Assembly (NCBI RefSeq): GCF_014698145.1
Contig: NZ_JACJSM010000005.1
Location: forward strand, 62,001-126,000
From: Oscillatoria sp. FACHB-1406
Lineage (GTDB): Bacteria; Cyanobacteriota; Cyanobacteriia; Cyanobacteriales; Spirulinaceae
DNA: 64,000 bases
Direction: 5' to 3'
The notes under the pieces are model-generated. The model made no database searches. It saw nothing but the letters and a program-made list of their open reading frames with translations, and was not told the DNA's origin. Numbering within the stretch: position 1 is the first letter of the stretch; each line of letters starts with the position of its first letter. Below are positions 1 through 64,000 of the stretch, in pieces. The translations under genes and the position numbers were made by a program.

Positions 1-1
1 T

Positions 2-3000
2 GAAGCCTCTATTGTTGACAACGCTATTATCAGTCCTTTGCTTGAGTTACTGGGTTTTGCACCAGGGGAGCAAGCTTATAACCAGCAGAAACAGAGCAGT
101 CGTCCTGACTTTGCGCCCAGCGATCCCGTGTACGGCACTTGCTTTATTGTGGAGGACAAAAGTACATCTCTGACGCTGACCCTGGATCTGAACGATCCGA
201 ACAGTCATCTATCGCAGTTACAGGGTTATATACGTGGATTGCGGTTCGGATGGCTGACAAATGGTAGACAGTTTATGGTTTGGGACTTTTCCAATCCAAA
301 TCAGCCTAGATGCACTGTTGATTTGGATCTTCCCACTGCAATTCAGGAATGGAATCAGGCAGGAGCCACAAGCCTTTCGGATAATACAACAAGAGCATTA
401 CGGGATGTATTCGATCTGTTCCGTAAAGCAGCATTTACCAGTCTGGATCGCTTAAAGGATGAATTGGCGATCGATTTGGAGGAGTGGCAGCAACGGGCGT
501 TGCCCCTTGGCAATGGTGGTGGGAATGAGCCGATTTTGGTGGAGTCGTTGCAGTCGTTGGTGGAGGAGCTTAAGGGGGATGCACGGCGATCGCTTAATCA
601 TCACCTAACCTTACATGATGAATACCTGAATAAAGCCAATCGACTGACTGATGATGCTGTTGAATCGGCAACACAACAGATTCAACAGTTGCGGGAACGG
701 GTTTTATCTAGTCTAACGAACATTCAAAACCTGGTAGGTCTGACCGCAGAGGAGCAAGCCGCGATTCAAGCAATGCTAATGCGGCTGGAACAGGATGCTA
801 GGGCATTTATCAGCCCAAAGGAGTTGTTTGAGCAGGTGCTTGGGGTGCTGAATCAGGCATTTCAACGTAAACACGCAGGTAAAGCTAAACCGCCAAAAAC
901 TCCATCCTCTTTAGAAAAGGATTATACACCGCTCCATGATGTGCTAGTTTCCTATGCCAATACGGTCTTTGGCTGGCATCAGCAACAGGCAACTCTGCGC
1001 CAGACCTATCAAGCAAATATTCGTGTTTTTGATGATTACACGGTTTGGACGGCTTTGGTACAAGAAACGATGCTCGGTGGACTGAGTGAAGACCAGCGAC
1101 GAGATGAGTTTGCATTACAGGCAGCGTATGTGGTGTTTATTCGATTGCTGTTAATTCGAGTTTGCGAAGACAAGGAGATTTTTCAGGGCGAGGATCGGGT
1201 TCCCCATCGGTTTGTGTCAGATGGGGGAATGAAGCAATGGCAGGAAACGATCGAACGCTATTGGATCTTTGCGACGGGCAATCCTTACAGTCCGTTGCTG
1301 GATATGGCATATAACAACGCCCAAAATATTTATGCTCACTTTTTTACTGGACGAGAACTGTTTAACTGGTATCAATTGAATGAGCAGCAGTTGATTATGA
1401 CGCTGCACCAACTGAGCCGATTTAACTTTGCTGGCGTAGATTCTGACATTGTAGGGACGGTCTACAACACCTATGTCAGCCGCAAAGAGAAGAAGGAAAA
1501 AGGGCAGTATTACACGCCTCCTGAAATTGTGAATTACATTCTGGATGAGGTGGGGTATGTATCGGGTACAGGAATTATTGGCAAAAACAAACGCTTGATC
1601 GATCCAGCGTGTGGCAGTGGTTCATTTTTGGTGGCGGCAGCAAAACGCTTAGTGTCAGCTTACAAGAATAATACAGATCAGATTGACGATCCAGTTACCG
1701 TATTGCAACGGGTACAAGCTAATTTGTTTGGCTTTGACCTGAACCCGTTTGCTTGCTATTTAGCTGAGGTGAATTTGTTGATTCAAGTGCTGGATATAGT
1801 AAAGCTGGCACATGAAAAACAACAGCGTCCTAAAATTCAACGCTTTCATATTTACAATGTTGATGCCCTAGCTCGTCCGTCGGGAACTTATCGCTTTGCG
1901 TTGTTTAATACGCTAATTGCAGAAGAAAGTGACCAGGTAGACCAGATTAAAAGCCGTTCTCCGAATACGCCCTATGCAAATGGGTTTGCTTTTGTGGTTG
2001 CGAATCCTCCCTATGGGGCATCAATCAGTAGTGCCTATCAAGAAGTATTGAAAGCAGATTACGCTGATATCTTTTATGGTCATCCTGATACCTACGCATT
2101 CTTTCTGAAACTTGGCACTGAGCTATTAGGGAAAAATGGGAAGCTTGGATTTATTACGCCCAATACTTATCTAATGGGAACTAACACCCCTAATCTACGA
2201 AAAGAACTACTTAACATAGGGCGCATTGAGCAAATTGTAGACTTGCCTCAAGGAATTTGGAAAGATGCTAATGTTGACTGTGTACTGATTTTTATTACAG
2301 AAGAGGCTAACGAGCAGCATCGTAGAGATAATCAAGTTCGAGTCAATTTATTAGACATACGTGATTCTTTAGATAAACTAACAGCACGAGATTGGGATGA
2401 AATATTAGTGCATGAACAATCAACTTGGATAGATCATCCGAAATATGAAATTGCGATTCGTTATGATGACATTATGAGGCGAACTGAAGAGGCTTGTCGA
2501 GTTTCCATTGGCAATGGTTCATCTCATACAAAAATAAAGCAGCTTGGTGATGTAGTAGATAGCTCTCCAGGAATTGATCCATACACTACGGCTGCTCAAG
2601 GTCGAGCGAGTCCATATATTAAATCTTATCGAAATGTTCCAATAAATGAGACAGATTGGAAAGCATTGCTTGATAGCAGTAGCTTTGTGGGACGTTATGA
2701 ATTACGTTGGGGGAGTATCAAACCGTATATCAAATATGGAGAATGGCTATGCCGTTCCCGTGAGTCAAGATATTTTGATTCTCCAAAGCTACTCATTCAA
2801 GATATGAGAAACCGCGCACTAAAGCGACGTTTAGTAGCAACATTCGACGATCAAAAATTTTATAATCGCAAAAACTTAAGTAACATCATTACAAGCGATG
2901 TAAACTACCACATCAAGTACATATTAGCTTTATTTAACTCATCATTACTCAATTATTGGTTTGCAAGAAAATTCACTAATTTACATATTAATCCTTCCTA

Positions 3001-3700
3001 TTTTCGGCAACTTCCAATCTATCCGGCAGATGCTGACACACAAGCTGAATTTGTAGAACTCGTCGATCGCATCCTCGCCAAAAACGCCGAACTCAACCAA
3101 CTGCGAGAACAGGGTTACACCATCAAACGCCAACGCAACGGCAACACCCCGATCGAAATTCCCTACAATCGCCTATTGAGCGACATTCAACAGCAAAACC
3201 CTAACTTTTCAACGCTGAATTTCTTTGATGCCAGAGCCTCACAGTTGTTTAGTATTCCCCAAAAGTGTAACCTACAAGAAACCATCAGCAGTAACGTCTT
3301 TATTCCATCCAAACATCCAACCACTGTAGTATTGCGTAACAATAAACTCTGGTTTGAAGTCCCGGATGACAACATCCGGCGCTATCTTTTGGGCTACTTA
3401 AAAGCTCCCCAATGGCAGGGTAAAACTTGGGACGAGATCAAAAATCAAGCGCAGATTCCAGAAGAAGAAAGCGGCCTCAACGCTTTCTTTTCCTTGGAAG
3501 ACCAAAAACGCCAAGCTATTCAAACTCTACTGGATGAAGTTGCTCAAATTGATGCGGAAATTGATGAAAAGGTTCTGAATCTCTACGGCATTACCGATCC
3601 GGCAGACCGACAGCGCATCTTGGAGAGTGGAGCAAAAACTGATGAGGAAGCCGAGACAATGGATACAACTGCAAAGAATTTTGAACCAGAGGAAGAATAA
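2..3700 (+). CDS. Fused type IIG-like restriction-modification enzyme (5' end outside window)
   Basis: A single polypeptide that should both methylate adenine in DNA and cut unmodified DNA. The reading frame is open to the left edge, so the true start lies upstream; the first in-window start-like codon (TTG at 38) is probably internal. A PD-(D/E)XK-type nuclease signature is seen near the N-terminus: an Asp in SRPD (codon at 107) followed by E-D-K (codons 152-160). The methyltransferase core has motif I DPACGSGSF near 1600 and motif IV NPPYG near 2003, the N6-adenine class. Residues after about 750 form the target-recognition part and a helical C-terminus. Codons in the recognition part (about 2300-3000) are more AT-rich than the rest, as expected for exchanged specificity domains. 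Eco57I/type IIG is the best family call; a BREX PglX is less likely because of the nuclease motif and lack of BREX neighbours. Confidence 0.85.
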   Translation, partial: EASIVDNAIISPLLELLGFAPGEQAYNQQKQSSRPDFAPSDPVYGTCFIVEDKSTSLTLTLDLNDPNSHLSQLQGYIRGLRFGWLTNGRQFMVWDFSNPNQPRCTVDLDLPTAIQEWNQAGATSLSDNTTRALRDVFDLFRKAAFTSLDRLKDELAIDLEEWQQRALPLGNGGGNEPILVESLQSLVEELKGDARRSLNHHLTLHDEYLNKANRLTDDAVESATQQIQQLRERVLSSLTNIQNLVGLTAEEQAAIQAMLMRLEQDARAFISPKELFEQVLGVLNQAFQRKHAGKAKPPKTPSSLEKDYTPLHDVLVSYANTVFGWHQQQATLRQTYQANIRVFDDYTVWTALVQETMLGGLSEDQRRDEFALQAAYVVFIRLLLIRVCEDKEIFQGEDRVPHRFVSDGGMKQWQETIERYWIFATGNPYSPLLDMAYNNAQNIYAHFFTGRELFNWYQLNEQQLIMTLHQLSRFNFAGVDSDIVGTVYNTYVSRKEKKEKGQYYTPPEIVNYILDEVGYVSGTGIIGKNKRLIDPACGSGSFLVAAAKRLVSAYKNNTDQIDDPVTVLQRVQANLFGFDLNPFACYLAEVNLLIQVLDIVKLAHEKQQRPKIQRFHIYNVDALARPSGTYRFALFNTLIAEESDQVDQIKSRSPNTPYANGFAFVVANPPYGASISSAYQEVLKADYADIFYGHPDTYAFFLKLGTELLGKNGKLGFITPNTYLMGTNTPNLRKELLNIGRIEQIVDLPQGIWKDANVDCVLIFITEEANEQHRRDNQVRVNLLDIRDSLDKLTARDWDEILVHEQSTWIDHPKYEIAIRYDDIMRRTEEACRVSIGNGSSHTKIKQLGDVVDSSPGIDPYTTAAQGRASPYIKSYRNVPINETDWKALLDSSSFVGRYELRWGSIKPYIKYGEWLCRSRESRYFDSPKLLIQDMRNRALKRRLVATFDDQKFYNRKNLSNIITSDVNYHIKYILALFNSSLLNYWFARKFTNLHINPSYFRQLPIYPADADTQAEFVELVDRILAKNAELNQLREQGYTIKRQRNGNTPIEIPYNRLLSDIQQQNPNFSTLNFFDARASQLFSIPQKCNLQETISSNVFIPSKHPTTVVLRNNKLWFEVPDDNIRRYLLGYLKAPQWQGKTWDEIKNQAQIPEEESGLNAFFSLEDQKRQAIQTLLDEVAQIDAEIDEKVLNLYGITDPADRQRILESGAKTDEEAETMDTTAKNFEPEEE

Positions 3701-3705
3701 CAAAA

Positions 3706-3727
3706 TAGGAGAGCGATCTCTCTCCTA
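3706..3727. terminator. Hairpin between convergent genes
   Basis: Perfect 8-bp stem TAGGAGAG/CTCTCCTA with a 6-base loop. It lies between the stop of the restriction-modification gene and the stop of the convergent DUF4058 gene, overlapping the latter stop codon. No clear T-tract follows on either strand, so termination is an inference from position. Confidence 0.5.
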
Positions 3728-4477
3728 CAATTCTATCAACGATCGCACCCACTGAAAATCGCTCTCGCTTAGTGCTGGAACAGGCTGCACCGAATAATCG
3801 ATCGCTAAATCTAGAGCCGCTTCCTGGTAAACCTGTCCCAAAATCTCAGATAAATTCACAACAGGTTCTTCATCTCCTGACTGCAAAGGAAGCAAAAATT
3901 GGGGCATCGATTCGCGCACATTAAACGGGTAAAGTTCAGCTTCGGGACGCAGATTAGCCCGACTGACCAGAATGCGATAGTGCGAAGGAATCGCTTCCGC
4001 CATTGGCATAAAGTTTCCCGTTCTCAGCAAATCAATTTCAACTAAGTGAGTCGTACTATTCAAAACCTTTTGTCGCTTGGTTAGGTACTTGTCTCGACCT
4101 TCACCAACTCGTTTATTCTTGGGTGAGAGGACTTCTACAACCGTTACCACTCGCCCCGTTTTGACTTCCCGAATCTCCAGATAGCGTTCGGTAATTTCTT
4201 CAGTCAGGGGTACTGTCACCAAAATTGGCTTGCTTAAAACACCCGTTGTTACAACACAGCTTGGTTCGGACTCGGGCGTTTGTTGGAAAACAGAGGCATC
4301 TGGAATGCCAACCAGTAGAGTATCCAAGTAAACCCGTTTCTCAACGGCGGCTCGATATTTAGGTACTAATAAGGGATTAAGCGATCGCGCCAACTCAACA
4401 ATCAGCCAAGAGTGAACCTCCGACGATAATGAGGGATTTTCCAAATACGGGTTCATCCCCGGAAAACTCGGTGCCAT
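3725..4477 (-). CDS. DUF4058 family protein
   Basis: A 250-residue soluble protein of the DUF4058 family, which is abundant in cyanobacteria and has no assigned biochemical role. The diagnostic N-terminus is present (FPGMNPYLE at residues 5-13), followed by a conserved segment with EVLSPKNK near residue 115 and a DLL motif near 148. Length matches the family. There is no signal peptide or membrane segment. It converges on the restriction-modification gene with only a hairpin between them. Nothing in the context assigns a function; the fold is sometimes compared to nucleases because of the E-x-L-S-P-x-N-K stretch, but that is an inference. Confidence 0.85.
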   Translation of the reverse strand: MAPSFPGMNPYLENPSLSSEVHSWLIVELARSLNPLLVPKYRAAVEKRVYLDTLLVGIPDASVFQQTPESEPSCVVTTGVLSKPILVTVPLTEEITERYLEIREVKTGRVVTVVEVLSPKNKRVGEGRDKYLTKRQKVLNSTTHLVEIDLLRTGNFMPMAEAIPSHYRILVSRANLRPEAELYPFNVRESMPQFLLPLQSGDEEPVVNLSEILGQVYQEAALDLAIDYSVQPVPALSESDFQWVRSLIEL

Positions 4478-4518
4478 AATCGCAACAGAAGGAATGAGAA
4501 AACGGACAATGGAAAAAG

Positions 4519-4852
4519 ATGCGCTCCATCCCTACTATATCTATACCTTACAACAGTGAAGGCGATCGCCTAACTCCCTCCGTTGTAATGTTCGACCTCT
4601 TAACCCGTCAACCAATTGTTGGGCAATCATCACTCTCGGGCATCTTTCCAGGGCGTGCGCCTCACCGGAAGCCTCATCGGGCGACAAGTTAGCGTTACCG
4701 GATGGTTTCGACGCGGTAGCACGCCTTGGATTGATGTCGATACCGTTCGAGTCAACGATAAAATCGTCGTTCGCAGCGGCTATCCCGTTTGGGCTGCCGG
4801 TTTAGCGATTGTTGCCGCCCTGCGCGCCGCTTGGCTGATTTGGAACGCTTAA
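4519..4852 (+). pseudogene. Remnant of an M48-family metallopeptidase gene (C-terminal part)
   Basis: Two short overlapping frames look like pieces of one decayed gene. The first, from ATG 4519, reads MFDLLTRQPIVGQ within it and stops near 4690. The second frame (about 4616-4852) reads VTGWFRRGSTPWIDVDTVR followed by a hydrophobic helix. From memory, that G-W-F-R-R-G-x-x-P-W-(I/L)-D string with a terminal membrane helix is the C-terminal end of cyanobacterial M48 (HtpX-like) peptidases. The catalytic HExxH domain is absent. The region therefore seems to be a truncated and frameshifted relic, though a small intact gene starting at TTG 4616 cannot be excluded. Confidence 0.5.
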
Positions 4853-5006
4853 CTCGAATTCTCTGGCGAGCTTTACGACTATTGAAATTCTCTTGTTCTG
4901 GAGTCAGTTTCCCGAATCTTGGTTATCGATCGCGACCTAATAAGTTAGACATCTGGCTTTTAATATGATTTAAAGTTGATGGGGAGGAATACTTGTAATT
5001 GAGCGT

Positions 5007-7118
5007 ATGTTCCCCCCAACGTCTATGTCTATCCTGCCTAAGCCCGATCGGCAATTTAATGCTCTACAACAAGCAGCGTACCAACTCTCCTCCTGTACCG
5101 ACCAAATTTTTCGGCAGATTGAGCAGGAGCAGATATTAGCTAGCATTGTCGATCGGATTCGCTCGTCTCTAGACTTGCAGACGATCCTTACTACCACATC
5201 AACAACACTCCGTCAGTTTCTCAACGCCGATCGAGTCGGTGTATTTCGTTTCACTCCCGGCAGTGGGTGGGATGAAGGAGAGTTTGTAGCAGAAGATGTG
5301 GTCGCAGAGTTTAATTCAGCAATGGCTGCAAAAGTTTACGATCGCTGTTTTGGATCGCAGTTTGCTACCTACTATGCCCGAGGACGGGTACAAGCCGTTG
5401 CGGATATTTATAATGCTGGACTGAGTGATTGTCACGTTCAGATTCTCGAGCAATTTCAGGTTCGTGCCAATTTGATCGTTCCTGTCCTGAAAGGAGAGGA
5501 GCTATGGGGACTCTTATGTATCCATCAATGCAGCAATCCTCGACGTTGGGAGTTCTCAGAAATTGAATTTGTCCAGAAAATTGCTGCTCATTTCGCAATT
5601 GCTTTGCAGCAATCCGAGTATCTCGAACAGATTAAACATCAAGCCGCCCTGCTCGTTCAAACAACCGCTCGAGAGCGGGCTTTGCTTCGCCAGAAAGCAC
5701 TCGTCAAAATTGTCAACAAGGTGCGACAATCGTTAGCCTTTGAGGAGATTTGCCAAACTGCGACCAAAGAAGTGCGTCAGTTGCTCGAAGCCGATCGCGT
5801 TACGATCTATCGGTTTAATCCAGACTGGAGCGGTGCTTTTCTATTTGAGTCTGTGGTTGACCCGTGGAAGCCTCTGGTGGGAGCTTCACCGAGCATTGAA
5901 GATACTTACTTGATGGAGACTCAAGGAGGACGTTACGCGGCCAACGAAACCTTTGCCGTCTCAGATATTTATGCAGTGGGACACTCTGATTGCCATATCG
6001 CATTGCTAGAAGAATTTCAAGCCAAAGCTTATGCGATCGCTCCAATTTTTGAAGGCGATCGTCTGTGGGGATTACTCACCGCCTTCCAAAATTCTGCCCC
6101 CCGGCAATGGCAAACCGACGAAATCGAATTACTCGCTCAAATTGGCGAACAGTTGGGTATTGCCCTACAGCAAGCAGAATCCGTGCGACAGATTCAAGCT
6201 CAATCGATAGAACTTAAGCAGATCCTTGAAGAACTGCAACAATCTCAAATGCAGCTAGTTCAAAACGAAAAAATGGCAAGCCTAGGACAACTGGTTGCGG
6301 GAGTTGCGCACGAAATCAACAACCCAGTTAACTTTATCCACGGCAATTTGACGCATCTGAATGAATATGTCAACGATTTACTCACACTGGCTCGCTGCTA
6401 TAAACAGAGCGATCCTGAAGCAGCCCTAGATATTAAGGCACTCCAAGCGCAAGCTGAAGATCTTGATATCGACTACATCCTGGAAGATTTGCCCAAGACC
6501 CTAGCATCAATGCAGATGGGTGCGAACCGAATTCGACAGATTGTTTTATCTCTTCGCAATTTCTCTCGTCTGGATGAAGCTGCATTCAAGGCAGTGGATA
6601 TTCATGAGGGAATTGATAGTACCTTGCTGATATTGAGGCATCGAATGCTCAAAATGAACAAGGGTCAATATAAGGTTGAAATCATCAAAAACTATGGCGA
6701 CATTCCATTAGTAGAATGTTATCCGGCTCAGCTAAACCAAGTGTTCATGAATCTTATATCGAATGCACTTGACGCGCTCGAAGAAGCCATTGCCGATGGA
6801 AAACTCTGCGCAGATGACCAAGACAACTCTTCGACTCCTACCATTTGGATTAGTACAAGAATGGATGAGAAAGAGCGAGTGGAAATCTCTATTCGTGACA
6901 ACGGCATTGGGGTAAAAGGAAACAATGAAGCGAAGATATTCGATCATTTTTTTACTACGAAGCCTGTTGGAAAAGGGACGGGTTTAGGATTAGCAATTTC
7001 TCGTCAAATTATCAGTGAAAAACATTGTGGAACACTAATTTTAAACTCATCTCTTAAACAGGGCGCTGAATTTGTTATTCGTTTATCAGTTAAGCTACAA
7101 AATCAATCGATTAGCTAA
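5007..7118 (+). CDS. Sensor histidine kinase with tandem cyanobacteriochrome-type GAF domains
   Basis: A 703-residue soluble kinase: GAF1 (about 50-205), GAF2 (about 235-395), coiled linker, HisKA-like region with phospho-acceptor H435 in VAHEINNP, and a C-terminal HATPase domain (N box near 575, DNGIGV and GKGTGLGL later). GAF1 has Asp112-Arg-Cys114-Phe (a DXCF motif) and Cys142-His143, exactly 28 residues apart, the arrangement of dual-cysteine cyanobacteriochromes such as TePixJ. GAF2 has Cys329-His330 but no DXCF cysteine. Both would be expected to bind a phycobilin through the Cys before His. No response regulator is adjacent, so the partner is elsewhere. Start is ATG 5007; Met7 is an alternative. 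Kinase assignment is secure; photoreception is inferred from the cysteines. Confidence 0.88.
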   Translation: MFPPTSMSILPKPDRQFNALQQAAYQLSSCTDQIFRQIEQEQILASIVDRIRSSLDLQTILTTTSTTLRQFLNADRVGVFRFTPGSGWDEGEFVAEDVVAEFNSAMAAKVYDRCFGSQFATYYARGRVQAVADIYNAGLSDCHVQILEQFQVRANLIVPVLKGEELWGLLCIHQCSNPRRWEFSEIEFVQKIAAHFAIALQQSEYLEQIKHQAALLVQTTARERALLRQKALVKIVNKVRQSLAFEEICQTATKEVRQLLEADRVTIYRFNPDWSGAFLFESVVDPWKPLVGASPSIEDTYLMETQGGRYAANETFAVSDIYAVGHSDCHIALLEEFQAKAYAIAPIFEGDRLWGLLTAFQNSAPRQWQTDEIELLAQIGEQLGIALQQAESVRQIQAQSIELKQILEELQQSQMQLVQNEKMASLGQLVAGVAHEINNPVNFIHGNLTHLNEYVNDLLTLARCYKQSDPEAALDIKALQAQAEDLDIDYILEDLPKTLASMQMGANRIRQIVLSLRNFSRLDEAAFKAVDIHEGIDSTLLILRHRMLKMNKGQYKVEIIKNYGDIPLVECYPAQLNQVFMNLISNALDALEEAIADGKLCADDQDNSSTPTIWISTRMDEKERVEISIRDNGIGVKGNNEAKIFDHFFTTKPVGKGTGLGLAISRQIISEKHCGTLILNSSLKQGAEFVIRLSVKLQNQSIS

Positions 7119-7321
7119 TATCTTTTTACCCCACCGCTTATCAGCGCCAACGACGGGAGCAGGTCAAACTTGCGCCGCGATCGCCCTCATCCCCCGACCC
7201 CTTTTCCCAACCTTGGACGAAGGGGAGTAGCCTCAAAGTCCCTCTCCCAACCTTGGCAGAGGGATTTAGGGAGAGGGCGACAAAAGTGACTTGCTTCCCC
7301 AACGACTCTGTAATAACGGAC
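7119..7321. other. Intergenic pyrimidine/purine-rich repeat-like DNA
   Basis: The spacer between the convergent kinase genes holds a C-rich then G-rich stretch (about 7190-7282) with the phrase TCCCAACCTTGG occurring twice. It is the kind of dispersed spacer repeat found in many cyanobacteria; a related C-rich hairpin sits inside the tRNA array at 60429-60455. No gene is visible. Confidence 0.4.
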
Positions 7322-9124
7322 TCATGAATGAATTTTTGCTCGATCGGGTTGCCGAATAGGAAGTCGAATTACAAATACCGTTCCTACTTTTGGTGTCGAA
7401 AAACACTCCAATTTTCCCCTGTGTTTTTCAGTAATAATTTGGTAGCTAATAGATAGTCCTAAACCGGTTCCTTTCCCGACAGGCTTAGTCGTAAAAAATG
7501 GGTTAAAAATCTGATTTTGAAATTGTTCGGGAATACCAAGTCCATTATCGGCGATCGCAATTTTTATCCACTCAGAATCCACGACGGAGGTACAAATTGT
7601 AATTTGATACGGACAATCCGAACTTTCCTGCTGGCTGGGCGGTGACTGAAGTTCAAGTGCATCGATAGCCGATTGTAACAGACAGCTTTGACACCGCATC
7701 TTTTCCTCCAAAGCGTCGATCGCATTGGCTAAAATATTCATCAACACCTGATTAAGCTGTCCGCTATAGCATTCTAGGGTGGGTAAGTTGCCGTAGTTGC
7801 GGATAATGCAAATTTCTGGACGTTCCGGTTGAGCCTTGAGACGATGTTGCAAAATTAGCAACGTACTCTCAATCCCTTCGTGCAGATCCACAGCCTTAAA
7901 TTCAGCTTCATCCATACGAGAAAAGTTGCGTAGCGACAGTACAATCTGCTGGATGCGAGAAGTACCGACCTTCATGGAACTGAGGATTTTCGGGAAATCT
8001 TGCTGCAAAAATGCTAAATCTATTTCCTCCACCTTAGCTTCAATTTCTGGTATGGGGCTGGGGTAATACTGCTGATAAAGTTGCATGAGATCGCATAAAT
8101 CCTGGCAGTATTCCTGGACATAGTTGAGGTTGCCGTGAATGAAATTAACAGGATTGTTGATTTCATGGGCGACTCCGGCGACTAACTGTCCTAAGCTGGA
8201 CATCTTCTCTTGTTGAATTAATTGAACCTGGGTTTGATTTAGCTCTTGCAGCGTCTGTTCTAACTCTTCTGTTTGTGCTTTAAGCTGCTGTTGTGAGTTT
8301 TGCAACGCTTCAGTATTTTGTTGAATTTGGGCTGCCATATAATTGAACGCTTGAGCCATCTGGGTTAATTCATCCGCGCCCTGGAGGTGAACTCGGGTAT
8401 CAAAGTTACCCTGCGCCAGTTGATTACTCGCCAACATCAAGCGTCTAGCACGTTGGGTAACAATCCGATCTAAAAGAAAGCCGACGAGAATGCACAAAAA
8501 CCCCTGTGTGGCGACGACTTGTAGTGCTTGATGGCTAGCATCGGCGATCGCGCGTTGTTTCGCCTTCGCTAAGTTGTAATCTAATATAATTGCACCGACA
8601 CGACGGGAACGAAGTTCGCCCGCTTGCGGGGGAAAGACAACCGGGTAAATTGCTTGGATGCTACTGCGATCTGGACGGGTAACAATTTGCCCTGCTCGAC
8701 GAGTGCGAACGTTCTTCAAAACGGGGACTAAATCCGCCCAAAGCGTCTTCTGTAAGGGTTGATTTTGTAATTCGTAGCGACTGGCATTGCGGATTAGATC
8801 GCGTTCGTCGCAGAACAAGGCGACACTTAAATTCCTATCCCCCGACAGGCGACCGATCGAAATCGTAACGCTTTCAGATTGAGAATTTTGGAGATCGGTT
8901 CTGCGGTAAATATACTCTAAAAGTTGAGCGGTTGCCGTTGCCGTCAATCGAGCGTGATGAGTTAAATCTTCCTCCACCTGTTTGTGAGCGAGCGAGACTT
9001 GGTGCTTGTAGGAAAAAGCCCCGGCAATACAGCCCATAAACAGCAAAATTGCCGGAATCGTTAAGCGTAAAGAAAATAGAAAATACCGAGCAGACATCGG
9101 TTGCTCGGGGCTTTGCTTTTTCAT
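7322..9124 (-). CDS. HAMP-containing membrane sensor histidine kinase
   Basis: A 600-residue inner-membrane kinase. An N-terminal membrane segment (about 17-38) is followed by a periplasmic region of about 150 residues, a second membrane segment (about 205-222), a HAMP linker, a coiled coil rich in Gln/Leu/Glu, the H box VAHEINNP with H320, and a HATPase domain with DNGLGI and GKGTGLGL. The catalytic half is closely similar to that of the GAF kinase at 5007-7118, so the two share a kinase-module ancestor. Its ATG overlaps the stop of the upstream binding-protein gene by one base (TGATG), so the two are translationally coupled. The likely role is to transmit the state of the binding protein across the membrane. 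No response regulator is adjacent. Confidence 0.9.
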   Translation of the reverse strand: MKKQSPEQPMSARYFLFSLRLTIPAILLFMGCIAGAFSYKHQVSLAHKQVEEDLTHHARLTATATAQLLEYIYRRTDLQNSQSESVTISIGRLSGDRNLSVALFCDERDLIRNASRYELQNQPLQKTLWADLVPVLKNVRTRRAGQIVTRPDRSSIQAIYPVVFPPQAGELRSRRVGAIILDYNLAKAKQRAIADASHQALQVVATQGFLCILVGFLLDRIVTQRARRLMLASNQLAQGNFDTRVHLQGADELTQMAQAFNYMAAQIQQNTEALQNSQQQLKAQTEELEQTLQELNQTQVQLIQQEKMSSLGQLVAGVAHEINNPVNFIHGNLNYVQEYCQDLCDLMQLYQQYYPSPIPEIEAKVEEIDLAFLQQDFPKILSSMKVGTSRIQQIVLSLRNFSRMDEAEFKAVDLHEGIESTLLILQHRLKAQPERPEICIIRNYGNLPTLECYSGQLNQVLMNILANAIDALEEKMRCQSCLLQSAIDALELQSPPSQQESSDCPYQITICTSVVDSEWIKIAIADNGLGIPEQFQNQIFNPFFTTKPVGKGTGLGLSISYQIITEKHRGKLECFSTPKVGTVFVIRLPIRQPDRAKIHS

Positions 9125-10101
9125 CAGCGTATCGCTCGAACAATTCGTTCATTCAATAATGGTTCTACGGGTATGCTGCGGTTGAGCAATCGTTTATCGA
9201 GCATGATTTTTAAGAGACGTTGAGTATTTTGCAGTAGAGAGGGATTTGTTTTGCTCAATAACTGGAGATTGGTTTGGCGATCGGGAATGGTGAGTAATTC
9301 AAAAGACTTGATAAACTGCTCCGGGCTAACTTGCCCTCGTACAGCCATTTTGCGAGCAGCTTCTTGAGGATTCTGCTGATGATAATCTAACGCCCGAAAC
9401 CAGCCTTCGAGCAGAGCTTTCAAGTCCGCTTCGCGATCGGTCAACAGTTGTTGATGAACCCCTAATACATCTACAATTTCACGCGGAATCTGAGAGCTAT
9501 CAAAGAGAATATTAGCTCCGGCTTTGAGGAGGTTGGAGCGAACAGGCTCAAAGGTAATCACTGCATCAACCAGGTTTTGCTTGTAAGCTTGTTCGTGTTC
9601 GGAGACACCCAGGGAAATCACTTGAATATCCTCGGGCGATAGTCCCGCTAAGTCTAGCACGCGCGACAATAAGTAGCCCCCAAGCGCATTGGACTCCACC
9701 CCAATTTTTCGTCCTTTGAGGTTTTGCAGCGTTTTAATCTCCGGCTTAACCATCAGGACATCAGCACCATTAGAAAAATCTGTAATTAAGATGACGCGAA
9801 TATCGGGATTCGTTTGGGCTAGCAATAGAGTCTCATCCATTGTCAGCGCGGCAACTTCGATATCGTTGTTCCGAAACGCTTGACTGACTTCTGTTGATGA
9901 TGGATAGTCCCGCAGTTCGATGGGATGCCCCTGGTAGTAACCCAGATCTTTGGCCAGAAATAGCGGCTCAAATCCCGGCCAAACGTTAGCCCCAACCCGC
10001 AGAGGCATTTGAGGTGCTGGGTTGCAACCGAGCAATATTGATAAGAGACAGGCGATGCTTCCCAGTCCGACCAACAAAAAATCAAAATAACGACGTTTCA
10101 T
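9124..10101 (-). CDS. Periplasmic substrate-binding lipoprotein (SsuA/NMT1-like)
   Basis: A 325-residue protein of the fold used by ABC importers for nitrate, sulfonates and thiamine precursors. I place the start at ATG 10101 rather than 51 codons upstream because the protein then begins with MKRRYF, a hydrophobic core and the lipobox SILLGC, a lipoprotein signal. Conserved family features follow: NVWPGFEPLFLAK, the DVLMVKP stretch and the GRKIGVE segment. No permease or ATPase gene is nearby; instead the stop codon overlaps the start of a sensor kinase. It therefore probably acts as a sensing subunit rather than a transport component. The ligand cannot be predicted. Confidence 0.87.
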   Translation of the reverse strand: MKRRYFDFLLVGLGSIACLLSILLGCNPAPQMPLRVGANVWPGFEPLFLAKDLGYYQGHPIELRDYPSSTEVSQAFRNNDIEVAALTMDETLLLAQTNPDIRVILITDFSNGADVLMVKPEIKTLQNLKGRKIGVESNALGGYLLSRVLDLAGLSPEDIQVISLGVSEHEQAYKQNLVDAVITFEPVRSNLLKAGANILFDSSQIPREIVDVLGVHQQLLTDREADLKALLEGWFRALDYHQQNPQEAARKMAVRGQVSPEQFIKSFELLTIPDRQTNLQLLSKTNPSLLQNTQRLLKIMLDKRLLNRSIPVEPLLNERIVRAIR

Positions 10102-10667
10102 CAGGGTTTCAGGATATAAGGAAAAAGGCAGTTGAGGATACGGATGATAACGAATTAGGCGGCAGCAGGTTCGATATCTCGATTCTACGGAGCGAACGGG
10201 GGTTTGATTTCGAGTCAAGGTCACGCGGAGTAACGCTATACCTTGCGTTTGAGGCAATTTGTAAAGAAGTATTGCAATTTTAGAAAATATCTGTTACATT
10301 TATTTACAGTTGGTTCAGCAAAGACGGTAAAATATCTCTCAATTTAGCGTCGCGATCCCGAAATCGTAGCAAACCGAACGAATCTTCTCCCAAATACAGC
10401 AAGCTCTCATCGACCAGTTGCAACTTAAAATTGCAACTGTTTTTTTTCGTCGAAACTAATCGTATCGGGTACGATGGCTAGCGCAATCTCAGAGCGCGAT
10501 CGACTCCTATTCCCTAACAATTCTAGCGTTTTGCTTTTGGGCGATCGAGGTGGCATCGCTGGCGAATCGTCGAGAAAATGATTTTATCGCCTCTTCAAAG
10601 CGTTGAATTCTAAGGAAAAACGTTAGAGTATAAAGGCCATTATCCGTATCATCCTCGGAGTTAGGGA
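10102..10667. other. Intergenic region with an orphan terminator
   Basis: A 566-base spacer between divergent genes. The only distinct structure is the intrinsic terminator at 10425-10457, with possible promoter elements TTTACA (10303) and TAAAAT (10328) in front of it on the plus strand. No convincing protein-coding frame is present. Confidence 0.5.
10425..10457 (+). terminator. Intrinsic terminator with no gene upstream
   Basis: A perfect 9-bp stem CAGTTGCAA/TTGCAACTG with a 7-base loop is followed directly by eight T residues. On the plus strand no coding sequence ends here; the nearest upstream gene runs the other way. The terminator may therefore end a short non-coding transcript of about 120 bases. 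Confidence 0.8.
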
Positions 10668-11462
10668 ATGCTGGAGTTATACCAATTTGAACTATCGCAG
10701 TACGCAGAAAAAGTTCGACTAATCCTTGACTATAAAGGATTAGATTACCGCAAAATCGAAGTCACTCCCGGAGTCGGTCAACTCGAACTGGTGCGCCTCT
10801 CCGGACAGCGGCAAGTTCCCGTTCTTAAGGACGGAGATGTCTACATTGCCGATTCTACTGAAATCGCCTTTTACTTAGAGCGCAAATACCCCGAACGCCC
10901 TCTCATTCCCACTAATCCCCGTCAAAGAGGGTTGTGTTTGATGATGGAGGAATGGGCAGACGAATCCATCGGGTTAAAAGGACGACGAGCTTTTATCGGC
11001 GCGTTCAACAAAAGTCAAAATTTCCGCACTTCTTTACTTCCCAACGGTACGCCCGACTTCTTTAAAAGCGTCGTCGGCGCAATTCCAGGGGATGTTCTAG
11101 ATGCGATCGGTTCGGGAATCGGGTTTGGCGGTACTGCGGTTAAGGATGCAACCACCGCACTCCGGCAAGATTTGGAAGCAATCTGCTTGATTTTGCAGGA
11201 GAGTCCTTACCTCGTCGGCGATACGCCAACCCTGGCAGATCTGACTGTTGCGGGGTTGAGTATGATTCTCAAGTTTCCTGACGGGCAGTATTTAGATATT
11301 CCCGAAGGATTAAAAGGGAAAGGTGTCCCCGGTTTAGCCGATAATAGTACATACGCTCCGTTTTGGGAATGGCGCGATCGCATCTACGCCGACTTCCGCA
11401 AACCCTTATCGGTTGTGATGCCTGGGACTTCGCCGATGCCCACCAGCATCGAAATCGACTAA
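10668..11462 (+). CDS. Glutathione S-transferase family protein
   Basis: A 264-residue cytosolic protein. The N-terminal thioredoxin-like domain (about 1-80) shows LYQFELSQYAEKVRLIL, the cis-proline segment RQVPVL and the E-S/T pair in DSTEIAFYL that binds the glutathione gamma-glutamyl group. A helical C-terminal domain has the LVGDTPTLADL motif near residue 180. It is longer than a minimal GST owing to an insertion around 110-150. It should conjugate or reduce small molecules with glutathione; substrate unknown. The start is the ATG at 10668. A palindromic hairpin follows the gene. Confidence 0.88.
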   Translation: MLELYQFELSQYAEKVRLILDYKGLDYRKIEVTPGVGQLELVRLSGQRQVPVLKDGDVYIADSTEIAFYLERKYPERPLIPTNPRQRGLCLMMEEWADESIGLKGRRAFIGAFNKSQNFRTSLLPNGTPDFFKSVVGAIPGDVLDAIGSGIGFGGTAVKDATTALRQDLEAICLILQESPYLVGDTPTLADLTVAGLSMILKFPDGQYLDIPEGLKGKGVPGLADNSTYAPFWEWRDRIYADFRKPLSVVMPGTSPMPTSIEID

Positions 11463-11488
11463 ATTTTCAATCTAACCGCAAATCGTAG

Positions 11489-11509
11489 GGGCATAGCACT
11501 GCTATGCCC
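11489..11509 (+). terminator. GGGCATAGCA palindrome after the GST gene
   Basis: GGGCATAGCA and TGCTATGCCC flank one base, giving a 10-bp stem. The same core (GCATAGCA/TGCTATGC) recurs at 61962-61979, so it is a dispersed palindrome that may serve as a terminator here. Confidence 0.45.
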
Positions 11510-11572
11510 TTATGTGGGGCGAGATGGGAAGGGAAATTTACCGAAGTAAAAGTATAAAAATGGCCAATAAAA

Positions 11573-12217
11573 ATGTTATTAGAACTCCAACAAATAACTG
11601 TACTGCCGGGACAGCGAATTCTGTTAAACCATATCAGTTGGTTGGAATTTGAGAAAATATTAGAGGAATTAGGGGATAATCGCGGTACAAAAGTTGCTTA
11701 CAGTAACGGAATTTTAGAAATAATGGCACCGCTTCCAGAACACGAACAAGATAAAGAACTTATTGGCGATCTAATTAAAGCGCTTTTAGAAGAAGTAGAT
11801 GTTGAGTTCTGGCCCTTGGGTTCGACCACATTTAAGAACGAGCAGATGTTACAAGGGCTTGAACCCGATAACTGCTTTTATATCAAAAACGAAGCACAAG
11901 TACGCGGCAAAAAACGACTCGATCTAACAATCGACCCGCCACCCGATTTAGCAATAGAAGTCGATGTCACTTCCCGCACCCACACTGAAATATACAAAGC
12001 CTTGAAAGTTCCCGAACTGTGGCGATTTAAACGCGGCAAGTTACAAATTAATATTTTCCAGAAAGATGAATATCTTGAAGTTGAAACCAGTCCGAGTTTT
12101 CCAGGTTTGCCCTTAAAGGAAGCTATCCCGGAATTTTTGGAGCGCTGCAAGCAGGAGGGGAGAAATAAAACCATGAAAGCGTTTCGGGAATGGGTGCGAG
12201 AAAACGAGCGAGGGTAA
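11573..12217 (+). CDS. Uma2 family endonuclease-like protein, copy 1
   Basis: A 214-residue Uma2 (DUF820) protein of the PD-(D/E)XK nuclease superfamily, a family strongly expanded in cyanobacteria and without a settled role. The core shows PPPDLAIEVDVTSRT near residues 122-136, containing the acidic residues of the predicted active site, and an upstream LDLTIDPP segment. The next gene is a close paralogue that shares most residues, including the N-terminal LPGQRILLN and C-terminal KTMKAFREWVREN strings, so this is a recent tandem duplication. No membrane or secretion signal is present. Confidence 0.9.
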   Translation: MLLELQQITVLPGQRILLNHISWLEFEKILEELGDNRGTKVAYSNGILEIMAPLPEHEQDKELIGDLIKALLEEVDVEFWPLGSTTFKNEQMLQGLEPDNCFYIKNEAQVRGKKRLDLTIDPPPDLAIEVDVTSRTHTEIYKALKVPELWRFKRGKLQINIFQKDEYLEVETSPSFPGLPLKEAIPEFLERCKQEGRNKTMKAFREWVRENERG

Positions 12218-12251
12218 AGATATTCAAAAATCATTCAATCTTTGGATAAAA

Positions 12252-12893
12252 ATGTTATTAGAACTTCAAAAAATCACGATACCGCCGGGACAGCGAATTC
12301 TGTTAAATGACATCAGTTGGTTGGAGTTTGAGAAAATATTAGAGGAATTAGGCGAGCATCGTTCCTCTCGGATCGCCTATAACGATAAGACGCTAGAAAT
12401 CATGGTTCCCCTCCCCCCTCACGAACGAGATAAGGTTCTCATTAGCAATTTCATTGAAGTGCTTTTAGAGGAACTCGATCTAGACTTTTGGTGTCTCGGC
12501 TCGACAACTTTTAAAAACGAGCAAATGTTGCAAGGAATCGAACCAGATAACTGTTATTATATTGAAAATGAAGCGTTAGTGAGGAAAAAAGATCGCTTAG
12601 ATTTAACCACTGACCCCCCGCCCGATTTAGCCCTTGAAATCGACGTAACATCTCGCACGCATCCCCATATTTACGAAGCCTTAAAAGTTCCAGAACTGTG
12701 GCGTTTCGATCGCGGCAAACTCCAGATTAACGTTCTGCGCGCGGGGAAGTATGTCGAAGTCGATACCAGTCCGACTTTTCCGGGATTCCCATTAAAAGAA
12801 GCCATCCCTGAATTTTTGGAACGCTGCCAACAAGACGGGAGAAATAAAACAATGAAGGCGTTTCGAGAGTGGGTGAGAGAGAACCAAACGTAA
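12252..12893 (+). CDS. Uma2 family endonuclease-like protein, copy 2
   Basis: A 213-residue tandem paralogue of the preceding gene, 34 bases downstream in the same direction. The predicted PD-(D/E)XK core is conserved (PPPDLALEIDVTSRT). Differences concentrate in residues 40-75 and 155-175. Both copies look intact, so each may be expressed, perhaps from a common transcript. Function unknown beyond the family. Confidence 0.9.
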   Translation: MLLELQKITIPPGQRILLNDISWLEFEKILEELGEHRSSRIAYNDKTLEIMVPLPPHERDKVLISNFIEVLLEELDLDFWCLGSTTFKNEQMLQGIEPDNCYYIENEALVRKKDRLDLTTDPPPDLALEIDVTSRTHPHIYEALKVPELWRFDRGKLQINVLRAGKYVEVDTSPTFPGFPLKEAIPEFLERCQQDGRNKTMKAFREWVRENQT

Positions 12894-13031
12894 GTGTAGG
12901 GCTGTCATGATTTTTTTGTATCGATTTAGAAAAAGTCGAGATTCTACCCTTTTAAATCAGAATTACTTTGTGAATAGAAAACAAGCTTTTTAACATAAAA
13001 TTTTAGATAAATTGAATTCTATCTTAGAACG

Positions 13032-13793
13032 ATGTCTCAAAGCGATCGCTACACAATCTGGGCAAATCAAGAAGTTTCGCGGGCGTTTCTCGATGGCGTT
13101 CGCGGTGCGATACCCCTCGCAACGGAACAACTCGATATTTTGCTGCGAGTCATCCGCGCCACGCAAGAGCGAGTTGATTCTTTTCTCGATTTAGGCTGCG
13201 GAAATGGTATTTTAGGATGGACGATTTATCGAGAATATCCAACTGCAAAAGGATACTTCCTCGATTTGTCGGAAACGATGATTGAGGCGGCGAAAGAAAA
13301 GCTCAAAGGACAAGAAAATGCGCGCTTTATCCTTAAGGATTTTGGTCTGTCGAGTTGGGTAGAATCTGTTGCAGAATATGCTCCCTTTGATGTTATCGTT
13401 TCTGGGTTTTCGATTCATCACCAACCGGACGATCGCAAGCAAGCCATTTATCGCGAGATTTACGATCTCCTTAAACCGGGCGGTTTATTTCTAAATTTAG
13501 AGCATATTGCTTCGCGTGCCGATTGGGGAAAACGCGCCTTTGACGATTTATTTGTCGATGCACTGTATGCGTTTCACCGCGAGCGAGGTTCGGAAAAATC
13601 GCGGCAAGAAATCGATCGCGAATATTACAGCCGAGGCGATAAGGATGCCAACATTCTCGCGCCGCTGGAACTGCAATGCGACTGGTTGCGCGAAATCGGT
13701 TTTGTTGAGGTGGATTGTTTTATGAAGCTATTTGAGATTGCTCTATTTGGTGGATTGCGATCGCGCCCTAACAATATTACTTGCTCTCAATGA
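13032..13793 (+). CDS. Class I SAM-dependent methyltransferase
   Basis: A 253-residue methyltransferase with the Rossmann motif I FLDLGCGNG near residue 54, an acidic residue closing the second strand (FLDLS), and the motif IV/post-motif pattern FDVIVSGFSIHHQPDD followed by LLKPGGLFLNLE. This is the Methyltransf_25/12 type that acts on small molecules or lipids; the substrate is not predictable. Its last codons abut the HerA-like ATPase gene, and the annotated start of the latter lies 30 bases beyond the stop. Confidence 0.85.
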   Translation: MSQSDRYTIWANQEVSRAFLDGVRGAIPLATEQLDILLRVIRATQERVDSFLDLGCGNGILGWTIYREYPTAKGYFLDLSETMIEAAKEKLKGQENARFILKDFGLSSWVESVAEYAPFDVIVSGFSIHHQPDDRKQAIYREIYDLLKPGGLFLNLEHIASRADWGKRAFDDLFVDALYAFHRERGSEKSRQEIDREYYSRGDKDANILAPLELQCDWLREIGFVEVDCFMKLFEIALFGGLRSRPNNITCSQ

Positions 13794-13822
13794 TTCCCAA
13801 CGTTATCAATTATCAATTATCA

Positions 13823-15544
13823 ATGAACATTCCCCTCGGTTCGGTTATTCAAGGTTCCCTCTCCCAAGGCTTAGAAGTGCGCTTGCACGCTGATGTATCC
13901 GTAGAAGATATGCGCGTGGGAAAATTCCTCGTCGTACAAGGGACGCGATCGCGCTTTTTCTGCCTTCTCACCGATGTTACCCTCGGTACTGCCAGCAATC
14001 GCATCCTCACCAATCCGCCCGATCCCGGTGACGACTTCCTGCGCGAAGTTCTCGCCGGAAACGGCACTTTCGGCACGATTAACATCGCACCCATGCTGAT
14101 GTTTACCCCCATTTCCCCCGAACAAAAAGAATGGCAACTCGAAAACGGGAACGGAAACGGAAGCGCTAAATCCAACGCCGCCTCCTTTGAAGCGCAAAGT
14201 AGCGCCGATCTCGAACTCCTCCCCGTCAAAACCATTCCCAGCCACTTCAGCCAAGTTTACGATGCCAGCGAAGCCGACTTTCGCGCCGTCTTCGGCTGGG
14301 AAGACGATCCGACGCGCCGGAATTTCGCGATCGGTCAACCCCTTGACATGGACGTTCCCGTGTGCTTAAACCTCGATCGCTTCATCGAACGCAGCAACGG
14401 CATCTTCGGCAAATCTGGCACCGGCAAATCCTTTCTCACCCGCCTCCTCATCTCCGGAATCATCCGCAAAAACGCCGCCGTCAACCTCATGTTCGATATG
14501 CACTCCGAATACGGTTGGGAAGCGATGCGAGAAGGCAAAGAAGTCAGCACCGTCAAAGGATTGCGCCAACTCTTCCCCGGACAAGTCGAAATTTATACCC
14601 TCGATCCCGAATCCACCAAACGGCGCGGCGTGCGCGATGCCCAAGAACTCTACTTAAGCTACGATCAAATCGAAATCGAAGACTTACGCCTCGTCGGACA
14701 AGAACTCAACCTCTCCGAAGCTAGCATCGACAACGCCAACATCCTCGCTTCAGAATACGGCAAATCCTGGATCGTGCAACTGCTCAACATGAGCAACGAA
14801 GAAATCAAAATGTTTTGCGAAGAAAAACAAGGGCATACCGGCGCAATTATGGCACTGCAACGCAAACTAATGCGCCTCGATAACCTTAAATATTTGCGAA
14901 CCGTTTCTCGCCACAACTATATCGACCAAATTTTGCAAACGCTGGATGCAGGCAAGCACGTTGTTATTGAATTTGGATCGCAATCGAATATGCTTTCTTA
15001 TATGCTCGCCACCAACATGATTGCGCGACGAATTCACGCCAGCTACGTCAAAAAAGCCGATGAATTCCTGAGAACGAAGAACGCCCAAGATCGCCCGCAA
15101 CCGCTCGTAATTACCATCGAAGAAGCGCATCGCTTTCTCGACTCCAGCATCGTCCATCAAACCATCTTTGGAACGATCGCGCGGGAAATGCGAAAATACT
15201 TCGTCACCCTCTTAATTGTCGATCAACGCCCTTCCGGAATCGATAACGAAGTGATGTCGCAAGTCGGCACTCGCGTCACCTGTTTACTCAACGACGAAAA
15301 AGATATCGATGCGATTTTTACCGGCGTATCCGGCGGACAAAACTTGCGGGCGGTGCTAGCAAAATTGGACTCGAAGCAACAAGCCTTAATTTTAGGTCAT
15401 GCCGTCCCCATGCCTGTCGTTGTGAGAACCCGCGCTTACGATAGCAACTTCTATCGAGAATTAGGCGTAACCGCATGGGAAGAGTTATCGGACGAAGAAG
15501 TGTTTGCGGCGGCGACGAGTGCTAAGGCAGATTTAGGGTTTTAA
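13823..15544 (+). CDS. HerA-like ATP-binding protein (DUF87)
   Basis: A 573-residue P-loop ATPase of the HerA/FtsK superfamily. An N-terminal beta-barrel (HAS-barrel, GSVIQGSLSQGLEVR) precedes the Walker A motif GKSGTGKSF at about residue 196 and the Walker B segment TIEEAHRF near 431; a sensor-like region DQRPSGID and an arginine-rich end follow. HerA proteins are hexameric DNA translocases that in archaea work with the nuclease NurA in end resection; some bacterial relatives act in defence with partner nucleases. No NurA or other nuclease is adjacent here. I start at ATG 13823 because translation from upstream would include the spacer repeat TATCAATTATCAATTATC. Confidence 0.85.
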   Translation: MNIPLGSVIQGSLSQGLEVRLHADVSVEDMRVGKFLVVQGTRSRFFCLLTDVTLGTASNRILTNPPDPGDDFLREVLAGNGTFGTINIAPMLMFTPISPEQKEWQLENGNGNGSAKSNAASFEAQSSADLELLPVKTIPSHFSQVYDASEADFRAVFGWEDDPTRRNFAIGQPLDMDVPVCLNLDRFIERSNGIFGKSGTGKSFLTRLLISGIIRKNAAVNLMFDMHSEYGWEAMREGKEVSTVKGLRQLFPGQVEIYTLDPESTKRRGVRDAQELYLSYDQIEIEDLRLVGQELNLSEASIDNANILASEYGKSWIVQLLNMSNEEIKMFCEEKQGHTGAIMALQRKLMRLDNLKYLRTVSRHNYIDQILQTLDAGKHVVIEFGSQSNMLSYMLATNMIARRIHASYVKKADEFLRTKNAQDRPQPLVITIEEAHRFLDSSIVHQTIFGTIAREMRKYFVTLLIVDQRPSGIDNEVMSQVGTRVTCLLNDEKDIDAIFTGVSGGQNLRAVLAKLDSKQQALILGHAVPMPVVVRTRAYDSNFYRELGVTAWEELSDEEVFAAATSAKADLGF

Positions 15545-15719
15545 TTGGGGAAGCGTTATTTCAGCGATCGAAAATCTGTGTTAGCAAATAGATACTACTT
15601 TTCTTTGAGGCATTGAACTCACCTACACCTAATTGTGCGAAACTTGCCAAATATATGATTTTCCTGTATAACTAGAAGTATAGGTGATTTGAATTAGTGT
15701 TCATTTACTGACTTATTGT

Positions 15720-16136
15720 ATGGATCCTCTGACAACGGCTATTATAGCAGTATCTACTTCGGTGTTAGTGAAAATTAGTGATAAAGCAAGCGACAGATTC
15801 AGTGATGCTGTAATCGATAGAACGGGTGACTTCTTAAAGCGGCTCCGACAAAAATCACCTCAGACAGTAAATGCCATAGAATTGGCTAACGAAAAACGCT
15901 TAGACTACGGTCAAGCAGTGCTAGAAGTTGAAGCAGCGGCCAAGACTGATGCCGAATTCGATCAAGCTGTTCGGGAGTTAGGAACCGCTGCTTCAGCAGA
16001 CCCAGAGCTTAGAGAAACAATTAATGCTGCTAACAAAGAGTCTTGGAATGTTGCCAATCGTTCAAAGCTAGCAGAAAAAATTAATAACCTTTACCAAGCT
16101 CCGGTTACGATTGAAAAGCAAGAAAATAATTTTTGA
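15720..16136 (+). CDS. Small helical protein of unknown function (first ORF of AT-rich island)
   Basis: A 138-residue protein beginning MDPLTTAIIAVSTSVLVKI. It is predicted helical to about residue 125, with alanine-rich heptad-like stretches (LDYGQAVLEVEAAAKT). It ends with a short beta-prone, Asn/Gln-containing tail (APVTIEKQENNF). I recall similar N-terminal modules in cyanobacterial multidomain proteins but cannot name a family with certainty. Base composition drops sharply from the neighbouring HerA gene. The stop at 16134 is a TGA, and the same reading frame continues open through the next ORF. Confidence 0.7.
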   Translation: MDPLTTAIIAVSTSVLVKISDKASDRFSDAVIDRTGDFLKRLRQKSPQTVNAIELANEKRLDYGQAVLEVEAAAKTDAEFDQAVRELGTAASADPELRETINAANKESWNVANRSKLAEKINNLYQAPVTIEKQENNF

Positions 16137-16559
16137 CTGCAGCTATCCGTCAGGGAGCAGGTAAATCCAAATCTTTACACAGATAGCTTTTGCAAACGCC
16201 TAGCTTGGATTCATAGAAATTCTCAAGGTTTGGGTCTAGAAAAGCTAGATCGTTATCACAAAGCTGAGCTTTTGAAATCTATAAAGAATGCTCGTGAAGT
16301 ACAAAATTCTGGCTTCACGAAATTCGAGATTGAAGTTCTTGTTTTAGTCGTTAGTTACTGTAGTTACTTCACTCAGAACTGGCCTTCTCCATACCCGGAA
16401 TTTGAAAAGTTTAAGAAGCAAGAATGTTACTACTCAGAAATGAAGAAATTAGTCGCTTTACAAAAAAAGATAAGGTACAAAAATGTTCGTTTAAGCTCCC
16501 TAATTAAGGATTCTTGTATATCTGAATTAGTTAAAAAAATAGAGCAATACGATGGTTGA
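16137..16559 (+). CDS. Unknown ORF continuing in frame after a TGA (second ORF of island)
   Basis: This reading frame is in phase with the preceding gene and contains no stop from the TGA at 16134 to 16557. The only start-like codon inside is TTG at 16230, with AAGG two bases before it, too close for a normal ribosome site. The encoded sequence is basic and helical with a Cys/Tyr-rich middle (VSYCSYFTQNW). It may be translated by reinitiation or readthrough, or the pair may be a single gene split by a nonsense mutation. Its last eight bases overlap the start of the next gene, so the three are probably co-transcribed. Confidence 0.45.
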   Translation: MQLSVREQVNPNLYTDSFCKRLAWIHRNSQGLGLEKLDRYHKAELLKSIKNAREVQNSGFTKFEIEVLVLVVSYCSYFTQNWPSPYPEFEKFKKQECYYSEMKKLVALQKKIRYKNVRLSSLIKDSCISELVKKIEQYDG

Positions 16560-18099
16560 TGATGTAGAACGCAGTCCGGAAATACTACATAAATACTTTG
16601 ACTTGCTCAAGTTGCACAGGACTGGAGGCATAGTAGAACTTCCGCCAGAATTGATAGAGACTTCAGAATCACTAATGCCAATTAACAGAGAATTATCATT
16701 AAATATAAAATTGACATCATCAATCAAGCAATCAATAGTATCAGACGAGAACTCAATCAAGTTAATTGGAGATAATCTATCTTCAGTCGATCAAAAAATC
16801 GTATTACTTGATAGGGAGGTAGAATCAATTAGACGAGAGATAGAATCAGTTAGTCAAGAAATGGCATCAGTTAGAGAGGCTTGGTCATCAAATAACGTAT
16901 CGCCTCACTTATTAATTATTCTACAGTTATATTTTCAAGAATTATGTAATAGATTATTAAGAGTGATTTTTGACGACTTGAATAGAGTTCTCTTAGTATT
17001 CACAGTTTTTATTATGGGGGGATTGTTGTCTAGGGTTATATTTACTATTGCCTATAATTCAATAGTTATTGCTTTTATTTTTATTTATTTATTCAAACAA
17101 TTAAATGATATCCATAAAGAATACGAAAAAATAGAGAGACAAAATTTTGTTGATTTAGAGAGAAATCGATTACGACTACAGGCAAAGCAACAAGAACTTG
17201 AGAAAAAAGAACACGAGCTTGGAGTGCGTCAACAAGAACTTGAGGAAAAGAAGTACGAGCTTGGGGTACGTCAACAAGAACTTGAAGTGAGTATAGAATC
17301 TTGTACAAAAAAACTTACGGAGCTTGAGCGAATTTATGTACAATTATTTGAAGCACGTCAAAATCAGTTTGATAAATTAAAAGACGATGAACGAGAGTGC
17401 AAAAAAACATCGCTACAAGACTTGGAAGAAAAGGTAAAGAAATGGCTAGACCAAGATAAAGCTACCCTTATTGAGCGAGCTAGAAAAACTTTGCTAATAC
17501 AAATTGGCAGAGAAACTGGAGAACTTAATACTCTTCAAACTAGCCAACCTATTCAAAGATTATTTGGAGTGAGTTCCCGGCACGTTGAGCGAATACAAGA
17601 TAGGATTGAGACTGATAGGGATAGCAATTTATTTCAAAGGAAGGATGTCAAAGGATTGTTGATAAGCAATCGAGATTTCAGAAGAGACTGTGGTCTTGAT
17701 GGCAAGAAAAGATATGGTATATATGAATTTACTGCTATCTTCTTTTGTGCAAATTTTCTTGCCTATTATAGATGCTATTGGAACTTTATAAGACACCTTA
17801 CAGTAGACGAAGAAATTTGTGAGATTCTTTATGACACTATTGTATCTGTCAAGGTAAAAGAAAGGTCTTCAACTAACCTCAAAGACCATAAATTAAAAAG
17901 AATATACAAAGAATTTTTATCTATTGCTACTATGGATGGCAAAATATTTTCCTTCCGAATAGACGAGGATAGAACAGAGCGAACTGAAACTGAAGGTAGT
18001 TTGCGTGAATCTCAAATTGAGGAGGCTGGACGGACTATTAGGGATATTTTAAGGCAAAGGCGAATAGATGTGATGAGAACTAAGAATGCAGATAGCTGA
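16552..18099 (+). CDS. Membrane coiled-coil protein of unknown function (third ORF of island)
   Basis: A 515-residue protein not matched to a named family. Visible parts: an N-terminal helical region; two adjacent membrane segments (about 146-168 and 170-183); a charged coiled coil (about 185-345) with 14-residue repeats of the form QQELExKxxELGVR; and a C-terminal region (about 385-500) of alternating hydrophobic strands ending in an amphipathic helix. That last pattern suggests a bacterial PH-like fold, which is inference. The start ATG 16552 overlaps the previous ORF. The gene is markedly AT-rich compared with ilvE downstream and ends at a strong hairpin. It looks acquired and belongs with the two small ORFs before it. 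Confidence 0.75.
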   Translation: MVDDVERSPEILHKYFDLLKLHRTGGIVELPPELIETSESLMPINRELSLNIKLTSSIKQSIVSDENSIKLIGDNLSSVDQKIVLLDREVESIRREIESVSQEMASVREAWSSNNVSPHLLIILQLYFQELCNRLLRVIFDDLNRVLLVFTVFIMGGLLSRVIFTIAYNSIVIAFIFIYLFKQLNDIHKEYEKIERQNFVDLERNRLRLQAKQQELEKKEHELGVRQQELEEKKYELGVRQQELEVSIESCTKKLTELERIYVQLFEARQNQFDKLKDDERECKKTSLQDLEEKVKKWLDQDKATLIERARKTLLIQIGRETGELNTLQTSQPIQRLFGVSSRHVERIQDRIETDRDSNLFQRKDVKGLLISNRDFRRDCGLDGKKRYGIYEFTAIFFCANFLAYYRCYWNFIRHLTVDEEICEILYDTIVSVKVKERSSTNLKDHKLKRIYKEFLSIATMDGKIFSFRIDEDRTERTETEGSLRESQIEEAGRTIRDILRQRRIDVMRTKNADS

Positions 18100-18105
18100 T
18101 GAAAG

Positions 18106-18136
18106 TGTAGAGACGTTATCCTACAACGTCTCTACA
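18106..18136. terminator. Bidirectional hairpin between island and ilvE
   Basis: A perfect 12-bp stem TGTAGAGACGTT/AACGTCTCTACA with a 7-base loop lies between the convergent stops of the island's third ORF and ilvE. Symmetry would allow it to terminate both strands. Confidence 0.65.
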
Positions 18137-18144
18137 GAATCGAT

Positions 18145-19056
18145 CTAATCAATAGGGATTGCATAGACCCAATCTTGATAATCGGAACTGCGATTTTCGG
18201 TAATGGCGGTTAGCTTATCTCGCAACATTTCCGTCATCGGTTTCTTCTCGGAAAGTTTGTAATTTTCGATCTGTTTGACGGGCGTAATTTTAGCCGCCGT
18301 TCCGCTTAAAAATACCTCATCAGCAATTAACAGTTCCGATTTATCGACGGGACGTTCGATAACTTCAATTCCGGCATCTTTAGCGAGGGTAATAATGCTA
18401 TCGCGGGTAATCCCTTCTAAGATATCTTGATCGCTGCCGGGAGTGATTAATTTCCCTCGCCGTACCATAAAAATATTCATTCCCGAAGCTTCGCAAACCT
18501 TACCTTGGGAGTTAATTAAAATCGCTTCGTCAAATCCCGATTGTTTGGCTTCGGTTTTAGCGAGGGAGGAGGTGATATACGCCCCGCTGATTTTGCCGCG
18601 CAAGGGAAAACTGCGATCTTCCTGGCGATTCCAGGAGCTAATGCGACAGGTTACACCATCGGGGGATAAGTAATCGCCGAGTTCGAGTCCGTAAACGAAA
18701 AAGTCGTGTTCGATGTCGTGGAGGCGGGGCGCAATTCCTAAGTCGGAAGTGAAGACAAAGGGGCGAATATAAAAGGGCGTTTTCGGGCTATTTTGCTTGA
18801 CAAAATCGATAATAATGCTTTCAATTTTATCGGCAGGTAAGTCGTAGTGGAGGAAGCGAGCGCTGTTGCTGAGGCGCTGGCAGTGGCGATCGAGACGAAA
18901 GAGGAGGATTTGGGCGGGGTTGTTGGGGTCGGGAATGCCTCGCAAGCCGCCGAATGCGCCGGTTCCGTAGTGCAATGCGTGAGTCGCGATCGAGATGTTG
19001 GCTTCGGCGAAGGGGACGAATTGATGGCGGAAGTAGGCGATGGGTAAAAAGCTCAT
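18145..19056 (-). CDS. ilvE: Branched-chain amino acid aminotransferase
   Basis: A 303-residue fold-type IV PLP enzyme that interconverts leucine, isoleucine and valine with their 2-oxo acids using glutamate. Family signatures are clear: FVPFAEANISIATHALHYG near the N-terminus, the ISGAYITSSLAKTEAK stretch with the catalytic lysine, and the conserved EASGMNIF and LEGITRDSI segments that hold PLP phosphate. Upstream start codons were rejected in favour of ATG 19056 (MSFLPIAYF) because cyanobacterial homologues begin there. The gene converges on the AT-rich island. Confidence 0.94.
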   Translation of the reverse strand: MSFLPIAYFRHQFVPFAEANISIATHALHYGTGAFGGLRGIPDPNNPAQILLFRLDRHCQRLSNSARFLHYDLPADKIESIIIDFVKQNSPKTPFYIRPFVFTSDLGIAPRLHDIEHDFFVYGLELGDYLSPDGVTCRISSWNRQEDRSFPLRGKISGAYITSSLAKTEAKQSGFDEAILINSQGKVCEASGMNIFMVRRGKLITPGSDQDILEGITRDSIITLAKDAGIEVIERPVDKSELLIADEVFLSGTAAKITPVKQIENYKLSEKKPMTEMLRDKLTAITENRSSDYQDWVYAIPID

Positions 19057-19303
19057 GGGACGATTTGAGGATGGCAAGCTTGCAATGAGGTTCGGGCAAG
19101 TTAAGGTTAATTTATCAATATAGGCTGGCGGTCGGGTTTCGTCAAATATCCTTTTCCTGTCTGGGTACTGATTGAGACAGGAGAGGTCGGCGAGGAATTT
19201 CTGAATTTAGGAGAAGATTGTTAAGCTTAAAAAGTCAAATCTAAACCTCCGGTTAAGCTCCACCAACCACAGTACCGCGCCGCCTTTAACGCTCCACGAT
19301 TTA

Positions 19304-20896
19304 TTACTGATTATTTGAGGCCGTCCACCAAGCTAAGGCATAGGGTTGGGTGGCTTCGTTCGCTTGCTGGCGATAGCGGACGCGAATTTTGTATCGACCC
19401 GTTTCGGGAACTTGACAGAATATATGTTCTGTGCTGTCTACTTCGCTGGTTGAGGCGCAAAGTTGCTCGTCGGGGTCGTCGCTATCTGCTTTCATGAGGT
19501 AGACATCGAGGTTGTTGAGGCCGAGATCGCGAAATTCCTCTCCAATATCGTACCGTTCGTTACCGTTCTTATCTTCGAGTTCTACCTGACGCTGCCAAGC
19601 CAGCGTTACGGCAGCATAACTCCCGGCTTTGAGCGGTTTATCGAGAACGTAGTCGCGGTTCTGTTCTGCCTCAATACTGCGATAATCCCAGCCGATCGCG
19701 GGAACGGGGGTTTCCGGACTCCACTGCCCCGGACTAAACTGCTGATAAGCCCGAAAAACATTCAAATGCCCGGTTCCCATCTCAATATCGAGGGGAATCT
19801 TGGGGTTATTATAAGCATCCCCATCCAGCCAGGTTTTATCTTCCTTATCCAGTGTCGTGCGCTCCATCCCGAGCAACAATCCGTCGCCCTTATCCTTAAC
19901 CTTATCAGCAGAGTTGAGCAGTACCACCTTCATAACATCGCTGTGGCGCGCATCCGGACTCCAATTTGGAGTAGATTTAGCAATTTGGCGATCGCCGTAT
20001 TCCTGCAACAGCGCCACCGATGCCGTAACATGGGGCGTGGCGAAACTCGTTCCCGTCACGCGCACCTTCTTCCCTTCCAGATTGTAAGTGTCAATCTGAT
20101 GTCCTGGGGCCACCAACGCGATCGCGCGTCGTTCCCCTGCATTAATCTCTCGCTCGATTAAGCGCCGCCCGATTCCCATCGGCAAATCGCTCAAATTAGA
20201 AAAGTCCAATTTTGCAAACCAGCCATCGCGCCGCATCGTCGAAGCGACATTAACACCGTTATAGTTATCCGTTGGAATCGGAATACCGCCGCTACCTTGA
20301 TTTCCGGCAATCAGGTAGAGCGTATCGTGAACCCGCGCCGACCAATCGATACAGAGTGTCAGCAACGCATTGCCATCGAGCGTCGGATTCTCGCGCGGAT
20401 CGCGTTGCAGCGGTTCGCCGAAGCTAAAATTAATCGCCCGCACGTCCCCGCTATTTTGCAGCGCCACGTGCTGCGACGAGAGGCACTCTTGCGCCTGTCC
20501 GTCTTTTTGCATCTCTCCGACGGCAGAGGAATATAACTTCGCCCCCGGCGCAACGCCCGGTATCGTTTTGTCCCGACTCACCATTACTGAGGCAACCATC
20601 ATCGCGTGTTCGTCTACCAAGGTATTGGCTTTCGCGGCTTCGTTTTGATGGAATACGCTTTCTACCATCGTCGTGCGGTTTTGGGGAGAGGTCTTATCCA
20701 CCCCAAACTTGCTCGGACGACCGATTTCTACCTGCCCGATGCCAATTTTGCGTCCAAGCAGATTATAGGGTGCAGCTTGCAGGCGCAATGCTCCGATTCC
20801 CCGTTCTCCGAGCGACGAAATCTCCGCAGCCAGTGCCGGCGCGATCGCGACAACGGCTAAACTACTCCCGAGTAAACCTATCCATCTTTTAAGCAT
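19304..20896 (-). CDS. Secreted S8 (subtilisin-like) serine peptidase
   Basis: A 530-residue protein with a signal peptide (MLKRWIGLLGSSLAVVAI, cleavage near ALA-AE at 22-25). The subtilase core carries His97 in DEHAMMVAS, oxyanion Asn199 in AGNQGSGG and nucleophile Ser284 in GTSFATPHV. At the position normally holding the catalytic Asp there is Glu57 in GQVEIGRP, unusual for the family. A C-terminal beta-rich region (about 400-525) resembles a pre-peptidase C-terminal domain. It probably acts in the periplasm or outside the cell. Whether it is a conventional protease depends on Glu57 replacing Asp. Confidence 0.88.
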   Translation of the reverse strand: MLKRWIGLLGSSLAVVAIAPALAAEISSLGERGIGALRLQAAPYNLLGRKIGIGQVEIGRPSKFGVDKTSPQNRTTMVESVFHQNEAAKANTLVDEHAMMVASVMVSRDKTIPGVAPGAKLYSSAVGEMQKDGQAQECLSSQHVALQNSGDVRAINFSFGEPLQRDPRENPTLDGNALLTLCIDWSARVHDTLYLIAGNQGSGGIPIPTDNYNGVNVASTMRRDGWFAKLDFSNLSDLPMGIGRRLIEREINAGERRAIALVAPGHQIDTYNLEGKKVRVTGTSFATPHVTASVALLQEYGDRQIAKSTPNWSPDARHSDVMKVVLLNSADKVKDKGDGLLLGMERTTLDKEDKTWLDGDAYNNPKIPLDIEMGTGHLNVFRAYQQFSPGQWSPETPVPAIGWDYRSIEAEQNRDYVLDKPLKAGSYAAVTLAWQRQVELEDKNGNERYDIGEEFRDLGLNNLDVYLMKADSDDPDEQLCASTSEVDSTEHIFCQVPETGRYKIRVRYRQQANEATQPYALAWWTASNNQ

Positions 20897-21042
20897 CTTT
20901 ATCGATTCTTCGCTATTAATTTTCGAGTGTGATGAAATGGCGATCTCTTTTTTTTCAGTTTTCCGAACTCGCGATCGTCAAGAAAAGCTGAAGATTTGTT
21001 AAAATTAATACCAATCAGTGAGATTAGGGAGAACGCTCGACC

Positions 21043-21744
21043 ATGACCAAAAAGAATATCGTAGTCGCACCCTCTATTTTATCGGCTGACTTCAGTCGTT
21101 TGGGAGAAGACGTTAAAGCTGTCGATGAAGCCGGTGCTGACTGGATTCACGTTGATGTAATGGATGGTCGCTTCGTCCCCAACATTACCATTGGTCCCTT
21201 GATTGTTAAAGCCCTTCGCCCCGTAACCCAAAAAACCCTGGATGTCCACTTAATGATTGTGGAACCAGAAAAATACGTCGAAGAGTTCGCTAAAGCAGGC
21301 GCGGACATTATTTCCGTCCACGCCGAACACAACGCCTCGCCCCACTTGCATCGTACCCTCTGCCAAATTCGCGAGTTGGGCAAGCAAGCCGGAGTCGTCC
21401 TCAACCCCTCCACGCCTTTAGAATTAATTGATTACGTTCTCGAAGTCTGCGACTTGGTGTTGATTATGAGCGTCAACCCGGGCTTCGGCGGACAAAGCTT
21501 TATTCCCGCCGTTCTCCCGAAAATTCGCAAATTGCGTCAAATGTGCGACGAACGCGGACTCGATCCTTGGATTGAAGTCGATGGCGGTTTGAAACCCGAC
21601 AATAGCTGGCAAGTTATTGAAGCAGGCGCAAATGCGCTAGTTGCCGGTTCTGCGGTTTTTAACGCTCCCGACTACGCCGCCGCCATTGAAGGCGTTCGCA
21701 ATAGCAAGCGCCCGCAAGCTACACCCCAATTGGCTAGCGTTTAA
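21043..21744 (+). CDS. rpe: Ribulose-phosphate 3-epimerase
   Basis: A 233-residue TIM-barrel enzyme that interconverts ribulose 5-phosphate and xylulose 5-phosphate in the Calvin cycle and pentose phosphate pathway. Family motifs are intact: [14 protein letters not shown] with the first metal-site region, [12 protein letters not shown] containing metal ligands His and Asp, [10 protein letters not shown], and [10 protein letters not shown] in the phosphate-binding region. The second catalytic Asp lies in EVDGG. Cytosolic. It stands alone with its own upstream spacer; RBS-like GGGAGAA precedes the ATG. Confidence 0.97.
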
Positions 21745-22029
21745 CCCCAATTCCCAACTTTATCGCAGTTTTTCCTCTTCTATCGGCGTTCGGGTAGAAG
21801 GGGAATTCTGCTTATCGGTCTAAACATCAAAATAACTAAATTTTCTTTAACTTTTGCAAACTTATTGACGCTTTTAGATATAGATACTCTATGATTTGGT
21901 TAAGTTAATTAAAGATTTTTTAATCAATTCAAATGTCCCCGTCCGCCTGCTCGAGTTGAACCGGTTATACTTTCGTCTAGCTTGCGGATGTTAACGCTTC
22001 TTTGGAAACGTTTGAGGTCTTTACTTCAT

Positions 22030-22320
22030 ATGACTAAAGCCACAATCAATTTAACGGGATCGCTCGTCGTTGAAGAAATCGATTTCTTTTTGGCTGCCTA
22101 TCCAGAAGGACATCCTTACCGCGCTGCCCTTTCGCATCCAGAACAACGGCGTAAACTTGTTTCCTGGGTGCTGAGTCGCGTCCCGAACCGTTACGCACTG
22201 CTTCAAGATTCCCAAGGAAGACCCATCTATCCCGATTTTCAATCCGCTTCTTTAGAAAAACGCCTGAAAGTCGAGGAGATTATTAAGACAGGGATTGAAG
22301 AAATCTTAGCGAAGCGGTGA
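22030..22320 (+). CDS. Conserved small cyanobacterial protein, function unknown
   Basis: A 96-residue soluble protein starting MTKATINLTGSLVVEEIDFFLAAYP. ATG 22030 is preferred over an upstream in-frame start at 21982 because the downstream sequence is the conserved-looking, compositionally normal part. It contains an amphipathic helix (HPEQRRKLVSWVLSRVPNR) and an acidic/basic C-terminal helix. I do not recognise a named family; the look is of a short housekeeping protein conserved within cyanobacteria. No partner gene is adjacent. Confidence 0.7.
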   Translation: MTKATINLTGSLVVEEIDFFLAAYPEGHPYRAALSHPEQRRKLVSWVLSRVPNRYALLQDSQGRPIYPDFQSASLEKRLKVEEIIKTGIEEILAKR

Positions 22321-22388
22321 ATTCGCTCTCAGGACTTCTTAAGTCGATGGAGTTATCAATTCTCCAAGTCGTTATCCATTGTCCATTA

Positions 22389-25300
22389 TCAATTATCAAT
22401 TAAAAAACTTCCTCCACCGCCCGGAGTTTCAATGATGATAGTATCTCCGGGTTGCATTTTTACCACAGCCGTACTCTCCAAATTTTCAACTGTTCCATCC
22501 GCCCGTTCTACCCAATTTTTCCCCATTGCGCCTGCTTCTCCTCCGAACAAACCAAAAGGCGCGATAACCCGCCGACTCGAAACAATAGCAGCCATCATTG
22601 CATCCAAAAAACGAATGCGACGAATCACTCCATTGCCGCCGCAATATTTCCCTTTGCCGCCGCTTCCTTGACGAATTTCAAAATTAGCTAAAAGGACTGG
22701 AAAGCGCCATTCCAATACTTCAGGATCTGTCAGTCGAGAATTCGTCATGTGCGTTTGTACCGCATCGGTTCCATTAAAGTTAATTCCTGCCCCAGAACCG
22801 CCGCAAATCGTTTCATAATATTGGTAAGTTTCATTCCCAAAAGTAAAGTTATTCATCGTTCCTTGGGAAGCTGCCATTACTCCCAATGCACCGTACAAGC
22901 AATCGGTAATTTGTTGGGAGGTTTCGACATTCCCAGCGACGACAGCAGCAGGAGAAGTGGGGTTAAGGAAGCAGCCTTCAGGAACAATGATTTCTAACGG
23001 TTTTAAGCAGCCTTCATTAAGGGGAATATCTTCGTCGATGAGCGTGCGGAAAACATAGAGAATTGCTGCTTTACAGACAGCTAGCGGCGCATTAAAATTA
23101 CTCTTGAGTTGGGGGGAAGTTCCGGTAAAGTTGAGAGTCGCGCTGCGAGATTCGCGATCGATAGCAATCGTAACTTGGATGGTTTCTCCCGTATCGAGGC
23201 AAACGGAAAAATGACCATATTTAAGGTTAGAAATTGCGCGCCTGACTGCCTCTTCCGCATTATTCTGCACGTGCTGCATATAGGCAATCACAGTTACTAA
23301 TCCATATTGCTCGACTAAACGCTGAAGTTCTTGCACGCCCTTTTCGTTGGCGGCAATTTGAGCTTGTAAGTCGGCGATATTTTGAGCGGGGTTGCGAGCG
23401 GGATAGGGAGAAGAGGCGAGTAATTCTAGTAATTCAACTTCGCGAAATCGTCCATCTTTTACTAACGGGAAGTTATCGAATAAAATTCCTTCTTCCGTCA
23501 CCGTCGTACTGTTAGGAGGCATGGAACCGGGCGTAATTCCGCCGATATCGGCATGATGTCCGCGCGAGGCAACATAGAAGTTGGGTTGCGAACTTTCGCT
23601 TCTCGAAAAAACGGGTGTAATAACGGTAATATCGGGAAGGTGAGTACCGCCATTGTAGGGATTATTAATGGCATAAACATCGCCCGCTTTCAGGGTTGTG
23701 CCGACAGCACGAATTAAACTTTTTACGCATTCTCCCATCGAGCCTAAATGCACGGGAATATGGGGCGCATTAGCGATGAGTTGTCCTTGTCTGTCGAAAA
23801 GGGCGCAGGAAAAATCGAGACGTTCTTTAATGTTGACCGAATAGCTGGTATTTTGCAGCGCCGTTCCCATTTGTTCGGCGATGGAACGGAAAAGGTTATT
23901 GAAGATTTCCAGGAGGATCGGATCGGGGTTGGCTTTTTCCTTGAATTTCTCTCCTAAGTTGGAATTTTCGCTTTCCTTAAATCCCTCTCCTGAAGCTGTA
24001 AAAGTGGCTTTGAGGCTGCTTTCATTCTTACTTAAAATTAAATGATTGCGATCGCTGATTTCTGCCTGCCAACCGGGTTCGATAATATTGGTTCCCGTCG
24101 CCTCAATAATAATCGCCGGACTGGAAATCATATCGCCCGGTTGTAAATCTTGGCGTTGATAAACGGGCGTTTCCTGCCAAACATCGGCAACATATAGGGG
24201 AACTGTTGCCATCGGAACGGGGGAAGCATCGCTGTGGCGTTTGATTATCGGTTCTTCAGCAACCGCTGTCGGACAAATCAATTCGATCGCGATCGCTTCG
24301 ACAATGAGGGCTTTTTCCGGCATAATAAAGCCGTATCGCTGCTGGTGCAACGCTTCAAATCGTTCCCGAATTTCGCGCTCGCTGCTAAAATCGACCCCAA
24401 GCGTCGAATCGGTTCCCGCATACTTCAGTCGCAGTTGTCGCACCACAGTTAATCCCTCGAAATGAGCGACATTTTGCTGCTGTAATTGCTCCTTTCCTTC
24501 CTCAATTAACTGCTGCAATCCGCGATCGAGTTCCGGGATTAAAGTCTCGGTTAGCGTTGCTTCCACTGCTTTATCTCGCAACACCCGCAACTCCGCCAAA
24601 CCAATCCCATAAGCCGATAAAACCCCCGCATAGGGATGAATTAAAATCTGTTGAATGCCCAACGCATCGGCGATCGAACAAGCGTGCTGTCCGCCCGCTG
24701 CGCCGAAACAACACAGCGCGTACTGAGAAACATCGTAACCGCGCTGCAAAGAAATTTTTTTAATCGCTTCTGCCATGATTTCCACAGCAATTGCTAGAAA
24801 TCCCGTCGCGATTTGTTCGGGACTGCGCCCATCTCCGATTTCCTCAGCTAATCGGACAAACTTTTCGCGGACAATCGCAACATTGAGAGGTTCATCGGCA
24901 TTTTTACCAAACACTTTCGGGAAAAATTCTGGCTGCAACTTTCCCACCATGACATTACAATCGGTGATGGTTAACGGCCCGCCCTTTCCGTAAGCCGACG
25001 GGCCGGGGTTCGCGCCCGCCGATTCAGGCCCAACGCGATACCGAGAACCGTCAAAGCGAATCAGGGAGCCGCCCCCAGCCGCAACGGTATGCACGGACAT
25101 CATCGGCGCGCGCAGGCGAACGCCCGCCACTTCGGTTTCAAAGCTGCGTTCGTATTCGCCCGCGTAATGGCTGACATCGGTAGAAGTTCCACCCATATCG
25201 AAAGCGACAATTTTCTCGAATCCGGCGATTTGGCTGACTTTCACCGCGCCCACCACGCCCCCCGCAGGCCCGGAAAGGATGCTATCTTTGCCTTGAAAGT

Positions 25301-26069
25301 TTTGTGCGTCAGTCAGTCCACCGTTGGATTGCATGAAGAACAGTTGCGGCGATTCTGTATCGTTTTCTGCGCCGAGGCGGGCGGCGATGCGGTTAACGTA
25401 GCGGCGCAGGATGGGGGAAAGGTAAGCATCGATGACGGTAGTATCGCCGCGACTGACAAGCTTCATGAGGGGAGTCGTGCGGTGGGAGGTTGAGATTTGC
25501 GGGAAGCCGATCGCGCGGGCGATTTCTGCAACTTGTTGCTCGTGTTGGGGGTAACGGTATCCGTGCATGAGAACGATCGCGACGCTGCGAATTCCGCGAT
25601 CGTAGGCGGCTTGCAGATCGTTTTGGACTTGTTTGAGGTTAAGGGGCGTTAAGACCTCGCCACTAGCGCTGTAGCGTTCTTCGACTTCGATCGCGCTCTC
25701 AAAGAGCATTTCCGGGAGAATAATCTCGCGAGCGAAGATATCGGGGCGATTTTGATAGCCGATGCGCAGTGCATCTTTGAAGCCTTTGGTAATAGCGAGA
25801 ACGACGCGATCGCCTTTTCGTTCGAGGAGCGCATTGGTGGCGACAGTCGTCCCCATTTTCACCGCAGCGATGCGATCGCGCGGTAGCGTTTCATCGGGTG
25901 CGAGTTCGAGCAAGCGCCGAATCCCTTCAATCGCAGCATCTTCGTACTGTTCGGGATTTTCCGAAAGCAGCTTGCGGACGAGAGTTTTGCCTTCGGGGGT
26001 GCGAGCGACGATATCGGTAAAAGTGCCGCCGCGATCGATCCAAAATTGCCAACCTTGATTTGCACGCAT
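22389..26069 (-). CDS. 5-oxoprolinase / hydantoinase A-B fusion
   Basis: A 1226-residue fused enzyme of the ATP-dependent 5-oxoprolinase family, which opens 5-oxoproline to glutamate in glutathione turnover. The N-terminal HyuA half has [14 protein letters not shown] and the actin-like phosphate loop [14 protein letters not shown] near residue 285. The HyuB half begins about residue 700 with [27 protein letters not shown] and the metal-site segment [10 protein letters not shown]. It ends in the family's Gly-rich tail (TPGGGGSF). Length matches the eukaryote-type fusion found in many cyanobacteria. It stands alone between small genes. Hydantoinase activity is the alternative but the fused form favours oxoproline. 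Confidence 0.92.
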
Positions 26070-26323
26070 AATTTTATTTCTACTGACTTCACAAAACCTT
26101 TCATAAATCTCTCAATCGACGCAGCGAAAAAGTTAGCTTCGCGATGCGGGAAAGGTTAAATTTTTTATATCCCGAAAATGCGTGCGGGAACTCTACGATA
26201 TAGCAATCCATATCCTAAAATAGTTTCCAGCATATTGTGGAGAAAGACGAAACAATCTTTTGCTACCCTAGGACAGCAAAATTGCCAAGCTCGGCGAATT
26301 TCGCTTGACCTTTAGGCGATGCT

Positions 26324-27220
26324 TTATGACTCAGAACGCAAGTCTCGAACGGTTTCTAAGCTCAGTCCCGTCATTTGGGCAATCGTGTCATCGTCGAAGC
26401 GATCGAGTAAATTTCTCGCTACATCCCGCAGCGCTTCCTCGCGTCCTTCCTCGCGTCCTTCCTCCAAACCGACAGCGCGCCCTTCCTCAATCCCCTGCTC
26501 GCGTCCTTCCTCGCGTCCGAGCGCGATCGCGCCCTGCTGATCGTAAATAAACATTTCGCGCCGTTCGATATCTTCCAATTCGCTCTGACTTAAGCCCGCT
26601 TGGTTCGCAATCCCAAACGCTTGATTTAACTCGGTAATCTCTTCCATATTTTCCGGGATGGCATCCAGCGATCGCGCCGACTTAATAAAATAAATCCATT
26701 TTTCCGCCAGAGTTTCCAATTGCTCCAACTCTTTCGTAAACTTCGGCAACTCCACAAAAACTAACTCAATTTCATTATCGGGATAAATTTTATTATCGGT
26801 GGTTTCCTTAAAACTATAGCGAGAGGTATACTTTTCCCGCTCCGGGAACATAATAAAATCAGTTAAAGTTAGAGCAATGACCGGCTTCAGCATTCGATAC
26901 CCTTCCCCAGATTGCAGTTGAAAAGCATAAGTTTTCGCTGCATTAAAAATAACTCGCTTAGCAAAAGACTGAACGTTTAGCACCTGCATCTCAATAATGA
27001 CCGTAATGCCATTTTGCAATTTTGCCTTAACATCCAAGTAAGTGTCTTTTAAGCCTTCTAACTTCGGGGGCAAATTCGGATTGATAATTTCGAGGTCTTG
27101 AATCGTCGAATTGCCGTTATAAATCAACGCATTGAGAAAGCTAATAAGTATATTTTTACTTTCAGAGGAACCAAATATTTTTTTAAAAGCGTAATCAGTT
27201 TTTGGATTAATAAATCTCAT
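26324..27220 (-). CDS. Rpn family recombination-promoting nuclease / PD-(D/E)XK transposase-like protein
   Basis: A 298-residue member of the Rpn/YhgA-like family. It starts with the diagnostic MRFINPKTDYAFKKIFG, followed by LDVKAKLQNG and IIEMQV, which give the D...ExQ nuclease core. Rpn proteins are DNA endonucleases that stimulate RecA-independent recombination, and related ones are toxins. The C-terminal third is low complexity: repeats of E-x-G-R-E-E (residues about 235-265) precede a helical tail. The repeat is a known, length-variable feature in cyanobacterial copies. No inverted repeats or other transposon parts were seen at its edges. Confidence 0.9.
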   Translation of the reverse strand: MRFINPKTDYAFKKIFGSSESKNILISFLNALIYNGNSTIQDLEIINPNLPPKLEGLKDTYLDVKAKLQNGITVIIEMQVLNVQSFAKRVIFNAAKTYAFQLQSGEGYRMLKPVIALTLTDFIMFPEREKYTSRYSFKETTDNKIYPDNEIELVFVELPKFTKELEQLETLAEKWIYFIKSARSLDAIPENMEEITELNQAFGIANQAGLSQSELEDIERREMFIYDQQGAIALGREEGREQGIEEGRAVGLEEGREEGREEALRDVARNLLDRFDDDTIAQMTGLSLETVRDLRSES

Positions 27221-27369
27221 CGTTTCCCCTCCAATGCCGAGCCTAAAAATATTTTATCCTGTCGAGACAGAAGGCGCGATCGCGTAACCCCCTCAAACCC
27301 AAAGTAACGTTATGCGCTACCTTTCTCTTAAAATAGACGACGGAAACCTCCCCATTCAGTCCATTCCGC

Positions 27370-29082
27370 ATGGCATTTCTACGGCGATTCCGACTGCGTT
27401 TGCCGATAATCGGCGTTTTAGCTTGTATGGTTGCCCTCGCGCTCTCCCTGCCCTTTTCTAGCGCCACTGCACAACCCTCCCTCCCCACCCCCCTCACCGA
27501 ACTTCCGCTTCCCTCCACCCTGCGCGTCGGCAACCTCGTCGCCGTCCCCGTCACCCTCGATGGTTACGAACTCTTTCGCATCGCCTCGAGTGCCGCAACT
27601 AGCAATACCGAAGGCAAAAAGGGCGATAAATTCCCCCTCGAGCAGCGCGTCAAGCTCATTGAAAACGAACTCTACGCCATTGTCGATCGCGCCCGCTACC
27701 CCCAATACTGGCAGCGCGGTTTCGATCCTAAAACCCTCGCCATTACAGTCGGCAAGCGCAAAAACGATCTCGTCATCTTAGCCCGCGATGGCGACAAATT
27801 GCGAGAGCGACAAGTGATGTTAGTTGCGCCGGAAGATGCCGAATACAACGGACGTTCCCTCACCCAATGGGCTGATGAGTTGACAAAAACAATAAAAGAT
27901 GCACTGCTCCAAGCTCAAAAAGAGAGAGCGCCTGATTACTTACTGCGACAGGTTCAGTGGGCAGTCGGACTGTTTTTGTTGAGCATTCTCGTGCGGTGGA
28001 TGCTGGATCCCCTCGAGCGAAGCGCGATCGCGGAATGGGAACGCCTCAAACAATGGCGCAATCAACTCGAAGCCGAACCGCCCCCTCCCACCGATAGTAA
28101 CGCGCCGCCCATCGCCGCTCAACAAGATCGCGTCGTCGCCAACCGCGAACAACTGATCGTTTGGGAACGCCAGCGCAACACCAACATCCTCAAACGGCGG
28201 CTGCTGGAATGGGGACAACTCTTTCTGTGGGCGGGGATGATTACCTGGATTCTCGGGCGCTTTCCTTGGACGCGCAGCTTGCACGTTTGGCTGATCGAAC
28301 AACCCATTGCGCTGCTTGCGATTTGGTTTGGGATTAATATCGCGATTCGCTTTAGCACTGTCGCTGTCGATCGCCTCCTCAAAGCCATCCACGACACCGA
28401 AACCCCCCTCCTTGTCAATAGCCAACGGCAAATCGTGCGCCTTGCTACCTTCGGCGTTGTGATTAAAGGCAGCATTGTTTTCGCCCTTTACACGATTGGC
28501 ATTTTTTTAGCATTAGAAACGTTGGATATTCCCATCGCACCCGTTCTCGCCAGCGTTGGGATTATCGGTTTAGCCCTCTCCCTCGGTTCCCAAAGTTTCG
28601 TTAAAGATGTCGTCAACGGCAGCTTAATTTTGCTCGAAGATCAATATGCGGTTGGCGATTATATTGATGTTGGTGGGGCAGAAGGCGTTGTGGAAAATAT
28701 GAATTTACGCATTACTCAAATTCGCGGCGCGGGCGGGCGTTTAACAACGGTTCCGAATGGCAATATTGCCACGATTCACAACCACAGTAAAGAATGGTCG
28801 CGGTTGGATTTTACCATCGAAGTTGCACCCGATACCGACCTCGATCGCGCGATGAAAATTATGCGCGAAGTTGCCGAAAGAATGCAAAAAGATGACGACT
28901 GGGAAGATAAAATTATCGAACCGACTAGCGCGATCGGCGTTCAACGCATCAATGCCCAAGGCGTTCAAATTTTAATGTGGATTAAAACCCAACCCTTGCA
29001 GCAATGGCAAGTCGGACGCGAGTACAGTCGCCGCCTCAAAGTTGCGTTTCAGCAGAACGAAATTCGCATTGGAGGAGCGTAA
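27370..29082 (+). CDS. MscS-family mechanosensitive ion channel
   Basis: A 570-residue membrane protein. A signal/membrane segment (about 10-30) is followed by a periplasmic region, a membrane helix near 195-210, two more around 300-345, and the MscS pore region (about 365-420) with the glycine/alanine-rich helix PVLASVGIIGLALSLGSQSFVKDVVNG. A beta domain begins VGDYIDVGGAEGVVE. These channels release solutes on hypoosmotic shock. The gene ends three bases from the convergent bioF stop, with no hairpin between, so antisense overlap of transcripts is likely. Confidence 0.92.
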   Translation: MAFLRRFRLRLPIIGVLACMVALALSLPFSSATAQPSLPTPLTELPLPSTLRVGNLVAVPVTLDGYELFRIASSAATSNTEGKKGDKFPLEQRVKLIENELYAIVDRARYPQYWQRGFDPKTLAITVGKRKNDLVILARDGDKLRERQVMLVAPEDAEYNGRSLTQWADELTKTIKDALLQAQKERAPDYLLRQVQWAVGLFLLSILVRWMLDPLERSAIAEWERLKQWRNQLEAEPPPPTDSNAPPIAAQQDRVVANREQLIVWERQRNTNILKRRLLEWGQLFLWAGMITWILGRFPWTRSLHVWLIEQPIALLAIWFGINIAIRFSTVAVDRLLKAIHDTETPLLVNSQRQIVRLATFGVVIKGSIVFALYTIGIFLALETLDIPIAPVLASVGIIGLALSLGSQSFVKDVVNGSLILLEDQYAVGDYIDVGGAEGVVENMNLRITQIRGAGGRLTTVPNGNIATIHNHSKEWSRLDFTIEVAPDTDLDRAMKIMREVAERMQKDDDWEDKIIEPTSAIGVQRINAQGVQILMWIKTQPLQQWQVGREYSRRLKVAFQQNEIRIGGA

Positions 29083-29085
29083 ATG

Positions 29086-30237
29086 CTAGACATCCAATAC
29101 CTCCAAAACGCGATCGCAATGTTCTAATTCGTGAGTTGCCATTACCGAAAAGCGCAGGCGACTGGTGGGAACGGTGGGCGGGCGAATGGCGGGGGCAAAA
29201 ATTCCCGCTGCTTTCAGTTTTTTCGCCATTGCTAGCGCTGTGGCAGGGGATGCGAGTCCGATGCAGAGAATGGGCGCTTCGGAGGGTAAGAGCGTTGCTC
29301 TGGTTTGTTGGAGGCGTTGTTTGAGATAGTTAACGTTGCGCCACAGTTGGGCGCGGCGTTCGGGTTCGCTGCGAATGATCTCAATCGCGGCGATCGCGGC
29401 GGCGGTGTCGGCGGGCGATAATCCAGTGGTATAAATCCACGTCGCGGCGCGATTGCGGAGGTAATCGACAAGCAGCGCGGAACCGGCGACGTAACCGCCC
29501 AGACTCCCCAAGGCTTTGCTGAGCGTACCGATTTGTACGAGCGATCGCCCGCTACAATGAGAATGCTCGACGCAGCCCGCTCCCGTTTCCCCCAAAACGC
29601 CCGTTGCGTGCGCTTCGTCGGCTAACACCATGCAGTCGAATTCTTCGGCGAGATCGAGCAGTTGCGGGAGGGGGCATAAATCTCCATCCATGCTGAATAC
29701 TGTATCGGTGGTTATCAAACAGCGGCGATAGTGGGGGCGATGCCGGTGCAGTTTGGCGCGCAAATCGTCGAGATCGTTGTGTTCCCACTCGAGCGCGGTT
29801 GCACCGCTGAGAATGGCTCCATTTTTAAGGCTGGAATGGTTGTAGCGATCGCCTAAAATCAGATCGCGCGCTCCGACTAAGGCGGCAATTGTCCCGAGAT
29901 TGGCGAGATAGCCGGAACTGAAAACCAGTGCATCTTCGGTTTGTTTTAAGGACGCGATCGCAAGTTCTAATTGGCGGTGAAGTTCCCGATGTCCGCTTAG
30001 CAGCCTCGAGCCGGTACTCCCCGTCCCGTATTCTCGCGTCGCTGCTATCGCCGCTTCGATTAAACGTTCGTCGCCCGCGAGTCCTAGATAATCGTTGCTG
30101 GCAAAGTTAATAACCTTGCGCCCTTCGAGCGTGACAACCGCTCCCGCTCGTCCTTGCAACGGTTTTACGGAACGATACCAATCAGCGCGGCGAATGGTAT
30201 CGAGCGATCGCGCCATCCAATCATAAGCGTTTGTCAT
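29086..30237 (-). CDS. bioF: 8-amino-7-oxononanoate synthase
   Basis: A 383-residue PLP enzyme of the alpha-oxoamine synthase family that condenses pimeloyl-ACP/CoA and alanine in biotin synthesis. Visible motifs: [24 protein letters not shown], the PLP aspartate segment [13 protein letters not shown] and the Schiff-base lysine in [12 protein letters not shown]. Length and motifs match BioF; KBL is an alternative family member but the N-terminus fits BioF better. Its start overlaps the stop of the upstream Uma2 gene (ATGA), which implies coupled translation. Confidence 0.92.
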
Positions 30238-30935
30238 TCCGGAAGATCGCCAAATCGTTCTTGGTACTGACGCAGGAGCGCTTCTAACTCTTCGGCGCGC
30301 TGGCGTTCGGCTTCGGCTCGCTCTTCGGCTTCCGTTTGCGCTGCCGTTGCCATCGTTAACGCTTCTGATAATTCGTCGGGAATTAGCAACTTTTCGCCCG
30401 TATCTTCCCGATAAAAAGCGATTAACTTGCCGTCCACTTCTAGGCGCAATTGGAGAACTTGGCTGCGGCGATCCGCGATCGCAACGTACTCGCCATTGAG
30501 CAAACGATAGCCGACGAGTTGTTCTTCAATCCACTCCTTTTTCGGATCGAATAGCCAATATTCCCGAACGCCCAGCCCTTCATACAGCGCCTTCTTTTCC
30601 GTCATATCTTTATTTTTCGTTCGCCGGGAAGTCATCTCAAAAATTACCTTCGGCGCTTGCTTCTCTTCCCAGAGTTTATAACTATCCCGTCCACCCGGTT
30701 CGACATCGAAAATGACCATCACATCGGGAACGACATAAATTTTAGGGAAGTTCTCGACGTAATAGAAGATTTGGTCGGCTAACACCGTGACGCGACGACC
30801 TTGGAGGTAGCGCCGCAGCACTTCTAACGTCATCAAAATTGCATACAAGTGGTCGTAGGTTTCTGCCAAGGGTTCGCCATCCTCGCTTGGATACTCAATT
30901 TCTTCTGTTTGAGGAGAGACTGTAAGAGAAACCAT
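30234..30935 (-). CDS. Uma2 family endonuclease-like protein, translationally coupled to bioF
   Basis: A 233-residue Uma2 protein. The start ATG 30935 is preferred because AGAGGTGAAATC precedes it, and the upstream 39 codons are AT-rich and unlike the family. The core shows [15 protein letters not shown] and [15 protein letters not shown], the predicted PD-(D/E)XK acidic residues. It belongs to a different Uma2 subgroup from the pair at 11.6-12.9 kb and has a coiled-coil C-terminus ([17 protein letters not shown]). The 4-base overlap with bioF makes the two a transcription unit, though no functional link is known. Confidence 0.9.
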
Positions 30936-30994
30936 GATTTCACCTCTGATTAGAAGTCGGAGCTTATTGATGATTATCGTATCATTAAAATGAC

Positions 30995-31612
30995 TCAGTT
31001 TAGCTTTTTTTGACTCAAATATATTCTTATCTCTCGATGACAAGTTATCCAAAAATACAGAACAACGTTAACTTCGCTCAACACCTTGGGAATCCCTTCT
31101 AAGAAGACCGAAATTTCGTGACCTCCGGGCTGCAAAGTATCGATCGCAATCCCGAAAGCCAACAGCCCCATTCCCCACATCAACAACGGATAGGGAGTCG
31201 ATCGCCAAAAGTTGCGAAAACCCCACCCATAAAGACCGACAGCAACGGCATAAATCGAACAAGTCACGAGTTTGGGGACTCCCAGCAATAGAAAAATGAT
31301 ATGAATCCGATAGATTTCATTAAGGAGAAACCCCCCAGTTATAAGGGCAGAAGCTAACATAAAGCGATTTATCTTCGCTCCGGGTTGCAATTTGTGCAGC
31401 AACGCCCAAGTAAAAGCGCAAACAACCCCGGGAACCGCACATAAAATTTGGAAGGTGTAGGTAAATAGTCGTTCGCCGACGGGATAAGGCGATGGCGGCG
31501 GTAGAAATAAAAGACTCGCCGACAAACCGTAGTGTTGGGCAATAACCAGAATGGCAACCATTACGCCGATAGCGCAGAAATTTAGCTGAAGAATGCCGCG
31601 ATTCTTTTTCAT
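30995..31612 (-). CDS. Multi-pass membrane protein of unknown function
   Basis: A 205-residue hydrophobic protein with about six predicted membrane helices: residues 10-28, 50-72, 83-102, 105-130, 140-160 and 175-192. I recognise no family. The loop YPVGERLFTY and the charged end YLSQKKLN are the only polar stretches of note. A Fur-box-like palindrome lies about 150 bases upstream of its start, so iron-dependent expression is possible. Start MKKNRGILQ is the first ATG of the frame. Confidence 0.65.
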   Translation of the reverse strand: MKKNRGILQLNFCAIGVMVAILVIAQHYGLSASLLFLPPPSPYPVGERLFTYTFQILCAVPGVVCAFTWALLHKLQPGAKINRFMLASALITGGFLLNEIYRIHIIFLLLGVPKLVTCSIYAVAVGLYGWGFRNFWRSTPYPLLMWGMGLLAFGIAIDTLQPGGHEISVFLEGIPKVLSEVNVVLYFWITCHREIRIYLSQKKLN

Positions 31613-32045
31613 CTCATCTTTCCCTTTCTTGAAGCAGTGAAGGGAGAAACCTAGCTTTTTTGCTTAAGGAAATACAAGCTTGAGCCTCCCGATTCCGGAA
31701 AGAGGCTTGATTTCAGCGCGCACCGCTATGCCGATCCCTTCAGGATTGCGCCTAGGGATGCGAATGATTATCATTTTTACAAATAATAGATTTTCTTAAT
31801 AAAGTTTGTAGCGTAAATATCATTAACCATTAGATAGCGATTGTAACAATCTGTCCTTAGAAATCCTGACTTTTCTGAGTTTCCAGGCAGGTAATTGTTG
31901 CAATTCTTAAAAAACGAACGAAGGAATTGAGTGTTAACCTGTGAATAGCAAAAGAAGAGTTGATGTTAGAGCGATTACAATGACTCGGACAATCAACATC
32001 GATTTCTAGCTGTAGTTTGCCCGCCGTAGAAAACGCCCATTCATC
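31613..32045. other. Divergent intergenic region with a Fur-box-like palindrome
   Basis: A 433-base spacer between the membrane-protein gene and the formamidase gene. It contains the palindrome at 31762-31774 and AT-rich DNA around 31780-31850 suitable for promoters. A frame on the minus strand here reads across into the formamidase gene and is not taken as real. Confidence 0.5.
31762..31774. promoter_or_regulatory. Fur-box-like operator
   Basis: AATGATTATCATT is a perfect 13-base palindrome identical to the core of the classical Fur consensus (GATAATGATAATCATTATC). It lies about 150 bases upstream of the minus-strand membrane-protein gene and about 270 upstream of the plus-strand formamidase gene. 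Flanks match the full 19-base consensus only partly. Confidence 0.5.
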
Positions 32046-33233
32046 ATGCCACCAACTCTCTTCAAAGTCGATCTGACTAAACCCATGCAAGAGCAGGAAT
32101 TGCCCGGTCATAACCGCTGGCATCCCGATATTCCTGCTGTCGTCTCCGTTAGTCCCGGCGATATCTTTCGCATTGAATGTAAAGATTGGACGGACGGGCA
32201 AATTGCGAATAACGATGACCCCAGCGATGTCCGCGATGTCGATCTCAGTGTCGTTCATGTTTTAAGCGGTCCGATTTACGTGAATGGTGCGGAACCGGGC
32301 GATATTTTAGTGGTAGATTTACTCGATATCGGTCCGCTGGCAGGCGATGAGTGGGGTTTTACTGGAATTTTTGCGCGGGAAAATGGCGGCGGATTTTTAA
32401 CGGATCATTTTCCAAATGCAGCTAAAGCGTGTTGGGATATTCAAGGAATTTATACGCAATCTCGTCACATTCCTGGAGTCCGTTTTGCAGGGATTACTCA
32501 CCCCGGTTTAATCGGTTGCGCGCCTTCCCATGAATTGTTGGCGAAATGGAACGCCCGAGAGCGCGCGCTGGTGGAAAAAGGCGGCCCGCCCTGGAAACCG
32601 GCGATTCCTCCCCTGGCGGAATTACCAAACCCTAAAAATGCAATTTTAGGCACATTAAAAGGTGCAGAATTCGATCGCGTTGCAGCCGAAGCAGCGCGTA
32701 CCGTCCCACCTCGGGAACATGGCGGGAACTGCGATATTAAGAACCTCTCCAAAGGGTCGCGCATTTACTTCCCGGTGTATGTAGAAGGAGCAAAACTATC
32801 AATGGGAGACATTCATTTCTCTCAAGGCGATGGCGAAATTTCCTTCTGTGGTGCAATTGAAATGTCGGGATATATCGACCTGCACGTTGATGTGATTAAA
32901 GGCGGGGTTGAAAAGTACGGAATGGTGAATCCGATCTTTAAACCCGGCCCGGTAGAACCGCGTTATTCAGAGTATTTAATCTTTGAAGGAATTTCTGTCG
33001 ATGAGTTTACTGGAGAACAGTATTATCTCGACGCGCACGTTGCTTATCGTCGTGCTTGTTTAAACGCGATCGAATACCTCAAAAAATTTGGGTTTACGGG
33101 CGAACAAGCTTATTTATTGTTAAGTTGCGCGCCGGTAGAAGGCAGAGTCAGCGGAATTGTCGATATTCCTAATGCTTGTTGTACTTTAGCGTTACCGACA
33201 GAAATTTTTGATATCGACATTCTGCCTAAATGA
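32046..33233 (+). CDS. fmdA: Formamidase (acetamidase/formamidase family)
   Basis: A 395-residue cytosolic amidase that hydrolyses formamide to formate and ammonia, a nitrogen-scavenging reaction. The FmdA/AmdA family is recognised from HNRWHPDIPAVVSVSPGD, IECKDWTDGQI, the GHPGLIG-like HPGLIGCAPS, and ENGGNCDIKNL-like EHGGNCDIKNLSKGS, plus GDIHFSQGDGE. Length matches. A small FmdB-type zinc-ribbon gene follows 77 bases downstream in the same direction, the usual partner, so co-transcription is likely. Confidence 0.94.
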   Translation: MPPTLFKVDLTKPMQEQELPGHNRWHPDIPAVVSVSPGDIFRIECKDWTDGQIANNDDPSDVRDVDLSVVHVLSGPIYVNGAEPGDILVVDLLDIGPLAGDEWGFTGIFARENGGGFLTDHFPNAAKACWDIQGIYTQSRHIPGVRFAGITHPGLIGCAPSHELLAKWNARERALVEKGGPPWKPAIPPLAELPNPKNAILGTLKGAEFDRVAAEAARTVPPREHGGNCDIKNLSKGSRIYFPVYVEGAKLSMGDIHFSQGDGEISFCGAIEMSGYIDLHVDVIKGGVEKYGMVNPIFKPGPVEPRYSEYLIFEGISVDEFTGEQYYLDAHVAYRRACLNAIEYLKKFGFTGEQAYLLLSCAPVEGRVSGIVDIPNACCTLALPTEIFDIDILPK

Positions 33234-33310
33234 AGATTGCTTAAACCGGGTTGGCTTGAATAATTTGCACAACTCGGTTTTTTAAACTTTGAATTTTGAA
33301 TTTTTGGATT

Positions 33311-33589
33311 ATGCCTCTATACGATTTTCGCTGTAAAACTTGTGGAGACTTTGAGGCTTTGCGAACCATCGCGGAGTTAAACGTACCAATGACTTGTCCG
33401 ATCTGCTCTGAAATCGTGCAGCGCCTCTTTTCGCCGCCAATGGTAAACTTAAATTCCGGTCGCTTGCCTAGCAGCGATTCGGGAGAACCGGCGCGCGTGC
33501 GACGGATAAAAGCACCTCAACCGCCGAAATACCAAACGGTTAAAGGCGGACGACCCTGGATGCTCGGTCATGCGTCGGAGCGACTTTAA
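33311..33589 (+). CDS. FmdB-type zinc ribbon protein
   Basis: A 92-residue protein with the FmdB zinc ribbon: CKTCG (residues 8-12) and CPIC (about 31-34) supply four cysteine ligands. FmdB was proposed as a regulator of formamidase, and its position directly after fmdA matches that. The start is ATG 33311 (MPLYDFRCKTC), the conserved N-terminus, not the upstream frame extension. The C-terminal tail is basic and proline-rich. Its last four bases overlap the end of the convergent DUF3598 gene. Confidence 0.9.
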   Translation: MPLYDFRCKTCGDFEALRTIAELNVPMTCPICSEIVQRLFSPPMVNLNSGRLPSSDSGEPARVRRIKAPQPPKYQTVKGGRPWMLGHASERL

Positions 33590-34410
33590 TTGACTTTTTG
33601 CTCTTCGAGCAAGGTCAAACTCATCCACTCTCCTTTAGCATTGTAACTGCGAATAAGGCGCTGTCGTCGCTGCGGTTCGAGTAGCCATCCCATTTCTAGG
33701 ATGAAAGGATGACCGCGCTGAATCGATTGAGGACAATTAGCAGAACCTCCATCGGGCAGCAGGAGAATTTGTATGGGTAAAGCGCCTTCGTTGAAAAGCA
33801 GGCGGGAGCCTTGAATTTCGCCGGTGGAGCTAACAACGCGATCGCCAAATTCTAACTTTTGTTGGATGCGATTTTCGTTTTCAATCGCGATCGAAAGCCG
33901 CGTCGGATAAACGCTAGGATTGCGATAATCGGGATAAAGCGTTGTCGCTTGCCCTTCCCAAGTTCCCGCTAACTGTTCGACGGTTAAGGGCGGGCGATCG
34001 GGAGTGGTGCTGTGGGGTAAACGTTCGCGAATGAGGGTAATGCGATTGCACTGACTGGCGCGATCGTACAACATTACCGCGCGCAAGCGGCGATCGCCTT
34101 CGATTAAACCAAACTCAGCCCCAAACTCGCTATAAGGTCCCCACTGGAACGAACCTTGAGAAAACGCGCCCGTTTCAAAAAATAAAACTTTGGGGGCGAC
34201 TTGGGTATACTCGAGCGCGATTTCCTTGGGCGGTTCGTCGGGCGGAAGATAGCGAACGGTTAGCGAGACTTTTTGGTTATTCTCCGAACCAATCAGCGAG
34301 ACAACCGAGGGAGTCTCTCCCAGCAATTCCCCTTCCGGAGAAAAGGCGGCAAACGAACCTTGCCATTCTCCCAGATTCTTCAAAAAATTTTCCCACTGTG
34401 CGGACATCAT
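33586..34410 (-). CDS. DUF3598 family protein
   Basis: A 274-residue protein of the DUF3598 family, found in cyanobacteria and plants. It has two lipocalin-like beta halves: residues about 1-135 (FLKNLGEWQGSFAAFSPEG) and 145-270 (LAGTWEGQATTLYPDYRNPS). The repeated W-(Q/E)-G-x-(F/A) at each half's start supports internal duplication. A few relatives have been linked to pigment or lipid binding, but no function can be assigned here. No signal peptide. Confidence 0.8.
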   Translation of the reverse strand: MMSAQWENFLKNLGEWQGSFAAFSPEGELLGETPSVVSLIGSENNQKVSLTVRYLPPDEPPKEIALEYTQVAPKVLFFETGAFSQGSFQWGPYSEFGAEFGLIEGDRRLRAVMLYDRASQCNRITLIRERLPHSTTPDRPPLTVEQLAGTWEGQATTLYPDYRNPSVYPTRLSIAIENENRIQQKLEFGDRVVSSTGEIQGSRLLFNEGALPIQILLLPDGGSANCPQSIQRGHPFILEMGWLLEPQRRQRLIRSYNAKGEWMSLTLLEEQKVN

Positions 34411-34442
34411 CTAAATCTATAAATTAGCTCTCAAGCTTGATT

Positions 34443-35687
34443 TTAAGCGCCAAGTTCCTCTAAAACATCTTCTTCTAGTAATAATTGTGCCGCTTCGAGC
34501 ATTTCTGCTGCAATTTCTCTTAAATCGTCGCGATTGCCCAAATAAGCTTGCAGGGCGGCGAAGGGATCGATACGACTGCTAGCCCCCAATTCTGGCAAGC
34601 GGGGGGTGGCTAACTGAGAGACGAGTTCGGGACGAATCGTGTAGGTGTGGGAAGGTTGTAAGGCTTGGTGCAGTGCGGGCGTATCGATTTCGTCCAATTG
34701 TTCCGATCGCAGTTTATAAATGAGACGCACGACAGTTTCTTCTATTTCATATTTCGCGATCGCGTTTAAAATAGCAACTTGCGGCTCCTCGGATTGAGAC
34801 ACATCAACTTCAATCGTCCGAAAAGGACGCACGGGTAACGTGCAGAACTCCCAATTCGCTTTACCTTTTTCTAACTCCAGCCAAATATAGCCCTTATCTT
34901 CTTTTTCCTCGCTAAAATCGACTCGTTCGATGCTACCGGGATAGACGACGGGGGGATTATTAGCGGGATTCAAATTTTGGTGTTTGTGAACGTGACCGAG
35001 GGCAACATAATCGATCTCGGGACGGATAAGCAGCGAGATGGGAATGGTGAAACCTTTACCCACGGCTAAAAAGCGTTCGGCTCCGAGGGTAGCGCGATCG
35101 ACCATTAAATGTCCGAGCAGAATTGTGGGAATATTGGCATCTAAGCGGCGAATTTCGGCTTCTAAGACCGGGCGCAGGCGATCGATGAGTAAAGCATTCA
35201 CTTCAGCTAGGGAATGCCCTTCTGTTTCCGGGCGCGTTAGCAATGTCGATCGCGTCAGCCAAGGCAGCGTCAGCACTTGAACGTCGCCGTTGCGCGTTGA
35301 AATGCGGTGCGTAGCAATGCCATCGCCGACGTGAAAGCCCGGAACTGCTAAGGTTCGGTAGATACAAAGACTCGCGCCGCCCGTCCCTTGGGAATGTTGG
35401 TCGTGGTTGCCGACTAACAGGACGGCTGGGATATCGGCATCGGCAAGGCGACGAAATTGGGCGGCGAATGCTTCTTGGATGTAGGGCGGCGGCGTAGCGT
35501 CGGGGAAGGCATCGCCGCCAAAGAGGACTAAATCGGCGGGTTCTTCGATGGCGCGATCGATACAGCGCGATAAGGTATTGACAAAATCCTCTAGTCGTGT
35601 GTTAGTGCCGGTATCGGGATTGACGCGACCGTGCGTGAAACTACTGCCTAGATGAATATCCGATAAGTGAAGGATTGCGATCGCCAT
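34443..35687 (-). CDS. sbcD: Exonuclease SbcCD subunit D
   Basis: A 414-residue Mre11/SbcD-type metallophosphoesterase that forms the nuclease part of the SbcCD complex, which opens hairpins and DNA ends. All metal motifs are present: LHLSDIHLG (residues 5-13), FGGDAFPD, GNHDQH, GHLMVD and GHVHKHQN. The C-terminal capping region (about 285-414) is acidic and helical. The partner sbcC is not next to it, unlike in many bacteria. Starts at ATG 35687. Confidence 0.92.
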   Translation of the reverse strand: MAIAILHLSDIHLGSSFTHGRVNPDTGTNTRLEDFVNTLSRCIDRAIEEPADLVLFGGDAFPDATPPPYIQEAFAAQFRRLADADIPAVLLVGNHDQHSQGTGGASLCIYRTLAVPGFHVGDGIATHRISTRNGDVQVLTLPWLTRSTLLTRPETEGHSLAEVNALLIDRLRPVLEAEIRRLDANIPTILLGHLMVDRATLGAERFLAVGKGFTIPISLLIRPEIDYVALGHVHKHQNLNPANNPPVVYPGSIERVDFSEEKEDKGYIWLELEKGKANWEFCTLPVRPFRTIEVDVSQSEEPQVAILNAIAKYEIEETVVRLIYKLRSEQLDEIDTPALHQALQPSHTYTIRPELVSQLATPRLPELGASSRIDPFAALQAYLGNRDDLREIAAEMLEAAQLLLEEDVLEELGA

Positions 35688-35971
35688 TAGCTCTCCGATT
35701 CTTAAACAATAGTTGCTAAAGTGAAATTTTTATGAAGCGCTGTTTCGATATTTCGGGTTAAAAAAACTTTTATCGGCTCGAGCGCTGGGAACTCACAATC
35801 TTTACAGAAAGCGCGATCGGTCAAGCTCTGGGGGGATTCATCCCTTGACCGCAGACTTGACCCTGACTGTAGCAATCGTTAGTATAGATTAAAACTAAAT
35901 ACTTTTTCAGTTCTTTTCCACATCATTAATCCTTCACCTACATACCCTCTCACCTATCCGTGCAATTACTT

Positions 35972-36430
35972 ATGAACGGAGCGAATTCCACTCCTCAAAA
36001 CGACGAAGCTCACCTCAACGATCCCCAATATTGGTACGCTCGTGGTGAAGAACTGGCTAGCCTCGGTCAGTACGAACAAGCCTTGAACTGCTACGATAAA
36101 TCCCTAAACCTACAGCCCGACAATATTCAAGCTTGGATTCAATATGGCTGCATTCTCACGCAACTCGATCGCTATGCAGAAGCTTTAATTGGATTTGAAG
36201 CCGCCTTAGCCCTCGATCCTCGCGATGAAACGGCTTTATTATTCAAAGGTGTTGCGTTACATCAACTTGGCGATTACGAGCAAGCTTATTTAGTCTACGA
36301 TCGCGCCGAAGGCGTAGAGCGCGGGATGCTATCGACCCAACTGTTACACTTGGGTCATAAACTCCTCGCAGCTTGTGGGTTCTCCAAGCCGAAAGCGCCC
36401 GTTGCTCCCGGCGAGCGAGTGAAGCGTTGA
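35972..36430 (+). CDS. TPR repeat protein
   Basis: A 152-residue cytosolic protein with about three tetratricopeptide repeats (WYARGEELASLGQYEQALNCYDKSL, AWIQYGCILTQLDRYAEALIGFEAALALDP and the following unit). It probably mediates protein-protein contacts; no partner can be named. ATG 35972 is preferred to an in-frame GTG at 35960. The C-terminus is short, basic and proline-rich (KPKAPVAPGERVKR). Confidence 0.85.
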   Translation: MNGANSTPQNDEAHLNDPQYWYARGEELASLGQYEQALNCYDKSLNLQPDNIQAWIQYGCILTQLDRYAEALIGFEAALALDPRDETALLFKGVALHQLGDYEQAYLVYDRAEGVERGMLSTQLLHLGHKLLAACGFSKPKAPVAPGERVKR

Positions 36431-36466
36431 TGGAAACCTTCGCCGTCTCTCACCCCTAACGCAAAG

Positions 36467-36490
36467 CGGGACGTTGGAGCCAACGTCCCG
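36467..36490. terminator. Palindromic hairpin between TPR and STAS genes
   Basis: An 11-bp stem CGGGACGTTGG/CCAACGTCCCG with a 2-base centre lies between two convergent genes. It shares the GGGACGTT core with the palindrome at 56322-56353, so both may be copies of one dispersed element used as terminators. Confidence 0.6.
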
Positions 36491-36580
36491 AGATGAGGTA
36501 TAAAAATGAGTCTGCTGTCGAAAGTCCCTCAACGGTCGATCTTCCGATAATTTAGGCTTGTGCTTCAATTTCAACTCACT

Positions 36581-36919
36581 CTACTCGATAACTGAAAATT
36601 CGCCCGCTAAACGATCTTCAAACATATCAAAAGTCCTATCAAGCTGAGTCAGTTCAAACACAATCCGGACTGCGGGCGGTACGGAACAGAAGATCAGACG
36701 TTTGTTCAAACTGTTCGCCAGACGATAGGCCGTTACCAGTGTCATCAAGCCAGCACTATCGAGAAATTCAACCTTTGATAAATCAAGCTGCAACACTGAG
36801 AGCGCGGGTTTGGCAAGTTTTTTCATCAACTGCCCTCTTAACTCTTCTGCATTCACCGCAGTTATACTGCCAAACAGTTCGATGGTTGCAATTTTTTCGG
36901 AGACGATTGAATGAGTCAC
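36581..36919 (-). CDS. STAS-domain anti-sigma factor antagonist
   Basis: A 112-residue STAS-domain protein of the SpoIIAA/RsbV type, which binds an anti-sigma or related kinase and is switched by serine phosphorylation. The motif LSKVEFLDSAGLMTL (residues about 48-62) carries the conserved D-S-(A/S)-G with the phosphorylatable Ser. Partner kinases are not adjacent; the SpoIIE-type phosphatase at 62.3-63.8 kb in this window would be a suitable counterpart, which is inference. Confidence 0.9.
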   Translation of the reverse strand: MTHSIVSEKIATIELFGSITAVNAEELRGQLMKKLAKPALSVLQLDLSKVEFLDSAGLMTLVTAYRLANSLNKRLIFCSVPPAVRIVFELTQLDRTFDMFEDRLAGEFSVIE

Positions 36920-37289
36920 GGCTTCTGTCTTTAATCCTTAACTAAGAGGTGTGAAGTTATCTCAATGTTCTGACGATAACGATAATTTTCGCGAGCGACT
37001 AGAGGTTTCCGCCAAATTTGTCGAATCTTTATTAAAATCTGAAGATGCTTGAAGATTGTATGAATTTTAGGGAGAACTGGCTCTATTTGTAATTTCAATC
37101 ACTTTCTGGCATCGTCCAATTTGCTAGAGTTGGCGTTCTCACGCGCAACCCTAAAATCGGGCTTATTCGCGAATAACTATCAATTTAATAAGCAGTTTCT
37201 AAATCTTTCAATTCTGACAATAGCACGAACCCAAAAAACTTAGTGATTCAGATCAACGCGCGCGACCACCGAAAGAGGGATGATAAGAA
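36920..37289. other. Intergenic region, no gene seen
   Basis: A 370-base AT-rich spacer between the STAS gene and a small ORF. It carries no convincing open frame, hairpin or repeat; it probably holds the promoters of the flanking genes. Confidence 0.5.
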
Positions 37290-37508
37290 ATGCCCAGTTC
37301 CAGGTATACAGCCGTGAATACGACCTATTCGATTCGCCTTCTCGTTGGAAAAGCGCTCCACCTGCGACAGTTAACGCCTGATATCGAAAACGCTATTAAC
37401 TCAGAACTGACACGCCTGGGTTATATCTCGGATATTGACTACGAAGCATTAGAACTTCTCATGGCTGAAATGGATGCGGGACGAATTCAGCTTGTGGCAA
37501 GTCCTTAA
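37290..37508 (+). CDS. Small conserved hypothetical protein
   Basis: A 72-residue soluble protein starting MPSSRYTAVNTTYSIRLLVGKALHL. It is preceded by GAAAGAGGGATGATAAGAA, a fair ribosome site. The sequence is helical with an acidic end (LELLMAEMDAGRIQL). I do not recognise a family. Codon use is like its neighbours, which supports a real gene. It is convergent with the malate:quinone oxidoreductase gene. Confidence 0.6.
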   Translation: MPSSRYTAVNTTYSIRLLVGKALHLRQLTPDIENAINSELTRLGYISDIDYEALELLMAEMDAGRIQLVASP

Positions 37509-37530
37509 AACGGTGTTCTCTTCACCTCTA

Positions 37531-38871
37531 TCATCGCGAAACGGCGGCTAAATCGTCGTAGAAGGCTTTTTGGTCGAAAGTATACTCTTGACCTAAGAAA
37601 CCCACTATTTTCTCGGCATCTTCAGCAGCATTTTGCAAGCAGGTAGAAGCACCCGGGGAAGGGGTAATATTGAAGAGAATTTTATCCCCGATAATTTTGG
37701 CTTGCCCGAGTTCGAGGCTGCGAGTTTTAAGGTTGACGATCTGCGGTCGCAGACCGCCATAACCGCGCGCGTATCGTAAATCTTGGAAACGAATATCGGG
37801 AACAATTTTTCTGACTTCGCGTAGGAATAATTGCTTACCAATTCCGGGAACATCGTAGAGAAAATTGCGAAGAATATAGGTAAAAAAGAAGGGATCGGCA
37901 AGAATTTTTAAAAAACTGGCGATCGCGTCAAGACTCAGCCCCGCAGTGCGTAAATAATCCCAAAAGGTTTGATAGTTGTGCCGTTCCAGCAGCGGTACGA
38001 CTTTCGCCGTCGGACCGAAGCGGGTGGTATTGGGATCGTCTACCTCCGGATCGCCATGAATCGCTGCAAAAGGTAGCTTTTTAAGCTGTACGCTATACAC
38101 TTTTCCCTGCAAAACTTGCGGCGCGCTATAAAAACTTCCCGCCGCACAAAGTAGGGCGTAATGACTTCCGTAACCGAGGGATTTAGCAAACAGCAAACTA
38201 TGCGCCCCCGCAGCAACCGTAACGGTTTTAGCTAAAATCGAACCGCGATCGCTCTCGAGGCGATACAATTCTCCCTCACGTTCGATTTTATTAATCGCAG
38301 TTCCTAACCGAAGGTCAATCTTTTTATCGGTACGTTCTAAGGCGCGATCGAGAAACGATTGAGAGAGTTTTTGAAAGTCGATTGTATAACCTTCCGGGGT
38401 ATAAAGCGCTAAAATCTCTTCGGTTTCATCTCTCCCTTGAAGGACATTCGGTTCGATCGCGCCGATTTCTTCTCGTTCGATGAGGCGCAATTCGGGAAAG
38501 AGAGATTTAAACTCTGTATATCGTCGCTCGAGGGTTTTAATTTGTTCTGCCCCAACCGCGAGAACCATCTTAGAATACTGCGTATAAATTTTGCGATCGC
38601 GATCGAAACGCAATAGATAATTCTTGACTAAACTTGCAGCACGATTGACCTTTTGCGCCGTTTCTAAAGTGTAATTGGTTTCAATATCGCCGAAATGAAG
38701 GGTTTGACTGTTACTGGTTCGATGAGAATTGACCCGAGCGACTTCTTCGTATTTCTCGATCAATAACAAATTATTAAGATTTGTGTAGTGACTCAAGGCA
38801 TAGAGTAAAGAGGTTCCGGAAACACCCGCGCCAATAATTGCAACGTCATAAATTTCGGTTGGGGAAGACAT
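37531..38871 (-). CDS. mqo: Malate:quinone oxidoreductase-like FAD enzyme
   Basis: A 446-residue FAD-dependent oxidoreductase that would oxidise malate to oxaloacetate and pass electrons to quinone at the membrane face. The N-terminal dinucleotide fold is clear (DVAIIGAGVSGTSLLYAL), followed by LIEKYEEVARVNSHRTSNSQTLHFGD, a signature of the Mqo family. The C-terminal half has the GARALRPQ-like ARGYGGLRPQIVNLK and the closing GPGASTCL-like SPGASTCLQNA. A short form of Mqo of this size is common in bacteria; L-2-hydroxyglutarate oxidase is a less likely alternative. Confidence 0.85.
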   Translation of the reverse strand: MSSPTEIYDVAIIGAGVSGTSLLYALSHYTNLNNLLLIEKYEEVARVNSHRTSNSQTLHFGDIETNYTLETAQKVNRAASLVKNYLLRFDRDRKIYTQYSKMVLAVGAEQIKTLERRYTEFKSLFPELRLIEREEIGAIEPNVLQGRDETEEILALYTPEGYTIDFQKLSQSFLDRALERTDKKIDLRLGTAINKIEREGELYRLESDRGSILAKTVTVAAGAHSLLFAKSLGYGSHYALLCAAGSFYSAPQVLQGKVYSVQLKKLPFAAIHGDPEVDDPNTTRFGPTAKVVPLLERHNYQTFWDYLRTAGLSLDAIASFLKILADPFFFTYILRNFLYDVPGIGKQLFLREVRKIVPDIRFQDLRYARGYGGLRPQIVNLKTRSLELGQAKIIGDKILFNITPSPGASTCLQNAAEDAEKIVGFLGQEYTFDQKAFYDDLAAVSR

Positions 38872-39212
38872 CTCGATCCAGGTTGATGCAGAAGAGTTCG
38901 TAGTTTTATTGTAGCGATTCCTGTGAGTTTGAGGGGTAGCCTTTGAAACAATTGCCGACCTGAAATCCAGAAAAAATGCCGATATCGGGCGTTCGCCAAT
39001 AGGAGTGTTACGGACTAGGAGCTACCATTTTACAGTCGATCGCGCGATCGCCGACTGCTGTCTGTAAATTATTAGCGGAGCGATCGCTTAATTCAAGCCA
39101 TCTCAGCAATGGACAACGGGCAAGGAATAGGGTACAAATGAAGTCAACGGTCAACGACCCTTAGTAAGAGACTATCGCTCAAGTCCATTTTGAAACTCTA
39201 GGAGCAGGAAAA
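38872..39212. other. Intergenic region with HIP1-type palindromes
   Basis: A 341-base spacer between divergent genes. It contains overlapping GCGATCGC-type sites and an imperfect hairpin near 39033-39058 (CAGTCG...CGACTG). No gene is visible. Confidence 0.45.
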
Positions 39213-39590
39213 ATGCTATTAATCTCATTTTTACTCACGGTGTTAGTGACAGCTATTAGCTTAGTTATTATCTCAAAATTACCGTTAGGAATTGAAGTCG
39301 ATAGTTTTGGCAAAGCAGTCATTGCCGGACTGGTATTCGGTTTGCTTAATGCTCTCATTAAACCCATTTTAACTTTTTTATCGTTACCTTTAATTGTTCT
39401 TACTTTAGGTCTCTTTTACTTCATTCTCAACGCAATAATTTTTGCTATAGCAGCAAAATTAGTAGAAGGGTTTCGGTTGCGTTGGGGTATATGGAGCGCC
39501 TTACTCGGAGCATTTGTTTTGAGCATTCTCAACTCAATTCTCGGTCAAATTTTGAGTCAAATTATTCCGACGGCAACGACAGGAAGATAA
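39213..39590 (+). CDS. Phage-holin-family (Phage_holin_4_2) membrane protein
   Basis: A 125-residue protein with four predicted membrane helices (about 2-22, 32-50, 55-80 and 90-115) and almost no loops. The motif GLLNALIKPILTFLSLPLIVLTLGLFYFILNA is typical of the Phage_holin_4_2 (YvlD) family. Despite the name these are ordinary bacterial proteins of unknown role, and there is no other phage gene here. The short spacer before queC (36 bases) suggests co-transcription. Confidence 0.9.
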   Translation: MLLISFLLTVLVTAISLVIISKLPLGIEVDSFGKAVIAGLVFGLLNALIKPILTFLSLPLIVLTLGLFYFILNAIIFAIAAKLVEGFRLRWGIWSALLGAFVLSILNSILGQILSQIIPTATTGR

Positions 39591-39626
39591 AAGTTTTAGG
39601 AAAGCTTTGAACGGAAGAAAAACGCG

Positions 39627-40304
39627 ATGAGTGAAAAACCAAAAGCCGTTGTTTTACTATCGGGTGGCTTAGATTCTGCCACCGCCGCCGCGATCGCGTT
39701 ATCGGAGGGGTACGACGCGATCGCCCTATCTTTTGACTACGGACAGCGACACCATCGCGAACTCGAAGCCGCAAAGATCGTCGTGCAAACGTTAGGGATT
39801 GCCGAACATTTTATCGTTGCGATCGACTTAGCACAATGGGGCGGTTCCTCGCTAACCGATCGCGCTTTAACCCTCCCCAAAGACGGCGTACAGCCCGGAA
39901 TCATCCCTTCAACTTACGTTCCCGGGCGCAATACAGTTTTCATCGCGATCGCCCTTTCCCTCGCTGAAGCGCGCGGTGCAGAAGCCATTTATTTAGGCAT
40001 CAACGCTGTCGATTATTCCGGCTACCCCGACTGTCGCCCCGAATACCTCGAAGCTTACCAAAACTTAGCGAATTTATCCTCAAAAGCCGGAATTGAAGGA
40101 AAAGCGCCAAAATTGCTTGCCCCACTCGTGCTGTTAACCAAAGCCGATATCCTGCGGCGCGCCTTAGAACTGGGCGTTCCGGTAGAACTCACTTGGTCTT
40201 GCTATCAGGGTGGTGAGAAACCTTGCGGAAAGTGCGATTCTTGCCGGATTCGCGATGAGGCTGCGATCGCGATCGGACGACCCGATCTTGTAGGTAATTC
40301 GTAA
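39627..40304 (+). CDS. queC: 7-cyano-7-deazaguanine synthase
   Basis: A 225-residue ATP-dependent enzyme that makes preQ0 from 7-carboxy-7-deazaguanine and ammonia in queuosine synthesis. The N-terminal PP-loop is [12 protein letters not shown] (residues 10-21), and the C-terminal zinc site [15 protein letters not shown] supplies the four cysteines. The last residues GNS and the stop codon lie inside the 7-base tandem repeat that follows, so repeat expansion has contributed the C-terminus. Confidence 0.96.
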
Positions 40305-40398
40305 TTCGTAATTCGTAATTCGTAATTCGTAATTCGTAGTTCGTAGTTCGTAATTCGTAATTCGTAATTCGTAATTCGTAATTCGTAATTCGTAATTC
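40294..40398. repeat. 7-base tandem repeat, 15 units
   Basis: Fifteen head-to-tail GTAATTC units, two of them GTAGTTC (40336-40349), starting inside the final codons of queC. It matches the class of short tandemly repeated repetitive (STRR) heptamers known in cyanobacteria. Length is likely to vary between strains. Confidence 0.97.
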
Positions 40399-40438
40399 AG
40401 AATTCACCACTCATCACTCATAATTTATAACTCATAAT

Positions 40439-42121
40439 TCATAAAACTGCTTCCGCTCGCACAACACCCGCGCGATCGTGGCGCGCCGTTAACTGAACCG
40501 TAGTACCCGCAGGCGCGCGCACGATCCATTCCACCTTACCTCGGTCTTGCGTTTCGTCGCCCTGATGCCAAACAATACCAGAAGGCTTGAGATTTCTTCC
40601 TTCTAGCTGCCCGATATCGACCTGTCTCTTACCGAATTCCAAGCACGCGCCTTCGGGCAATTCGATACTGCACAAACAGCCGCGCGCTAGCTTTTTCTCC
40701 AAAGCCTTTTGGGTAACATTCGTGGGCAGCCAGCCCGTATTCTGGATGACGAAGCTAACGCGATAAGTATTGTCGCCTAAAGGCTGCGCGATCGCGCTGT
40801 GGAGTTCCAAGCGCGGCGAAATCAGCAGATGCCAAACCAACCACTGTGGGAAGGGCGCAATTTCGCACTCTAAGCGATTGTGGGGCGGGTTGCACCATGT
40901 ATAAAGCTCGTTCCAGCCTCCTAACTCGATTTTGCCCAATTGCGGATGCTCGAAGGGATACCAATCGATATACCCCTCACCGTCCAGTTCTTCATCGTGC
41001 CAGCGTAGCAATTTCAATTCGTCCTCAAACGGATGTTCTCGGAACCAGTCGATATAGCGATCGTCGGTAATTCCGGCTTGTCGCATCGGACTCCACAACT
41101 CCACCGTCCAAGCGAATACGCCCCGATCTTCGTACATCCAATCGTCGAAAGCTCCTGTTACCACCTCCTTGGGGTTGGCGCGGTAGCCGTGGTAAATTGA
41201 AATCGCGGGATAGCCGGTGAGTTCGGTTCCTTTTTTGCCGATCGCGCCATAAGTCCGGCGATCGCGCTGCGGCAGGTCGTCGTCGCTATACTGAGAAGAA
41301 GGACGCAGCAACAGTCCCCCCATCGTATGGAACGAGAGCGAGCCGGTAATATTGGGGTGAGAAGTGGCGAAATCGACCAGCGATCGCACTTCGGATTCGG
41401 AAGTCGGATAAGGGCCCGCCCCGTCCTGTTCGTCATCCTGCCGCCAATTAAAGGGAAAATTGCGATTAAAATCCAAGCCTTCTTTCGGCGCTTGCAACGG
41501 AATCTGAAGGCCATCGTAATTCTCGATCGTGCCTTCCGGGAGTAGACGATAATACTCGCCCCCCACTTCCGTCGGTTCCCGCAGCATCATCAAGCGCGGA
41601 TCCGCAGGCGACACCTTCCACGGACCATTGGTATCGGGAACGCGCATGGTTAAAATGCGCCCGTCGCCGTCGATATCCTCCATCACCAGTCCATCTTCCT
41701 CAACATCCGAACCGGGATAAACGCGGGTTCCCGAACGAATAAACTTGGGCGAGTCGCTTAGGGCTAATTCTGCGCCGTCGGGGTTGACGCGAGGGCAGAT
41801 ATAAAAGGCGCGCGTATCGAGACAGCGCGTTATCTCGCGATCGCATCCATACCCTTTAACTAACGCATGAATCAGGTAAAGGCAAGCTAAAGAGGGTGCA
41901 ATTTCGATCGCGTGGATATTACCATCAATCCATAAAGCAGGTTTCTCCTCGGCGCGGCCTGTCACCCGATTCGTTGCCGTTACCAACCAAATTTCGCGTC
42001 CTTCGTAGCTTTTTCCAATGCTACAGAGATCGATTAGGTGTGGGAACTCCTGCGCGTAACCTTGGAGAATTTTGGTTAACTCGTTATAGCGGTAATATTG
42101 GTTGAAGCGAACCTCTGGCAT
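40439..42121 (-). CDS. M14 family zinc carboxypeptidase
   Basis: A 560-residue metallopeptidase. The zinc ligands H-x-x-E are in NIHAIEIAPS (residues about 80-90) and the third ligand His in SLSFHTMGG; the general-base Glu sits in AWTVELWSP. The family normally trims C-terminal residues or peptidoglycan peptides. No signal peptide is present, so it probably acts in the cytosol. Start is ATG 42121 (MPEVRFNQYY), as the upstream extension begins at a TTG. The C-terminal 120 residues form a beta-rich domain of unknown role. Confidence 0.88.
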   Translation of the reverse strand: MPEVRFNQYYRYNELTKILQGYAQEFPHLIDLCSIGKSYEGREIWLVTATNRVTGRAEEKPALWIDGNIHAIEIAPSLACLYLIHALVKGYGCDREITRCLDTRAFYICPRVNPDGAELALSDSPKFIRSGTRVYPGSDVEEDGLVMEDIDGDGRILTMRVPDTNGPWKVSPADPRLMMLREPTEVGGEYYRLLPEGTIENYDGLQIPLQAPKEGLDFNRNFPFNWRQDDEQDGAGPYPTSESEVRSLVDFATSHPNITGSLSFHTMGGLLLRPSSQYSDDDLPQRDRRTYGAIGKKGTELTGYPAISIYHGYRANPKEVVTGAFDDWMYEDRGVFAWTVELWSPMRQAGITDDRYIDWFREHPFEDELKLLRWHDEELDGEGYIDWYPFEHPQLGKIELGGWNELYTWCNPPHNRLECEIAPFPQWLVWHLLISPRLELHSAIAQPLGDNTYRVSFVIQNTGWLPTNVTQKALEKKLARGCLCSIELPEGACLEFGKRQVDIGQLEGRNLKPSGIVWHQGDETQDRGKVEWIVRAPAGTTVQLTARHDRAGVVRAEAVL

Positions 42122-42558
42122 AGCAATGGGGGCAATTAACAATAGATCGCAAACCGTCGTTAATTAATAGTTTTCCCAAAAAGAAAAACAATTGATGTAC
42201 CCCGAGCGTCAACTGTTTTCGAGCCGAGCAACCAGCTACGACCCAACAGCTAACCTTTTTAAGGAGATTGCGATCTGAATATTCCCTCGGCTGCACCCAA
42301 TACCGAGATCGCACGGCTTTCCCCGCAATTCCCCAAGTCCCTGGCACTTTCCCAAAAATTATAAACCCCTGGTAAAAATCTATGCAAACTCCGCGAGGAT
42401 ACACTCAATCCTCGATCCGGTTTTTCCTCAAAAGACTGACTCAGCACGGCCCCCAAGCAAAACGATGATTTTCCAGACCCGTTAAAGACTAGACGCTCGT
42501 GAAAACTGTTAGAGTATATGTAAACTTTCGTAACTTTCGCGCCCAACCGGGTTAACCG
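42122..42558. other. Intergenic region upstream of divergent genes
   Basis: A 437-base spacer between the carboxypeptidase and prenyl synthase genes. Minus-strand frames here lack conserved features and are not called. No strong hairpin or repeat is visible; it probably holds both promoters. Confidence 0.45.
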
Positions 42559-43530
42559 ATGACATCAGCAACTTCCCTGTTCGCGCCCGTCGAGACGGAT
42601 CTGAGCATCTTGGCGGACAACCTCAAACAACTGGTCGGTGCCGGCCACCCTATCCTCAGCGCTGCCGCAGAACATTTATTTGGGGCGGGAGGGAAACGCT
42701 TGAGACCGGCAATCGTTCTTTTGGCATCGCGCGCAACGCTTGGCGATCGCGATCTTACCCCGCGCCACCGTCGCTTAGCAGAAATTGCCGAAATGATCCA
42801 CACCGCCAGTCTCGTCCACGACGACGTGATTGACGAAGCGGAGTTGCGCCGCAATGTCCCCACCGTCAATAGCATCTTTGGCAACCGTATTGCCGTATTA
42901 GCAGGCGATTTTTTATTCGCTCAATCTTCTTGGTATTTAGCTAACCTCGAAAATCTCGAAGTCGTTAAACTCCTTTCTGAAGTCATTCGCGATTTTGCTG
43001 AAGGAGAAATACGCCAAGGACTCAATCGTTTCGATACCAGCTTATCGATAGAAGCTTACCTCGAAAAAAGTTATTACAAAACTGCTTCCCTAATCGCTAA
43101 TAGCGCTAAATCTGCCGCTATCCTGAGCGAAACTTCCAACGAAATTGCCGAACACTTATATAGTTTTGGCCGTCACTTCGGTCTCGCTTTTCAAATTGTC
43201 GATGATATTTTAGACTTTACGGCTTCGACGGAAGTTCTGGGCAAACCGGCCGGTTCTGACTTGATTGGTGGAAATTTAACGGCTCCCGTCCTCTATGCAA
43301 TGGAAGAAAATCCTTACCTGGAAGCTCCCATCGAGCGAGAATTTTCCCAAGCGGGGGATATCGAACAAGCGCTGACGATTATTCGAGAAAGTCGCGGAAT
43401 CGAGCGATCGCGGGATTTAGCCGCCCACCACGCGCGCTTGGCAATGGAGGAACTGCAATATCTCAAACCTTGCGAAGCAACTCAAGCGTTAGCAGCGCTG
43501 ACAGACTATCAACTCGGTCGTGCATTTTAA
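42559..43530 (+). CDS. sds: All-trans polyprenyl (solanesyl) diphosphate synthase
   Basis: A 323-residue trans-prenyltransferase that elongates farnesyl or geranylgeranyl diphosphate to the long side chain of plastoquinone. The two aspartate-rich motifs are present: HDDVIDEA (first, about residue 94) and DDILDF (second, about 219), with GGKRLRP for the IPP site. Length and the sequence ASLVHDDVIDE match cyanobacterial solanesyl diphosphate synthases. Chain length is inferred from the cyanobacterial orthologue, not visible directly. Soluble, probably membrane-associated. Confidence 0.93.
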   Translation: MTSATSLFAPVETDLSILADNLKQLVGAGHPILSAAAEHLFGAGGKRLRPAIVLLASRATLGDRDLTPRHRRLAEIAEMIHTASLVHDDVIDEAELRRNVPTVNSIFGNRIAVLAGDFLFAQSSWYLANLENLEVVKLLSEVIRDFAEGEIRQGLNRFDTSLSIEAYLEKSYYKTASLIANSAKSAAILSETSNEIAEHLYSFGRHFGLAFQIVDDILDFTASTEVLGKPAGSDLIGGNLTAPVLYAMEENPYLEAPIEREFSQAGDIEQALTIIRESRGIERSRDLAAHHARLAMEELQYLKPCEATQALAALTDYQLGRAF

Positions 43531-43577
43531 TAGCTTTATGTAATTATCAATTATGAATTAATAACACTGAATATAAA

Positions 43578-44321
43578 TTAAGAATTTGCCAGCGCTTCTA
43601 AATAATCAATGGCGGCTTCCAAACGCGACTCGTAGGAACTGGCAAACTGCTCGAACCAGAATCCTTCATCCGAATAAGGATCCAATTTTTTCAACCATTG
43701 CTCTGCCTTACTTTTCAAGGCTTCCCGCCGTCGCTCTCGTTGTTTTTGGGCGAGAAATTGCTCCCGTTTTTCCGTTTGTTCGCGCTCTAGCTGTGCGTCT
43801 AAATCCTGTTGTTTAAACTCCGATTTGAGTTCGCCTAAAAGTTTATCCATACGAGGATCGGCGGCACGGATTGGAGGGGGCGCGGGTTTTTGGTTTCCAA
43901 ACTTCGATTTTAAATTGCCTAATAATTCATCGACTCCGCCCTGGGTTGAAGGGGTGTTTTTCTGTTGGTACTCGGCTTTCAGTTGGGCGAGTTGATTATC
44001 GGGATTGGCAGCGGGTGAGGACGAGGAAAACTCGGATTTAAGTTCGGCTAGCATTGCATCCATCCCAGAAGATTGTGGCGCATTCGGCGCAGTTTTACTC
44101 TGAAATTCAGACTTAAATTCTGACAGTAAGCTATCGAGCGCGCCAGCGGATTTATCTTCAGACATCTGGGAGCGAGGGGGTTGAGAGGGGGGTTGAACTT
44201 TCGCTTTTAATTCTGCCAAACGCGCATCGAGTTCCGATTCTCCCGGCGTTGAGGCAGGAGGGGACATTGCCTGTTGTTTTTGGGCAAATTCTGCTTGTAA
44301 TTGCGCTAAAAATTCATCCAT
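43578..44321 (-). CDS. Slr1339-family salt-stress protein
   Basis: A 247-residue soluble, low-complexity protein with about five imperfect repeats of the form (D/A)xLLxELKSEF separated by Pro/Ser/Gln-rich linkers (residues 1-165). It then has a charged coiled coil (EREQTEKREQFLAQKQRERRRE) and a conserved end SDEGFWFEQFASSYESRLEAAIDYL. I recall this as the Slr1339 salt-stress family. Start ATG 44321 (MDEFLAQLQAEF) begins the first repeat. Function in stress is by family name only. Confidence 0.75.
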   Translation of the reverse strand: MDEFLAQLQAEFAQKQQAMSPPASTPGESELDARLAELKAKVQPPSQPPRSQMSEDKSAGALDSLLSEFKSEFQSKTAPNAPQSSGMDAMLAELKSEFSSSSPAANPDNQLAQLKAEYQQKNTPSTQGGVDELLGNLKSKFGNQKPAPPPIRAADPRMDKLLGELKSEFKQQDLDAQLEREQTEKREQFLAQKQRERRREALKSKAEQWLKKLDPYSDEGFWFEQFASSYESRLEAAIDYLEALANS

Positions 44322-44354
44322 ATTAATTGACAATTGATAATGGATAATTAATAA

Positions 44355-44490
44355 CGAAGAGGAGATAATTGATAATGGACAATGGACAATGGATAACGAA
44401 GAGGAGATAATTGATAATGGACAATGGACAATGGATAACGAAGAGGAGATAATTGATAATGGACAATGGACAATGGATAACGAAGAGGTT
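44355..44490. repeat. 42-base tandem repeat, three full units
   Basis: Three complete 42-base units and a partial fourth, each beginning CGAAGAGGAGATAATTGAT and containing doubled TGGACAA steps. They sit between the start of the Slr1339-type gene and the stop of the VWA gene. The sub-motifs resemble the ATTGTCCATTGTC-type spacers seen at 22360 and 54300 on the other strand. Confidence 0.95.
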
Positions 44491-44512
44491 TCAACGACTC
44501 ATTAATCATAAT

Positions 44513-45118
44513 TTAATCAATAATTGCGTTAATCAAAACTTCCGTTAACGTCATATCTTCCATATCATCCATCGTTACGGTATCGACAATATCGAACTTT
44601 GCACCGGCGCTTTGTAAGTCGTCGTCGAGAATTTTCAGGAATTTAGTTGCATCGGCATCATCGCCGACTTGAATGAAGGAGATGGCGAGTTCTTCGTCGC
44701 GATCGATCTGCCGCGATGCTTCTACGATAACGCGCATTACTGCTTTGCGATCGTCCGGTTCGCCGTCGGTGACAACCAAGATCGTTTCGCCATTGGGTTT
44801 AGTCTGTCCGGCAGCTTTGCGCCGCAGGTAATCTGCGATCGCGTCTTGGAGAACGTTAGCGAGATCGGTGCGTCCGGAGGGTTCGTTTTCGCGGAAAATT
44901 TGCGACACTTTAGTGGAGGTAACGTTATCGTAGCGCCTAAATTTACCGGAAAAGGTGTAAACGGTAATGCCATCGGGATCGAATTCTTCGCATTTACTGG
45001 CGATCGCGAGGGTCGATTCTTGCATCGCTTGCCAACGACTTCTGCCCCCCGCTTGGTCTTTAATGGACATACTGCCGCTTTTGTCAATAATCAGCGTATA
45101 ATCTCTAGCCTCTAGCAT
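44513..45118 (-). CDS. von Willebrand factor A (VWA) domain protein
   Basis: A 201-residue protein that is essentially one VWA domain. The metal-ion-dependent adhesion site is complete: D-K-S-G-S near residue 11, the Thr in SGRTDLANVLQ and the Asp in VVTDGEPDD. Start ATG 45118 (MLEARDYTLIID) begins right before the first strand; the longer frame adds nothing domain-like. No signal peptide, so it acts in the cytosol, as in stress-response VWA proteins. Its partner is unknown. Confidence 0.88.
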   Translation of the reverse strand: MLEARDYTLIIDKSGSMSIKDQAGGRSRWQAMQESTLAIASKCEEFDPDGITVYTFSGKFRRYDNVTSTKVSQIFRENEPSGRTDLANVLQDAIADYLRRKAAGQTKPNGETILVVTDGEPDDRKAVMRVIVEASRQIDRDEELAISFIQVGDDADATKFLKILDDDLQSAGAKFDIVDTVTMDDMEDMTLTEVLINAIID

Positions 45119-45213
45119 TAGATTCTCCCATCTATAGCCTGCCGTTCTGAGGGCGCGCCTCGCCGTTAGCGACAAGACGGCTTAATCAACACTATAACAA
45201 TTCTCAGGCGAAC

Positions 45214-47001
45214 TTAAGCCGGGGGAGAAAGTAATGAAAATTCATCAAACTTTACAACTTTTAAGCTAGGGTCGCGCGTATCAAAACGGTAACTGCTAAC
45301 CTTTCCGCGCTCGGTGTCAAAAATACTAAAAGCTGAAATTTCGTTACTGGAAAAATAAGGCAAAGGTTGACCGCTATTGTCTGTTAAGGGCGCAAGTGTC
45401 GGGACAATCGGTTTGAGTCCATTAGGGTCGCCGACTGCAATATAAGTCCCTTCTAACTCTGGCGGAATCGATCGCTGTTTCTGCCCTAAATAAGCGCCGT
45501 AGGTATTACCGACATTAGACGATTCGAGGAAGTTAACCCCGCTATTATTAACGAAACGATTCCAAACATGAGAATGACCGTAATAAACCAGTTGAACGCC
45601 TGCGGAATTTAATAACGGTTCGAGGTCGCGAATAATATAATCGTTTTCAATCGGATAGTGATAGCGAACGGATTGAACTTTTTTGTCCGGCGTATATTCG
45701 ATAATGGGAACGGGATCGGTGTAGGGCGGAACGATATTATCGCCCAAAGTATGCGCGGGATGGTGAAACATAACGATTTTATATTTCGCCTGCTTGAATT
45801 CGGGACTATTCAGTTCTTGTTGAAGCCATTTGTATTGCTCGCTGTCTTTCGCAATCGGCTCAAAAATATGCTGTCCGTAGCCCCAATCTTCCATCCGATT
45901 CAAATGGTTTTTTCCTTCGCAGTAGCGCCCGCGTAACTCGCATTTTAAATCCGGCGATCGCCAAATATTCGTTACGAATAAGGAAATCAGGCGAATATCG
46001 CCAAATGTTACCGCGTAGTATTTTTCGCCGCCGGACTGACTTTCAGGAAGGGTGAAAATCTCTTCGTAGGTATCGCTATTAAAAGAATTCGCTTTAATCC
46101 AAGCTTGTTCGACTTCAGGAGTGCGGTGTGGATTGATTTTAGCAGCAGCAAGCTGGTATCGTTGCGCGGCAACCGAACGAGGGATAGAATCGCTAAACTG
46201 CTCGTTTAACCCTTGCGTTGTCGAGTAGCGCCCCATGACTTCATGGTTGCCGATCGCGGAATAGAATGGAGTCGATTGCAACAATGCACCGCCTCGATAA
46301 ACCGTCGTTTTGCCGTTAAATTCGAGCTTATAGCGCGCTCGCCCTTGCAAAGCGGGAAAAAAAGCCCCACCGCGAGCATCATCAAACCATTCCGACGCGC
46401 GATCGGGAATATTGACCAAATCTCCCGCCATAAAGATAGCATCCACCTGCCCGACCGTTTCCGCCACCTTTTGAAAATTTGCCGCCACCATCGGCATCAA
46501 TTGATGGTCGGAGGTGAGTAAAATTTTTAAAGGCGTTCCCGCTTTTGGTTTAGCGGCGAGGGTAAACGAATTGCTGCGGAAGATTTCACCGTTTTCGCGC
46601 GTACTCGAAACGCGATAGGGAAGGCGTTGTCCCGCCGACAGTCCGCTAACCTGCGCTTCGTGTCGCCAAATCGGACGCGAAACGGGTTCCGAGGCGATAT
46701 TCTTCATCCCCTCGCGCCTCGATTTTTCGTCTTCGCGAGCGTGCGTTAGCTGCGTTGTTGTCGCCGTAACTTCTTGTTTAAATCCGCGTCCGAAAGCAAC
46801 TGCATGACGAACGCCGGGAAACTCAGTAAACCACACGACGCGAACGGAATCTTCGGTCGGTAACTGAAGAAAGGGATCGCTGAGGAGTCCTGCATCTGTT
46901 GCAAGCTGACCGGTTGCGCGAGTCGAGGAAGCCACGAACGCTGCCGCAATCGCAAGCAGAAGCATAATAATCCCTTGAAACCGGCGATCGCGAATTTTCA
47001 T
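45214..47001 (-). CDS. Secreted metallophosphoesterase (purple acid phosphatase-like)
   Basis: A 595-residue protein with an N-terminal signal segment (about 12-32). An N-terminal fibronectin-like domain (about 45-155, LPTEDSVRVVWFTEFPG) precedes a calcineurin-type phosphoesterase: LTSDHQL, FMAGDLVN, IGNHEVMGRY, FHHPAHT and YGHSHVWNRF carry the metal ligands. The layout fits the purple acid phosphatase family, though the first motif is SDHQ rather than the usual DxG. It would hydrolyse phosphoesters in the periplasm. It lies one gene away from the next ORF with a 5-base gap, likely co-transcribed. Confidence 0.85.
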   Translation of the reverse strand: MKIRDRRFQGIIMLLLAIAAAFVASSTRATGQLATDAGLLSDPFLQLPTEDSVRVVWFTEFPGVRHAVAFGRGFKQEVTATTTQLTHAREDEKSRREGMKNIASEPVSRPIWRHEAQVSGLSAGQRLPYRVSSTRENGEIFRSNSFTLAAKPKAGTPLKILLTSDHQLMPMVAANFQKVAETVGQVDAIFMAGDLVNIPDRASEWFDDARGGAFFPALQGRARYKLEFNGKTTVYRGGALLQSTPFYSAIGNHEVMGRYSTTQGLNEQFSDSIPRSVAAQRYQLAAAKINPHRTPEVEQAWIKANSFNSDTYEEIFTLPESQSGGEKYYAVTFGDIRLISLFVTNIWRSPDLKCELRGRYCEGKNHLNRMEDWGYGQHIFEPIAKDSEQYKWLQQELNSPEFKQAKYKIVMFHHPAHTLGDNIVPPYTDPVPIIEYTPDKKVQSVRYHYPIENDYIIRDLEPLLNSAGVQLVYYGHSHVWNRFVNNSGVNFLESSNVGNTYGAYLGQKQRSIPPELEGTYIAVGDPNGLKPIVPTLAPLTDNSGQPLPYFSSNEISAFSIFDTERGKVSSYRFDTRDPSLKVVKFDEFSLLSPPA

Positions 47002-47006
47002 CCTTT

Positions 47007-48158
47007 CTACGAATGAGGATGCGTTCCCTTCAGCTTATCCACCACCCAATCGAATGTCGATAAAACTTGCTCTCGCGTCGAATCATCAGCGACCGTCGAA
47101 ATTTGAAAATTCGGCAAGCGCCGTTCCATCGGATTCGTCGGTAAAGCTAAACCGATCGAACTCATTTTCGCGATCAATTCGTACCACTCATTTTCGCTAT
47201 CAAAAGGGGGCAAATTTGCATAGACATCCGAAACAATTTGTAAGGTTCCGTCAATCCCGACAAAAAAGAGTTCTGCTGCTTTTTTCTGAGCTTTAAACTT
47301 AACCGCGAAACCGCCGTAAGAATCCCCCGTCGCCCAATAAGTTTGAATCAAGGGAGCATAATCGATTGCCCATTGATAAATTTCTTGAACGAACGTCGCT
47401 TCATCTTCGCCATAACGCGCTTCGTATTCGCTCAAGAACGAGCGATCGTTCCACTGTCGTCGTTCGCGCGCCGTACTCGACTTTTTATACAAAGCTTCAG
47501 CGGTTTGACCGATGACATTAGAAGCTAGGGTTTTCATCCCGTCGTCGCTGATATATTGCTTAATTTCAACCGCCAGAACTTCCGCCGGATCCATTTGTTT
47601 GTTGAGAAATTCAACCACCCGTTGTAATTCTGCGGTAACGGAATCGGACACAAAAATCAGTCGAACTTTCCCAGCTTGTAAGTTCGTTTTAACCTGCTGC
47701 CAGAATTGCTCCTCATCGGCATTACTGCCGAGAAATTCTTCAAAAACTTGTTCGGGATCTCGGTTAGCGCTGCGACAGTTGGCTTCAAATTGCGCCAAAA
47801 TCGACTCGACAGGCCAAGATAAAACTGCATTAGCTGCGCAGTCAAGCATTTGACCGAGCCTATCCTTTCGCGTCCGGTCATCATTGCTGTAACGAACATC
47901 CACAAAGGTGGGGATGGCTTGTTGGTCGAGGAAAAGGCGTTCGAGAGACCACTGTTGCCCTTCTAAATCTTCATTAACAGCCGTGAGAGAGCGCTTGACT
48001 AAAAGCCAGTGACGCTGGCGATTATTCGTCTGCACCGCTGCAAGCAGATTGGGATATTTATCGAGGAGATCTTGTAAAAGCGTTTCCGAATCGTAGGGTT
48101 TTTCGTTCATTTCGACCAAATGGTCGTCTTCTTGAATGAGATAGATACCGCCGCTCAC
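47007..48158 (-). CDS. Conserved protein of unknown function, nuclease-like
   Basis: A 383-residue soluble protein starting MSGGIYLIQEDDHLVEMNEKPYDSETLLQ. Residues about 85-125 (PTFVDVRYSNDDRTRKDRLGQMLDCAANAV) and 215-225 (VLAVEIKQY) have the D...E-x-K pattern seen in PD-(D/E)XK-fold proteins, so a nuclease-like core is possible. I do not recognise a named family. It lies five bases before the phosphoesterase gene, so the two are probably co-transcribed. Confidence 0.6.
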   Translation of the reverse strand: MSGGIYLIQEDDHLVEMNEKPYDSETLLQDLLDKYPNLLAAVQTNNRQRHWLLVKRSLTAVNEDLEGQQWSLERLFLDQQAIPTFVDVRYSNDDRTRKDRLGQMLDCAANAVLSWPVESILAQFEANCRSANRDPEQVFEEFLGSNADEEQFWQQVKTNLQAGKVRLIFVSDSVTAELQRVVEFLNKQMDPAEVLAVEIKQYISDDGMKTLASNVIGQTAEALYKKSSTARERRQWNDRSFLSEYEARYGEDEATFVQEIYQWAIDYAPLIQTYWATGDSYGGFAVKFKAQKKAAELFFVGIDGTLQIVSDVYANLPPFDSENEWYELIAKMSSIGLALPTNPMERRLPNFQISTVADDSTREQVLSTFDWVVDKLKGTHPHS

Positions 48159-48219
48159 GCTTGATTCCCCCTTTGGTTGCCGTCCATATATCGATTATCT
48201 TGCAAGCTAATCTCCGTTC

Positions 48220-49062
48220 CTAGTTATATTTTCCCTGAAACACTCGCTCGGCGGGGCCGGTCATATAAACCCGCTGCGTCTCCTCCGACCAGTGTAACTC
48301 GAGGGGGCCGCCGGGAAGTTCGACGGTGCAGGCGCGATCGCACCGTCCGTTTAATACGCCCGCCACAACGGAGGCACAAGCCCCCGTCCCGCAGGCGAGA
48401 GTAATCCCGGCCCCCCGTTCCCAAACGCGCATTTTCAGGTAATCCGATTTCACCACTTCGATAAACTCGGTATTGGTACGCTGGGGGAAGACGGGATGAT
48501 GCTCGAATTTCGGCCCGATGCTTTCTAAGGGGATTTGGGCGACATTATCAACAAAAGTAATACAGTGCGGGTTGCCCATGCTGACGCAAGTTACTTGCCA
48601 AGTTTTTCCTTCGACTTCGAGGGGACAGTCGATCGCTTTTTCGTCGGCGGCGGCGAGGGTGGTAGGAATCTCAGCGGCTAGCAGTTGGGGCAGTCCCATA
48701 TCGACGGTAACGCGCCCGTTCGCCTCTAGGGTGGGGCGGATTTCGCCAGCGAGGGTATGAATGCGGTATTGTTTGCCGACGATTTCGCTGCCTTCGAGTT
48801 CGGCGAGGAAGCGCGCCAGACAGCGAATGCCGTTGCCGCACATTTCCGGTTCCGAGCCATCGCTGTTGTAGATCCGCATGGTGTAATCGGTTCCGTCTTG
48901 TCCGGGGAGAGCAAAAATTACCCCATCCGCGCCGATCCCAAAATGGCGATCGCACATTTTAGCGGCTTGTTCGGGGGTTAAAATCGGCTCGGAGCGATGG
49001 CGATTATCGATTAAGATGAAGTCATTGCCCAGACCGTGATATTTACTAAACTCAACGCTCAT
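48220..49062 (-). CDS. dapF: Diaminopimelate epimerase
   Basis: A 280-residue PLP-independent racemase that makes meso-diaminopimelate for lysine and peptidoglycan. The two catalytic cysteines are in [10 protein letters not shown] and ACGTGACAS. The N-terminus [16 protein letters not shown] is the family signature, which fixes the start at ATG 49062 rather than 50 codons upstream. hfq is divergent 27 bases away, an arrangement I recall as common in cyanobacteria. Confidence 0.97.
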
Positions 49063-49089
49063 AGAAAATCTGCAACAGAATAGAAGTTT

Positions 49090-49302
49090 ATGAATGAAGC
49101 TGATACGGGATTGCCAAATTTTCGCCAAGTTCAAGGGTTTATTAAGGAGAACCAAGCGGTCGAGCTTAAGCTGCTGACGGGCGACCTGATTTCCGGTCGG
49201 GTGTTTTGGCAAGATTTACATTGCATTTGCGTGCGCGATGAGTCCGAGCAGTTAGTGACGATTTGGCGACACGCGATCGCCTATCTCAAGTTGAAAAATT
49301 AA
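49090..49302 (+). CDS. hfq: Cyanobacterial Hfq-like RNA-binding protein
   Basis: A 70-residue Sm-fold protein. Beginning [21 protein letters not shown], it has the Sm1 segment [19 protein letters not shown] and a short Sm2 region ending ATIAYLK-like [10 protein letters not shown]. The RNA-binding faces of enterobacterial Hfq are poorly conserved in this group; in Synechocystis the orthologue binds the pilus ATPase PilB1 and is needed for motility, which is established knowledge. Start ATG 49090; it is divergent from dapF. Confidence 0.92.
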
Positions 49303-49386
49303 TTCCTGAAATCCGCGTTCGAGGTGCGTCTTTGTTATTGTACCCCCGAGTTCGTTCGATTGAGTCTGTAAGACAATAGAGTTTCG

Positions 49387-50247
49387 ATGACCTCTTATTT
49401 TTCCCTTCCCCTCAAACTGACGAGCGCTGCGGTTGCTGGTTTCACCCTCGCCGCTTCACCCGCTTTAGCGCTAGAAGTCACGGTTAACCCCACGAATCCT
49501 CGCCTCGGCGATACGATTTCAACGGTTATCCAACTCGAGGATTCCGCCTCGCCCCCAACGGTAACGTTGAACGGTCAATCCTACGCCGCCTTCCAAATCG
49601 GCGGCAATCGCTATCGCGCCCTTCTACCCACGACTCCCCTCGACCGTCCCGGTTCGCGATCGGTGCAGGTTGAAGGAGATGGGCAAACGCGCAATCTGAA
49701 TTTGCAATTGCGCGATCGCGATTTTGCCGTACAGCGGATTCGCGTTGCGGGCGGCGGCGACAATGCTACGGAAATGGAGTTGGCGCGGGTAGCAGCGTTT
49801 AAAGCGCTGGTTACGCCAGAGAAGTTTTGGAGCGGTCCTTTTCTCAAACCGACTTCGGGTTCGGTTTCGACGGAGTTTGGGGTACGCCGTTACTATAATG
49901 GCGTATTCGCGCAGGATTATTACCATCGCGGCGTGGATTATGCGGCGAGTACCGGAACGCCGGTGATTGCGCCAGCGGGCGGGCGAGTTGCTTTAGTGGG
50001 GCGCGAGTCTGAGGGGTTTCGCTTGCATGGAAATGTAGTGGGAATCGACCACGGACAGGGCGTGGTTAGTATTTTCCTTCATCTGAGTCGGATTAATGTT
50101 AAGGAAGGCGATGTCGTGCGTGCGGGGCAGCAAATCGGGGCAGTTGGCTCGACGGGGGCGGCAACCGGGCCGCATTTGCATTGGGGGCTATATGTGAATG
50201 GGAGCGCGATCGATCCGGTTCCTTGGCGCTATACAGGAATTGAGTGA
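49387..50247 (+). CDS. Secreted M23 family metallopeptidase
   Basis: A 286-residue protein with an N-terminal signal peptide (residues 1-28, cleavage near ALA-LE). A beta domain precedes a LytM/M23 zinc peptidase: the zinc ligands His and Asp are in HRGVDYAASTGTPV and the third in GPHLHWGLYVNG. It probably cleaves peptidoglycan cross-links or a regulatory substrate in the periplasm. No partner amidase is adjacent. Confidence 0.94.
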   Translation: MTSYFSLPLKLTSAAVAGFTLAASPALALEVTVNPTNPRLGDTISTVIQLEDSASPPTVTLNGQSYAAFQIGGNRYRALLPTTPLDRPGSRSVQVEGDGQTRNLNLQLRDRDFAVQRIRVAGGGDNATEMELARVAAFKALVTPEKFWSGPFLKPTSGSVSTEFGVRRYYNGVFAQDYYHRGVDYAASTGTPVIAPAGGRVALVGRESEGFRLHGNVVGIDHGQGVVSIFLHLSRINVKEGDVVRAGQQIGAVGSTGAATGPHLHWGLYVNGSAIDPVPWRYTGIE

Positions 50248-50684
50248 TTGACGCAGGTTTGAAGCATTGAGGGTCGATTATACGGCTACTTTTCTTCTAG
50301 GAAAGTGAATTAATTTAAATCCGTATATTCAACATGGAACGCGATCTTTCCGGAGTTCGAGCCGACCGAAATGGAGAAGTCAGATGATGTTAATCCAACA
50401 GATGATGGGGGAATTATTAATCTATTTCAGAAGATAAATTTGCTGAAGTTTTGACAGAGCTTACTCGGATGGCATTTTTAAAAACTCCCACTAGAATTTG
50501 ATTGTGCGGTTTAAAACTGGCTCTGCTGAAATCTCAGCTTAATAAGTACATTTATATCATCTCAGTAGGAAGGGGCAGGGAGAAATCCTAAGTATTCTTG
50601 CTTTTTTTGCCTTCTCCACCGGAGAGATTATCATAGAGCCATTAGCCAACTAGATTCACTATTGAGAACAGGTAATGTAAAGCA
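50248..50684. other. Intergenic region upstream of the ComFB gene
   Basis: A 437-base AT-rich spacer. A TTGACA hexamer occurs at 50451 with an AT-rich run about 18 bases downstream, a possible promoter for the ComFB gene some 200 bases on. Very short open frames here have no recognisable features. Confidence 0.4.
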
Positions 50685-51242
50685 ATGAGTATTGAAGAAA
50701 TTGTGGAACAAGCATTGCAGGACGGCTATCTTACTCCAACGATGGAAGCGGAAGTGGGTCGCATCTGCGATACGGCTTCGGAGTTAACAATTGAAGAGTA
50801 TATGGCGCTCGATCGCTTGATGGGATCGCTGCTGACCGGAGAAGTGGTAGCTGTTCCGCGCAAACAATTTATTAACGTGATGGAAGAGTTGGTGCTGAGC
50901 GAATCAATTACGCGCGTTGCCGAGATCGAAGCGACTAGCGATAGCGTTTTGGATGTCGGCGATATTGCGGCCTACGCCCTCAACCGCTTGCCGCCCCTTT
51001 ATGCAACCACCGAGGAAGGCGCGAGTTTCCAACGCAGCAAAGCCAAACAAGAACTTCAGGAGTTGATCGACCAGCAAATTGATGAAGCCATCTCGCGCAA
51101 CCTCGATCGCCCCGATGTTAATGTCGGTAAAGAACCAATTAAAGCTAACCTGAAACCCTCAAACGTGGAAACGCTCAAGCAAGTTAGCAGCTTGTTGCAA
51201 TCGTATGCCCCTAATTTTGAGGGACAAACAACCTCAAATTAA
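50685..51242 (+). CDS. Late competence development ComFB family protein
   Basis: A 185-residue soluble protein. Residues 1-60 form a helical segment (TPTMEAEVGRICDTASELTIEEYMALDRLM) and residues about 60-155 the ComFB domain with VMEELVLSE, DVGDIAAYALNRLPPLYATT and the following helices. ComFB proteins in cyanobacteria have been reported to bind cyclic dinucleotides and control motility and competence. A start at ATG 50685 is supported by ACAGGTAATG upstream. It is followed 230 bases later by an ECF sigma gene. Confidence 0.88.
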   Translation: MSIEEIVEQALQDGYLTPTMEAEVGRICDTASELTIEEYMALDRLMGSLLTGEVVAVPRKQFINVMEELVLSESITRVAEIEATSDSVLDVGDIAAYALNRLPPLYATTEEGASFQRSKAKQELQELIDQQIDEAISRNLDRPDVNVGKEPIKANLKPSNVETLKQVSSLLQSYAPNFEGQTTSN

Positions 51243-51440
51243 CAGTAATTTCGAGTAAGCGGTTCATTCTCGCATCCCTACAGCAAGACTCCCTGAAATC
51301 CCTGTTGTAGCAATCGAGCCAGTGGGCGGTATAGTAAGCCTCAGAGCCGGTTGTGGCTGAAGTTAGAAATCGTCGCTCGCCCTTGAAGGCAACCCGGACG
51401 AAGGACTGGAACTTTTCCGGAAGTGCAGCAGTCATTTCGG

Positions 51441-51477
51441 AAGGAGGATAAAAGTCGTGCCTTCAAGCGAGTTATGA
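51441..51477 (+). promoter_or_regulatory. Strong ribosome site and 6-codon leader overlapping the sigma factor start
   Basis: AAGGAGG at 51441 is a perfect Shine-Dalgarno sequence nine bases before GTG 51457. That GTG opens a six-codon frame (sense MPSSEL) whose TGA at 51475-51477 overlaps the sigma ATG (51474) as ATGA. The arrangement would allow reinitiation at the sigma gene. It is seen directly; its use is inference. Confidence 0.4.
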
Positions 51478-52154
51478 ATCAATCAATTTCTGCTGCACCC
51501 TGGTCAACTGGTAAGGGCCAAGCCATCAGCCCCTCTCTTCCCGAAGTCGTGGTGTCCCCTCCCGATAAACTGCCGAACTACGATTTGATTTTGCGCTGTC
51601 AGGAAGGCCTCAGACCTGACCGCGCAGCTTTTGCTGAGTTGCTGCGTCGTTACAATCCTCACGTCGAGAAGATTCTCTATCATTTAGCGCCGGATTGGCA
51701 AGATCGCGCCGACCTCACGCAGGAAGTTTGGATTCGCGTTTACCGCAATGTTAAGCGCTTGCAAGAACCGGCGAAGTTTAAGGGGTGGTTGAGTCGCATT
51801 GCGACTAACTTGTTTTATGACGAACTGCGCAAGCGCAAGCGCGTTGCGCCGCCGCTGTCGCTCGATGCGCCCCGCACGATGGATGACGGCGAGATGAGTT
51901 GGGAAATTGCCGCAGATGCCCCGAGTCCGGAAGATAGCCTAGCGACGCGAGAGTTTTACGAAAAGCTGCAAGGTGCGATCGCGGAATTGCCGGAAGCCTT
52001 TCGCACGACGATTATCCTCCGAGAAATTCAAGGCTTAGCTTACGAGGAAATTGCAGAAATTACCGGCGTTTCCCTCGGAACGGTTAAATCGCGAATTGCC
52101 CGGGCAAGAACTCGACTGCAATCGGAACTTCAGCCGTATCTCGACGGTCAGTAA
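51474..52154 (+). CDS. ECF (group 3/4) RNA polymerase sigma factor
   Basis: A 226-residue ECF sigma factor. Sigma region 2 is PHVEKILYHLAPDWQDRADLTQEVWIRVYR and region 4 is LPEAFRTTIILREIQGLAYEEIAEITGVSLGTVKSR, with the helix-turn-helix in its second half. The N-terminal 35 residues resemble cyanobacterial SigG-type proteins. Start is ATG 51474; the in-frame GTG at 51423 is an alternative. An anti-sigma-type gene follows 124 bases downstream, completing the usual ECF pair. Confidence 0.92.
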   Translation: MNQSISAAPWSTGKGQAISPSLPEVVVSPPDKLPNYDLILRCQEGLRPDRAAFAELLRRYNPHVEKILYHLAPDWQDRADLTQEVWIRVYRNVKRLQEPAKFKGWLSRIATNLFYDELRKRKRVAPPLSLDAPRTMDDGEMSWEIAADAPSPEDSLATREFYEKLQGAIAELPEAFRTTIILREIQGLAYEEIAEITGVSLGTVKSRIARARTRLQSELQPYLDGQ

Positions 52155-52278
52155 TTTCCGAAGTGATAATGTTAAAATTCCCAAAGCGATGGCTCGAGCG
52201 AAATATCGAGCGTGCAATCTATCAAACACTATCCTCGTCAGGGTGCTGCGAGGTACGCAAGATTGAAGGTGATGTACT

Positions 52279-52827
52279 ATGAGTTCTCAATTCAACTTTA
52301 ACACTCGAAAATCCATGCCCTCGGCGACGGATAAAATGATGACTCTCGATAGCTCTGGACGCGATCGCTTCGAGCTACTCAGCGCGTACCTCGACGGCGA
52401 AGCAACGGCAGCGGAACGCCAGCAAGTCCAGCATTGGTTAGATCGCGATCCGGAAGTTCAACAACTTTACCGCAGACTGCTCGCTCTGCGCCGAGGATTT
52501 CAAACGCTCCCAACTCCGGTTCCCGCGCAATCGAGCGACGAAATCGCGCGCGGGGTGTTCCAACGCCTTCGCAAACGCCAACTCAAGCGTACAGCCGTTT
52601 TGGGCGGCGGCGCGATCGCGGCGGTTCTTGTGGGGACGCTCTCGAGCTTGCTCTCGAGCGGACAAACCCCGGGCCTAAAATTTGCCGAATCTAACCCATC
52701 GCTCTACACCGCTGCGATTTCTTCCTCTCCGATTGACGGCGAAATGTTGAAGATTGCGATCGATCGCCCCGTGGTGGAAATTCCTAAAGCTGCCGTCTCC
52801 ACAGACCTTAAGAAGACCGAGCCTTAG
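52279..52827 (+). CDS. Anti-sigma factor (non-zinc ASD type)
   Basis: A 182-residue protein with an N-terminal helical anti-sigma domain (RFELLSAYLDGEATAAERQQVQHWL, residues about 31-56) and a membrane segment at about 110-128. The usual ZAS ligands (H-x3-C-x2-C) are absent, so it would be a zinc-independent version. A short periplasmic tail follows. It should sequester the sigma factor encoded just upstream until signalled. Function is by position and domain pattern. Confidence 0.78.
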   Translation: MSSQFNFNTRKSMPSATDKMMTLDSSGRDRFELLSAYLDGEATAAERQQVQHWLDRDPEVQQLYRRLLALRRGFQTLPTPVPAQSSDEIARGVFQRLRKRQLKRTAVLGGGAIAAVLVGTLSSLLSSGQTPGLKFAESNPSLYTAAISSSPIDGEMLKIAIDRPVVEIPKAAVSTDLKKTEP

Positions 52828-52906
52828 AAGTTTATCCGCAGCACGATTTGAATAATTTGTCAAGGGCAAGCGAGAAAAATCGACCCATTCTCCTTGCCCG
52901 ATTTTA

Positions 52907-53755
52907 TTAGGTCAGGGAACAAGGTGGGAGCGCAACGACATCGTAATTGCCAAAAATCTTGAGCGGGGTGGCATATTCGGCGAGTTCGGCGAGGGCGGCT
53001 TGGATGTGAGGTTGCGTTGCATCCACCTCGAGGTCGATGAAAAAGATATACTCGCCCAAGAGTCGTTTCGTCGGGCGCGACTCGATGCGACTCATATTAA
53101 TGCTGCGTTTGGCAAAGATTTGTAGGGGTTTAACCAGCGCGCCCGGTACATTCGCCGCCGTGCCGAAAGCGAGGGAAATGTGACTGCCGCCCGTGCTGGG
53201 TTGCAAGCCAACCACCCAAAAGCGCGTGCAATTGCCGGGAAAATCGCTAATATCGCCCGCTAGGATGGGAAGTTCGTAGAGATGGGCAGCGCGAGGGGAA
53301 GCAATGGCAGCCGCCGTCAAATCGCGATCGAGGTAGTCCAGCGCTTCCGTCGTCGAATTCATCGCCACTAACTGCGCTTGCGGCAAACTGCGTTCCAACC
53401 ACCTTTGGCATTGCGCGATCGCTTGCGGATGGGAATACACCTTCGCAATCGCCTCCAAAGACTCCGCGCGCGACAGAAGAACGTGAGCGATCGGCAAAAT
53501 CAACGCCTGCTGAATTTGCAACCCATCCAACTCCCAAAACAAATCCAGCGAGATCGCCACGCTACCGCCGATGGAATTTTCGATCGGCACAATCGCGAGA
53601 TCTGCTTCCCCTTGCGCCACGCTGCGTAACGTTCGCGCAATATCCGGGTAAGGACAAAGCAAAACCTCCTCGCCAGGATTTGCCTCGCTATAAGCCAAAG
53701 CAGCCGCTTCTGAATTTGTACCCGGTGGCCCCAGGTAAGCCAAAGAAATCCCCAT
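52907..53755 (-). CDS. pheA: Prephenate dehydratase
   Basis: A 282-residue enzyme that converts prephenate to phenylpyruvate in phenylalanine synthesis. The periplasmic-binding-like catalytic domain shows MGISLAYLGPPGTNSEAAALAYSE and the catalytic segment with TRFWVVG (residues about 178-184). A C-terminal ACT domain (about 190-270) with LVKPLQIFAKRSINMSRIESRPTK mediates feedback inhibition. Start ATG 53755; length typical for the monofunctional enzyme. Confidence 0.95.
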   Translation of the reverse strand: MGISLAYLGPPGTNSEAAALAYSEANPGEEVLLCPYPDIARTLRSVAQGEADLAIVPIENSIGGSVAISLDLFWELDGLQIQQALILPIAHVLLSRAESLEAIAKVYSHPQAIAQCQRWLERSLPQAQLVAMNSTTEALDYLDRDLTAAAIASPRAAHLYELPILAGDISDFPGNCTRFWVVGLQPSTGGSHISLAFGTAANVPGALVKPLQIFAKRSINMSRIESRPTKRLLGEYIFFIDLEVDATQPHIQAALAELAEYATPLKIFGNYDVVALPPCSLT

Positions 53756-53825
53756 CGCTTCTGTTGCAGGTTACATCTTTCTAGATTAGCCCTTTGAGAG
53801 CAGATTGCTTAGCGATCGGGGTAAT

Positions 53826-53861
53826 ACCCATTCAAAATTAAAAATTAAAAATTAAAAATGA
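53826..53861. repeat. AAAATTA-type short tandem repeat
   Basis: About four tandem units of the heptamer AAAATTA with a slightly degenerate edge. It is another STRR-type repeat adjacent to the larger element. Confidence 0.85.
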
Positions 53862-53961
53862 AGAAACCTAGATAGATTAGGGGTTTCAGCCTCAAGATGT
53901 GTCGTCCGAACTCGGAGAATTGGTATAAGGTGGTTAGGCGATCGCTAGATTTGCCTAAAAA

Positions 53962-54275
53962 GGTAGATTTTCGCCCGCCGTAACGCACCGATTTAAAGCC
54001 CTACTCTCCTCAATTCTCGCTGAATATAATGAGATTATGGTGCGTTACGCTTCGCTAACACACCCTACATAGCCCTTGGGTAGGGTGTGTTAGGCATTAG
54101 CGAGATTGGGCTAAAAAAGGTAGATTTTCGCCCGCCGTAACGCACCGACTTAAAACCCTACTCTCCTCAATTCTTGCTGAATATAATGAGATTATGGTGC
54201 GTTACGCTTCGCTAACACACCCTACATAGCCCTTGGGTAGGGTGCGTTAGGCATTAGCGAGATTGGGCTAAAAAA
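53962..54275. repeat. 157-base tandem repeat, two copies (MITE-like)
   Basis: Two adjacent copies (53962-54118 and 54119-54275), each opening GGTAGATTTTCG and containing inverted parts CCGTAACGCACC and GGTGCGTTACG. A third, more divergent copy is at 55042-55201, so this is a dispersed element. Inverted ends without a coding frame suggest a miniature inverted-repeat element. Confidence 0.88.
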
Positions 54276-54357
54276 GGCAGAAATCAAAGGCTCCGAGCAT
54301 TGTCCATTGTCAATTATCCGAGACGTTATCCATTGTCAATTGTCAATTATCAATTAA

Positions 54358-54909
54358 ATGAACCCTTCCCGCCTCATTAAAATTAGTCGATACTTGAGCA
54401 AACACTTGCGCCATCAACCGGAACGCTTGGGATTAACGCTAGCGGCGGGGGGATGGGTTGAAGTGGATAAATTATTAGCAGCGTGTAATGAAAATCAGTT
54501 TCCTTTAACGCGCGCCGAACTCGAAGAAGTCGTAGCAAAAAATGACAAACAACGTTTTTCTTTCGATGAAACAAAGACTTTAATTCGCGCTAACCAAGGA
54601 CATAGCGTTGAAGTTGACCTTCAACTCAAAGCGCAAATTCCACCCGATATTTTGTACCACGGAACGCCCAAACAAACCGTTCCGCTGATTTTTGAATCGG
54701 GTTTAAAAAAGATGGCAAGACATCACGTTCATCTCTCGTCAGACATTGCAACGGCGATAAAAGTGGGCGCGCGGCGGGGCTATCCGGTAGTATTCGCGAT
54801 CGATGCTGCTACCATGCAGAAAGAAGGTTTTATCTTTTATTGTTCCGATAATGGCGTGTGGTTAGTCGATAGCGTTCCGACGCAATATCTTAAACCCATT
54901 CCGTTCTAG
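54358..54909 (+). CDS. kptA: RNA 2'-phosphotransferase (KptA/Tpt1)
   Basis: A 183-residue enzyme that removes an internal RNA 2'-phosphate using NAD+, yielding ADP-ribose cyclic phosphate. The helical N-terminal domain has YLSKHLRHQPERLGL with the conserved H-R; the ADP-ribosyltransferase-like domain has LYHGTP near residue 100 and ARRGYPVVFAID. In eukaryotes it finishes tRNA splicing; its bacterial role is unknown. The gene sits between copies of the MITE-like repeat and directly after spacer tandem repeats, which would suit horizontal transfer or repeat-linked mobility. Confidence 0.94.
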   Translation: MNPSRLIKISRYLSKHLRHQPERLGLTLAAGGWVEVDKLLAACNENQFPLTRAELEEVVAKNDKQRFSFDETKTLIRANQGHSVEVDLQLKAQIPPDILYHGTPKQTVPLIFESGLKKMARHHVHLSSDIATAIKVGARRGYPVVFAIDAATMQKEGFIFYCSDNGVWLVDSVPTQYLKPIPF

Positions 54910-55518
54910 AAATAGTAGGTTGCGGTTCAGTTAAAACATCTTTAAATTAGGTAATACAAACCCCCTCCCCTCTCCCCATCCTGCATGACGCAACAGTTCT
55001 TGGGTAGGGTGCGTTAGGCGTTAGCTAGATTGGGCAAAAAAGGCAGATTTTTCGGCACGCCGTAACGCACCGACTTAAAGCCCTGCTCTCCTCAATTCTT
55101 GCTGAATAGAATGAGATTACGGTGCGTTACGCTGTTGCTAACACACCCTACTTGGTTCTTGGGTAGGGTGCGTTAGGCGCTCCCCAGATTGGGCAAAAAA
55201 GATAGATTTTCGGTAACGAGATTACCGAACAGTCGCCGCGCTCCTACTTTTAGAAATAATACAAGCTCAGTTAAATTAATGAAGGGTTACAGTTCGCTAA
55301 CGTACCCTTTTTTTATGAGACTTAAAAGCAGTGGAGACGTTACAGATCGTGTCTTTACCGGAAATATAGGGGGCAAAGGCTGCGAGTACCATTTTTTTAC
55401 TATGGAGCGATTAAAATTCTGCCTTCTCTCGCGCTAAAAATAATTAATATTTGCTTTACAAGTCGCCTTGAACTATGTTGAAATTATTAGAGCATCTTCA
55501 AGAAATTTTACAGGCTTA
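54910..55518. other. Repeat-rich spacer, no firm gene
   Basis: Contains the third copy of the MITE-like element (about 55042-55201) flanked by TAGGGTGCGTTAGGC steps. A short frame across 55189-55437 begins in the repeat and has no conserved features, so it is not called. Confidence 0.55.
55042..55201. repeat. MITE-like repeat, third copy
   Basis: A divergent copy of the 157-base element, sharing GCCGTAACGCACCGACTTAAAG, CTCCTCAATTCTTGCTGAATA and GGTGCGTTACG with the tandem pair. It lies on the other side of kptA in the same orientation. Confidence 0.85.
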
Positions 55519-55752
55519 ATGAAGAGAAAATTCGAGGACTTGTTGTCTGATTTCGTTTGGCCGTGGTGGTTTCCCTATCCGAGTTCGTGGCTGAGGACGG
55601 CGCTTTTAGTTCCTCTTGCCTTTCCTTTCAATGTTTTGATTCTTTCTGGAATTGTTGGCATTTTTATTTCTGCTTCCGAACAAAATTGGGCTATTTTAGT
55701 ATTTTCTATCATTGCGGGACTTATTTTGCCGACTCTTATCTTGTCCTTATAA
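55519..55752 (+). CDS. Small membrane protein (possibly 5' part of a split gene)
   Basis: A 77-residue protein from ATG 55519 (MKRKFEDLLSDFVWPWW) with two adjacent membrane segments (about 25-48 and 52-75). It stops just as the next frame, one base shifted, becomes open and reads on into a similar membrane-anchored protein. A single frameshift would fuse the two, so this may be the 5' half of one broken gene. Alone it has no recognised family. Confidence 0.45.
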   Translation: MKRKFEDLLSDFVWPWWFPYPSSWLRTALLVPLAFPFNVLILSGIVGIFISASEQNWAILVFSIIAGLILPTLILSL

Positions 55753-55822
55753 TTCTCGCCCAAATCCTCCCGCTAGAACAATAGATCCCATTAATTTAGA
55801 ATTAGCAAAATTGCGAGGCGAT

Positions 55823-56275
55823 ATGGGGCTAACTTCTGTCAGTAAACCTCAAGGCAAACGCATTTATAAACAACCTTCCGCGCGATCGCACTCCTTCCCC
55901 TTAAGATACCTACAACTTCCCGCGTTTATTTTAACGGGATTAGGCATCGCGCTGGCGTTCTATTTCGGGGTAAAACACTTGCCGCTCGCCCCACAAACTG
56001 AAACATTTCTTCCTACCGTAACCCCTTCTTTAAGCGCGCCAATTGTTCAGTCCGATCCCTTTGCAGAAGCCGTTAAAAGTGCTACAACAGCCGCTCAACT
56101 CGCCCAAGTTGCTAAAACCTCTTCCGATTGGCAGCTTGTCGCTCAACAGTGGCAAACAGCCGCAACTTTAATGAATAGCGTACCTTCCGATCGCGTTCAA
56201 TTCAACCTCGCCCGTCAAAAAGCTGTAGAGTACGAAAAAAACTTTCAATACGCTCGGAAAAATGCCGAAAAGTAG
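55823..56275 (+). CDS. Membrane-anchored periplasmic protein of unknown function
   Basis: A 150-residue protein from ATG 55823, preceded by GAGG. It has one membrane segment (about 35-55) and a periplasmic tail rich in Thr/Pro, ending in a helical segment (AEAVKSATTAAQLAQVAKTSSDWQLVAQQWQ...). I recall this closing segment from many cyanobacterial exported proteins, but no function is known. The open frame extends 110 bases upstream, overlapping the preceding small gene, which suggests the two could once have been one. Confidence 0.65.
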   Translation: MGLTSVSKPQGKRIYKQPSARSHSFPLRYLQLPAFILTGLGIALAFYFGVKHLPLAPQTETFLPTVTPSLSAPIVQSDPFAEAVKSATTAAQLAQVAKTSSDWQLVAQQWQTAATLMNSVPSDRVQFNLARQKAVEYEKNFQYARKNAEK

Positions 56276-56321
56276 AGATGAATGGTTCTTTAGTGACTAT
56301 TTATCAATTTTTTATTCTGTC

Positions 56322-56353
56322 CTGTAGGGACGTTATATATAACGTCCCTACAG
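56322..56353. terminator. 32-base perfect palindrome between convergent genes
   Basis: CTGTAGGGACGTTATA and its exact reverse complement form a perfect palindrome located between the convergent stops of two genes. Its GTAGGGACGTT core also appears in the 18.1 kb and 36.5 kb hairpins. It could terminate both strands. Confidence 0.6.
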
Positions 56354-56368
56354 AGTATCGATCGCATT

Positions 56369-57274
56369 TTACCGGCGATCGAGTTGTCGCAATAAGGTTT
56401 CGGCATGGGCTGCCCATTCTGCATTACCGCGATCGCGGTACAAATCTCTGGCATACTGTAAAACCCGTCGCGCTTCTTCGGGACGATTGTCGCTCAAAAA
56501 TACCAATCCCGCACCGTAATAAGCGTTGGGATAGTTGGGATTGGCGGCACTAGAACGGCGAAAGGCATCAAGGGATGCTTCGCGATCGCCCCGATTGAAT
56601 AAAATAATCCCTAAGTTATACAGCGCTTCTTCGTACTGAGGGTTAATGCGAATCGCTTGTTCTAGCCGTTCTCGGGCGGCTTCGAGTTGGTTGCGTTGCA
56701 GGTGGATAAGCGCGAGGTGATAGGCGGGTTCGGGGGCGTTAGGGCTGAGGGAAATCGCGCGGTTGAAGCTTTGTTCCGCCCCCTCGAGTTCGCCGAGATC
56801 TTTCAGCACTAAACCGAGGTTATAATGGGCAACTCCGAGCTTAGGATCGATCGCGACGGCACGCTGCAAATAGTCTTTGGCAAGCTGCAAATTCTGTCCT
56901 TCGTAGAGTGCCGCGCCGAGGTTGGCGTAAGCGAGGGAAAAATTAGGATCGGCTTGAACCGCTTTGTAAAAGGCATCGGCGGCAGGTTGCAAGGCTCCTT
57001 GTTGTCGCAGCGCGAGTCCGAGGTTATAGTAAGCGGGGGCGAGACTGGGATCGAGTCGGGCGGCTTCGGTAAAAAAGGCGATCGCATCTTGTACCTGACC
57101 TTGGCTGATCCGTTGCAAACCTGCATTCAAATACTCTACAGCTTGCGGTTGCGTAGGCGTGAGAACGGGTAAAGATTGCGAACCGCTGGGACTGCCTAAC
57201 CCCAAACTCGCGATCGCAACGCCCAGCCCTAGCATTTGTCCCAATTTTAGTCGCATATTGTTGCGTTTATTCAT
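56369..57274 (-). CDS. Exported TPR repeat protein
   Basis: A 301-residue protein with an N-terminal hydrophobic signal segment (about 10-28) and seven to eight tetratricopeptide repeats filling residues 45-290. Repeats follow the pattern LGxxxxxxGxxxxAxxxFxxAxxxxP (for example AYYNLGLALRQQGALQPAADAFYKAVQADP). It probably acts as a scaffold at the periplasmic or thylakoid side of the membrane. ATG 57274 is preferred over a TTG 12 bases upstream. Confidence 0.88.
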   Translation of the reverse strand: MNKRNNMRLKLGQMLGLGVAIASLGLGSPSGSQSLPVLTPTQPQAVEYLNAGLQRISQGQVQDAIAFFTEAARLDPSLAPAYYNLGLALRQQGALQPAADAFYKAVQADPNFSLAYANLGAALYEGQNLQLAKDYLQRAVAIDPKLGVAHYNLGLVLKDLGELEGAEQSFNRAISLSPNAPEPAYHLALIHLQRNQLEAARERLEQAIRINPQYEEALYNLGIILFNRGDREASLDAFRRSSAANPNYPNAYYGAGLVFLSDNRPEEARRVLQYARDLYRDRGNAEWAAHAETLLRQLDRR

Positions 57275-57472
57275 AAAAATTATCAAGAATTGATAGTTAG
57301 AAATCTTCCTTCATCGAACGATCCCAAGGTCTTAAAAGAAGTTGCAATTCTGCTCCCGCAACCCTCCAAACGCGGTACTCTCAAAAAAGATTCGGACTGA
57401 AGAGTTGCTGGCCGGGAATCCCGTCAATTGTGCGGCTCTTCACCCGCCCATTCAATTTTGGGGGAAAATTTT

Positions 57473-59512
57473 ATGAACGAAAAAGTAGTATCGGGGACTC
57501 GCAATGTTGCCATTGTCGGTCCCTACTCCAGTGGTAAAACAACCCTGCTTGAAAGTATTTTATTCGTGACGGGCGCAATCACGCGCAAGGGCAGCATTAA
57601 AGACGGCAACACCGTCGGCGATAGCAGCCAAGAAGCACGCGATCGCGGCACGAGTGTTGAAGTCTCCGCCGCCAGCACCCTACTCGACGATATTCGCCTC
57701 ACCTTCCTCGACTGTCCCGGTTCGGTGGAATTTGCCCAAGAAACCGACAATGCCCTCGTTGGGGCGGGTGCAGCCATTGTCGTTTGCGAACCCGTCATCG
57801 ATCGCGTCCTCACCCTCGCGCCCCTTTTTAAATTCCTCGACGACTGGGAAATCCCGCATCTCGTCTTTATTAATAAGATGGATCGCGCCAACACCCAAGT
57901 CGAATTTATGGACGTTCTGCACGCGCTTAAATCCGTCTCCAGTCGTCCCCTCGTTCCTCACCAATATCCCATCCGTCAGGGCGAAGACTTAGTTGGCTAC
58001 ATCGATTTAGTCAGCGAACAAGCCTATCATTATCATGCTGGCAGTCCCGCCGATCCCGTTCCCCTCCCCGAAGACTTGAGAGAGGAAGAAAAGCTCGCAC
58101 GGGAGGAAATGCTAGAAACCCTCTCCGAATTTGACGACCATTTATTAGAAGAACTGCTTGAAGAAATCGAACCGCCCCAAGAAGAAATTCTCCAAGATAT
58201 TCGACAAGATTTAAGCGCGGACTTAATCGTTCCCGTCTTTTTTGGCATCGCCGAACAAGACTACGGCGTGCGCCCACTCCTCGATGCGCTGATTAAAGAA
58301 GCACCCGAACCTAGCGTTACTGCCGAACGACGCGGTTTAGAAGCGGGGGCGAACGGCGAGCAAACTTTAGTACAGATTTTAAAAACCTACAATGTTTCCC
58401 AAGGCGGAAAACTTTCCCTGGCGCGGGTTTGGCAGGGCGAACTCACCGACGGTATGACGCTCAACGGCGTGCGCGCGGGCGGATTGTATCGCTTGATGGG
58501 GCAGCAGCAAGAACCGATTCAAAAAGCCTCTGTGGGGGATATTATCGCGATCGGGCGTTTGGAAGGGATTAAAACCGGGCAAACAATTAGTAATATGCCC
58601 GATAAAGCTAAAGAATTGCCGAAGGCGGAACTTTTAGAACCCGTTTACGCCCTAGCAATTGTTCCGGAAAACCGCAAAGATGAAGTTAAACTGAGTGGCG
58701 CGCTGGGCAAATTGCTGGAAGAAGATCCCGCCCTGCACTGGGAACAGCACGGCGATACGCGCGAGATTATTTTGTGGGGACAAGGCGAAATTCACTTGCA
58801 AGTCGCGCTCGATCGCCTGCGCCGCAAGTACAATCTCCCCATGACCACTCATTTGCCCCAAGTTCCTTATAAAGAAACGATTCGCAACGGCACGAACTCC
58901 CACGGGCGCTACAAACACCAAAGCGGCGGACACGGAGCTTTTGGGGATGTTTATTTAGATATTAAACCGCGCGATCGCGGTACGGGTTTCTTCTTCCACG
59001 AAACCATCGTCGGCGGTGTCGTTCCCAAACAGTACATTCCCGGCGTAGAAATGGGCGTGCGCGAATATCTCGATCGCGGGCCGTTGGGTTTCCCCGTCGT
59101 CGATGTCGATGTTACCTTAACCAACGGATCGTACCACTCCGTCGATAGCTCCGAGCAAGCGTTCAAACAAGCCGCGCGCATTGCCATGAACGAAGGAATG
59201 CCCAAATGCAAACCGATTTTGCTCGAGCCGGTTTTAACGGTTGAAGTTTGCGCGCCAACCGAATTTACCTCAAAAGTCTTGCAACTTTCGAGCGGACATC
59301 GGGGACAAATTCTCGGTTACGAAGGTATTTCTGATTGGAAAGGATGGGATCGCACCACGGCTTATTTACCCCAAGCAGAGATGCAAAACTTTATTGTCGA
59401 GTTGCGCTCTTTGACGATGGGTGTAGGCTTCTTTAAGTGGCAATACGACCACCTCCAAGAAGTTCCCGATAAGCTTGCTGAAAACGTCGTTGCCTCTCGC
59501 AAGGATTCTTAA
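57473..59512 (+). CDS. EF-G-like translational GTPase paralogue
   Basis: A 679-residue relative of elongation factor G. The P-loop is GPYSSGKTT (residues 16-24) and the G4 motif NKMD at 134-137; domains II to V follow with the conserved end YDHLQEVPDKLAENV. The G3 motif reads D80-C-P-G-S84, with Ser replacing the catalytic His of DTPGH found in EF-G and EF-Tu, so GTP hydrolysis may be slow or controlled otherwise. Such paralogues are found beside true EF-G in many bacteria; their role is not settled. Start ATG 57473 follows GGGGGAAAAT. Confidence 0.9.
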   Translation: MNEKVVSGTRNVAIVGPYSSGKTTLLESILFVTGAITRKGSIKDGNTVGDSSQEARDRGTSVEVSAASTLLDDIRLTFLDCPGSVEFAQETDNALVGAGAAIVVCEPVIDRVLTLAPLFKFLDDWEIPHLVFINKMDRANTQVEFMDVLHALKSVSSRPLVPHQYPIRQGEDLVGYIDLVSEQAYHYHAGSPADPVPLPEDLREEEKLAREEMLETLSEFDDHLLEELLEEIEPPQEEILQDIRQDLSADLIVPVFFGIAEQDYGVRPLLDALIKEAPEPSVTAERRGLEAGANGEQTLVQILKTYNVSQGGKLSLARVWQGELTDGMTLNGVRAGGLYRLMGQQQEPIQKASVGDIIAIGRLEGIKTGQTISNMPDKAKELPKAELLEPVYALAIVPENRKDEVKLSGALGKLLEEDPALHWEQHGDTREIILWGQGEIHLQVALDRLRRKYNLPMTTHLPQVPYKETIRNGTNSHGRYKHQSGGHGAFGDVYLDIKPRDRGTGFFFHETIVGGVVPKQYIPGVEMGVREYLDRGPLGFPVVDVDVTLTNGSYHSVDSSEQAFKQAARIAMNEGMPKCKPILLEPVLTVEVCAPTEFTSKVLQLSSGHRGQILGYEGISDWKGWDRTTAYLPQAEMQNFIVELRSLTMGVGFFKWQYDHLQEVPDKLAENVVASRKDS

Positions 59513-59568
59513 GTTCGGCACTTCAGCGCGATCGGTTATCAACAATCTCTTAGGGTGCATCTGGTTAA

Positions 59569-59647
59569 TACTCCTGGTGGGAGTCGAACCCACAAATTGA
59601 AAGACAGGTTTTAAAGCTGCTGCGTCTGCCAATTCCGCCACAGGAGC
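59569..59647 (-). tRNA. tRNA-Leu(UAA)
   Basis: A cloverleaf with a GCTCCTG/CAGGAGT acceptor stem, D arm GCG/CGC, T arm GTGGG/CCCAC and anticodon loop TTTAAAA. Variable arm is about 10 bases. A C-C mismatch closes the anticodon stem (31-39). First of a minus-strand array; 3' CCA not encoded. Confidence 0.8.
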
Positions 59648-59711
59648 GAGGTTGAGCGTTGGATTCGCGATCGGAGATAACCCCAATTTGCGAATCCGAC
59701 ATTTCGACCAA

Positions 59712-59785
59712 TACTCCCGGTGAGACTCGAACTCACAACCTGCTAATTTTGAGTTAGCCGCCTCTTCCGATTGGGCCACAGGAGC
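59712..59785 (-). tRNA. tRNA with anticodon CAA, class I body (Leu by anticodon)
   Basis: A 74-base cloverleaf with paired stems GCTCCTG/CGGGAGT, GCTAA/TTAGC and GTGAG/CTCAC and anticodon loop CTCAAAA. The anticodon reads leucine UUG but the variable arm is only five bases, so the body is not leucine-like. Isotype is uncertain. Confidence 0.75.
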
Positions 59786-59788
59786 ATA

Positions 59789-59862
59789 CTGGGAAGGAAG
59801 GAATCGAACCTTCAACCGCTTGCTTCAAAGGCAAGTCGCTTTACCTATTTGCGTACTTCCCA
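59789..59862 (-). tRNA. tRNA-Gln(UUG)
   Basis: Acceptor TGGGAAG/CTTCCCA, anticodon stem CTTGC/GCAAG with loop CTTTGAA, T arm GAAGG/CCTTC. A 74-base canonical tRNA with no encoded CCA. Confidence 0.9.
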
Positions 59863-59866
59863 TTGG

Positions 59867-59941
59867 CTGCCGGAGTAGGACTCGAACCTACAAAACTCCT
59901 GTTTCAGAGACAGGCGACGTTACCAATTTGTCTATCCGGCA
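59867..59941 (-). tRNA. tRNA-Gln(CUG)
   Basis: Acceptor TGCCGGA/TCCGGCA, anticodon stem CCTGT/ACAGG with loop CTCTGAA, T arm GTAGG/CCTAC. With the preceding gene it covers both glutamine codons. Confidence 0.9.
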
Positions 59942-59956
59942 ATCAAGATTTTTGAA

Positions 59957-60028
59957 CTGCCCCAGTGGGAGTCGAACCCACAACCGCGCGGTTAACAGCC
60001 GCTCGCTCTGCCATTGAGCTACAGGGCA
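59957..60028 (-). tRNA. tRNA-Asn(GUU)
   Basis: Acceptor TGCCCTG/TGGGGCA (with wobble pairs), D arm GCTC/GAGC, anticodon loop CTGTTAA between AGCGG and CCGCG (one A-G mismatch at the end), T arm GTGGG/CCCAC. Confidence 0.88.
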
Positions 60029-60036
60029 ACGTTCAG

Positions 60037-60110
60037 CCCCCCAAGTCAGAATCGAACTGACGACCTCCTGTTCTTCAGACAGGCGCTACTACCGACTGAG
60101 CTATCGGGGG
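60037..60110 (-). tRNA. tRNA-Phe(GAA)
   Basis: Acceptor CCCCCGA/TTGGGGG, anticodon stem CCTGT/ACAGG with loop CTGAAGA, T arm GTCAG/CTGAC. A 74-base canonical tRNA. Confidence 0.9.
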
Positions 60111-60176
60111 AAATTCTAAGCAATACTTGGGAATAAGCCAGCGAAATTAATCACTATTCACTCTTCCCTAAAAAGG

Positions 60177-60266
60177 CGGAGAGAGGGGGATTTGAACCCC
60201 CGTTGGATGAATTAAATCCAATCGATCTTTCGAGGATCGCGCCTTTAGCCGCTCGGCCATCTCTCC
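60177..60266 (-). tRNA. tRNA-Ser(CGA)
   Basis: Class II tRNA of 90 bases with GGAGAGA/TCTCTCC acceptor-region pairing, anticodon stem CGATC/GATCG, loop CTCGAAA, and a long variable arm TTGGATTTAATTCATCCAA. Nearly identical to the next gene. Confidence 0.9.
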
Positions 60267-60280
60267 ATTCACAAATAAGG

Positions 60281-60370
60281 CGGAGAGAGAGGGATTTGAA
60301 CCCCCGTTGGATGAATTAAATCCAATCGATCTTTCAAGGATCGCGCCTTCAGCCGCTCGGCCATCTCTCC
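60281..60370 (-). tRNA. tRNA-Ser(UGA)
   Basis: A 90-base close copy of the preceding serine tRNA; the anticodon loop is CTTGAAA. The two differ at only a few positions, so they arose by duplication with an anticodon change. Confidence 0.9.
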
Positions 60371-60375
60371 ATTCA

Positions 60376-60510
60376 CAAATAACGTCTGATGTGCATTATC
60401 CAAAAGTCTTGATTTCCCTCACCCCTAGCCCCTCTCCCAATCGGTGGGAGAGGGGAGAAAGAACAGTAATATCTATCTTTCTGGCTTCTAATTCACATTA
60501 GGCGTAAATA
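60376..60510. other. Spacer in the tRNA array with a 10-bp hairpin
   Basis: A gap between serine tRNAs that is longer than most in the array. It holds CCCCTCTCCC (60429-60438) and GGGAGAGGGG (60446-60455) around a 7-base loop, a pyrimidine-rich repeat like that at 7190-7282. It could be a processing signal or an inserted repeat. Confidence 0.6.
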
Positions 60511-60513
60511 AGG

Positions 60514-60603
60514 CGGAGAGAGGGGGATTTGAACCCCCGTTGGATCGATTAAATCCAATCGATCTTTCCAAGATCGCGCCTTTAGCCGCTCGGCCATCTC
60601 TCC
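60514..60603 (-). tRNA. tRNA-Ser(GGA)
   Basis: A 90-base class II tRNA of the same family as the two above, with anticodon loop TTGGAAA between CGATC and GATCG. The variable arm is TTGGATTTAATCGATCCAA. Confidence 0.9.
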
Positions 60604-60609
60604 CCTTAA

Positions 60610-60683
60610 CGAGAACGGAAGGACTCGAACCTTCACTTCCCAGTTTCGTAGACTGATGTGTTATCCAGTTACACCACGCTCTC
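60610..60683 (-). tRNA. tRNA-Arg(ACG)
   Basis: Acceptor GAGAGCG/CGTTCTC, anticodon stem TCAGT/ACTGG with loop CTACGAA, T arm GAAGG/CCTTC. A34 would be edited to inosine by TadA. Confidence 0.9.
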
Positions 60684-60753
60684 ATTTTTTTGAAGCATAA
60701 ATTGTCGATTTTGAATCATCGAAGATTCGCGCTTCAATTATTCCCTAAAAAGG

Positions 60754-60842
60754 CGGAGAGGGAGGGATTTGAACCCTCGACGGGTGACTAAACCCGCTTC
60801 CTCTTAGCAGGAGGATGCCTTAAGCCGCTCGGCCACCTCTCC
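60754..60842 (-). tRNA. tRNA-Ser(GCU)
   Basis: An 89-base class II tRNA with GGAGAGG/CCTCTCC acceptor, anticodon stem TCCTC/GAGGA, loop CTGCTAA and variable arm CGGGTTTAGTCACCCG. It completes the serine set in the array. Confidence 0.92.
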
Positions 60843-60876
60843 GAGTTTGAATGTGCGGGAGGGAAACAGCCCGCAA

Positions 60877-60960
60877 TGGGTTGGGAGGGACTCGAACCCC
60901 CACGCGCCGATAAGCAACTGATTTACAGTCAGCCTCCTTCACCAATTTGGATACCAACCC
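60877..60960 (-). tRNA. tRNA-Tyr(GUA)
   Basis: An 84-base class II tRNA with GGGTTGG/CCAACCC acceptor, anticodon stem GCTGA/TCAGT, loop CTGTAAA, a long variable arm and T arm GGGGG/CCCTC. Confidence 0.9.
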
Positions 60961-61036
60961 TTGAGTTAAACTTTTGAGTTTGTCTCAGTTAATTCATGAT
61001 TGTTAATTGTTAACTGCTCGCGACTAACTGAAAAGG

Positions 61037-61108
61037 TAGGCCGCCGGGGAATCGAACCCCGATAATGCCGCTTAAAAGGCGGCTGCATACCCATTCTGCC
61101 AACGACCC
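61037..61108 (-). tRNA. tRNA-Lys(UUU)
   Basis: A 72-base tRNA with GGGTCGT/GCGGCCT acceptor including G-T pairs, anticodon stem GCCGC/GCGGC, loop CTTTTAA and T arm CGGGG/CCCCG. Confidence 0.88.
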
Positions 61109-61117
61109 AAGATGGGA

Positions 61118-61191
61118 GATGCCCCAGTCGAGAATTGCTCGCAACCGTGCCACTCTTACGAGTAGTTCTCGACTTTTCGGTGCAGGGCATC
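61118..61191 (-). ncRNA. 74-base tRNA-like structured element
   Basis: The element is exactly tRNA-sized and lies between tRNA-Lys and tRNA-Glu in the array. GATGCCC and GGGCATC form a perfect 7-bp end stem, and GTCGAGAA/TTCTCGAC an 8-bp inner stem. A CTACTC-GTAA-GAGTGG hairpin and a TTGC/GCAA one lie inside. It lacks D-loop GG and the T-loop TTCGA. It may be a decayed tRNA or a different structured RNA. Confidence 0.45.
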
Positions 61192-61195
61192 GTAA

Positions 61196-61271
61196 CAGTG
61201 CCGACGGGATTTGAACCCGCAGTTCGCCAGAGTGAAAATCTGGTGGCTTATCCGAGTTTGCCTACGGCACT
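61196..61271 (-). tRNA. tRNA-Glu(UUC)
   Basis: A 76-base tRNA with AGTGCCG/CGGCACT acceptor, anticodon stem CCAGA/TCTGG, loop TTTTCAC and T arm GCGGG/CCCGT. In cyanobacteria this isoacceptor normally also feeds tetrapyrrole synthesis. Confidence 0.88.
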
Positions 61272-61483
61272 TTAGCGCTTAAAGATCGAGAATTCAAGAT
61301 GCAATAATTGGGACAATTTAGGGAATTGAAATTAGGACATTGGGTAGGGTGGGCAGCGCCCACCAGCCAATACTTTTATGCGCTTAGAAACGTACTTTCA
61401 CGTTTCAAGTAGCGCTATAGCTGATAGAAGTTGTACCGTACAAGTTGAGGAAGCTTCTGTTTTATACAGCCCCCCTGTTTGGC

Positions 61484-61566
61484 GGAGGCTGTCGGAGTCG
61501 AACCGATTAACCTTGCGGTTAATTACCCTTGTTTGTAAGCTTCGCGAGTTAGGATACGGTACTTTA
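61484..61566 (-). pseudogene. Degenerate tRNA-like remnant
   Basis: The minus strand has a T arm TCGG/CCGA with the loop TTCGACT and a TTAACC-GCAA-GGTTAA hairpin where a long variable arm would be. The 5' part includes a CTTACAA stretch that could have been an anticodon loop (UAC). The ends do not pair (no partner for AGCCTCC), so it cannot form a cloverleaf. It looks like a truncated or chimeric tRNA. Confidence 0.5.
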
Positions 61567-61585
61567 CAATCAATCAATTCAATGG

Positions 61586-61657
61586 CGCGGAGACTAGGAC
61601 TCGAACCCAGATCGACGGTTTTGGAGACCGCAGTGTTAGCCTTTACACTATCTCCAC
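61586..61657 (-). tRNA. tRNA-Trp(CCA)
   Basis: A 72-base tRNA with GTGGAGA/TCTCCGC acceptor, anticodon stem GCGGT/ACCGT, loop CTCCAAA and T arm CTGGG/CCTAG. Every non-redundant anticodon here occurs once. Confidence 0.9.
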
Positions 61658-61666
61658 TTATGTGAG

Positions 61667-61738
61667 TAGCAGCGACGGGAGTCGAACCCATATGGACTTG
61701 GTTATGAGCCAAGCGCTTTACCGTTAAGCTACGCTGCG
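61667..61738 (-). tRNA. tRNA-Met(CAU)
   Basis: A 72-base tRNA with anticodon stem CTTGG/CCAAG and loop CTCATAA. The anticodon stem lacks the three G-C pairs of initiators, so it is an elongator Met or, if C34 is modified, Ile2. The acceptor end C-T pair is mismatched. Confidence 0.85.
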
Positions 61739-61793
61739 ATGAAAAGCTGAATTTTTCAGCTTGCATGAGTCAGTTTCGGAATCGTTGCAACAA

Positions 61794-61868
61794 CGAGGCT
61801 GACGAGGCTCGAACTCGCGATCCTCCTGTTCGACAGACAGGCGCTCTAACCATCTGAGCTACAGCCCC
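61794..61868 (-). tRNA. tRNA-Asp(GUC)
   Basis: A 75-base tRNA with GGGGCTG/CAGCCTC acceptor, anticodon stem CCTGT/ACAGG with loop CTGTCGA and T arm GCGAG/CTCGT. It is the first gene of the array in the direction of transcription. Confidence 0.9.
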
Positions 61869-62288
61869 AAGAAGGTTGCAACAATCCCTTAATTCTGCGG
61901 ATGGAAGGGGTTAACTCGGCGGGTTTGTCGTCCGAATAAGTCGCGTTGTTGCTAGCGGGAGGGCATAGCAGTGCTATGCTCCGACTGGCATCCTTTCAAC
62001 CTGTACTACAATTTCGATCGCAACTTCGAGCTTTGTAGTATGATGGCTTCGGGGAGTGAATGCGGCTTATCAGTCAACGCCTTCCTTTCTACAGGGTTTG
62101 TAAAAGATGTATTACTTATTGGGTTGTCAAGGTTCGTCGGGTGGAGGGGGTTAGCTGTTGTTGTGGCTTTCCCGCTTGCCCTACATTAATACTACAAACA
62201 TATTACAAAAACGTCAAGGGGTTAGACAGAGTTTTTTTGAAAAAAGTCTGAAAAGCTTATCGTCTAAAGCTTGGAAAGATTCGCTCCC
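61869..62288. other. Spacer upstream of the tRNA array
   Basis: A 420-base spacer with a good minus-strand promoter and a copy of the GCATAGCA palindrome at 61962-61979. Short plus-strand frames here have no conserved features. Confidence 0.6.
62189..62217 (-). promoter_or_regulatory. Sigma-70-type promoter pointing to the tRNA array
   Basis: On the minus strand TTGACG (five of six matches to the -35 consensus) is followed after exactly 17 bases by TAGTAT (four of six to -10). It lies about 320 bases before tRNA-Asp and is the best promoter seen upstream of the array. Confidence 0.55.
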
Positions 62289-63779
62289 CTAGGGAATTAG
62301 ACTAATCGGCGCTAAGGCGCTCTGGGTTTGTGGGTCTGGGAGTTCAACTTGTAACACGACTGCTGTCATGTCGTCGCCGTGACGGTTGCTCGAACCGACA
62401 AACTGTTGAATTCGATTGAAGAGAGCATCAAGAATGGCTTGCGGTTTATCGCCTTGCTGACAAGCGAGGGAAAAGGCTAGGGCGAGGTTTTCTTCGTCGA
62501 AGCGATCGCCGTTTGCATTCGCGGCATCGGTCAACCCATCGGTATAGTAGAGAATCGTATCCCCCGGTTCTAATTGAATTTTGGCATCTTCGTACTCCGA
62601 ATCGACTTCTAAACCGATCAGCATTCCTAAAGTATCGAGGCGTTCGAGCTTGCCAGTTGCAGCTTGCCACAATAGGGGGGGATTGTGAGCGGCGTTGCTA
62701 TAAGAAAGGACGCGCGTGAGCGGATCGTATTCCGAATAAAAGAGGGTGACAAATCGATGGGAGGTGTCGAGATCGGGGTGCATCACCTGATTGAGATGTT
62801 GCAGGATGCGGGCAGGGGAGTGTCGGTTGAGAACTTCCGCGCGCAGCATTCCCCGCGTCATTGTCATGATTAATCCGGCGGGAACGCCTTTCCCCATCAC
62901 ATCGCCAATGACGATACTCCACGGAATAAAGGCTGCGGTACGAAGGGGGTTTTCTTCTGAGGGACGGCGTGCGGGATGGGGGTGGGTGGGGATAAAGTCG
63001 TAGTAGTCGCCGCCGATGCGATTGGCGGTTTTAAAGGCTGCTGCTAAGCTCGCTCCTTCGATTTCGGGGCATTGGTTGGGGAGTAGGTGTCCTTGAATTT
63101 CCGAGGCGATTTCCAGTTCGCGATCGATCCGTTCTTTTTGGCGCAGTTCGTTAGTGAGTTCGTGGTGGGAGATAGCAACGGCGGTTTGATCGGCGACCAG
63201 TTGCACGAGTCGCTGGCGCGTTACCGTCCAGGTATAGTCCGGCGCGCTGCTGAAAACATAAATTCGCCCTCGCTCTTGACTTTTTACCGGGATTGGTGTA
63301 GAGAATAACTTGACTTCGGGGTCGAGAAATTGCTTGACTTGCTCGTCAAGGGGAGTTTTGATGACGGGGAGCGCGGGAGAATCGGGACTACTGCTTGCTA
63401 CGCGCGCTGCGTTGCGATCGCTTTGCTGCATGGCGCGCTCGATCGCGGTACGGATATTTTGACAAGCATACCCTTCTTGGCAGTGAATTTGCGACAAACT
63501 CGGCTGGCCGTTGGCTTTAAATAAAATTAACGCTCCTCCGTCTGCATCGGTGACTCGCGCCGCCATCAGCGGAACCAATTCCAAGAACTGATTGAGATTG
63601 TTGAAGCTGCGTAAGGCAAATCCTAACGAACTGAGGAGATTTTGAACCTTATTTTGCTCCCGATGCAAGCGAGCGACCAAATCTTTGAGCGCTGCTACCG
63701 GAGTCGCCTCGAAAGAGGTATCCGATTCGTCGGCGGGTTCGGAGGGAGGTTGTTGGCGAGGAAGAGGAGCGGCACTCAT
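62289..63779 (-). CDS. GAF-domain SpoIIE/PP2C-type serine phosphatase
   Basis: A 496-residue protein: a GAF domain (about 45-215) and a PP2C SpoIIE/RsbU domain (about 240-475). The phosphatase motifs are RIGGDYYDF, IGDVMGKGVPAG, YSNAAHNPPLL and YTDGLTDA, which carry the metal-binding Asp residues. RsbU-type enzymes dephosphorylate STAS antagonists in partner-switching pathways, and a STAS protein is encoded at 36.6-36.9 kb. Start ATG 63779 (MSAAPLPRQQ) is preferred over an upstream frame extension. The GAF domain lacks a Cys-His bilin motif. Confidence 0.92.
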   Translation of the reverse strand: MSAAPLPRQQPPSEPADESDTSFEATPVAALKDLVARLHREQNKVQNLLSSLGFALRSFNNLNQFLELVPLMAARVTDADGGALILFKANGQPSLSQIHCQEGYACQNIRTAIERAMQQSDRNAARVASSSPDSPALPVIKTPLDEQVKQFLDPEVKLFSTPIPVKSQERGRIYVFSSAPDYTWTVTRQRLVQLVADQTAVAISHHELTNELRQKERIDRELEIASEIQGHLLPNQCPEIEGASLAAAFKTANRIGGDYYDFIPTHPHPARRPSEENPLRTAAFIPWSIVIGDVMGKGVPAGLIMTMTRGMLRAEVLNRHSPARILQHLNQVMHPDLDTSHRFVTLFYSEYDPLTRVLSYSNAAHNPPLLWQAATGKLERLDTLGMLIGLEVDSEYEDAKIQLEPGDTILYYTDGLTDAANANGDRFDEENLALAFSLACQQGDKPQAILDALFNRIQQFVGSSNRHGDDMTAVVLQVELPDPQTQSALAPISLIP

Positions 63780-64000
63780 TGGACAACAGAGATCGAGCGG
63801 GTTCGCGCACAGCCTTAAGTTCACAATCGGTTTTATCGCGAGCGATTTCTAGTCAGTTTAGCAGGACGGGCTATAGCATCTTGAGTACGGTTAACCGTTT
63901 GCTGGCTGTACCCCCGATAAAGTTGGTTAATGATAGCGCTTATTGGTAGGTCTGCCAATACCTGTTCGGGAATTAGGGGAGAGGAGGGACGGGGGGACGG
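63780..64000. other. Right-edge intergenic DNA
   Basis: A 221-base stretch upstream of the phosphatase gene, running to the window edge. It should hold that gene's promoter. A G-rich run begins near 63975; nothing else is distinct. Confidence 0.4.

What the first reader, a model, noticed from the sequence alone, without database searches (positions are those of the whole stretch)
15720..18099. AT-rich three-ORF island of unknown function
Seen: three ORFs in one direction, the last two overlapping by eight bases, markedly more AT-rich than the HerA ATPase gene before and ilvE after, and closed by a strong hairpin. The third encodes two membrane helices, a 14-residue-repeat coiled coil and a strand-rich C-terminus that ends in a helix. 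The first is a small helical protein with a beta-prone Asn/Gln tail. None matches a family I can name. Inference: an acquired membrane-associated cassette; the location next to a HerA-like ATPase and a methyltransferase would fit a defence or stress unit, and the tail of ORF1 might be a signalling amyloid motif.
Basis: partly seen in the sequence, partly recalled or inferred. Interest (0 to 1): 0.75.

Follow-up and report, generated by a model that had tools for sequence, protein, structure and literature searches.

The report
Leaky stop codon in immunity cassette
In this cyanobacterium two of the three 'genes' look like one gene split by a UGA stop codon that ribosomes probably read through, and the same UGA-plus-RNA-hairpin signal joins small death-effector-like proteins to NLR-like immune sensors in many other cyanobacteria, so one gene could make both the effector and its sensor.

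Summary
The cassette is real and conserved, but ORF1 and ORF2 are not two ordinary genes: they share one frame, parted by a single UGA (16134-16136). ORF1 belongs to a large cyanobacterial family of small helical proteins with N/Q-rich tails. Of 87 family genes ending in UGA, 82 continue in frame for at least 99 codons, mostly into NB-ARC/NACHT-type NTPases; of 23 ending in UAA/UAG, 3 do. After the UGA come C (78 of 87), an 8-nt spacer and a covarying hairpin that is rare in controls. Codons between UGA and the first usable start evolve as protein (pS 0.51, pN 0.22). A covariance model of the signal alone found 29 places in 21 of 194 genomes, also behind TIR and esterase-like proteins. Best reading: programmed UGA readthrough makes free effector plus a sensor- or adaptor-fused form. 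In the window the extension is an adaptor-like domain, elsewhere fused to caspase or CHAT domains, with ORF3 beside it at 17 of 17 loci examined. Caveats: no experiment; related sequences; the window's own hairpin is imperfect.

The parts
15720..16133 (+). ORF1, 138 aa: small helical protein of the 'MEPLT' family (Bell/HeLo-like by recall), probable effector half
   Evidence: family of 117 distinct genes; helical in the model (ORF1 part of low to middling confidence)
16080..16133 (+). C-terminal tail INNLYQAPVTIEKQENNF, like the family's N/Q-rich tails (N+Q 29% of the last 15 residues on average over 87 genes)
16134..16136 (+). in-frame UGA stop, followed by C: proposed readthrough site
16134..16186 (+). 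match to covariance model R1 of the readthrough signal (22.4 bits, E 6e-4 in 4 kb; the window is not in the training set); somewhat degenerate here
16145..16149 (+). 5' arm (AUCCG) of the hairpin, after an 8-nt spacer
   Evidence: (4 of 5 pairs in the window, listed as L054)
16158..16162 (+). 3' arm (CAGGU) of the hairpin
16137..16559 (+). ORF2 module, 140 codons open from the codon after UGA: helical adaptor-like domain; no ATG/GTG/TTG until codon 32
   Evidence: helical part with pLDDT mostly 80-95
16552..18099 (+). ORF3, 515 aa: two hydrophobic stretches, long predicted coiled coil, conserved C-terminal domain; partner of the ORF2 domain
   Evidence: poor structure model
18107..18135 (+). 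11-bp perfect inverted repeat GTAGAGACGTT-7-AACGTCTCTAC closing the cassette
   Evidence: read by eye; terminator function not tested

Best explanation
ORF1 and ORF2 are one gene with a programmed leaky stop. Most ribosomes stop at the UGA and make ORF1, a small effector-like helical protein with a sticky N/Q-rich tail; a minority, helped by the weak context (UGA-C) and a hairpin 8 nt downstream, read through and add the next domain. Supported by sequence statistics: one frame, UGA specificity, a conserved and covarying signal, coding constraint past the UGA. Inferred: that readthrough, not a cryptic start, makes the extension, and that a near-cognate tRNA reads the UGA. In most relatives the extension is an NB-ARC/NACHT-type NTPase, so one gene would yield abundant effector plus a rare sensor carrying the same effector and tail, a built-in nucleus for effector polymerisation. 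In the window the extension is instead an adaptor-like domain that elsewhere sits on caspase and CHAT domains, and its partner ORF3 is a probable membrane-anchored coiled-coil protein; the likely job is to bring the ORF1 assembly to the membrane and trigger cell suicide or other defence (inference only).
For: One frame through UGA. 82 of 87 UGA-ended family genes against 3 of 23 UAA/UAG-ended ones go on in frame for at least 99 codons; other UGA-ended ORFs in the same loci: 2 of 52 (at least 200 codons) or 5 of 121 (at least 120) (an earlier count without exclusions gave 1 of 54). +4 base C in 78 of 87 against 4 of 52. Codon after UGA is CTG 38, CTA 37, CCA 3 of 87; CTA and CCA are not start codons; the first ATG/GTG/TTG comes at codon 20 or later in 64 of 82. 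Hairpin perfect in 61 of 87, 2 of 23 UAA/UAG-ended family genes and 4 of 119 other UGA stops; all five pairs in 33 of 39 against a shuffled mean of 12.8, maximum 21; 32 cells with double changes (27 in the hairpin) against 10.5 shuffled, covariation 0.390 against 0.231, slid versions at most 0.207. pS/pN 0.512/0.224 from codon 16 to the first start, 0.258/0.237 in codons 1-15. Signal-only search: 29 places, 27 with an upstream ORF of at least 124 residues in phase and 28 with at least 82 open codons after the UGA; 22 of 29 outside the order. Extensions: 8 of 10 scanned are NB-ARC, NACHT or nSTAND3. ORF2 domain beside ORF3 at 17 of 17 loci.
Against: No protein or ribosome-profiling data. The window's own hairpin has one mismatch (4 of 5 pairs); the model missed it genome-wide at E 0.01 with strict filters (found in 4 kb at 6e-4); single-sequence folding is no better than shuffles (z -0.32; best of ten sequences -2.39). 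Two of the five measures, the ones least inflated by kinship, are not extreme: pairs with double change 6 against 4.5 (58 of 500 shuffles as high) and further pair types 13 against 10.8 (27 of 500). L004 has UGA-A and none of the signal that I could see. Sequences are related, so counts overstate independence (59 of 87 are less than 90% alike). That all 29 model hits begin at UGA is partly built into the model. The P-loop itself precedes the first canonical start in only 8 of 71, so starts inside the linker cannot be excluded for many genes. The death/defence role rests on domain company only.
Confidence: 0.72

Rival explanations
1. Termination-reinitiation: ribosomes stop at the UGA and restart at the adjacent CUG/GUG or at a start in the linker, giving a separate ORF2 (or NTPase) and no fusion.
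For: NTG right after UGA is common (CTG 38, GTG 3, ATG 2 of 87); L025 has a normal GTG there; in L018, L019, L021 and L011 ORF2 is a separate gene with its own start.
Against: CTA (37 of 87), CCA, ATC, ATA and, in L004 and L177, AAG also occupy that codon; reinitiation needs neither UGA rather than UAA nor a hairpin 8 nt inside the new frame; synonymous constraint and covariation lie downstream of the supposed start.
Confidence: 0.15
2. The UGA is a fixed nonsense mutation or gene boundary; ORF2 in the window is a decaying remnant and only ORF1 and ORF3 work.
For: The window's signal is imperfect; a Nostoc sphaeroides plasmid copy (L013) keeps the signal but loses the frame after 32 codons; FACHB-63 shows only a C-terminal piece of ORF3 (L003).
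Against: The same in-frame UGA recurs in six ORF2-type loci (window, L004, L020, L025, L034, L035) and the ORF2 domain is conserved in them; the family-wide pattern is not decay.
Confidence: 0.08
3. The conserved block after the UGA is a DNA recombination site for swapping C-terminal modules, not a translation signal.
For: The module behind it varies (NB-ARC, NACHT, nSTAND3, PsbP-like, ORF2 domain) while the block stays.
Against: Covariation of hairpin arms, UGA and frame retention, and rarity of the hairpin in UAA/UAG-ended relatives and its absence from five stop-free relatives are not expected of a recombination site; both roles could coexist.
Confidence: 0.04
4. UGA encodes selenocysteine.
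For: UGA with a hairpin just downstream resembles a bacterial SECIS (recalled).
Against: No SelB above the curated cut-off in the window's genome, whose 11 weaker matches I take for ordinary translation GTPases (only this one genome was tested); the site is a linker, not an evident catalytic cysteine position.
Confidence: 0.01

Closest known systems
Viral programmed stop-codon readthrough, e.g. murine leukaemia virus gag-pol (PMC4178896, abstract seen in the listing; its 8-nt spacer and pseudoknot are recalled)
   Same: two products from one frame across one stop codon, RNA structure a few nt downstream (8-nt spacer here)
   Different: UGA not UAG; bacterial cellular genes; here the hairpin is supported and a pseudoknot only weakly (P 0.01 pooled over 55 sequences)
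HET-S/NWD2 and bacterial Bell/NLR pairs with amyloid signalling motifs (BASS) (passages of PMC9815663, and of PMC8086366)
   Same: small effector with a C-terminal motif next to an NLR-type NTPase; multicellular bacteria including cyanobacteria
   Different: there the NLR is a separate gene with its own copy of the motif; here effector and NTPase share one frame across a UGA, so the motif need not be duplicated. Membership of ORF1 in Bell was inconclusive and of its tail in a BASS class not testable here
Effector-associated domain (EAD/bDLD) systems of multicellular bacteria (passages of PMC8195603 and PMC7159879)
   Same: small helical adaptor-like domain on caspase and protease effectors; the ORF2 domain behaves likewise
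   Different: no Pfam EAD model is among the matches of 9 ORF2 members; found here through a readthrough link
prfB +1 frameshift (title and abstract of PMC12421855 in the listing)
   Same: bacterial recoding at an in-frame stop
   Different: a frame change, in a release-factor gene; here the frame does not change

Membership tests
Programmed stop-codon readthrough gene | open frame continues in phase past one stop, across homologues | tested here: met
   82 of 87 UGA-ended family genes; controls 3 of 23 and 2 of 52
Programmed stop-codon readthrough gene | protein-coding constraint beyond the stop and before any canonical start | tested here: met
   pS 0.512, pN 0.224 over 34 usable pairs of 220; pairs not independent
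Programmed stop-codon readthrough gene | leaky stop context and RNA stimulator | tested here: met
   UGA-C in 78 of 87; covarying hairpin; weakness of UGA-C recalled; weaker in the window itself
Programmed stop-codon readthrough gene | C-terminally extended protein detected | not testable with these tools
   needs reporter or mass spectrometry
MuLV-type readthrough pseudoknot | second stem between hairpin loop and downstream sequence | tested here: inconclusive
   83% of cells paired; permutation P 0.034 (41 sequences), 0.12 (36), 0.045 (24) and 0.01 (55 pooled)
Bell/HeLo effector family | four-helix bundle homologous to HeLo/MLKL | tested here: inconclusive
   ORF1 helical but low confidence; weak alignment to plant NRC4/NRC3 N-termini, Z 3.4 and 2.7, among unrelated rows; no convincing Pfam match in 14 members
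BASS amyloid motif | same motif in effector C-terminus and NLR or adaptor N-terminus | tested here: inconclusive
   separate ORF2s carry an N-terminal stretch that UGA-linked ORF2s lack (by eye); no BASS model available
EAD/bDLD adaptor families in Pfam | match to a described EAD profile | tested here: not met
   0 of 9 ORF2 members with a convincing Pfam hit
Selenoprotein | SelB in the genome | tested here: not met
   0 of 1 genome over the cut-off

The most novel reading that the evidence does not exclude
A family of bacterial RNA readthrough signals (UGA-C, 8-nt spacer, hairpin, perhaps pseudoknot) controls cyanobacterial innate-immune genes: one gene makes an abundant death effector and a rare sensor- or adaptor-fused copy, so that the stop codon sets the effector-to-sensor ratio, and possibly a stress- or phage-induced change in termination arms the system.
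Probability: 0.5. Interest if true: 0.96.

Novelty: new variant of a known kind. Interest (0 to 1): 0.9.

Why it matters
Structured, conserved stop-codon readthrough is known from viruses and some eukaryotes; I found no report of a signal of this kind in bacterial chromosomal genes (searches; open-access library only). If true, many cyanobacterial NLR-like genes may be annotated as two genes with the sensor's N-terminus cut off, the effector-sensor ratio of a bacterial immune system is set by a stop codon, and sharing of one motif by effector and sensor is solved without duplicating it. It is directly testable with a simple reporter.

Tried and rejected
CUG start: rejected as the general route because CTA, CCA, ATC, ATA and AAG fill the same codon. 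Selenocysteine: no SelB over the cut-off in the one genome tested. HerA/methyltransferase as parts: not recognised, by eye, beside the five cassettes. Viral carriage: the ORF3 alignment found no relative in viral contigs; three pattern hits there (L040-L042) have upstream ORFs of 2-32 residues and extensions of 37-150 codons without a recognisable domain and look like chance; no match in phage records to the ORF1 relative P0006. Rfam: no match for the signal in six loci, and only an irrelevant sub-threshold one in the window. Structure: ORF3 model poor, not searched; the ORF1-UGA-ORF2 model gave no Foldseek match under E 1 (best 2.4), and the VIA rows (best Z 3.7) are within the noise stated for helical models; HeLo- or death-like folds are neither shown nor excluded. 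PDB sequence profiles: ORF3 and ORF2 nothing convincing; the ORF1 family profile matches designed and natural TPR proteins (best E 4e-9), which I take for helical-repeat composition, untested. PADLOC JetC hits of ORF1 and ORF3 (E 0.001 and 0.01), FlbB/RNase Y/SMC hits of ORF3 and an RNase Y N-terminal hit of one ORF3 relative are taken as coiled-coil or helical composition. Five stop-free relatives (L082, L141, L152, L154, L155) show no trace of the signal, best match 12-14 of 25 fixed bases.

Rows dropped and choices made: of 123 HMM hits, 117 were kept (duplicates and frames running off the sequence removed); 5 UGA and 2 other rows with tails under 20 or over 90 residues were left out, leaving 87 and 23. 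The window is counted once, as L054. L004's ORF1 is too divergent for the HMM and is in none of these counts. The 5 UGA-ended genes without a long extension are L102, L118, L013, L108 (only 800 bases fetched) and L080. The first search for the family used a profile that includes the tails and five UGA-linked genes; only the second was cut to the first 100 residues. The 80 regions were taken by hand, mostly in rank order, from the capped list; G693 and G826 were taken out of order because of their long open frames, and a few places (e.g. G774:C176, G750:C6) were skipped. The 39 sequences of A9 were chosen by the A-rich motif after the hairpin and by identity under 90%, not by pairing. One search used 34 of 220 pairs (those with usable divergence). 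In one search three places (L175, L178, L192) were misplaced by 3 bases; one search corrected this. One search's background did not exclude family genes and dropped frames running off; redid it.
Full report
What is there. The window is cyanobacterial by its gene content and its matches; its own genome holds the region once. However, ORF1 (15720-16136) and ORF2 (16230-16559) lie in one frame, parted by a single UGA, and the frame is open from the codon after it. Homologues show that ORF2's conserved domain starts upstream of the TTG at 16230: the segment aligned as SFCxxLxWIxxxS, or its counterpart, lies before the first ATG/GTG/TTG in the window (codon 32), L004 (22), L020 (52), L034 (30) and L035 (27).

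The cassette is conserved. A profile search with ORF3 over 84,980 species' genomes returned 8 loci, three of them seen before (L022=L011, L023=L004, L024=L003). ORF1-ORF2-ORF3 stand together in the window, L004, L020, L025, L018, L019, L021 and L011 (plasmid of Calothrix PCC 7716, typed as mobilizable), and, found by an ORF2 profile, L034 and L035. Distribution is sparse: ORF3 in 5 of 388 genomes of the class, the window's own included (two of those hits are weak or partial and one is a C-terminal piece), ORF2 in 12 of 388 of the order, the window's own included. The ORF2 domain also sits at the C-terminus of caspase-domain proteins (L027/L030, L031, L036, L037, L038; Pfam Peptidase_C14) and of a CHAT-domain protein (L039; Pfam CHAT). 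ORF2 domain and an ORF3-like gene are neighbours at 17 of 17 distinct loci examined; 9 of these were found through ORF2 alone, the other 8 came in through ORF3 or the window and so had to show it; beside the caspase genes only the end of the ORF3-like frame lies in the stretch held.

The stop codon. In the six loci where ORF1 is joined to ORF2 in frame (window, L004, L020, L025, L034, L035) the stop is always UGA and ORF2 has only a linker of about 3 to 35 codons; in the five where ORF2 has its own start (L018, L019, L021, L011, L033) it carries an added, by eye beta-prone, N-terminal stretch. ORF1's relatives on plasmids showed the same arrangement with quite different extensions: an 856-residue NB-ARC protein (L015), a 684-residue NB-ARC/TPR protein (L017), a PsbP-like protein (L012); three plasmid relatives did not: L014 (UAA, own ATG), L016 (UAG, 32 codons) and L013 (UGA, frame lost after 32 codons).

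Family-wide test. ORF1's family occurs in 154 of 388 genomes of the order. I extracted 117 distinct genes by a profile of the first 100 residues; stop and downstream sequence played no part in detection, though the first search did use the tails, and the regions fetched were mostly the best-scoring ones. 92 end in UGA, 18 in UAA, 7 in UAG. With rows of abnormal tail length removed, 82 of 87 UGA-ended and 3 of 23 other genes continue in frame for at least 99 codons (Fisher 1.8e-14; not corrected for kinship); the three exceptions (L097, L014, L098) have a usable start within 2, 5 and 11 codons. Other UGA-ended ORFs in the same loci: 2 of 52 of at least 200 codons, 5 of 121 of at least 120. The base after UGA is C in 78 of 87, against 4 of 52, where U is commonest (23 of 52); +4U is reported to reduce read-through (PMC5289835, abstract seen in the listing), and UGA-C is a weak stop by recall. 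71 of 82 extensions hold a P-loop pattern in their first 300 residues; of 10 scanned with Pfam, 8 are NB-ARC, NACHT or nSTAND3, one PsbP-like and one without a match over its cut-off.

The RNA signal. After UGA come 8 nt (mostly CUNNAGUC), then a 5-bp stem, a loop (usually 8 nt) and mostly AAAG. The stem is perfect in 61 of 87 UGA-ended family genes, 2 of 23 UAA/UAG-ended ones and 4 of 119 other UGA stops. In 39 sequences chosen without regard to pairing, 33 have all five pairs against a shuffled mean of 12.8 and maximum of 21. The count tool, on the hairpin plus a proposed pseudoknot stem, gives 32 cells with changes on both sides (27 of them in the hairpin) against 10.5 shuffled, and covariation 0.390 against 0.231, with slid controls at 0.207 or less; but the number of pairs with double change (6 against 4.5; 58 of 500 shuffles) and of further pair types (13 against 10.8; 27 of 500) are not extreme. 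Pairing of the GGGA loop with a downstream UCCC would make an H-type pseudoknot, but rests on nearly invariant bases: P 0.034 (41 sequences), 0.12 (36, stricter), 0.045 (24 from the model search, nearly independent), 0.01 (55 pooled). Folding single sequences gives no strong z-scores, -2.39 at best of ten.

Coding beyond the stop. Between codon 16 and the first ATG/GTG/TTG, pS is 0.512 and pN 0.224; in codons 1-15 both are low and alike, 0.258 and 0.237 (34 usable pairs of 220; pairs not independent). The far part thus looks translated in this frame, and the near part held at RNA level.

Signal-only search. A covariance model (53 positions), run over 194 genomes of the class, gave 29 places in 21 genomes at E 0.01 or better. 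All 29 begin at UGA, which is partly built into the model; not built in are the upstream ORF in phase (at least 124 residues in 27; exceptions L168, L176) and the open frame after it (at least 82 codons in 28; exception L173, 32; at least 220 in 27). 22 lie outside the order; two of the other seven (L165, L173) are training members under another name. The ORF1-family profile matched 20 of 29 upstream ORFs, three more having been misplaced in that call. Two upstream ORFs are TIR-domain proteins (L180, L188) and one a DUF676-type esterase (L167); the extensions tested are NACHT (L180, L167) and NB-ARC (L166). TIR and alpha/beta hydrolases are usual NLR effector domains (recalled; hydrolases also named in PMC9815663). 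The signal therefore goes with the effector-sensor junction, not with one protein family. The same model, without the window in training, scores the window at exactly 16134 with 22.4 bits, less than any of the 29 (32.9-66.1).

How it works. Supported by sequence: architecture, conservation, covariation, coding constraint. Inferred: readthrough produces a minority of effector-sensor (or, in the window, effector-adaptor) fusion from the same mRNA as free effector. The logic resembles HET-S/NWD2 and the Bell/NLR pairs with shared amyloid motifs (passages of PMC9815663; of PMC8086366), but with one gene instead of two. In the window no NTPase follows; the ORF2 domain and ORF3 would form the adaptor and membrane side, as they may beside caspase and CHAT proteins. 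That the outcome is cell death or phage defence is inference from domain company.

Literature. Eight searches of an open-access library found no report of readthrough in such genes among the papers listed; 'readthrough', 'read-through' and 'stop codon' do not occur in two relevant papers searched by term (PMC10907252, PMC7159879; passages only seen). Subscription papers were not searched.

Verdict. The finding as written is partly right; the feature underneath is more interesting: a conserved recoding signal in bacterial immune-type genes. I class it as a new variant of a known kind (programmed readthrough), since it meets the defining features of that kind that could be tested, though in a domain of life and a gene class where I know of no precedent.

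Noticed in passing
L033 (G731), 219-2010 and both ends: A stand-alone ORF2 gene with ORF3 lies between a NACHT gene (Pfam) and the start of another gene; the N-termini of these neighbours (QQELLKNISVGNNLTTGNISQ, QSILKDIQVGGNLTTGDITQ) resemble that of the ORF2 (QQSIFKNVTANDIKVENLTQ): a possible shared signalling motif (by eye).
   Followed up: partly
L031, L036, L037, L038, L027/L030: Recurrent trio: ORF3-like gene, caspase-domain protein with Q/N/G-rich middle and C-terminal ORF2 domain, then a kinase-like gene (kinase by Pfam in L027, by eye elsewhere).
   Followed up: partly
L013 against L012: Two plasmid ORF1s (130 of 145 residues identical), both with the signal; one extension runs 220 codons, in the other the frame is lost after 32: decay of the extension with the signal left in place.
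   Followed up: partly
L141 (G854), L152 (G799), L154 (G693), L155 (G826), L082 (G834): Members of the ORF1 family joined to long C-terminal parts with no stop and no trace of the RNA signal.
   Followed up: partly
L012 and L045: The same DNA (1111 of 1111 bases over 4000-5110) is annotated with the downstream gene starting at codon 77 after the UGA in one record and at codon 31 in the other.
   Followed up: partly
window 11573-12893: Two tandem, very similar genes of about 213 aa that look like Uma2/DUF820 nucleases (name recalled).
   Followed up: no
L034 170-580: An open frame on the minus strand made of about a dozen seven-residue repeats such as MQPVTLA.
   Followed up: no
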